Below, piece by piece: positions 1 through 35,330 of a DNA stretch of 35,330 nt. The notes below the pieces were generated by a model. That model was not told the DNA's origin. It was given only the letters and a program-made list of their open reading frames with translations, and did no database searches. Position numbers and translations under genes: made by a program. Origin of the DNA: Desulfotomaculum sp. (GTDB lineage: Bacteria; Bacillota; Desulfotomaculia; Desulfotomaculales; Desulfohalotomaculaceae); the NCBI GenBank assembly GCA_021129825.1, contig JAJOKO010000164.1:1-35330 (forward strand), read 5' to 3'. Position 1 is the first letter of the stretch, and the number at the start of each line of letters is the position of its first letter.

Positions 1-540
1 TTGGCTTTGCAATTATATCAACCCGGTTCAGAGGATAGGGGACACACCGCACCCACCTGGCGGAATGTCCCCATCAATTCAGTGGTTATTGAATTTGATC
101 AAATTATTGCTGCGGTGCAAAACGGTACAGTTGATGCCGGTTTGATTATTCACGAGGGACAGTTAACCTATCAAGAAGAAGGGCTGGAACTGGTGCTTGA
201 TCTTGGTAAATGGTGGTATGAAAAGAGCCAAGGGTTACCTTTACCACTAGGTGGCAATGTAATCAAAAAAGATTTGGGAGAACAGGTAATTAAAGAAGTT
301 TCCGTAATATTAAAAGAAAGTATTCAGTATTCGCTAACGCACAGGCAAGAAGCATTAGATTATGCTTTAGAGTTTGCGCGGGATATGCCCCGGGAAAAAG
401 CAGATAAATTCGTTGGTATGTATGTTAACGATTTGACGGTAGACTATGGTAACAGGGGCAAGCAAGCTGTGGAAGTTTTTTTGCAAGCAGCTTATGATCA
501 GGGGTTAATTAAGCATTTACCCAAGATTACTTTTGTGTAG
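1..540 (+). CDS. mqnD: 1,4-dihydroxy-6-naphthoate synthase MqnD, 3' part (5' end outside window)
   Basis: Protein contains FDQIIAAVQNGTVDAGLIIHEGQLTYQEEGLELVLDLGKWWYEKSQGLPLPLGGNVIKKDLG, typical of MqnD. The N-terminal half is missing, so the TTG at position 1 is probably internal. Confidence 0.9.
   Translation: MALQLYQPGSEDRGHTAPTWRNVPINSVVIEFDQIIAAVQNGTVDAGLIIHEGQLTYQEEGLELVLDLGKWWYEKSQGLPLPLGGNVIKKDLGEQVIKEVSVILKESIQYSLTHRQEALDYALEFARDMPREKADKFVGMYVNDLTVDYGNRGKQAVEVFLQAAYDQGLIKHLPKITFV
34..78. repeat. Palindromic REP-like element copy 1, inside the mqnD reading frame
   Basis: gataggggacacaccgcacccacctggcggaatgtccccatcaat shares both ends with copies at 17293 and 33559. Terminal GGGGACA/TGTCCCC and inner CCGC/GCGG are complementary. 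Confidence 0.85.
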
Positions 541-568
541 GGATTATGGATAAACATCGCTTATTTAA

Positions 569-756
569 AGTGTGTGTTCGAAAAGTATGTTTGTGGTAAA
601 AACCCCCCTCCCCCTAACCCCCTCCCACGAGGGGAGGGGGGATTGAATCTCCTCCCCCTTGATGGGGGAGGGTAGGGTGGGGGTGTGTTTTAAGATTAAT
701 TGGATTAATATGTAAATTTTAAATGTGCTAAATGGTACCCTTTTCGAACACGCACT
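569..756. mobile_element. MITE-like element A1, 188 bp, 17-bp terminal inverted repeats
   Basis: AGTGTGTGTTCGAAAAG (569-585) versus CTTTTCGAACACGCACT (740-756), 16/17 complementary. No transposase ORF. An inverted relative starts at 35164. Confidence 0.8.
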
Positions 757-782
757 AAAAAATATAATCTTTTAGAGAAGGA

Positions 783-1052
783 GTGAGGGAAATTAACAGG
801 TATGCAATAGAGATATTCTATAGCAAAGAGGATGAAGGGTATATTGCAGTGACACCTGAATTACCGGGATGTTCTGCATTTGGAGAAACGGAAGAAGGGG
901 CATTGAAAGAGATAAAAGCAGCTATGGAACTATGGATTGAAACTGCCAAAAAAGAAGAGAGAAATATACCACAACCTTGCGAAAAAGAACTCCTTAGACT
1001 AGTTTATGAAGAAAATTTTTGTTCTACACGCACTGGTAGAGTTAGTGTTTGA
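783..1052 (+). CDS. HicB-family antitoxin-like protein, no adjacent HicA; start codon uncertain
   Basis: YAIEIFYSKEDEGYIAVTPELPGCSAFGETEEGALKEIKAAMELWIE matches the HicB N-terminal fold pattern. The GTG start lies almost on the AAGGAG motif, so the start is ambiguous. Confidence 0.75.
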   Translation: MREINRYAIEIFYSKEDEGYIAVTPELPGCSAFGETEEGALKEIKAAMELWIETAKKEERNIPQPCEKELLRLVYEENFCSTRTGRVSV

Positions 1053-1079
1053 TGCTTTGAATAAGGAGATTATTGTTTT

Positions 1080-2237
1080 ATGGCAGATATATTACTGGAT
1101 AAAGAGCTTGCGGATATTGCTACCAAGGTGCAATCTGGTCAACGATTAGACAAAAATGATGCTATCCGTTTATTTGAAACGTCAAATTTACCGGCTGTTG
1201 GTTGCTTAGCCAATATGGTTAAGCAACGTAAGCACCAGAACAACGTTTATTTTGTCGTTAACCGGCATATTACGCATACTAATATTTGTGTTAATCGCTG
1301 TAAGTTTTGTGCGTTTGGCAAGGCTAAAGAGGAACCGGATAGTTATGTACTTGCTATCGATAAAATAGTGGAACAAGCGTTGGCAACAAAAACGCTAAAT
1401 GTTTGTGAATTACATATTGTCGGGGGATTAAATCCGGATTTAGATTTGGCTTATTATTTGGCAATGTTTCGCCGGTTGAGGATGGCTTTACCCGGGGTAA
1501 TTATCAAGGCTTTGACAGCAGTAGAGATTGACTACTTGGCTACTAAACACCAATTGACAGTAGCCGAAACTTTAAAAAGGCTACAAGCTGCCGGGTTGCA
1601 GTATTTACCCGGTGGTGGTGCGGAAGTTTTTTCAAGCCGGGTACGCCAGTTGACCTGTCCTGATAAAATAAGCGGTGAACGTTGGTTAGAAGTACATGCT
1701 ACGGCTCATCGTTTAGGGATTCGCACTAACGCTACCATATTATATGGTCATGTGGAAACGGTAACAGAGCGGGTGGAACACCTGTTGAAGTTAAGAGCAC
1801 TTCAAGACCAGACCGGTGGTTTTTTATCTTTTGTACCGTTGGCTTTTCAACCGCAAAATACTGAATTAGCTGTTGCCGGTATTTGTGGTCCTACCGGTGT
1901 TGATGATTTAAAGATGTTGGCGGTATCCCGCTTGATTTTAGATAATTTTGAGCACATCAAAGCTTATTGGATTAACGTGGGTGTTAAATTGGTGCAAATT
2001 GCTTTGCACTTTGGTGTAGATGATATTCACGGTACAGTAGTAGAAGAGCAAATATCGCATGCCGCCGGAGCCAGTACCAAGCAAACACTAACTAAAGCAG
2101 AATTGATCAACTTAATTGTGCAGGTCGGCAAAGTGCCAGTAGAAAGAAAGGTTGGACAAACCAATGGTTTGCCCAATAAAAAAAGCCGACCCGGCGGAGG
2201 TCAGCTTAAAAAACAATCCAATAATTTAAGTACGTGA
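1080..2237 (+). CDS. mqnE: Aminofutalosine synthase MqnE (radical SAM)
   Basis: NRHITHTNICVNRCKFCAFGK (CxxxCxxC), HIVGGLNPDL, LPGGGAEVFSSRVR, TNATILYGHVET; next to mqnD. Confidence 0.9.
   Translation: MADILLDKELADIATKVQSGQRLDKNDAIRLFETSNLPAVGCLANMVKQRKHQNNVYFVVNRHITHTNICVNRCKFCAFGKAKEEPDSYVLAIDKIVEQALATKTLNVCELHIVGGLNPDLDLAYYLAMFRRLRMALPGVIIKALTAVEIDYLATKHQLTVAETLKRLQAAGLQYLPGGGAEVFSSRVRQLTCPDKISGERWLEVHATAHRLGIRTNATILYGHVETVTERVEHLLKLRALQDQTGGFLSFVPLAFQPQNTELAVAGICGPTGVDDLKMLAVSRLILDNFEHIKAYWINVGVKLVQIALHFGVDDIHGTVVEEQISHAAGASTKQTLTKAELINLIVQVGKVPVERKVGQTNGLPNKKSRPGGGQLKKQSNNLST
2177..2207 (-). terminator. Rho-independent terminator for the minus-strand TtcA-like gene, inside the 3' coding end of mqnE
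   Basis: Minus strand AAGCTGACCtccgccgGGTCGGCTT followed by a T-rich run (TTTTTATT). Confidence 0.7.
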
Positions 2238-2290
2238 CTGGGCTTCCTCTATCTTATGGTGGCGGGGGTAAAGGTGTGCTTAAATAATTC

Positions 2291-3040
2291 TTACCGGTGT
2301 TTGTCTATTTTCGGCCACAGGTTGGTTTTTTTGAATTTTTTTAAAGCGTGAATAAAATTTTCTCTCAAACGGGGATATTGCTCAGAGAGTTTGCTTACTA
2401 ATTTTTTAACTTCTTCTCGTTTAGTCTTACGGTTTACTGGGCAAGGATTGTGAATGATGGGCACCGCAACTTGTTCTGTTAACTTAACAATATTTTTTTC
2501 TGTTAAATATACCAGAGGGCGGATAACTGTTAAATCAGTACGATCTAAATAGGTACTAGGGGAAAAAGTTTGTAATTGAGCATTATAAAATAAATTCAAA
2601 AAGAAGGTTTCAATAGCATCATCTAGATGGTGGGCTAAAGCAACTTTGTTACATTTCAAGGCTACTGCGGCACTGTTTAATGCTCCCCGGCGCAAGTTGG
2701 CACAAAGTGAGCAAGGATTTTTTTCTTGCCGGGTTTCAAAAACGATGCGTCCGATTGCTCCGGGTTGTACATACAACGATAGATCCAGAGAGTGGCAGAA
2801 ATTTTCCAAAGGAGTAATATCTACATCCCAACCCATATCTACATGAATAGGTTGAATTTTAAAATCATACGGATAATATTTTTGATAATGAGCCAGTAGA
2901 TATAATAAAACACTACTGTCTTTACCGCCAGAAACGCCGATAGCAACCTGATCGCCAGCTTTGATCAGGTTATAGTCGGTAATTGCTTTCACTGTTTCTC
3001 TCAGGACCGTGCGTAAAATTTTATTTTTTTTCTGACCCAC
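2291..3040 (-). CDS. TtcA-like PP-loop ATPase (tRNA 2-thiolation family)
   Basis: GVSGGKDSSVLLYLL P-loop, PCSLCANLRRGALN, HHLDDAIETFFLNL. Confidence 0.85.
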   Translation of the reverse strand: MGQKKNKILRTVLRETVKAITDYNLIKAGDQVAIGVSGGKDSSVLLYLLAHYQKYYPYDFKIQPIHVDMGWDVDITPLENFCHSLDLSLYVQPGAIGRIVFETRQEKNPCSLCANLRRGALNSAAVALKCNKVALAHHLDDAIETFFLNLFYNAQLQTFSPSTYLDRTDLTVIRPLVYLTEKNIVKLTEQVAVPIIHNPCPVNRKTKREEVKKLVSKLSEQYPRLRENFIHALKKFKKTNLWPKIDKHR

Positions 3041-3195
3041 TGTGGTTCACATCCTTATTTTTATGAAAATAACCAGTTGATTTTTAGATATTTGACAATA
3101 TTTTTTAAAGCTGTTACAGTTAATCATTATAACACTATTAGTGAACGGGTGTTAATAAAGTTGGCAGTTGATTTATATTGGGGGTATTTTGGTAA

Positions 3196-4401
3196 ATGGG
3201 TATTGAAAAAACCTATGCAGAAATTAATGCTAAAATCAAAAGTGGTCAGGCAGTGATAGTCACTGCTGAAGAAATCATTCCTTTGGTTCAAGAAAAAGGG
3301 CTTACTCAAGCTACTAAAGAAGTGGATGTAGTCACTACCGGTACTTTTGGTCCGATGTGTTCTTCCGGTGCCTTTTTGAATTTTGGGCATGCTAACCCCC
3401 GGATGAGGATGAGCAAGGTCTGGCTGAATAATGTGCCCGCCTATGCTGGTATAGCGGCGGCGGATGCTTATATCGGGGCTACTGAAACCAAAGAAGATGA
3501 TCCGCTTAATAGTAACTTTCCAGGAGAGTTTCGTTATGGCGGTGGTCATGTTATTGAAGACTTGGTCAGTGGTAAACCAGTACATTTTAAAGCTAAATCT
3601 TACGGTACCGATTGTTACCCTCGTCGAGAATTAGAAACTAAAATCACTATTAATGATGTTAATGAAGTTTTTTTATTTAACCCGCGAAATGCTTATCAAA
3701 ATTATAATTGTGCGGTTAATTTAAGTAAAAAAACAATCTATACTTATATGGGAATGTTACAACCGGATATTGCCAATGCCCATTACAGCACTTCCGGGCA
3801 ATTGAGTCCGCTTTTAAAAGACCCGCATTTCCTCACTATTGGTGTGGGTACCCGTATTTTCTTAGGCGGTGGCGTAGGCTATGTAGCCTGGCATGGCACC
3901 CAGCATTTCCCCGGGATGCTTAATGATAATCAAGGGCAGGAATTACATCCCAGTGGTGGTACACTGGCAGTCATAGGTGATTTGAAACAAATGAAATCCC
4001 GCTACATTAGAGGAAATAGCTTTTTAGGTTATGGCTGCACGTTAATGGTTGGTATCGGTGTGCCGCTACCAATTTTAAATGAAGAAGTGATGCGTTGGGC
4101 TGCTCGTACAGACCAAGAACTATATGCCCCGGTAGTAGATTATAGTGATGAATATCCTAATTTGAAATCTGGAAAATTGGGCGTTGTCAGCTATGCAGAT
4201 TTAAAAAGTGGCCAGATCATGCTTAAAGGGAAACAAGTAAAAACGGCCCCGCTATCCAGTTATCCGATGGCGGTAGAGATTGCTAACGAACTCAAAGCAT
4301 GGATTAAAGCCGGTAAGTTTGAACTATCTCAGCCAGTGCAAAATTTGCCAGCAGTTAAAGATAATATTGTGGCTAAATCACTAGTTACCAGTGGTCAGTA
4401 G
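3196..4401 (+). CDS. Homocysteine biosynthesis protein (DUF39 / COG1900)
   Basis: TTGTFGPMCSSGAFLNFGHANPRMRMSKVWLNNVPAYAGIAAADAYIGAT; followed by NIL-ferredoxin and UPF0280 genes. Confidence 0.9.
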   Translation: MGIEKTYAEINAKIKSGQAVIVTAEEIIPLVQEKGLTQATKEVDVVTTGTFGPMCSSGAFLNFGHANPRMRMSKVWLNNVPAYAGIAAADAYIGATETKEDDPLNSNFPGEFRYGGGHVIEDLVSGKPVHFKAKSYGTDCYPRRELETKITINDVNEVFLFNPRNAYQNYNCAVNLSKKTIYTYMGMLQPDIANAHYSTSGQLSPLLKDPHFLTIGVGTRIFLGGGVGYVAWHGTQHFPGMLNDNQGQELHPSGGTLAVIGDLKQMKSRYIRGNSFLGYGCTLMVGIGVPLPILNEEVMRWAARTDQELYAPVVDYSDEYPNLKSGKLGVVSYADLKSGQIMLKGKQVKTAPLSSYPMAVEIANELKAWIKAGKFELSQPVQNLPAVKDNIVAKSLVTSGQ

Positions 4402-4439
4402 TCAGTGGTCAGTGATCACTGACAAAAGGAGTAAAAGTA

Positions 4440-4840
4440 TGTCTTCTAAAAAAATAATCTTGCGTTTCTGCAAAGATACTTCTGATAAACCGGTCATTTA
4501 CCATTTGGTTAAAGATTATGACTGGATCGTTAATATTATTAAGGCGCGGATTAACCCGGATAAAGAAGGAACTATGGTGCTAGAGGTTACCGGTGCTAAT
4601 TATGATCAGGGCATCAAGTTTTTAGAAGCGCAAAATATTAAAGTGCAAATGTTGGCTGAACAAATTAAGCATAATCAAGAATGCTGTACCAGTTGCGGAA
4701 TTTGTACTACTGCTTGTCCTACAGGGGCTTTGTATTTAGAACGCCCGGCAATGCAGGTGGTATTTGACAGTGATAAATGTGTGATTTGCCGGCAGTGCTT
4801 AAAAGTTTGCCCGGTAAAAGCGATGGAAGTTTGTTTTTAG
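4440..4840 (+). CDS. NIL domain and 4Fe-4S ferredoxin protein
   Basis: Likely start ATG 4440 (MSSKKIILRF). Two CxxCxxCxxxC motifs: CTSCGICTTACP and CVICRQCLKVCP. Confidence 0.88.
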
Positions 4841-4841
4841 C

Positions 4842-5606
4842 GTGATCAGCGTGGCATATGAAGAAAGAAAATATCGCCGGCTCCATTGTCAGGCAGATTT
4901 AGTGCATTTTCAAGTAGTAGTCAAAGAAACTGATTTGGATATTGCGGTAGAGCGAAGGTGCTTTAATCCGGAATTATTGCAGTGGTTAAAAAAATTAGTG
5001 ACGACTTATCGCCGGCAATTAGAAACATACATCCAGCGTGATCCCCAGTTTGCCAGTAGTTTAAAGCCATATTTGCCGTTGCCTTCAGCGCCGCCAGCGG
5101 CAGTAATAATGGCTGAGACAACTAAGGTAGCTGGTGTAGGACCATTGGCTGCTGTAGCGGGTGCTTTTGCGCAATATGTTGGTGAACAATTATGCCGGTA
5201 TTTAGAAGCTGGAACTAAAGAAATAATTGTTGAAAATGGTGGCGACATTTATATACGGGCTATTAAAAGCAGGCGTATTGGCATCTTTGCGGGTAACTCG
5301 CCCTTTAGTCAGCGGATGGCGTTAGAAATAGCACCGGCACAAACCCCTTTAGGTATTTGCACTTCAGCGGGCACATTAGGGCATTCACTCAGTTTTGGTA
5401 ATGCCGATGCGGTGGTAGTGTTGTCACCTTCGACCGCTTTAGCAGATGCAGTAGCTACCGCATCTGCTAATTTAGTGAATAATGCGGCTGATTTAAAAAA
5501 AGCAGTAGACTTCGCTACATCAATAACCGGTGTAACCGGTGCTTTAGCAATTTATGGCGATAAAATGGCAATCCGGGGAGCGATAAAATTAATACCAATT
5601 AATTAG
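4842..5606 (+). CDS. UPF0280 family protein (ApbE-like fold, COG2122)
   Basis: VAGVGPLAAVAGAFAQYVGE, IVENGGDIYI, GICTSAGTLGHSLSFGNADAVVVLS. Confidence 0.88.
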   Translation: MISVAYEERKYRRLHCQADLVHFQVVVKETDLDIAVERRCFNPELLQWLKKLVTTYRRQLETYIQRDPQFASSLKPYLPLPSAPPAAVIMAETTKVAGVGPLAAVAGAFAQYVGEQLCRYLEAGTKEIIVENGGDIYIRAIKSRRIGIFAGNSPFSQRMALEIAPAQTPLGICTSAGTLGHSLSFGNADAVVVLSPSTALADAVATASANLVNNAADLKKAVDFATSITGVTGALAIYGDKMAIRGAIKLIPIN

Positions 5607-5690
5607 GTGAATGGTAGAAAAAGAACTGCCGGCACCTTAAAGAAAAGATGAAAATGAACCGACTTTGATTATAAAAGGGGGAGAAACATA

Positions 5691-7427
5691 TTGACCAATA
5701 CTAAAATTTCATTAAATGAAAATGGCAAATTAATCATACCGGACAGTATAAAACGCCCGGTGCATTTGATTACTCATCCAGAGATTCAAATAACAGTAAA
5801 TGATAAGCAAATTGATGATTCGGTAGAAGTTACTGTTAAAGATGAAGTAATATTTTCAATAACGGGTGAAGGAGAACCAGGTGAAATATCAGTTACTATA
5901 TCCAAAGATCGGCTAAATGCTTACTTGCAACTTAAGCCCAGTATTCAAAAATACCCGGCTATTATCGAAAAAAACACCATTGAAGGTATTTTTATAGAAG
6001 CTCTAGTGCAGGAAAGAGATAATTATACTTTGGAAGCAAAGGATTTGCAACAGGCTTTAGCAGATAACGGGGTAGTTTACGAGATAGATCAAGCAGCATT
6101 GACTGGATTGTTGCAGGATCCACACCAAGAGCAGGTGCTAGTGGCCAAGGGTAGGGCTGCTCAGCCCGGGGTTGATGAATTTGTCAATGTTTTGGTGGAT
6201 ACCGAACCGGTTTATAATTTACAAACATCACCGGATGATAAAGTTAATTTTAAACGGAGCCGTACTATTGTGACGGTCACGCCGGGACAAGAATTGGCTG
6301 TCAAAACACCAGGTCAACCCGGCACCCCCGGTAAAGAAGTGACCGGAGCTGAAGTTCCGCCGCCGGATTATAAAAGATTAAATTTAGAAGCAGGAGAAGG
6401 TGCTGAAGTACAAAAAGATGGTTTTAGTATTGTGGTTACTGGTAAGGGTTTGCCAGTTGTACAAACTAAAGGGGATACTTGGTTTTTTCAAGTCCAACCG
6501 GTGTTTATAACTAGCGAAGTTAATTTAGCTACCGGTAATTTAGAATTTGACGGGAATATTATCATTCAAAAAGAAGTAGCAGCAGGGATGTCAGTTTTTG
6601 GAACAGGGAACATCCTGATTGAGGGTGCTACTTATGATGCTAAAATTATTGCTTTAGGAAATGTAGTGGTGAATAAAAACATTATTAATACCTTTATTAG
6701 TGCCGGGGCAACCTCGGATTATATGGATCGTTTAAAAAACACGTTGGCAGAGATCGAACAAGCTTTGGGGAAATTATATCAATACTTAACAATAGTAGTA
6801 TTGCAATATAACCAGCAATATGAAGGTAAAAGTTTGCATGCCGGTCAATTGATTACCAATATTATAAGCAAAAAATTTGCAGATTTACCTAAAAAAGTAA
6901 CAGAATTAGATCAAGTTTTACGTAAAAAAGAATGTATTGTGGCTGCTGAAGTAGAAAGCGTCATTAAAGAATTAGATATGAAATTTAGGCGTTTAGGTTG
7001 GCTAAACACTAAAAATTCGGAAGAAGTCCAGCAATTGCAACAGCGAGTGTTAAAAGCGGTAGCATTATTAATAGCGGATACTGAAGAACAAAAAGGCGAT
7101 GTTGTAGTTGGCTATGCGGTAAATTCAACTATCGAAGCAGCCGGAAATGTGCATGTTAGCGGCCAGGGGTGTGTTAACACCGCTATTAATGCTAAAGGGG
7201 ATGTGACGATAGATGCTGTTTTTCGGGGCGGTACTATCAACTGCGCCGGGACAGTAAAAATCAGGGAAGCCGGTTCGCAAATGGGTGTAAAAACAGCAGT
7301 TAAAACTAGTGGGCAACCGGTACAAATTGAAACCGCACACCCGAATGTAAATATTTTAGCCGGTACAAATGGGCGTACTATTCATACTACCGAATTTAAG
7401 TTATTTATCCAAGAAGAGGCAGAATAA
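5691..7427 (+). CDS. FapA-domain (DUF342) protein
   Basis: QPGTPGKEVTG, VYEIDQAAL, GNVVVNKNIIN, C-terminal beta-helix-like repeats (IEAAGNVHVSGQGCVNTAINAKGDVTI). Confidence 0.82.
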   Translation: MTNTKISLNENGKLIIPDSIKRPVHLITHPEIQITVNDKQIDDSVEVTVKDEVIFSITGEGEPGEISVTISKDRLNAYLQLKPSIQKYPAIIEKNTIEGIFIEALVQERDNYTLEAKDLQQALADNGVVYEIDQAALTGLLQDPHQEQVLVAKGRAAQPGVDEFVNVLVDTEPVYNLQTSPDDKVNFKRSRTIVTVTPGQELAVKTPGQPGTPGKEVTGAEVPPPDYKRLNLEAGEGAEVQKDGFSIVVTGKGLPVVQTKGDTWFFQVQPVFITSEVNLATGNLEFDGNIIIQKEVAAGMSVFGTGNILIEGATYDAKIIALGNVVVNKNIINTFISAGATSDYMDRLKNTLAEIEQALGKLYQYLTIVVLQYNQQYEGKSLHAGQLITNIISKKFADLPKKVTELDQVLRKKECIVAAEVESVIKELDMKFRRLGWLNTKNSEEVQQLQQRVLKAVALLIADTEEQKGDVVVGYAVNSTIEAAGNVHVSGQGCVNTAINAKGDVTIDAVFRGGTINCAGTVKIREAGSQMGVKTAVKTSGQPVQIETAHPNVNILAGTNGRTIHTTEFKLFIQEEAE

Positions 7428-7456
7428 TAGTGGTGAAATTATAAGGAGAACATTAA

Positions 7457-8704
7457 ATGCCAAAAGTGATGGTTGATTTTTATAAACTAGTGAATGCTTT
7501 ATCTACTGCTTTAGACTTAATTGGTGCAGGCATCAGACATCATCATATTAGGGTGGCTTTGATAGCCCGGCAAATTGCCACAGAGTTAAATTTATCTGAA
7601 AATGAAATCAATGAAATAGTATATGCTGCTCTGGTTCACGATGTAGGTATTAGTACTTTTAAAGAAAAAGCAGCTTTACTTAATTTTGAAATAAAAGAGT
7701 CTTATACGCACTGTGTACGGGGGCATTATTTATTACAAACGTCTACTTTACTGAAACCGCTGGCTAAAATTGTGCTTTGTCATCACGACCGGTGGAGTGG
7801 CGCTAACAAAACTGGTTTGCAAGGCACGGGTATTCCCTTGGCTAGTAGAATAATTCATCTGGCTGACCGGGTAGATATATTGATAGATGATAATCAATAT
7901 ATCTTAGACCAGCGAGAATTGATTATTAATAATATTAAAAAAATGGCCGGTCAGCTGTTTGACCCTTATTTAGTAGATGAATTTTTAAACACCAGCCAAA
8001 AACCTAGTTTTTGGCTGGATTTAGCTGGCGGTCAGTGTGAAAAAATATTATTACAGCAAATGAATAAACAAGCTTGGCAAGGGTTATGCCAAAAAAATAA
8101 TTGTAAAGTTGCGATTAATTTAGAAGAACTACTAAATATCAGTGAAATATTTGCCCAGGTAATAGATGCTAAAAGTAACTTTACTCATCGCCACTCTAAA
8201 CTAGTAGCAGATGTTTCTACTAGCATGGCGGTACTACTTGATTTTTCTGAAGCTCAATGCCAAACTATCAAAATAGCGAGTTTATTACATGATTTAGGTA
8301 AGTTAGCGATACCGGAATCAATTTTAGAAAAACCCGGTGTTCTTACTAATACAGAGATGAATTTGATGAAATCTCATACCTATTATACCTACCGAATTTT
8401 AGAGTTAGTTCCGGGATTTGAACAAATAAAGGAATGGGCTGCGTATCATCACGAGTGTTTAAACGGTAGTGGTTACCCTTTTGGAATTAAAACGGAAGAT
8501 TTAAGTACAGAGTCCCGAATGATGGCTATTAGTGATATTTTTGCAGCTTTGGTAGAAGACAGACCTTATCGTCAGGGCATGCCTAGGCATCAAGTGGAAA
8601 AAATATTATTGGATAAAGTAGCACGTCAACATTTGGATGGTCAGTTGGTAGAATTATTATTAGATAATTATGATCAATTATTGATTTGTAAAGAATCAGT
8701 CTAG
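7457..8704 (+). CDS. Tandem HD / HD-GYP domain phosphodiesterase
   Basis: HDVGIST and HDLGKLAIPESILEKPGVLTNTEMNLMKSHTYYTYRIL...HHECLNGSGYPFG. Confidence 0.88.
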   Translation: MPKVMVDFYKLVNALSTALDLIGAGIRHHHIRVALIARQIATELNLSENEINEIVYAALVHDVGISTFKEKAALLNFEIKESYTHCVRGHYLLQTSTLLKPLAKIVLCHHDRWSGANKTGLQGTGIPLASRIIHLADRVDILIDDNQYILDQRELIINNIKKMAGQLFDPYLVDEFLNTSQKPSFWLDLAGGQCEKILLQQMNKQAWQGLCQKNNCKVAINLEELLNISEIFAQVIDAKSNFTHRHSKLVADVSTSMAVLLDFSEAQCQTIKIASLLHDLGKLAIPESILEKPGVLTNTEMNLMKSHTYYTYRILELVPGFEQIKEWAAYHHECLNGSGYPFGIKTEDLSTESRMMAISDIFAALVEDRPYRQGMPRHQVEKILLDKVARQHLDGQLVELLLDNYDQLLICKESV

Positions 8705-8737
8705 GTTATGTATATATCGAAAGGCGTGATTAAAAAA

Positions 8738-9148
8738 ATGGATGATGATCTAAAAAAAGATATTCAATTAAAAGAAGATCAGACATTATTAGATGATCCT
8801 GAAACCAAACGGCAAATAATTAAATGGCAAAAGCCGGTCCTTATTTTTTTAGCGGTTATTCTTTGGGGTGGCATGATTTATGGTGCTGCTTATTATGCGC
8901 AACAGTATATTGATCAATCAATTCAAAGTGTGCAACAGACTAATGCTATGAATGTACGAAATTTGGAAGAACGGTTAAATGTTTTAGCGACAGATATGCA
9001 GGAAATTAAACAAATCTTGCAAGATACAGATCAGGTTTTAGGAGGTACTGAAGATACCCAGCAAGCGTTAAATAATAAAATAGCTGCTTTAGATAAGCAG
9101 TTGCAAGAATTAGAAAGAAGTCTGCATATTTTAAAGGAGGCCCCTTGA
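8738..9148 (+). CDS. Single-pass membrane protein with C-terminal coiled coil, unknown function
   Basis: MDDDLKK start with one TM stretch (PVLIFLAVILWGGMIYGAAYYA) then coiled coil; overlaps the next gene by 4 nt. Confidence 0.65.
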   Translation: MDDDLKKDIQLKEDQTLLDDPETKRQIIKWQKPVLIFLAVILWGGMIYGAAYYAQQYIDQSIQSVQQTNAMNVRNLEERLNVLATDMQEIKQILQDTDQVLGGTEDTQQALNNKIAALDKQLQELERSLHILKEAP

Positions 9149-10203
9149 TGCGGTTAATTAATATTTTTTTTATTTTTTTAATCGCTCCTTTAATTGGTGT
9201 GGCGGTAGCTTTTGCTGATTTTGACCAGCGGGTGCAAGTACTGGCTCTGCCGTTGGTAGAAATTGATCAGCCGGTGAAAATTGCCGAAAACAACTTAATT
9301 GATTTACAGAAAAATATAGATTATATTTACCAAACTATTGTAGAGCAAGAAAAAATATTTCAAGAACAGCAGCAAATTTTGCACCAGTTAGCTCAAAAAA
9401 CGGAAGAGCAAGCCCGGCTATCTGATCATGTTTATGAAGAGCGCATTTTAGCAATGCTAGGACCGCCAATAAGAACCCATCGTTCTAAGCGGGTAGAAGT
9501 AAAAGTTTTTAAATTAGATGAACTTGGCTACCGGGGTTTTATTGCTAAAGTAAAACTGTTTGACCCCACTGCTTTTAAAGTAGTATTAGCTCAAGATAAA
9601 TTAGGCGAGAGCGAAACACCTGGTCAAGCGGTGGCGCGTACCGGGGCTATTTTAGGGATTAACGGGGGCGGTTTTTATAATTTTATCCAAGATGGTCGCG
9701 AATATACATTGCCTATTGCTAATACTGTGATTGACGGCAAGTTGATTAATGGTTTTCACTATCCGACCGGACCGAATGAAGATGTTTTTTTGGCCGGTAT
9801 CCGCCGGGATGGCACGCTATTTGGGGGAGTGTTTTACAACGAGCCAGATTTGATGGCGGCCAAACCCTGGCAGGGGGTTAGTTTTGTGCCGATTTTAATC
9901 CAAGGCGGTAAACCAGTGACCTTGCCTGAAAAATGGCAACGTACTAAGGAGCCGCGTACTATTATTGGCGAGTACGCTAACGGCGATTTTATTTTGATTG
10001 TAGTAGATGGGCGTCAAGCTGATTGGAGTAGCGGGGTGACTTTAGAACGATTGCAAATTAAATTAATTGAGCTGGGTGTTAAAGAAGGTTACAACCTTGA
10101 CGGTGGCGGTTCTAGTGTTTTTATTTTTAATGGTGAGGTGCTTAACCGTCCTTCAGATGGTAAGCAACGGGCGATGGCTACTAATATTATGATTATGCCT
10201 TAA
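9145..10203 (+). CDS. Secreted phosphodiester glycosidase family protein (NAGPA domain)
   Basis: Signal-like N-terminus; GAILGINGGGFYN, PRTIIGEYANGDFILIVVDGRQ, NLDGGGSSVFIFNG. Confidence 0.85.
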   Translation: MMRLINIFFIFLIAPLIGVAVAFADFDQRVQVLALPLVEIDQPVKIAENNLIDLQKNIDYIYQTIVEQEKIFQEQQQILHQLAQKTEEQARLSDHVYEERILAMLGPPIRTHRSKRVEVKVFKLDELGYRGFIAKVKLFDPTAFKVVLAQDKLGESETPGQAVARTGAILGINGGGFYNFIQDGREYTLPIANTVIDGKLINGFHYPTGPNEDVFLAGIRRDGTLFGGVFYNEPDLMAAKPWQGVSFVPILIQGGKPVTLPEKWQRTKEPRTIIGEYANGDFILIVVDGRQADWSSGVTLERLQIKLIELGVKEGYNLDGGGSSVFIFNGEVLNRPSDGKQRAMATNIMIMP

Positions 10204-10233
10204 GATGCTTTTTGCAAAAAAAAGGAAGCGTAA

Positions 10234-11214
10234 TTATTGCAAATACATTGCATAATCTGCGGCATTAATATTATCGTGTAAAGCAGTGGTGATACCGCCG
10301 GCGATAATACCGGAAGTGTTTTCAATTAATACATCAATTTCTTTAGGAGTGACCATTAAATCACCACCAAAAGGAGCCAGAATTTCATTTAGCACGTCTT
10401 GTACCGCTTGTTGTTGATAAACTTGGTATATTTGGGGGTTGTTTTTAAACTGTTCGAAAAGTCGTTCGATAGCATCGGTGGCGATTAAAGCAGCGTGAAC
10501 TACAGTGGGAACCCCAATAGCGATCACCGGTACGCCCATACTTGCCAAAGTTATACCAGTCCGTTTATTACCAATGCCGGAACCAGGCGCTATACCGGTA
10601 TCTGCTATTTGAATAGTGGTAGCAATCCGCTCTACGCTACGAGATGCCAGCGCATCAATTACTATAATTAATTCTGGTTTAATGTTATCTACAATCCCGC
10701 TAATTATTTCTGCTGTTTCAATGCCGGTGATCCCTAACACGCCGGGAGAAACTGCGCTGACTGGACGCATGCCGCTTTGAACCTGATCAGGGGCATAATT
10801 AAATACATGTCTGGTGACTAGCATTTGGTCGATTACTTGTGGACCTAAAGCATCAGGTTTAGCGTGGCGGTTGCCTAAACCGACCACTAATATGTTAGCT
10901 TGAGGTGATAAATTATATAACTGGCGCAGGTGTTTTGCTAATATTTGCACAATTTCAACATGTAGTTGCTTATTATTATCCCGCAATGAGGGTACTTCAA
11001 TAGTGATATAAGTCCCTTGTGGTTTCCCCATAATTTCTTCAGCTGATTTTTCCGTAATTCTGATGGTAGTGACCACTGCGTTTTGGTAGTTTTCTTTGTC
11101 CATGATCACCCCGGGAATTTCTTGACCGGTTTGACCACGGACAACTTCCCGGGCTTCCATTGCTAAATCAAAATTAATGCCAAAAGTAGTGAGGAAATCT
11201 TTGTTTAGATGCAA
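10234..11214 (-). CDS. gpr: Spore germination protease GPR
   Basis: TDLAMEAREV-like propeptide motif (INFDLAMEAREVV), ILVVGLGNRHAKPDALGPQVI, LMVTPKEIDVLIENTSGIIAGGI. Confidence 0.93.
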   Translation of the reverse strand: MHLNKDFLTTFGINFDLAMEAREVVRGQTGQEIPGVIMDKENYQNAVVTTIRITEKSAEEIMGKPQGTYITIEVPSLRDNNKQLHVEIVQILAKHLRQLYNLSPQANILVVGLGNRHAKPDALGPQVIDQMLVTRHVFNYAPDQVQSGMRPVSAVSPGVLGITGIETAEIISGIVDNIKPELIIVIDALASRSVERIATTIQIADTGIAPGSGIGNKRTGITLASMGVPVIAIGVPTVVHAALIATDAIERLFEQFKNNPQIYQVYQQQAVQDVLNEILAPFGGDLMVTPKEIDVLIENTSGIIAGGITTALHDNINAADYAMYLQ

Positions 11215-11334
11215 TGTAAACCCTCCGTTTCGTATTTTTATTTTTCTGTTTTTATTTTCCCCCGATGCAAGTACGTTTATGTAATCTAGATAAAAAAGAT
11301 AAAAAAGATAAAAAACGTTTTTTTGCTAATTTTA

Positions 11335-11343
11335 TGCTATAAT
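11335..11343 (+). promoter_or_regulatory. Extended -10 promoter for rsmD
   Basis: TGCTATAAT about 40 bp upstream of the rsmD start. Confidence 0.55.
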
Positions 11344-11382
11344 GAAGGAGTATGTAATAAAATTTAAAAGGATTGTTGGAAT

Positions 11383-11958
11383 TTGCGGGTAATTGCCGGA
11401 ACAGCAAAAAAAACACAGTTAAAAAGTCCCAAAGGGATGGATGTTCGACCCACTGCGGACCGGGTTAAAGAAGCTATATTTAATATTCTAACCCCTGATA
11501 TTTTGGATTGCTGTTTTTTAGATTTATTTTCCGGTACCGGTAGCATCGCTATTGAAGCCCTGAGCCGGGGAGCGGCACAGGCGGTGTTGGTGGAAAAAAA
11601 ACTACAGAATATTAGTATTATTAAAGAAAATCTCCGGCGAGTCAAACTGGCAAGTAATGCTGAAATATTGCATAAAGATGTTTTTTTGGCTATGAAAATT
11701 TTATCCAGTCAAAAAAGAATTTTTGAGATCATCTACATAGATCCACCCTATCAGCATGATTATTATCAACGGGTTTTAAAAGCAATTATTGTTTGTGAAT
11801 TATTGGCTGATGACGGGCTTGTAGTAGTAGAGAGCAGTAAACAACAACCACCGCCTAAAATAGTAACCCTATCCGAAATAACATTATTAATGTTGCGTCG
11901 GCAGCAGTATGGGGATACGTGGGTAAGCTTTTATAAAACAAATAAACGGGGGAATTAG
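11383..11958 (+). CDS. rsmD: 16S rRNA (guanine966-N2)-methyltransferase RsmD
   Basis: MRVIAGTAKKTQLKSPKGMDVRPTADRVKEAIFNIL, LFSGTGSIAIEALSRGA, IIYIDPPY. Confidence 0.93.
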   Translation: MRVIAGTAKKTQLKSPKGMDVRPTADRVKEAIFNILTPDILDCCFLDLFSGTGSIAIEALSRGAAQAVLVEKKLQNISIIKENLRRVKLASNAEILHKDVFLAMKILSSQKRIFEIIYIDPPYQHDYYQRVLKAIIVCELLADDGLVVVESSKQQPPPKIVTLSEITLLMLRRQQYGDTWVSFYKTNKRGN

Positions 11959-11964
11959 TTAATT

Positions 11965-12447
11965 ATGCGTATTGCGGTGTACCCAGGTAGTTTTGACCCG
12001 GTTCATTATGGACATTTAGATATCATTGAACGGGCTTCAACGCTTTTTGACAAGTTAGTGGTAGCTGTAGTTACCAATCCTAAAAAGAAAGCTTTGTTTA
12101 CCCGGGAAGAACGAGTGAAAATGCTAAACGAGGCGGTTAGTGCCTATGCTAACGTGCAGGTGGCATCATTTACCGGGTTGACAGTAAACTTTACGTTAAA
12201 ACAACAAGCGCAAGTGGTAGTCAGGGGATTAAGAGCGATTACAGATTTTGATGGTGAATTTGTTTTTGCTTTGACTAATAAAAAACTGGCTCCTGAGTTG
12301 GAAACAGTTTATTTGATGACCCGGGCTGAGTATTCGTTTATCAGTTCTAGCACGGTTAAAGAAGTGGCTTCTTATGGTGGTTGTGTAAAAGAGATGGTGC
12401 CATCTATGGTAGTTGAAAAACTACATAAAAAATATTATGATAACTAA
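11965..12447 (+). CDS. coaD: Phosphopantetheine adenylyltransferase
   Basis: MRIAVYPGSFDPVHYGHLDIIERA, VVRGLRAITDFDGEF, ISSSTVKEVA. Confidence 0.96.
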   Translation: MRIAVYPGSFDPVHYGHLDIIERASTLFDKLVVAVVTNPKKKALFTREERVKMLNEAVSAYANVQVASFTGLTVNFTLKQQAQVVVRGLRAITDFDGEFVFALTNKKLAPELETVYLMTRAEYSFISSSTVKEVASYGGCVKEMVPSMVVEKLHKKYYDN

Positions 12448-12465
12448 AAAGGGGCTGGTTAAAAC

Positions 12466-12912
12466 GTGGAACTCCTGAATATCCTTAGTGAACTGGAAGA
12501 ATTAATAGAAGAAAGTCCGAAAATACCTTTAAGTAAAAGAATTATGGTAGATGAAAATAAGGTGCTAGATTATATTGATCGTCTACGCACAACTTTGCCG
12601 GATGAAGTACGACAAGCAAAGTTATTAATTAAAGAGCGGGAAAAAGTGTTGGACGAGTCCCGGCGTGAAGCTCAAAAATTAATGGAAGATGTTCAGCATC
12701 AGGTGGAACAACAAGTAGATGAAAGCGAACTGGTAGCACAATCGAAACAGCGAGCCCGGGAAATTATTCAACAAGCGGAACAAATGGCTAGCGAAATCCG
12801 TTTAGGAGCCAAGGATTATGCAGACGATACTATGCATCAGTTAGAAGGTCAACTAGATAAAATAATTGCGCAAATCCAGTTGGGTCGGGAAGAACTACAG
12901 AAGATGAAGTGA
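12466..12912 (+). CDS. Coiled-coil ATP synthase subunit-like/DivIVA-like conserved protein
   Basis: Long charged coiled coil; conserved position after rsmD-coaD. Confidence 0.6.
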   Translation: MELLNILSELEELIEESPKIPLSKRIMVDENKVLDYIDRLRTTLPDEVRQAKLLIKEREKVLDESRREAQKLMEDVQHQVEQQVDESELVAQSKQRAREIIQQAEQMASEIRLGAKDYADDTMHQLEGQLDKIIAQIQLGREELQKMK

Positions 12913-12942
12913 TTTAGGTTAACAATGCGAAATGTAAGGTGC

Positions 12943-13013
12943 TAGGTTCGAGGTTCGAGGTACTAGGTTTTAATCTTTTCCTTTATCCTAGATCCTCGTT
13001 CCTCGAACCTGGT
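12943..13013. terminator. Bidirectional terminator-like 26-bp imperfect inverted repeat
   Basis: CTAGGTTCGAGGTTCGAGGTACTAGG (12943-12968) and CCTAGATCCTCGTTCCTCGAACCTGG (12988-13013), between convergent genes. Confidence 0.7.
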
Positions 13014-13015
13014 TT

Positions 13016-14068
13016 TTATTTAAGCTTATCAACAATCAGCTGCCAATCCACATATTCTTTTACATTGGCCAAGGCGGCTTGAATGCCGGCGTGATTTTCC
13101 GGCTTAATGCGATTAGATACTTTAGTCATCCGTTCAATAGTGGTAAAAGTATCGTAATGCACTAAAATTACCGGTACTCCTTTTTCTTCGGCTTTAGCAA
13201 GCACCTTGACATCGGGATAGAGACCGCCGGTGAGAATTAGCACGGTGGTGCCGGTTTCTAGAGCAGCTAGGGCTAAATCAGCCCGGTCGCCACCAATGAT
13301 TACTGCTTTATTGCTGGCCCGCCGTAGGTAGCCTAAGGCGCTTTCGATAGTCATAGCCCCGACTATAAAATCTTCTACCGGACGATCCAGTTTATCTTCA
13401 CCAACAAGAATTTCACCGCCCAGTACTTGATGGAACTGTTCTGCGGTGGGAGCGGTTAATTCCAGACGCTGGGGCACAATGCCTAAAGTAGTAAAATTAT
13501 TTTCTGCTAATAATTGTTGATAAACCCCCTCCGCTTTAGCTAAAATTTGCCGGGGTACATTATAAAAAACATTTCCTACCAAAGGAATGCCTTGGCATTG
13601 GAAGTAGCGATTAAAAAACATCGCTTGATCTAAACTAAAATCATTTTTTAGTTTAATCATGTAAAGCATTGCCGCATTAAATTTCTTGGCCAGAGAAGTT
13701 ACATCTAAACTTTTACTGGCCATGGCATGGGGGAAAATAGCCCCGTCGATGAGCACAATATCCGCATCTTGGGCTAGCTCTTCAAAGGCACTGGTAATTT
13801 TGTCTGCCGGGTTGCCGAATTGACGAAATTTAGTCAAATAAAAAGGGCTGGTAGTACAAGGCACAATAATTTCCAGTGGTTTGTCGATTTCTAATACTTT
13901 TTGCATCAGCAAGCCGTCTTCGTCTTCAACAATGCCGGTTGCTGTGGTGATTCCTACCGGTTTAAAGTAGCTTACCCGGTAACCGGCCTCTTTTAGTTTC
14001 AGCCCCAAGCCAACAGCCATAGCAGTTTTAGCACTACCAGCCGTGCCGGTAATATAAAGGTTTTGCAT
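13016..14068 (-). CDS. BioD-like P-loop/DRTGG domain protein (phosphotransacetylase N-terminal domain family)
   Basis: MQNLYITGTAGSAKTAMAVGLGLKLKEAGYRVSYFKPVG and a DRTGG-like domain (FIVGAMTIESALGYLRR...VIIGGDRADL). Confidence 0.8.
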   Translation of the reverse strand: MQNLYITGTAGSAKTAMAVGLGLKLKEAGYRVSYFKPVGITTATGIVEDEDGLLMQKVLEIDKPLEIIVPCTTSPFYLTKFRQFGNPADKITSAFEELAQDADIVLIDGAIFPHAMASKSLDVTSLAKKFNAAMLYMIKLKNDFSLDQAMFFNRYFQCQGIPLVGNVFYNVPRQILAKAEGVYQQLLAENNFTTLGIVPQRLELTAPTAEQFHQVLGGEILVGEDKLDRPVEDFIVGAMTIESALGYLRRASNKAVIIGGDRADLALAALETGTTVLILTGGLYPDVKVLAKAEEKGVPVILVHYDTFTTIERMTKVSNRIKPENHAGIQAALANVKEYVDWQLIVDKLK

Positions 14069-14080
14069 TAACTTGTCACC

Positions 14081-16195
14081 TCACGAGATAGTAATTTTTA
14101 TATCTAGGGCAGATGTGCCCTTTTCATAAACAAATACCGGGTTAATATCCATTTCGGTGATTTCCGGAAAATCGGTTACCAGTTGAGCAGCCCGACCGAT
14201 AATATCAATTACGGCGGCTAAGTCAGCTGGTTTGGCTCCCCGGTAACCTTTTAACAAAGTATAAGCTTTAGTGTCGGTAATCATTGCTTTAATAGCGGTA
14301 GTGGTCAGCCCTTTGGCCAAGCGAAAGGATACATCTTGAATTAAATTCACATAAATCCCTCCCAAGCCAAAAGCAATCATTGGTCCGAACTGGATATCTT
14401 TGGTCATACCAATAATTATTTCGATACCTGTAGGCATCATCTTTTGGACTTCGATGCCATAGGGTACTACATTAGGTAAATAACGCTGCACACTTTCCAT
14501 GATTTGAATGAACCCCGCCCGTACTTCGTCTTGGGAATTGGGACCGATTAAAATACCGCCAACATCAGTTTTATGCAGGATTTTCGGCGAAGCTATTTTC
14601 ATTACTACCGGGTAACCCATTTCGTCTGCCAAACGAACGGCCTCACGGGCCGTTGTAGCCAGTTTAATAGGTGCTGCCGATATACCATAGGCTTCAGCTA
14701 CTGTACATGTTTCACTACCTAGTAGCACGTGGCGACCGTCTTTAATTACCTCATTGAAAATTGTTTTAACGGCACGTTGATCGATACCGGTAGTTGGCGG
14801 AGTTTCTTGATGCACAATGATTGTTTTTTTAGATTGAGCATATTGCACCATCTTACTTAAACTATAAATAGCCGGTTCGGGAAAAGGATAGTTGGGGATG
14901 CCGGCATCGGAAACAATTTTAACCCCTGCTGCTAATGCTGGTCCACCCATAAAAGAGGTCATCAAAGGCTTATGCGGATACTTTTGATGTAATTTGACAA
15001 TGGTATGGGCAATAGCAACCGGATCAGTGACCGCAGTAGGACAAATCAACACTACTACGCAGTCTGTATTTTCATCGACCAGTACTTGATCCAGGGCCAG
15101 GTGATAGCGGTCTGCTTGCGCATCTCCCAGCACATCTACCGGGTTGTAAATATTAGCTTCTGGCGGTAGTTTGCTTTGGAAATCAGCAATGGTTTCTTTG
15201 GTGAAACGGCTCATAGTCAAATCATGATTTTCAATAGTATCAGTGGCAATAATCCCCGGTCCGCCGGCGTTGGTCACCACCGCTACCCGGTTGCCGGTAG
15301 GCAGGGGTTGATAAGCAAAAGCCATTGCCAAATCAAATAGTTCGGTCATGGTGTGCGCCCGGATAATGCCACTTTGTTTAAAAGCAATCTGGTAAGCTAA
15401 GTCGCTACCGGCTAACGCCCCGGTATGGGAAGAAGCAGCTTGAGCACCGGCTTGACTGGTGCCGGACTTTAAAATAATTACCGGTTTTTTTTGGCTGGCT
15501 TGCTGAGTGGCTTGAAGAAATTGATCGCCGTTAGACACATCTTCTATATAAGCTAAGATTACATTGGTATGCGGATCATCAGCCAAGGCGGTTATTAAAG
15601 CTGCTTCGTTTAATTGGGCTTTATTGCCTAAACTGATCACTTTAGAAAAACCTAAACTGGTAGCCAAACTGTGGTCTACCATCGAAACCAACAAGGCACC
15701 GCTTTGAGAGATAAAAGCAATACCACCTTTTTTAGGAAACGCTGCTGAAAAACTGGCATTAACCGGGATAACAGTATCCATAATCCCCACGCAATTTGGT
15801 CCTAGCATATTAATATTATTTTGGTTGGCAATGGCTACTAGTTTTTTTTCTAATGCTAACCCGGCGGTACCAACTTCTTTAAATCCGGCAGTTAATACTA
15901 CCAAATTTTTGATGCCTAAACCGGCTGCTTCTGTGACTATGTCTAAACAATATTGAGCGGGTACAGCTACTATAGCCAGATCAATGGTTTGGTTGACTGC
16001 GGTTAAAGATGAATAACATTTAATCTTCTCCAGCTTGGCGGTTTTGGGATTAATCGGATAAATCTCCCCTTTAAAACCACTGGAAATAATATTTTTTAGT
16101 ACGGCATTACCAATCTTGCCCGGTGTAGTGGAAGCACCGACAACAGCTACAGAATTAAGAGTAAAAAAACTTGCCAAGTTGACCAAGGTAGTCAC
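14081..16195 (-). CDS. Acetate/acyl-CoA ligase (ADP-forming), fused alpha-beta subunits
   Basis: FTLNSVAVVGASTTPGKIGN, FISQSGALLVSMVDH, SHTGALAGSD, C-terminal ATP-grasp (YPVVMKIASPKILHKTDVGGILIG). Confidence 0.92.
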   Translation of the reverse strand: MTTLVNLASFFTLNSVAVVGASTTPGKIGNAVLKNIISSGFKGEIYPINPKTAKLEKIKCYSSLTAVNQTIDLAIVAVPAQYCLDIVTEAAGLGIKNLVVLTAGFKEVGTAGLALEKKLVAIANQNNINMLGPNCVGIMDTVIPVNASFSAAFPKKGGIAFISQSGALLVSMVDHSLATSLGFSKVISLGNKAQLNEAALITALADDPHTNVILAYIEDVSNGDQFLQATQQASQKKPVIILKSGTSQAGAQAASSHTGALAGSDLAYQIAFKQSGIIRAHTMTELFDLAMAFAYQPLPTGNRVAVVTNAGGPGIIATDTIENHDLTMSRFTKETIADFQSKLPPEANIYNPVDVLGDAQADRYHLALDQVLVDENTDCVVVLICPTAVTDPVAIAHTIVKLHQKYPHKPLMTSFMGGPALAAGVKIVSDAGIPNYPFPEPAIYSLSKMVQYAQSKKTIIVHQETPPTTGIDQRAVKTIFNEVIKDGRHVLLGSETCTVAEAYGISAAPIKLATTAREAVRLADEMGYPVVMKIASPKILHKTDVGGILIGPNSQDEVRAGFIQIMESVQRYLPNVVPYGIEVQKMMPTGIEIIIGMTKDIQFGPMIAFGLGGIYVNLIQDVSFRLAKGLTTTAIKAMITDTKAYTLLKGYRGAKPADLAAVIDIIGRAAQLVTDFPEITEMDINPVFVYEKGTSALDIKITIS

Positions 16196-16370
16196 CTTCT
16201 TTTACAAATATACCAGCAAAAATACTAGCCAATTTAAATTAAAAGGCTAAAGATTAAGAGATCAAGAGGTTAAAAGATTTTTTTTCATCTCTTTACCTTT
16301 TTGCCTCTTTATCTTTAATCATTATATGCCAAAGTTTGTTATAAAGTCAATTGTTTGTTTAGGTTTAGAA

Positions 16371-16532
16371 TTATTTTCTACACAATAATATGAAAAAAAC
16401 GACAATGATTGTCCAAAATATTTTAGAAAAATCCAAACCGGTTTTTGCTTGGAAACAGGACTGATTAATGCGGAAGATTAACATGATACAAATAAACACT
16501 GTAATTATTGCTATTAGCAAAATTAATTTCAC
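16371..16532 (-). CDS. Possible small two-TM membrane protein (53 aa), below the ORF-track cutoff
   Basis: GTG start; reads MKLILLIAIITVFICIMLIFRINQSCFQAKTGLDFSKIFWTIIVVFFILLCRK. Confidence 0.25.
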   Translation of the reverse strand: MKLILLIAIITVFICIMLIFRINQSCFQAKTGLDFSKIFWTIIVVFFILLCRK

Positions 16533-16602
16533 CCCATTTTTGGGTTTCTTTTTTTAAAGCTTTCTAATCTGATGTATATTTTTTTATATTTCAAAAAATA
16601 CC

Positions 16603-16631
16603 TTGACAAAGATAGGACCAATCAATATAAT
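16603..16631 (+). promoter_or_regulatory. Consensus sigma-A promoter for DUF177-rpmF
   Basis: TTGACA (16603-16608), 17-bp spacer, TATAAT (16626-16631). The ORF-track start at 16603 is the -35 box. Confidence 0.85.
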
Positions 16632-16662
16632 TGCTTTGTTAAACATTGGGGTGGATAAGCTT

Positions 16663-17229
16663 ATGCGGGTAGCAATATCAATGTTAAAACATAATCTAGG
16701 AGATAGACGGCACTTTCAATTGGCAGAAAAAATATCACCAGAAACAGGGTCAGAGTTGCTTGAGTTGGTGCAACCGGTTAAAGTATCTTTGGATATCACT
16801 AATTGTGGTGCTTATTTACAAGCTCAAGGTACTATTGTTACAGTAATCAAGTTAAACTGTGGTCGTTGCTTAAAAGCTTACGAATACTTGGTTGAAACGG
16901 AATTTAATGAAAATTATTATCCGGTAGAAGTTAGAAAAAACAACCAAAAATCAATTTCTAACAAACATCCCGTTGTTGAAGATCACGATCTTGAAATAAG
17001 TAATGAAGCAAGTGCCGAAAAGGTCTTTTTTAGCGGAAATTTTATCAATGTTGAACCGGAAGTATTTAGCAGTATTCAATTGTCATTACCAATGCGCCAG
17101 GTGTGTAGTGAAGAATGCCGGGGGTTATGTTCTGAGTGTGGTATAAACTTAAACGATGAGCAATGCGACTGCCAGCATGATGAACTAGATCCTAGGATGG
17201 CAGCGTTGCAAAAACTGTTTAATAAATAG
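16663..17229 (+). CDS. DUF177/YceD family protein (large ribosomal RNA accumulation)
   Basis: C-terminal LSLPMRQVCSEECRGLCSECGINLNDEQCDCQ; upstream of rpmF; start ATG 16663 downstream of the promoter. Confidence 0.85.
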   Translation: MRVAISMLKHNLGDRRHFQLAEKISPETGSELLELVQPVKVSLDITNCGAYLQAQGTIVTVIKLNCGRCLKAYEYLVETEFNENYYPVEVRKNNQKSISNKHPVVEDHDLEISNEASAEKVFFSGNFINVEPEVFSSIQLSLPMRQVCSEECRGLCSECGINLNDEQCDCQHDELDPRMAALQKLFNK

Positions 17230-17292
17230 CAGTCAGCTATCATTTTTAAATGTTTTTTTATTTGAGATGTGTGTTCGAAAAGGAGTTTAGCG

Positions 17293-17333
17293 GATAGGTG
17301 ACACACCTGTTTCACAGGAATGTCCCCATCAAT
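17293..17333. repeat. Palindromic REP-like element copy 2
   Basis: gataggtgacacacctgtttcacaggaatgtccccatcaat; ends as copies 1 and 3; inner CCTGT/ACAGG. Confidence 0.8.
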
Positions 17334-17357
17334 CTATAGACCCAAGAAGTTCAAGGC

Positions 17358-17417
17358 GACTTTCTAATGGTGGGGTGAAGCGTATAAATAATACGTAAGC
17401 GTCACCATTAGAAAGTC
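17358..17417. repeat. 15-bp perfect inverted repeat with nested CGTAT/ATACG hairpin
   Basis: GACTTTCTAATGGTG (17358-17372) and CACCATTAGAAAGTC (17403-17417). Confidence 0.85.
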
Positions 17418-17482
17418 AACGCAGAAATTCGCCGGGTATTTCGCACGGACTTTTCGAACATCCTCTTGAGGAGGTGTTAGAT

Positions 17483-17698
17483 GTGGGTGTACCTAAACGC
17501 AAGAGATCTAAAATGAGGAATAGACACCGCCGGGCGGTAGTGATGAAATTGCAAACTCCTACTTTAGTGAGTTGTCCGCAGTGTGAGGCTTTATCTAAAC
17601 CCCATCACATGTGTTTGGAATGTGGTTATTATAAAGGTAAAGAAGTTAGAGCCGTTCAGCAAGATCAGCCAGAAACTGAAGCAGTTCAAGAAGCTTAA
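17483..17698 (+). CDS. rpmF: 50S ribosomal protein L32
   Basis: VGVPKRKRSKMRNRHRRA..., CPQCEALSKPHHMCLECGYYKGKEV; GTG 17483 with GAGGAGGTG SD. Confidence 0.95.
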   Translation: MGVPKRKRSKMRNRHRRAVVMKLQTPTLVSCPQCEALSKPHHMCLECGYYKGKEVRAVQQDQPETEAVQEA

Positions 17699-17710
17699 AT
17701 AGAAAAGAAA

Positions 17711-17740
17711 TAAAAAAGGTGCCCTAGGGCACCTTTTTTA
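17711..17740. terminator. Bidirectional terminator, 30-bp perfect palindrome
   Basis: TAAAAAAGGTGCCCTAGGGCACCTTTTTTA between rpmF (+) and tRNA-Sec (-). Confidence 0.9.
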
Positions 17741-17779
17741 TTTAGTATTGACTGACAAGTAACTTTTAGCAATTATTAC

Positions 17780-17876
17780 TGGCGGGAGTGTGTGAGAATC
17801 GAACTCACCACGGGCAGGAACACTACCCGACAATGGTGTTGAAGACCAAGAGCACCACCAGGCACCATCCACCCCC
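17780..17876 (-). tRNA. selC: tRNA-Sec (UCA)
   Basis: Minus strand GGGGGTGGATGG...GGTCTTCAACACC (anticodon TCA), long variable arm CGGGTAG..CTGCCCG, T arm GTGAGTTCGATTCTCAC, encoded CCA, 97 nt. Confidence 0.9.
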
Positions 17877-18010
17877 ATACTAAAAATAGACCGTAATTAT
17901 ATCATAAATAAATCTAACCCTCAATGGGATGTGAAAAATATCTGAATTAGTGTTATAATAATACTTTAATAATTAATAATCGCTATTTTTCGGGAAGGTG
18001 ATTTACTGGC

Positions 18011-18976
18011 GTGCTAGATATTTTTAAAGAAATCAGAGAAGATTTGCAAGTGTTGGAAAAAGAATTGCACCGGGTTATTGAACACCAAGACCCTTTTTTA
18101 AACCAAACTTCCAGTCATTTATTAGATGCTGGTGGTAAGAGATTACGTCCGGCTTTTGCTTTTTTATCTGCTAAGTTTTATAATTATAAGTTGAAGTCTG
18201 TATTGCCTTTAGCAGTGGCACTAGAGTTGATCCATATGGCCAGTTTGGTGCATGATGATGTGGTAGATTCAGCTATGACCAGACGTGGTGTACCTACAGT
18301 GAAAGCTAACTGGGGTAATCGAGTTTCTATGCATGTGGGCGATTTGATATTTGCCAAATCTTTAATTATGATTGCTCAATATCAAAAAACACCATTAGTT
18401 GCGCAAGTACTTTCCCAGATTAGTGTAAAAATGTGTGAAGGTGAAATGCAGCAAATATCCAGTGTGTATCAAAGCCAACAATCTGTTAAAGATTATCTCT
18501 ATCGTGTGCAACATAAAACAGCACTTTTGATTGCTGCTAGTTGCCAGTTAGGAGCGGTAGCTTGTGGGGCATCTAAAGAAATTTATTTACCGTTAAGAAG
18601 ATACGGTTATCAAATTGGCATGGCTTTTCAAATTACCGATGATGTGTTAGACATGGGGGCGGATCAAAAAAAACTGGGAAAACCAATTGGTGGCGATTTG
18701 CGCCAGGGCATCATTACTTTACCGGTAGTGTATGCGCTTAAAAAAAGTCCGGACCGTAAAAGATTAATTGAATTAATAGAAAAAACAAACAAAACCGAAG
18801 CGGAAGTAAGCGAAGCGATTGACTTAATTAGTAAATGCGGTGGGATAGATTATGCTAATCAAGTGGTAGAAAGATATATTGTCAAAGCAAAAAATGAACT
18901 TAATTATTTGCCGAATATACCAGCTAAACAAACATTATTGATCATAGCTGATTTTATAAAATATCGTAAGTTTTAG
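18011..18976 (+). CDS. Trans-isoprenyl (polyprenyl) diphosphate synthase
   Basis: GGKRLRPAF, LIHMASLVHDDVVD (first DDxxD-type motif), QITDDVLDM. Confidence 0.92.
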   Translation: MLDIFKEIREDLQVLEKELHRVIEHQDPFLNQTSSHLLDAGGKRLRPAFAFLSAKFYNYKLKSVLPLAVALELIHMASLVHDDVVDSAMTRRGVPTVKANWGNRVSMHVGDLIFAKSLIMIAQYQKTPLVAQVLSQISVKMCEGEMQQISSVYQSQQSVKDYLYRVQHKTALLIAASCQLGAVACGASKEIYLPLRRYGYQIGMAFQITDDVLDMGADQKKLGKPIGGDLRQGIITLPVVYALKKSPDRKRLIELIEKTNKTEAEVSEAIDLISKCGGIDYANQVVERYIVKAKNELNYLPNIPAKQTLLIIADFIKYRKF

Positions 18977-18978
18977 GA

Positions 18979-19620
18979 GTGGTCAAAATTTATCCCATAT
19001 ATTTACGACTACAAGCAGAAAATTGCTTAGTGGTAGGTGGTGGTCAGGTGGCTGGGCGTAAGGTGAAAGCTTTGCTGGAAAGTGAAGCGGCAGTCACTGT
19101 AGTTAGCCCCCAATTAACAACCGGTTTAACAGATTTAAAAACACAAGCTCAGATTAAACATATTGAGCGGGAATACCAAGAGCGTGATTTAGCAGGCATG
19201 TTCTTAGTGATTAGTGCGACTAATAACGAAGAGGCTAACCGTCAGGTGGCAGAGCATTGCTTTGCTAAGAAAATATTAGTTAACGTAGTAGATGACCCGC
19301 CTAAGTGTAATTTTTTTGTGCCGGCGGTAGTGCGCCGGGGTTTATTAACCATTGCGGTATCTACTGATGGCAAGAGCCCCCTTTTGGCGGCCCGCATTAG
19401 AGCCCAATTAGAAACTCAATATGGTGATGGGTATGCGGAATTATTGGAATTATTGGGTCAAGTACGGCAGGATTTATTAGAAAACATCCCTGAACCAGAC
19501 CGGCGTCGGGAAATATTAGAGCGTTTAGTTGAACCGGATGTTTTATTGTTATTTAAAGAAAAACGTTATGATCAAATAAAGGAGTGGGTGCAAAGTGCTT
19601 ATCGTAGCGGTGGGGGTTAA
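18979..19620 (+). CDS. Precorrin-2 dehydrogenase / sirohydrochlorin ferrochelatase-like (Met8/CysG N-terminal family)
   Basis: [64 protein letters not shown]. Confidence 0.9.
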
Positions 19621-21034
19621 CCACCGTACCGCCCCGTTGGCAGTGAGAGAAAAACTTTCTTTTTCAGCTCGTTCACTGCCGGCGCATTTACAACGTTTGC
19701 AGAATCACGGTGAAATAGAGGGCTGTGCGATTATTTCTACCTGTAATCGCACCGAAATCTATGCTAATCCGACTGAAGTGGAGGACGGATTGCGGGCGAT
19801 ATGGGATTTTTTATCAGAATATTCCGGGTTGGATATTTCAGAAATCAAAAGCTATACTTTTACGCATACTCTTTATGATGCGGTCCGGCACTTATTCCGG
19901 GTTTCGGCTGGTTTAGATTCAATGATTTTAGGTGAAACTCAAATCTTAGGGCAAGTACGTGACACTTATGAAATTGCCTTAAAAGCCGGTACTACCAACG
20001 GGGTATTGAACACATTTTTCAAACAAGCGATCACGGTGGGTAAAAAAGTGCGTAGTGAAACCGGTATTGATAAAAATGCGGTATCGGTCAGTTATGCGGC
20101 AGTGAAATTGGCCCAGCAAAAATTTGGCGACTTGAAGGGGCGTTCGGTATTAGTGGTTGGTGCCGGTAAAATGAGTGAACTTACCGCCAAGCATCTTTTA
20201 GCTAACGGTGTATCCGGTGTGATCGTGTCTAATCGTTCTTATGACCGGGCGGAGATATTAGCAAAACAATTTAACGGTCAAGCCGTTAAATTTGATGATA
20301 TGTTTCAATATTTGCAAGATACTGATATTATTATCAGTTCTACTGCGGCCAGCCACTATGTGATTAGGTATGCGGATATAGTGAGGTTAATTCAATTAAA
20401 TCCAGACAAAAAAATAATGCTTATTGACATAGCGGTGCCCCGGGATATTGATCCGGCGGTAGGTAAAATCCCCGGGGTAACGTTGTACGATATAGATGAT
20501 TTACAAACAGTTATTGATAATAATTTAGCGGAGCGGCGCCGGGCGGCGGTAGTAGCGGAAGGGATTATTGAAGATCAACTAAATGATTTTATCAATTGGT
20601 TGGCTTTTAGATATGTAGTGCCGACTATTACTGCTCTAAAAAGCAGGAGTGAAGAAATAAAACAACAAGAACTGGAGCGGGCATTTAAGCGTTTGGGGGA
20701 TGTTTCCGAGCGAGAGCATCAAATTATTAGTGCGTTGGCGCACTCTATTACGCAGAAATTAATGCATGCGCCGATTATGTGTTTAAAAGAATACGCTTTA
20801 ACTACCGAGGGAAATATATACACCGAGGCCTTACAAAATCTTTTTGAGTTAAAGGTAGCAGGCAGTAGCAATGAAAGCAAACTAAAAGATACCCTGCAAA
20901 GATTAAATTTAAAATTTAATTGGCATGATGAAATAAAATTGCGCGCCAGTGGCTATTGTTTACCTTTTCAAAAATATATTGATACGCTGCAAACTAAACA
21001 AAAAAAGAATCCAGCCAGGAGTAGTCAAAAATGA
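19595..21034 (+). CDS. hemA: Glutamyl-tRNA reductase
   Basis: [44 protein letters not shown]; overlaps the upstream gene by 26 nt. Confidence 0.96.
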
Positions 21035-21954
21035 AAAAAAAAGTGATAGTAGGCACGCGGGAAAGTGCCTTGGCGATGTGGCAAACTAACTGGGTGGTAG
21101 AACAATTGCAAAGAAATTACCCGGAGATCAAGCTGGAAATAGTTAAAATTAAAACCCGCGGGGATCGGATTCTAGATGTGGCTTTAGCCAAAATAGGTGA
21201 TAAAGGATTATTTACCAAAGAATTAGAACTGGCTATGTTGCAGGGTGAAATTGATTTGGCAGTCCACAGTATCAAAGATTTACCTACCAAGCTACCTGAA
21301 GGGTTAATTATCGGGGCCGTTTGTAAACGAGAGCATCCGGGGGATGTGTTGGTTAGCCGGGAAGGTCAAAGGTTGGAAGAATTACCGCCCGGGGCGCAAT
21401 TGGGCACTTCTAGTTTACGTCGCAGTGCTCAATTACTCCGCTATCGCCCGGATTTTAAACCAGTATCAATACGGGGTAATCTAAATACTAGAATAAAAAA
21501 GTTACAATCTGAAAAACTAGATGCTATTATTTTGGCAGCCGCCGGCATGCTTAGAATGGGTTGGAGTGAGCGGATTACCCAGTATATTCCTCCGCAAATA
21601 TGTTTACCGGCAGTGGGACAAGGGGCTATTGGGATTGAAATCAGAGCGGGTGATGCGACAATATTGCAGCTGGTTAAAAGCCTTGAACACCGGGAATCTT
21701 TGTTGGCTATTGAGGCGGAACGGGCTTTGCTACGCCAACTGGAAGGTGGCTGTCAAGTGCCTATTGGGGCTTTCGGGATAGTATTTAAAAACAATATACG
21801 TTTGGAAGCCGCCGTAGTAAGTATTGACGGTACTAAGCAGGTAAGATTAAATCACAGCGGCACTGCCGAACAAGCAGCAGAGGTAGGCACACAACTGGCA
21901 GAGCGTTTATTGGCAAACGGTGCCGGTGAAATATTAGCAGGATTAGCAAACTAA
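21031..21954 (+). CDS. hemC: Hydroxymethylbilane synthase
   Basis: [51 protein letters not shown]. Confidence 0.96.
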
Positions 21955-21972
21955 CAAGGAGATTAATCCATC

Positions 21973-23499
21973 ATGAATAACGGTATTGTTTATTTGGTCG
22001 GGGCTGGTCCTGGGGATCCTGGTTTAATTACGGTCAAAGGGTTGGAATGTATTCAAAAAGCCGGTGTGATTGTATACGATCGTCTGGCAAGTCCGAAACT
22101 ACTGGCTAAGATTAGTCCGGAAACAGAATTAATTTATGTAGGTAAATCACCGGATGGTCATGCTATGAAACAGCAGCAAATTAACCAACTGTTGGTGGAC
22201 AAGGCTCAATCCGGCCAAATAGTCACCAGATTAAAAGGCGGCGATCCCTTTGTATTTGGCCGGGGCGGCGAAGAAGCGGAAACATTGGTTGAAAATGGCA
22301 TTAGATTTGAAGTAGTGCCTGGGATTACTTCGGCAGTAGCAGCCCCGGCTTATGCCGGTATTCCAGTTACCCACCGGGATGCTACCAGTAGCTTTGCGGT
22401 GATTACCGGCAATGAAGACCCGACCAAAGAAAATTCTAATATTGCTTGGGATCAAATTGCTACCGGTTTGGGTACGCTAGTTTTTTTGATGGGTATGAGT
22501 AACTTGCCGGTTATCTGTGACAAACTAGTGCAACACGGGCGTTCACCGGCTACACCGGTGGCTTTGGTGCGTTGGGGTACTCGTCCGGAACAACGAACGT
22601 TGGTAGGTACTTTAGCAACCATAGCTGCTGAAGCTCGGCAAGCTAAATTTAAAAACCCGGCAGTAATTGTGGTTGGTGAAGTGGTCAGATTACGGGATAA
22701 ATTAGCTTGGTTTGAGAGTAAACCGTTGTTTGGTAAACGGGTACTGGTCACTCGCTCTCGCGAGCAGGCTAGCGAGTTATCCCGGCAGATTGAGGAATTG
22801 GGTGGCGAAGCCTGGGAATTTCCTACTATCAGGATCGCTGCACCGGCAGATTATACTGCGCTGGATGCCGCTATCGGTAAACTACCGTTATACCAGTGGA
22901 TGATTTTTACCAGTGTTAACGGGGTTAAATATTTTATGGATCGCCTGAAAATACTTAATAAAGATATTAGGAATTTACAAGGGATTGAGTTGGTTGCTGT
23001 TGGGCCTAAAACCAAAGCAGCTTTGGAAGCTTATGGTTTGCTGGTTAATTATGTGCCGGGAGAATACCGGGCTGAACAAATCACTGCCGGTTTGAAGGAA
23101 AAATTAAAACCAGGTGACCGGGTGTTGTTGCCCCGGGCTGACCTTGCTCGCCAGATTTTACCGCAACTACTGGCTGAAGCAGGAGCGGTAGTAGAAGATG
23201 TGATTACCTACCGGACAGTAGCGGCAGCAGGAGATGCCACCCGGTTGAAAGCAATGTTGCAGAAAAGAGAATTACATATTTTAACTTTTACCAGTGCTTC
23301 TACCGTGAAAAACTTTGTTAAATTATTAGCGGCAGATAATTTACAAGAGTTGTTACAGGGCGTAACTGTGGCTAGTATTGGACCGATTACCTCCGCTACT
23401 GCTTGTGAACTGGGGATTGAAGTCACGTTAGAGGCTAAAGAATCTACTATAGCCGGTTTGGTAGAAGCAATTAGAGGGTCTTCGAAAAGTAAAAAGTGA
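21973..23499 (+). CDS. Uroporphyrinogen-III C-methyltransferase / uroporphyrinogen-III synthase fusion (CobA-HemD)
   Basis: VYLVGAGPGDPGLITVKG, RLKGGDPFVFGRGGEEAE, PGITSAVAAPAYAGIPVTHRD; C-terminal HemD domain. Confidence 0.94.
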   Translation: MNNGIVYLVGAGPGDPGLITVKGLECIQKAGVIVYDRLASPKLLAKISPETELIYVGKSPDGHAMKQQQINQLLVDKAQSGQIVTRLKGGDPFVFGRGGEEAETLVENGIRFEVVPGITSAVAAPAYAGIPVTHRDATSSFAVITGNEDPTKENSNIAWDQIATGLGTLVFLMGMSNLPVICDKLVQHGRSPATPVALVRWGTRPEQRTLVGTLATIAAEARQAKFKNPAVIVVGEVVRLRDKLAWFESKPLFGKRVLVTRSREQASELSRQIEELGGEAWEFPTIRIAAPADYTALDAAIGKLPLYQWMIFTSVNGVKYFMDRLKILNKDIRNLQGIELVAVGPKTKAALEAYGLLVNYVPGEYRAEQITAGLKEKLKPGDRVLLPRADLARQILPQLLAEAGAVVEDVITYRTVAAAGDATRLKAMLQKRELHILTFTSASTVKNFVKLLAADNLQELLQGVTVASIGPITSATACELGIEVTLEAKESTIAGLVEAIRGSSKSKK

Positions 23500-23520
23500 A
23501 GGTGGTTTATTAAAAATATA

Positions 23521-24696
23521 ATGATTAGCGTAAGCAGATTATTATGCGGTACTGAAAATTTTGGTGATTCATTGCGGTATGCTCATGATTCCCGCAACCA
23601 AGTTAATGGCACACATGCCGGTCATGGCCCGGTAGTGGTGTGGAATATCACCCGCACTTGTAATTTAAAATGTATCCATTGTTATTCCAGTTCTGATGAC
23701 CGCCGGTATGAAAACGAATTGACCGTTGATGAAGGGCGGCAATTATTGCGTGATTTAGTAGATTTCAAGGTGCCGGTGGTACTCTTTTCCGGTGGTGAAC
23801 CGCTGATCAGTCCGCATTTTTTTGAATGGGCCAGCTATGCCAAAGAGTTGGGTTTGCGCATTACTGTATCTACAAACGGCACTTTAATTACCCCGGCAAT
23901 AGCTCAAAAACTGAAAGAGATCGGTACCAGTTATGTCGGTATTAGTCTAGACGGCATCGGCTTTAATAATGATCGTTTTCGTGGTCGTGAAGGGGCTTAT
24001 GAAGCGGCTTTAACTGGTATTCGTAATTGTTTAGCGGTAGGACAAAAAGTGGGGTTGCGTTTTACTATTAATCGTCATAATATCAATGAACTAGGTGCTG
24101 TTTTTGATTTACTGGAACAAGAGCAGATCCCCCGGGTTTGTTTTTATCATTTAGTGTATTCTGGCCGGGCTACTAGTATGAAAAATGAAGATATTAGTCA
24201 CCAGGAAGCCCGGGAAGCACTGGATTTAATTATTGAGCGTACTGAAGCAATGGATCACCGGGGTTTAAATAAAGAAGTGCTCACGGTAGACAATCATGCT
24301 GATGCGGTATATATTTATTTAAAACTAAAAGAAAAAGACCCGGTGCAAGCGGCTAAGGCTTGGGAACTATTAAGTAGAAACGGCGGTAATCGCAGTGGGA
24401 TAGCGATTGGACAAGTAGATTGGAACGGCAATGTCCACGCCGATCAATTTACCCCCAATTATACTTTTGGTAACGTGCGCAAGCGCAAATTCAGCGCTAT
24501 TTGGACTAATCCGGATCACCCGCTGTTACTCAAATTAAAAAATCGGAAACCGTTTATTAAAGGACGCTGTGCCCGGTGTAAGTGGCTAGCAGTGTGTAAC
24601 GGTAATTTTCGTCCCCGGGCCGAAGCGATCTATAATGATTTTTGGGCTGAAGATCCGGCCTGTTACCTGACGGATCAAGAAATTGGGATTGTGTAA
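23521..24696 (+). CDS. ahbC: Radical SAM protein AhbC/NirJ1-like (siroheme-dependent heme pathway)
   Basis: [34 protein letters not shown]-terminal SPASM-like [20 protein letters not shown]; heme gene neighbourhood. Confidence 0.85.
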
Positions 24697-24716
24697 ATAG
24701 GGTTGTTAATGGAGGT

Positions 24717-25712
24717 ATGAATGCTGTGTCTTTTCCAGTGATGCGCTTGAGACGATTGCGTGCTAACAATAATATCCGGCGAATGGTGCGTCAGCACTGT
24801 TTGCAGGTAGCGGATTTAATCTACCCGCTTTTTGTGACCCCAGGAGCAAACATCAAAAAAGAAATTTCAGCTATGCCGGGGGTTTACAATTTTTCTGTGG
24901 ACCGGTTGCTGGTAGAGTTGACAGAAATAGCGGGTCTTAAAATCCCGGCTATTATTATTTTTGGCGTATTAGCGGCCAGTCAAAAAGACAGCTTGGGATC
25001 CGGCGCTTATGATCCTAACGGCATTGTCCAACAAGCGGTACAAGCTATCAAAGAAAAACAGCCTGAATTACTGGTGATTACCGATGTGTGCTTGTGTGAA
25101 TTTACTAGCCACGGTCACTGTGGGGTGCTCAAAAACAATAACGTTGATAACGATGCCACGTTAGAGTTGCTGGTCAAAACAGCAGTAGCTCAGGCTAAAG
25201 CCGGTGCCGATATAATAGCCCCGTCAGATATGATGGACGGACGGGTAGCGGCTATTCGTCAAGGGTTGGATGAAAATGATTTTACGAATGTGCCGATTAT
25301 GGCTTATGCGGCCAAGTATGCTTCGGCCTATTATGGTCCCTTTAGAGAAGCGGCTGGTTCAACGCCACAATTTGGTGATCGAAAAGCTTACCAAATGGAT
25401 CCGGCTAACAGTGATGAAGCGTTGCGAGAAACCCGGTTGGATATTGAAGAAGGGGCGGATATGGTGATGATTAAGCCGGGCTTAGCTTACCTGGATATCA
25501 TCTGGCGGATTAAAGCCCAATTTGGTTACCCTACGGTAGCGTATAATGTCAGTGGTGAGTATGCGATGATTAAAGCGGCTGCTCAAAAAGGCTGGATTGA
25601 TGAAAAAAAAGTAGTACTGGAAACATTAACCGGGTTTAAGCGAGCCGGGGCGGATATGATTATTACTTATCATGCCAAAGATGCCGCTCGCTGGCTTAAG
25701 GGGGATGGGTAA
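24717..25712 (+). CDS. hemB: Delta-aminolevulinic acid dehydratase (porphobilinogen synthase)
   Basis: [59 protein letters not shown]. Confidence 0.96.
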
Positions 25713-26705
25713 GTGATTGTATCTTGGAACACTACCAATGCTTGTAATATGTATTGTCAACATTGTTATCGTGATGCCGGGGCTAAGGCAGATGAAGAAC
25801 TAAACACTGTTGAGGGTAAGGCGTTGATCACTGAAATTGCTAAAGCGGGTTTTAAAATCATGATTTTCAGCGGTGGTGAACCGCTGATGCGACCGGATAT
25901 TATTGAATTGGTAGCGCATGCTAAATCAAAGGGGTTGCGACCGGTATTTGGTACTAATGGTACGTTAATTACCCTGGAGATGGCTAAACGCTTAAAAACA
26001 GCCGGAGCGTTAGCTATCGGCATTAGTTTAGATAGTGTAGATGTGGCTAAACATGACCGTTTTAGAGCTACCCCTGGGGCGTGGCAAGGAGCAGTGCAGG
26101 GGATGCGTAACTGTCGACAAGCGGGATTACCCTTTCAAATCCATACCACTGTAGTGGATTGGAACTATGCTGAAGTAGAGACTTTAACGGATTTTGCGAT
26201 TAAAGAGGGGGCGCTTGCGCATCATACCTTCTTTTTAGTACCTACCGGTCGGGCTGTCAATATTGAACAAGAAACTTTAAAGGCAGAGCAATATGAAAAA
26301 TTATTACACCGGATTATGACTAAACAGCAACAAGTAGCTATTGAATTAAAACCAACCTGTGCCCCGCAATTTATGCGCATTGCCAAACAGCTGGGCGTTA
26401 AAATGCGCTTTAGTAAAGGCTGTTTGGCCGGCACCGGTTACTGTATCATCAGTCCCAAAGGAATCGTGCAACCCTGTGCTTATCTGAATATCCCGGCAGG
26501 TAATGTGCGCGAAACCCCTTTTAGTGAAATTTGGCGGGATAACGCAGTATTTAACCGCTTGCGTAATCAGCCGTTACAAGGTGGTTGTGGCACTTGTGAC
26601 TATCAAAAAATATGTGGTGGTTGCCGGGCCCGGGCTTACTATTATCATGGTGATTATATGGCTGAAGAACCTTGGTGTTTGTATCACGGGCGCAAAGGAT
26701 ATTAA
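25713..26705 (+). CDS. ahbD: Radical SAM heme synthase AhbD/NirJ2-like
   Basis: SWNTTNACNMYCQHCYRDAG, FSGGEPLMRPD, CGTCDYQKICGGCRARAYYYHGDYMAEEPWC. Confidence 0.87.
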   Translation: MIVSWNTTNACNMYCQHCYRDAGAKADEELNTVEGKALITEIAKAGFKIMIFSGGEPLMRPDIIELVAHAKSKGLRPVFGTNGTLITLEMAKRLKTAGALAIGISLDSVDVAKHDRFRATPGAWQGAVQGMRNCRQAGLPFQIHTTVVDWNYAEVETLTDFAIKEGALAHHTFFLVPTGRAVNIEQETLKAEQYEKLLHRIMTKQQQVAIELKPTCAPQFMRIAKQLGVKMRFSKGCLAGTGYCIISPKGIVQPCAYLNIPAGNVRETPFSEIWRDNAVFNRLRNQPLQGGCGTCDYQKICGGCRARAYYYHGDYMAEEPWCLYHGRKGY

Positions 26706-26780
26706 ATTACTATTGTCAATAAGGTAATTTTTATTATATAATGTGGCTAGTATTAGAATTAACTTATAAGAGGTATAAGC

Positions 26781-27242
26781 ATGAAATTAGACCCAATTGA
26801 TCGTAAATTATTGAACTTAGTGCAAACTAAATTCCCTATTGTGCCGGAACCATACCGGGAATTAGCTGAAAAGCTAAATATAACAGAGCAAGAAGTGCTT
26901 AGCCGCTTGCGCTGTTTGATGGAAACTGATATTATTCGTCGTTTTGGCGGGGTATTTAATTCGCGTAGTTTGGGTTATAAAGGGACTTTGTGTGCGATGA
27001 AAGTACCGCCGGAACGAGTGGACGAAATAACAGCGTTAATTAATAATTATGTGGCGATTACTCATAATTATTTGCGTGATCATCAGTACAATATTTGGTT
27101 TACAGTATTGACGGATTCGTCAGAAAAGACGGCAGATATATTACAAGAAATAATTAAAAAAACCGGTATTAATGACTTGCTAAACTTACCTGCCGAAAGA
27201 TTTTTTAAAGTATTAGTGAATTTTGAACTGGATGAGGGATAG
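26781..27242 (+). CDS. ahbA: Siroheme decarboxylase subunit AhbA (AsnC/NirDLGH family)
   Basis: LDPIDRKLLNLVQTKFPIVPEPYRELAEKLNITEQEVLSRLRCL. Confidence 0.87.
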   Translation: MKLDPIDRKLLNLVQTKFPIVPEPYRELAEKLNITEQEVLSRLRCLMETDIIRRFGGVFNSRSLGYKGTLCAMKVPPERVDEITALINNYVAITHNYLRDHQYNIWFTVLTDSSEKTADILQEIIKKTGINDLLNLPAERFFKVLVNFELDEG

Positions 27243-27244
27243 TA

Positions 27245-27754
27245 ATGCTTACTGAACAGGAAAAAACTTTAATTCGGGAATTACAAACTGGTTTGCCGCT
27301 TTCTTCCCGCCCCTTTGCCGAACTAGGTGATAAGGTTGGTTTGACGGAACAACGCGTGTTACAAAAAATTGAAGAATTTATAGAAAAAGGCTATATGCGG
27401 CGTATCGGGGCAGCATTACGTCACCGTAAAGTAGGCTATGCAGCCAATGCCATGGTGGTATGGTATATTCCAGAAGATCAAATTGAAAAAATCGGTCAGC
27501 AGTTAGCTCAACACAAAGATATTACGCACGTTTACCAGCGTAAATATCATCAAAGCTGGCCGTATAATTTCTATACCATGATTCACCGGCAAACCCGGGC
27601 AGAATGTTATCATTTTGCTGCTGAAATAGCTGCTGCAATTGGTATTAAAGAATACCAATTGGTATTTAGTACTAAAGAACTAAAAAAGAGTAGCATGCAT
27701 TATTTTACTGAAAATTCACATAATAAAGAGTTGAATTTTAAAGACCGGCTTTGA
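27245..27754 (+). CDS. ahbB: Siroheme decarboxylase subunit AhbB
   Basis: LIRELQTGLPLSSRPFAELGDKVGLTEQRVL, GAALRHRKVGYAANAMVVW. Confidence 0.87.
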   Translation: MLTEQEKTLIRELQTGLPLSSRPFAELGDKVGLTEQRVLQKIEEFIEKGYMRRIGAALRHRKVGYAANAMVVWYIPEDQIEKIGQQLAQHKDITHVYQRKYHQSWPYNFYTMIHRQTRAECYHFAAEIAAAIGIKEYQLVFSTKELKKSSMHYFTENSHNKELNFKDRL

Positions 27755-27811
27755 AAAATAAGTTTTAAATTTTGGGTGTTGAGTTTTAATTTATCAACAG
27801 TAATTAAGGAC

Positions 27812-27844
27812 AAGTGAAGGGTTACCTCTTCACTTATTTTTTTT
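27812..27844 (+). terminator. Rho-independent terminator after ahbB
   Basis: AAGTGAAGggttacctCTTCACTTATTTTTTTT. Confidence 0.8.
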
Positions 27845-27891
27845 ATAAGGTAACGGTAAAGTGGATTTTAACCTGATCTGATTATAAAATA

Positions 27892-27928
27892 TTGTGTGGT
27901 GACTTCATAGGTGTTATAATGTAGTCAC
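27892..27928 (+). promoter_or_regulatory. TA promoter with overlapping operator-like inverted repeat
   Basis: TTGTGT (27892), 17-bp spacer, TATAAT (27915-27920), bracketed by GTGACT (27899-27904) and AGTCAC (27923-27928). Confidence 0.65.
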
Positions 27929-27950
27929 TTGAAAGATGGGAGTGATCAAT

Positions 27951-28217
27951 ATGGAAGTAGGCATTAGGGAAATGAGAAATCACTTTAGCGGTTATCTAAT
28001 CAAAGTAAAAAAGGGTGAAACGCTTATTATTACAGAGCGTAATATTCCGATAGCGAAATTAATGCCGTTACAAAAGCAGGTACCGGCAGAAATTTCAAAC
28101 TTGGTAAGTGCCGGGCTGGTTTCTTGGAAAGGCGGTAAACCAAAAGGATTAGCCGTTCTTCCCGAAGGGCATGGTACTAAAACAATGGCGGAGATAGTTA
28201 TGGAGGATCGCCAGTGA
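27951..28217 (+). CDS. Phd/YefM-family antitoxin
   Basis: MEVGIREMRNHFSGYLIKVKKGETLIITERNIPIAKLMP; start ATG 27951 has better SD spacing than 27936. Confidence 0.85.
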   Translation: MEVGIREMRNHFSGYLIKVKKGETLIITERNIPIAKLMPLQKQVPAEISNLVSAGLVSWKGGKPKGLAVLPEGHGTKTMAEIVMEDRQ

Positions 28218-28657
28218 TTTGTTATTTGGATACCAGTGCTTTGGTAAAATTATATGTGCAAGAACCCGGTTCAGAAATTGTTTATGAGTTAACTAGGGAT
28301 TCTGATGTTGTCGCAACTTGTAAAATAGCTTATGCTGAAGCGAGAGCAGCCTTTGCCCGGGGGCATCGTGAGGGGATTTTGGATAACAAAAATTATGATC
28401 TGATTACCAGTGCTTTTCAGCAGGACTGGGAGAGTTATTTTTCTTTGGAAGTTTCTGATATACTTATTCGACTTGCCGGCGATTTAGCAGAAAAACATGC
28501 CTTGCGCGGTTTTGATGCGATGCATTTGGCAGCTGCGGTAATTTTAAAACAGCAAGTTAGCCAACCGGTTACCATGGGATGTTGGGATGTGAGATTATGG
28601 AAAGCGGCCCAAAACTGTGATTTGCAAGTTGTGCCTAGCATTAAACCGGGTGGTTGA
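28214..28657 (+). CDS. PIN-domain toxin (VapC family)
   Basis: MICYLDTSALVKLYVQEPGSE, conserved acidic residues (ALRGFDAMHLAAA, CWDVRLWKAA); GTGA overlap with antitoxin. Confidence 0.88.
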   Translation: MICYLDTSALVKLYVQEPGSEIVYELTRDSDVVATCKIAYAEARAAFARGHREGILDNKNYDLITSAFQQDWESYFSLEVSDILIRLAGDLAEKHALRGFDAMHLAAAVILKQQVSQPVTMGCWDVRLWKAAQNCDLQVVPSIKPGG

Positions 28658-28700
28658 TACGATTTTTTAAAATATATTTAACGAAGGGAACGGTGGAGCA

Positions 28701-29993
28701 ATGTCTAGGCGTTATGATCAATCTGTTGCTATGTTTACCGAGGCGCAAAAATACATACCAGGTGGGGTGAACAGTCCGGTGCGGGCTTTTAAATCCGTTG
28801 GCGGTGACCCGCTGTTTATTGAGCGTGGTGACGGGGCTTATCTTTGGGATGTAGATGGTAATCGCTATTTGGATTATGTTGGTTCATGGGGACCGCTGCT
28901 ACTGGGGCACCGGCACCCGGCGGTGACAGAGGCGCTGCAAAATCAATTAGCAAAAGGCACCAGTTACGGTGCGCCTACCGTACTGGAAACAGCACTGGCC
29001 CAAATTATTATCAAGGCGATGCCTGCTATTGAAATGGTGCGGATGGTTAACTCTGGCACCGAGGCTACAATGAGTGCTTTGCGTTTGGCCCGTGGCTATA
29101 CCAATAGGGATAAAATTGTGAAATTCGAAGGTTGTTATCATGGTCATGCGGACTGCTTATTAATTAAAGCCGGTTCCGGGGCACTGACGCTAGGGGTGCC
29201 TACCAGCCCGGGAGTGCCGGCAGACACCGCTACAAATACGATTACTGCTCCTTTTAACGATATAGAGCTATTAGAGCAAATATTTACCAAACAAGGGGCG
29301 GCTATTGCCGCTGTAATTTTAGAACCGGTAGCAGGTAACATGGGTGTGGTACCGCCGCAACCAGGTTATTTGGCAGCACTGCGTGAACTTACCCGCCAGC
29401 ATGGTAGTTTGTTGATATTTGACGAAGTGATGACCGGTTTTAGGGTGGCTTATGGCGGAGCCCAGTCGTTATATAACATTGAACCGGATCTTACCTGCTT
29501 GGGCAAAGTTATTGGCGGCGGGTTACCGGTAGGAGCTTACGGCGGTAAAAAAGAAATAATGGCGCAAATAGCCCCACTTGGCCCGGTATATCAGGCCGGT
29601 ACACTGTCCGGCAATCCCTTGGCGATGACCGCCGGTATTGCTACTCTGACTGAATTGGCCCGGTCCGGCGTTTATCAAGAACTGGAGCGTAAATCAACCC
29701 GTTTGGCAGAGGGGATCGCCCAAGCGGCTTTGGATACCGGCGTTAAAATCACCCAAAACCGGGTAGGTTCGATGCTGGGTACTTTCTTTACTGCCGTCGG
29801 ACCGGTTGTTGATTACCAGACTGCCTGTAGTTCAGATACCGAAAAATTTGGTCGTTTTTTCCGGGCTATGCTGGCAGAAGGAATATACTTGGCGCCATCA
29901 CAGTTTGAAGCAGCTTTTATGTCTACAGCACATACAGATACAGATATAGATATTACCATTGAAGCAGTACGAAAAGCTTTTGAAGTGATTTAA
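28701..29993 (+). CDS. hemL: Glutamate-1-semialdehyde 2,1-aminomutase
   Basis: [64 protein letters not shown]. Confidence 0.96.
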
Positions 29994-30027
29994 TATTTGA
30001 AAAGGCGGCAGAAAGCAGGCGAGAATA

Positions 30028-31701
30028 TTGGATAATATTTACACCATGGCTCTACTGGCTTTTGCTCCTATTTTATTTACAATTATAATGATGACCGTTT
30101 TTTCTTGGCCGGCCAAAAAAGTGATGCCGGTGGCTTGGCTGCTAGTGGTAATTGTTGCTTATGCTATTTGGGGTGTGGAACTGCAACGTATTATTGCTGC
30201 GACTATCTTTGGTTGCCTTTCGGCTTTTAACATCTTAATCATTATTTTTGGTGCTATTTTAATTTTAAATACTTTGAAAAAAAGTGGGGCGATGGCCGCC
30301 ATTAGCCGGGGCTTTCACCAGGTGTCTGCTGACCGCCGGGTGCAAGCGGTTATTATTGGTTGGATGTTTGTTTCGTTTATTGAAGGAGCCGCCGGTTTTG
30401 GCACCCCGGCTGCTTTGGCGGCCCCGCTCCTGGTTGGTTTAGGTTTTCCACCGCTGGCAGCGGTGATGGTGGCTTTGGTGATGAACAGTACCGCTGTTAG
30501 TTTTGGAGCGGTGGGATTACCGATTACCGGTGGTATTGGAGCGGTAATGAAGGATACAGTAGTAGCACAGGCGGGCGAGGCAGCTTGGCTGCCTTTTTTG
30601 CATGATATAGGGATTTGGACCGCTTTATTTCATTTTATAGTTGGTTCTTTTATTCCTTTAATTGCCTTGTGTATGTTATCTTTTTTCTTTAGTCCTGCTG
30701 GTGAAAGAAGTATTAAATATGGTTTAGCGGCGGCTCCTTTTGCATTTTTTGCCGGCTTAGCTTTTACGGTTCCGTATTTGCTAACGGCCCTGTTTTTAGG
30801 TCCGGAATTCCCATCTTTGGTTGGAGCACTGATTGGTTTACCGGTGGTATTGCTGGCCGCTCAAAAGAATTTTTTGACACCTAAAGATACTTGGGATTTC
30901 CCCCCACCGAAACAATGGCCGGATGCTTGGCAAGGCACGAAAATAGCGGCAGATGAAAAAAGCAATATGCCGCTCTGGTTAGCTTGGACACCGTATATCT
31001 TAATTGCTTTGATTCTAGTAATCACTCGTATTCCCGGTTTGGGTTTAAAAGAAATTTTAATGAACCAAGTAGTCAGTTGGCCGGATATTATGGGCACCGG
31101 TATTAATTATAGTTTTTCATATCTGTATTCACCGGGTACAGTACCATTTATACTGGTGGCAGTAATGATCATATTTATCCACAAAATACCGGTCCGAAAA
31201 GCACAGCAAGCGTGGGCGGATACTTTTAAACAATTACCCAGTATTACTATAGCATTGTTGTTTGCGGTGGCGATGGTACAGGTAATGCTGCAGTCTGGTG
31301 TTAATCTAAAGGGAATTGACGGGATGATGATTGTCATGGCTACTGCTACCGCTCAAATTGTGGGTGGGGCTTGGCCGGTAGTAGCTCCCTTTGTGGGAAT
31401 ATTAGGTACTTTTATAAGTGGCTCTGGTACCGTATCTAATATTTTATTTGCTTCTTTTCAATATGAAGTAGCCCAGCAATTGCAGATACCGGGGGTGGTA
31501 GTGCTCGCTTTGCAAAATGTTGGTGGGGCGATAGGCAACATGATTTGCGTACACAAAGTGATTGCCGCCTATGCTACTGTGGGTTTGGCGGGTAAGGAAG
31601 GGGTGATGATCCGCCGCAACTTTATACCGGCGGTAATTTATGCCGGTGTGGTGAGTTTACTTGCTCTGGTAGTAATAGATTATTTATTAGTGATCAAATA
31701 A
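30028..31701 (+). CDS. lctP: L-lactate permease family transporter
   Basis: Many TM segments; [50 protein letters not shown]. Confidence 0.92.
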
Positions 31702-32283
31702 AAATGATTTTATCACTGCAAAATATTCTCTGAAGAACATGCTTATTTTGGTGTTTGGTGGTGTTTCTGCCGGCAACCCGGCTACTTCAAAACCTAACCT
31801 TTGAGCAAGAAACTTAGCTCTGAATAAGTGGAAATCAGAACTAATAATTAATATCCGGGGATTATCTATGCCGGCAGCTGGGGCTATTTTATCCCGGGCA
31901 TATTTAAAATTTTCAAACGTACTGGTAGAATGTTCTTCCTTAAATATTCTGGCTGCATTGATGTTTTTATTAATTAAAAATGATTTCATTGCTGCGGCCT
32001 CGGTAATAGTATTTCCGGCACCTAATCCACCGCATACAATTATTTTAACATTATTATCCTTAGCAAATTGATAGGTTGTAACTAACCGGTTGTATAAAGC
32101 AGGGGAAGGTTCACTGCCCCAAACAGCTGCTCCTAAAACGATAATATAATCAAATTCTTGGGTCTGTAATTCAGTGATGTTAACAGAGTGAGATTCATTA
32201 AAAATAAGTAATTGGATGATTAAAAAAGACGCCAGCAGGGTTATTGAAAATATTAAAGCGATCTTTTTGATTTTTTTTAGCAT
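31687..32283 (-). CDS. YdcF/DUF218 family membrane-anchored protein
   Basis: [62 protein letters not shown]; overlaps the lctP 3' end convergently by 15 nt. Confidence 0.87.
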
Positions 32284-32299
32284 TAAGAAAACACTCCGT

Positions 32300-32737
32300 T
32301 TATAAAACTTTATCCGTGTTTAATAATAACCACAGTTGATTATCTTTTTTGACTACGCCGGTTAAAAATTCTGTGTTGCTGTCTACTGTATGGGCAGGTT
32401 CTATTTCTGACTGTTGGTATCGTCCCACTTCTAGCACTTGATCCACAATCATACCAATATTTTGCACTTTAGTTTCGACCACTACAATGCGGGTATCTTG
32501 ATCAGTTTCTTTTTCAGTTAAACCAAAACGTTGGCTGAGATTAATTACCGGTAAAATATTGCCACGCAAATTAATCACCCCGGTCACATAAAAGTGGGTA
32601 CTGGGTATCGGGGTAATTTCGGTCATCCGAATTATTTCTTGTATTTCTTGAATGGGCAGAGCATAGTTTTGATCACTTAGCTGGAATACGACTAATTGGT
32701 CATCAGTTACTTCAGTTACTTCAGTTACTGCGGACAT
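32300..32737 (-). CDS. cheW: CheW-like chemotaxis adaptor
   Basis: QLVVFQLSDQNYALPIQEIQEIIRMTEITPIP, GVINLRGNILPVINLSQRFGL. Confidence 0.92.
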   Translation of the reverse strand: MSAVTEVTEVTDDQLVVFQLSDQNYALPIQEIQEIIRMTEITPIPSTHFYVTGVINLRGNILPVINLSQRFGLTEKETDQDTRIVVVETKVQNIGMIVDQVLEVGRYQQSEIEPAHTVDSNTEFLTGVVKKDNQLWLLLNTDKVL

Positions 32738-32856
32738 TTTAAATTCCTCCTAATTTGTTTTTATATTTTATTATATTTCATAGTAAGTAATTTCGACACT
32801 AACAAGCATTATCCTGTTTAAAATATCAAAATAAATATAATTATGATTGTTGGTGG

Positions 32857-32886
32857 TTGACTATAACAATCAAATAAGCATATAAT
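32857..32886 (+). promoter_or_regulatory. Sigma-A type promoter for the structured leader and TM1266-aspA genes
   Basis: TTGACT (32857-32862), 18-bp spacer, TATAAT (32881-32886). Confidence 0.8.
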
Positions 32887-32892
32887 AATAGC

Positions 32893-33049
32893 AAGTATCT
32901 GAGGTAGGGGGATTATCCTGCTACTGAGGATGGAAAAAATTCAGGAAATTCCCTGCGGGTCTGGTTAGGTACTATTGCCAAGGGGGGTGCCATCTGTTGT
33001 TGTTAATGCACCCGCTCCCCTATTTCAGGGCAGTGGGTGCTTTGTGTTT
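32893..33049 (+). ncRNA. Candidate cis-regulatory structured leader RNA (riboswitch/attenuator-like)
   Basis: GTAG/CTAC hairpin, GGATGG/CCATCT long-range pairing, and a central GCACCC (33008) that can pair with GGGTGC upstream (32985) or downstream (33035) followed by TTTGTGTTT. Confidence 0.5.
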
Positions 33050-33089
33050 GCCAGTGTTGTTTGATGCCTGCGGGTGATTGACGACCAAA

Positions 33090-33292
33090 GAGCACTCTCG
33101 GAAACAGTTAAAAAGTTCCAAACACCCCCTCCCCCTAACCCCCTCCCACTAGTGGAGGGGAAATCAAGTTCCCTCCCCCTTGATGGGGGAGCGGGTACCC
33201 ACCCGAAGGGAAGGGTGCAGGTGGGGGTGAAAAAACGAAAACTTTCTTTGAAAGGTACAGAAATAGTGGGGTTAGACTTTCCGAGAGTACTC
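33090..33292. mobile_element. MITE-like element B, 203 bp, 15-bp TIRs and 7-bp TSD
   Basis: GAGCACTCTCGGAAA ... TTTCCGAGAGTACTC flanked by GACCAAA (33083-33089 and 33293-33299). Confidence 0.85.
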
Positions 33293-33314
33293 GACCAAAT
33301 AAAGGGAGGTGGCG

Positions 33315-33563
33315 ATGTTAATGGAGCAACGTATCGGGGTGATTGGGATAGTGGTAGAAGATCGTGCTAAAGCAGCCCAAATTAATGCTATCCTTAGTGA
33401 GTACGGTGACATGATTATTGGTCGGATGGGCGTACCCTATCAAAACAAACAACTTAGCGTGATTTCGCTGATAATTGAAGGAACAACAGATCAAGTAGGA
33501 GCAATGACCGGTAAATTGGGTAACATTAAAGGAGTACAAGTAAAATCAGCGTTAAGTAGATAG
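33315..33563 (+). CDS. TM1266-type iron-only hydrogenase system regulator
   Basis: RIGVIGIVVEDRAKAAQINAILSEYGDMIIGRMGVPYQNKQLSVISLIIEGTTDQVGAMTGKLGNIKGVQVKSAL; SD GGGAGGTGG. Confidence 0.88.
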   Translation: MLMEQRIGVIGIVVEDRAKAAQINAILSEYGDMIIGRMGVPYQNKQLSVISLIIEGTTDQVGAMTGKLGNIKGVQVKSALSR

Positions 33564-33664
33564 GGGACACACCGCACCCTTCCCGGCACTCAATTCAGAC
33601 GCAAGAAGATATCGTTAAACAAATCTTTGTTTCTGAATTGAGTACCGGGAAGGTCCCCATCAAT
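33559..33664. repeat. Palindromic REP-like element copy 3, with 21-bp internal inverted repeat
   Basis: GATAGGGGACACACCGCACC...GGTCCCCATCAAT; CTTCCCGGCACTCAATTCAGA (33579-33599) pairs with TCTGAATTGAGTACCGGGAAG (33632-33652), one mismatch. Confidence 0.88.
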
Positions 33665-33701
33665 CTAGTAGTAAATTCTCAAGATAATACGGGTGATCTA
33701 A

Positions 33702-35099
33702 ATGGATAGAATAGAACAAGATTTAATCGGGACAGTAAAATTACCAGCAGAAGCCTATTACGGTATTCATACCGCCCGGGCAGCAGAAAACTTTGATGTT
33801 ACCGGTACGGGGGTGCATCATCAGTTAATTAAGGCCTTGGCGGTGGTTAAACAAGCGGCGGCGGCTGCTAACATCACTATGGGGATATTAGACCGAAAAA
33901 TTGGTGATGCCATTTACCAAGCGGCCGGCGAAGTGGCGGCAGGGCAATTACTGGATCAATTTATTGTAGATGCCCTCCAAGGTGGGGCGGGTACATCTAC
34001 CAATATGAATATGAACGAAGTATTAGCTAACCGGGCTATTGAACTGCTGGGCGGGAAAAAAGGTGACTATACCCTGGTGCATCCTATTGATCACGTCAAT
34101 AGCAGTCAATCCACAAATGATGTTTATCCCACCGCCTTGCGGATTGCGGCGATTCGTTTATTACAGCCGTTGAGTGCACATTGTGCGTTGTTGCAAGGAG
34201 CATTACAAAAAAAAGAAGCAGAATTTGCCGGGGTATTGAAAGTGGGACGTACTGAAATGCAAGATGCGGTACCGATTACTTTAGGGCAGGAATTTGGCGC
34301 TTATGTTGAAGCAGTAGCCCGGGATCGCTGGCGATTGTATAAAGTAGAAGAACGTTTGCGCCAGGTGAACTTAGGTGGTACGGCGGTAGGCACCGGATTA
34401 AACGCCCGGCGAAAATATACCTATACCGTTATTGAACGCTTGCGCGGCTTAACTGGTTTAGGATTAGCCCGGGCTGAAAACATGGTTGATGTCACCCAAA
34501 ATGCAGATGTATTTGTAGAAGTAGCTGGTCTGATTAAAGCGGCGGCAACTACTCAAATTAAAATTGCTGCTGATTTACGATTGTTGTCTTCTGGCCCGCG
34601 AGCAGGGTTGGGTGAAATAAAATTGCCGGATTTACAGGCCGGTTCATCGATTATGCCGGGCAAAGTGAACCCGGTACTGCCGGAAATGGTGACGCAAGTA
34701 GCGTACCAAGTAATCGCTCATGATTTAGCAATTACCATGGCCGGGCAGGCGGGGCAGTTAGAGTTAAACGCCTTTTTACCTTTAATTGCCGCTAATTTGC
34801 TGCCGGCTATGGATAACTTGAGTAAGGCACTCAAGTTATTTGCTGAACGATGTATATTAGGGATTGAAGCGAACGCTGATCACTGCCGGCAGTTACTGGA
34901 AAATAGTATTAGTTTGATTACGGTGTTGGTGCCACAAATTGGTTATGAACAAGCGACCCAGTTGGCTGAAGAAGCATTGCAAAAAAAATGTAGCCTCCGC
35001 CAAGTGATATTAGCCAACAAAGTACTGAGTGCAGCAGAGTGGGAACAATTGATCAAACCGGAAACGGCACTAAAAGCAGGCGTTTTTGGTGCAAAGTGA
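33702..35099 (+). CDS. aspA: Aspartate ammonia-lyase (fumarase/aspartase superfamily)
   Basis: MDRIEQDLIGTVKLPAEAYYGIHTARAAENF, GTSTNMNMNEVLANRA, HPIDHVNSSQSTNDVYPTA, GSSIMPGKVNPVLPE. Confidence 0.88.
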   Translation: MDRIEQDLIGTVKLPAEAYYGIHTARAAENFDVTGTGVHHQLIKALAVVKQAAAAANITMGILDRKIGDAIYQAAGEVAAGQLLDQFIVDALQGGAGTSTNMNMNEVLANRAIELLGGKKGDYTLVHPIDHVNSSQSTNDVYPTALRIAAIRLLQPLSAHCALLQGALQKKEAEFAGVLKVGRTEMQDAVPITLGQEFGAYVEAVARDRWRLYKVEERLRQVNLGGTAVGTGLNARRKYTYTVIERLRGLTGLGLARAENMVDVTQNADVFVEVAGLIKAAATTQIKIAADLRLLSSGPRAGLGEIKLPDLQAGSSIMPGKVNPVLPEMVTQVAYQVIAHDLAITMAGQAGQLELNAFLPLIAANLLPAMDNLSKALKLFAERCILGIEANADHCRQLLENSISLITVLVPQIGYEQATQLAEEALQKKCSLRQVILANKVLSAAEWEQLIKPETALKAGVFGAK

Positions 35100-35163
35100 A
35101 AAAAAGATTAGACGCTGATTTTTATGATTAACGCTGATTTTAAAAGAATAAGAAATTAATATA

Positions 35164-35330
35164 AGTGCAGGTTCGAAAAGGGTACCATTTAGTACATTTA
35201 AAATTTACATATTAATCCAATCAACCTTAAAACACACCCCCACCCTACCCTCCCCCATCAAGGGGGAGGAGATTAAGTCCCCCCCTCCCCTCGTGGGAGG
35301 GGCGGGTACCCACCCGAAGGGAAGGGTGCG
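35164..35330. mobile_element. MITE-like element A3, inverted relative of A1, truncated by window end
   Basis: AGTGCAGGTTCGAAAAGGGTACCATTTAGTACATTTAAAATTTACATATTAATCCAATCAACCTTAAAACACACCCCCACCC closely matches the reverse complement of 756-569, then switches to the module seen in element B. Confidence 0.8.

Follow-up and report, generated by a model that had tools for sequence, protein, structure and literature searches.

A small palindromic repeat family with in-frame copies in mqnD and other conserved genes of a Desulfotomaculum genome

The stretch of DNA analysed here (35,330 nucleotides from Desulfotomaculum sp., contig JAJOKO010000164.1 of assembly GCA_021129825.1; hereafter the window) opens within mqnD, and a 45-bp palindromic block (GATAGGGGACACACCGCACCCACCTGGCGGAATGTCCCCATCAAT) lies in this reading frame as 15 codons (DRGHTAPTWRNVPIN). 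This locus raises the question of how a hairpin-forming repeat came to stand inside a conserved gene, and whether it is read as part of the protein. The best explanation, which we consider very likely (probability about 0.86), is that the block belongs to a family of small non-autonomous mobile palindromes tolerated in proteins; translation and MqnD activity are inferred from sequence alone, without protein or RNA data. Our analyses show a multi-copy family with compensatory changes in its inner stem, similar TYARAG flanks and at least 18 in-frame copies, most of them visible as insertions relative to homologues. The source assembly is a MAG-like draft of 1.58 Mb in 171 contigs, 85% complete, which could be searched but not read as a whole.

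The mqnD insert and the integrity of its host gene

The mqnD gene is truncated by the contig end, the window being contig C4 from its first base. Its 5' part was found on contig C63, whose reversed sequence ends in an exact 55-base overlap with the start of the window. Once the two contigs are joined, the mqnD frame is open for 312 codons without a stop, and nothing interrupts the N-terminal part carried by C63, so the gene is not a pseudogene upstream of the window, an outcome that would have refuted the preliminary description. The joined protein is 75% identical over 290 columns to MqnD of a relative (G007) and also aligns with four others. The fragment encoded in the window matched no NCBIfam model at E <= 1e-10, and its identification as MqnD therefore rests on the PDB matches and the relatives.

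Precisely the 15 residues of the insert are missing from MqnD of all five relatives (G007, G022, G032, G049 and G041), which are free of the repeat, and likewise from two solved MqnD proteins (PDB 1zbm and 2czl/3a3u). When the insert is removed, LYQPGSE is directly followed by SVVIEFDQI, against LYEPNFDYVVVPFDQI in the relatives, with an identical spacing of 16 residues. A plain 45-bp insertion reproduces this spacing exactly; an event of 51 bp including a duplicated hexamer, minus two host codons, remains a possible alternative. The claims made earlier for this locus consequently held: the block provides 15 in-frame codons, its removal restores the spacing of homologues, its ends recur in the intergenic copies starting at 17293 and 33559, and relatives do not share the 15 residues. 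Folded as RNA, the block reaches -22.3 kcal/mol, compared with -10.5 +/- 2.3 for shuffled sequences (z = -5.2; 0/200 shuffles as stable), and forms a GAT-bulge-GGGGACA stem, an internal loop and an inner stem of four pairs.

The overlap between contigs (window 1-55, corresponding to G000:C63:1-55) includes 33 bases of mqnD, and the assembly break falls inside the element. Together with the exact overlap, the break may reflect a branch of the assembly graph in the element loop, possibly through strain variation, which is no more than an inference. A further reading would be that the insert is an assembly artefact, produced by misjoining an intergenic copy at a contig end, in favour of which stand the position of the break and an exact 55-base overlap as expected from a join of k-mer length. 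Against it, the shared 55-mer carries those mqnD bases, a 15-base piece of which was found by genome search only in C63 and C4; furthermore, frame and homology are continuous on both sides, and many other contigs carry similar inserts away from their ends. We regard an artefact as all but excluded.

Table 1. Features of the window related to the mqnD element and to the other copies of its family.
Feature	Position in window	Strand	Remarks
mqnD, 3' part, to the stop codon	1..540	+	PDB 1zbm and 2czl/3a3u align over its full length
Upstream flanking hexamer TCAGAG	28..33	+	Target-site-duplication-like; 5/6 identical to 79-84
45-bp palindromic element, 15 in-frame codons	34..78	+	Absent from homologous MqnD; folds as RNA
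Left end GATAGGGGACACACC	34..48	+	Family consensus GANAGGGGACACACC
Right end GGAATGTCCCCATCAAT	62..78	+	Contains the 15-base end AATGTCCCCATCAAT
Downstream flanking hexamer TCAGTG	79..84	+	5/6 identical to 28-33
MITE-like host unit of the copy at 17293	17272..17460	+	11-bp terminal inverted repeats TGTTCGAAAAG / CTTTTCGAACA
41-bp intergenic copy	17293..17333	+	Nested in a longer inverted-repeat unit
106-bp copy	33559..33664	+	Loop holds another palindrome (CCCGGCACTCAATTCAGA...TCTGAATTGAGTACCGGG); a start codon follows after about 37 nt, at 33702

Stem, loops and flanks of the repeat family

The family comprises about 60 copies in the genome. Exact matches to its right end number 42, rising to 60 when up to two mismatches are allowed (reversed control, 10); for its left end (GANAGGKGACACACC) the same tolerance gives 68 sites (reversed control, 7). 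Copies are 39-137 bp long, mostly 39-87 bp, the range of all in-gene copies. The stem GGGGACA...TGTCCCC is invariant, and length varies because the loop does, often holding other palindromes (CCGGCACTCA...TGAGTGCCGG; CACCCTTCCC...GGGTACCCG). Tandem copies occur on contigs C109, C35, C148 and C36. On the last of these (G000:C36:3620-3745), three tandem 43-bp variant copies (GAAATGGGACACACC...GGAATGTCCCAAATC) stand between an rpsP-like gene and the next gene, the first of them providing the final codons of the rpsP-like frame.

Changes in the inner stem are compensatory, with GC, AT, TA and CG all occurring at one pair: 14 double-change cells were counted versus 3.7 +/- 1.5 after shuffling (0/500), and 96% of stem cells are paired versus 28-52% when the alignment is slid. 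The flanks were compared in 43 copies, with the nested sub-family excluded. Summed over these copies, the preceding and following hexamers match at 137 positions, versus 118 +/- 5.6 with shuffled partners (p = 0.0004), and both sides share the consensus TYARAG. These flanks resemble a duplication of the target site at a Shine-Dalgarno-like hexamer; this remains only a possibility, as the target consensus is a shared one and no empty site is known at the DNA level.

Most non-coding copies precede a start codon in the sense direction at a distance of 10-40 nt (about 15 copies were so placed), a position which may be explained by insertion at Shine-Dalgarno-like TYARAG sites. Together with the conservation of the stem through compensatory changes, this position favours a different reading, in which the palindromes serve a function as RNA or DNA signals (REP-like stabilisers of mRNA, attenuators, or regulators of translation placed before Shine-Dalgarno sites), the copies within genes being by-products. 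The preference for TYARAG, however, accounts for the position without regulation, the copies are spread over unrelated genes with loops freely filled by other repeats, and a search of three loci against Rfam returned no family matching the element. We therefore hold this reading to be very unlikely.

Other repeats were observed in the window. A second MITE-like family, which ends in the terminal repeats listed in Table 1 for the unit at 17272, occupies positions 561-761 and 17272-17460, the latter harbouring the nested palindrome copy. The arrangement of the element with CTATAGA in this unit recurs on C1, C2 (two), C63, C114, C116, C126 and C18. Downstream of the same unit, positions 17784-17876 on the reverse strand carry a selenocysteine tRNA gene (Rfam RF01852, 66 bits). 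Finally, a long C-rich repeat (CCCCCTCCCCCTAACCCCCTCCC...) has three copies, at 599-756, 33120-33220 and 35164-35330; two of them form a 126-nt inverted pair with 93% identity, and the right end of the window lies inside one copy.

Copies inside conserved genes

The preliminary description called for a genome-wide list of copies inside open reading frames. Every copy was translated with its surroundings, and at least 18 were found within long open frames of conserved genes, all of them in frame. The host genes, named through NCBIfam, PADLOC and relatives, are mqnD, mazG, pyrK, uvrC (two sites), addA, addB (two sites), recJ, purH (two sites), an ABC-F gene (a tandem pair), mutL (antisense), a MutS-family ATPase, a PMR1-type Ca-ATPase, dnaE (antisense) and Wadjet jetA, with degenerate or partial copies in jetC and in a hydrogenase-GGDEF gene. 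Host genes run through the element in each of the three sense frames and in one antisense frame.

Compared with relatives, the net gain in residues is +15 in mqnD, +30 in pyrK, +27 and +11 in uvrC, +32 in ABC-F, +18 and +9 in purH, +24 in addB, +16 in addA, +18 in the mutS-like gene, +26 in the Ca-ATPase and +29 in dnaE. The insert peptides include EKGHTAQENTRNVPFN in PurH and TSMGTFPALTK in DnaE, and PDB chains of these two proteins lack the inserts. Most inserts are clean relative to relatives; in variable stretches, however, the element substitutes host residues, with a net change of 0 in recJ, +4 in mazG and +9 at the first purH site, so that neither the mode of insertion nor any subsequent trimming is understood. 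The inserts in jetA, mutL and jetC are less sharply bounded, resting on family models or variable linkers, and the second addB site is poorly aligned.

A hairpin within a message might also escape translation. In this alternative the inserts would be bypassed by the ribosome, in the style of T4 gene 60 or the mitochondrial byps, or removed by an RNase, leaving normal proteins; in MqnD, skipping would give a junction peptide of the type LYQPGSESVVIEFDQI, and translation one covering DRGHTAPTWRNVPIN. In its favour, the mqnD insert is a strong hairpin, and inserts occur in essential catalytic proteins such as DnaE, where skipping would hide them at the protein level. Bypass or excision, however, requires neither a length in multiples of three nor the absence of stops, yet the host frame remains open through 18/18 in-gene copies, versus the roughly 25% expected from non-coding copies (24 distinct) that are both 3n long and stop-free with their 6-base flanks in a given sense frame. 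Moreover, several inserts replace host residues, so that skipping would shorten the protein. This explanation appears very unlikely. The frame count is biased and gives no clean probability, in-gene copies having been first recognised through their open frames. Length alone is weak evidence, as 19/34 non-coding copies are also 3n; it is the absence of stops in the frame used that adds weight.

No case came to light in which a copy had disrupted the frame of a conserved gene. Two short gene fragments stop soon after a palindrome (G000:C5 at about 22794-22380, near 22479, and G000:C9 at about 23606-23207, near 23344). Neither had a Pfam hit; judged by eye from their sequence, we take them to be Fic-like and substrate-binding-protein-like, respectively, and they look as if deletions might have happened beside the elements.

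Repair, replication or defence genes recur among the hosts of this genome (uvrC twice, addA, addB twice, recJ, mutL, MutS-like, dnaE, and Wadjet jetA and jetC), with loci at C74:1-1424, C86:1501-5955, C112:2619-4616, C120:450-4214, C149:297-2999, C5:19001-22402, C12:18160-20013 and C52:1360-4746. Similar hosts are seen elsewhere, namely ligA, mfd and addA in the related genome G065, and addA, addB and priA in Wolbachia. A bolder and rather unlikely reading is that palindromes favour DNA repair and replication genes, as a bias common to unrelated coding palindromes; the excess was noticed after the fact and has no proper null. If true, inserts that weaken repair could favour their own spread, or repair proteins could offer the most tolerant loops.

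Distribution, mobilisation and comparison with known systems

Of 113 genomes from the order, 41 contain the core of the element (GGGGACACACC...GGAATGTCCCC) and none the reversed control, and the core palindrome also occurs in wider Clostridia, including Desulfoscipio, Pelotomaculum, Dethiobacter, Syntrophomonas and Formimonas, among others. Desulfotomaculum sp. BL5_bin.2 and Desulfocucumis palustris are among the genomes in which it is abundant. In G065, which we take to be Desulfotomaculum sp. BL5_bin.2, in-frame copies were identified in ligA, mfd, addA, a decarboxylase gene (two), a LivF-like ABC gene (three in tandem) and the gene for a PH-domain protein, the LigA insert sitting between two aligned stretches of PDB 4glx. 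A Ruminiclostridium MAG carries an antisense copy in a Gfo/Idh-like oxidoreductase gene. Copies within open reading frames amount to 20/64 in the Desulfotomaculum genome studied here, and to 14/72 and 13/141 in other genomes; the latter shares include spurious antisense frames, and the difference should not be over-read. The exact sub-family with ...CCCCATCAAT was detected in no other genome among about 85,000 species genomes, a set from which its own genome was possibly omitted. Because of this absence, and because relatives are too distant, no close pair of occupied and empty sites can be compared at the DNA level.

Two Y1 (RAYT-like) transposase genes are present in the genome, one intact and the other broken, with the repeats GGGGACGGGGTTGTTGAC and GGGGACGGTTCT at their flanks. 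This bears on the possibility that the palindromes are REP elements mobilised by a REP-associated tyrosine transposase (RAYT), a reading favoured by short palindromes, tandem copies, GGGGAC...GTCCCC ends and the RAYT-like Y1 genes themselves. Against it, the Y1 genes are flanked by those other repeats or by none, and neither GGGGACACACC nor GGAATGTCCCC was present, even at one mismatch, in any of 30 Y1 loci from 12 related genomes; thus no transposase with the ends of the element was found among the Y1 transposases of this and the 12 related genomes, the only family searched. In addition, REP transposition is not known to duplicate its target, whereas the flanks match here. Mobilisation by a RAYT is thus unlikely, though less firmly rejected than the other alternatives.

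The preferred reading remains that of a non-autonomous mobile palindrome tolerated in proteins. Such an element would be built of a left end GANAGGGGACACACC and a right end GGAATGTCCCCATCAAT around a variable and often nested loop. A transposase acting in trans would insert the hairpin at TYARAG hexamers, with duplication of the hexamer, and essential genes would retain only those copies whose length is 3n and whose sequence has no stop in the host frame. The mRNA would be read straight through, yielding an MqnD with a short hydrophilic extra loop between LY and FDQI that is presumed still active, without activity data. The element would then be selfish DNA tolerating translation, and it is not known to benefit the host. 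The initial suggestion of a mobile hairpin tolerated as a peptide insert is supported in this sense, although the production of the peptide, the activity of MqnD and the mobiliser are inferred only. Points that weigh against it are the lack of a transposase with these ends among the Y1 genes examined, the inserts that replace host residues, the bias in the frame count, the two gene fragments ending near elements, and the assembly break inside the mqnD element.

Palindromes within genes have been described in other bacteria. Rickettsia palindromic elements (RPE), reportedly described by Ogata et al. in 2000 and 2002, occur in frame in conserved, often essential genes, and also between genes (PMC2229807, PMC10969869). 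The present family resembles them in being a palindrome of many copies that lies between genes and also, in frame, within conserved genes whose relatives lack it; at the sequence level it thus behaves as coding palindromes do, while production and activity of the host proteins are inferred. In contrast, RPE are about 105-150 bp long, a length that the in-gene copies do not reach, and belong to an alphaproteobacterium, whereas our family is found in Clostridia and has a GGGGACA...TGTCCCC stem, nested loops and TYARAG flanks. The analogy with RPE drawn in the preliminary description thus held for behaviour and was strengthened by the in-frame copies, while membership of an RPE family is unsupported. 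Similarly, Wolbachia palindromic elements (WPE; reportedly described by Ogata et al. in 2005) have in-frame copies in addA, addB and priA (PMC4224334), and addA, addB (two sites) and other repair genes are also struck here, although the phylum is different and the regions in Wolbachia genes are longer.

REP elements are GTAG/CGTC palindromes associated with RAYTs (PMC3733652), similar to the present family in size, palindromic form and tandem copies. The stem foot of the latter nevertheless has no GTAG or CGTC tag, reading TYARAG-GANA in the copy alignment, and the RAYT-like genes of the genome have other flanking repeats. Non-autonomous inverted repeats such as ERIC/RU-1, YPAL/RU-2 and Correia elements show target duplication and in-frame fusions (PMC2229807, PMC2759123). 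Like MITEs, the present family has terminal inverted repeats (GATaGGGGACA / TGTCCCCATC) and copies too short to hold a transposase gene of their own. The differences are that about one third of the present copies lie inside genes, mostly conserved ones, that copies are shorter, and that no parent transposase is known.

In-frame coding palindromes were first regarded as peculiar to Rickettsia and later to Wolbachia, both intracellular bacteria with relaxed selection. A 2024 review merely speculates that coding palindromes could occur beyond these genera (PMC10969869). Our results provide an independent case in Clostridia (the Desulfotomaculum/Pelotomaculum order), affecting core enzymes such as DnaE, UvrC, PurH and AddAB, and suggest that the coding-palindrome habit needs no alphaproteobacterial intracellular lifestyle. 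The loop insertions, about 18 in all, also form a natural collection in which the tolerance of enzymes for foreign peptides can be studied, and searches for the mobilising enzyme and for the target rule (TYARAG) become possible in about 40 related genomes, which include cultured species. The most fitting label for the family is that of a clostridial, MITE-like coding palindrome, behaving as RPE and WPE do and distinct from them in length, sequence design and phylum.
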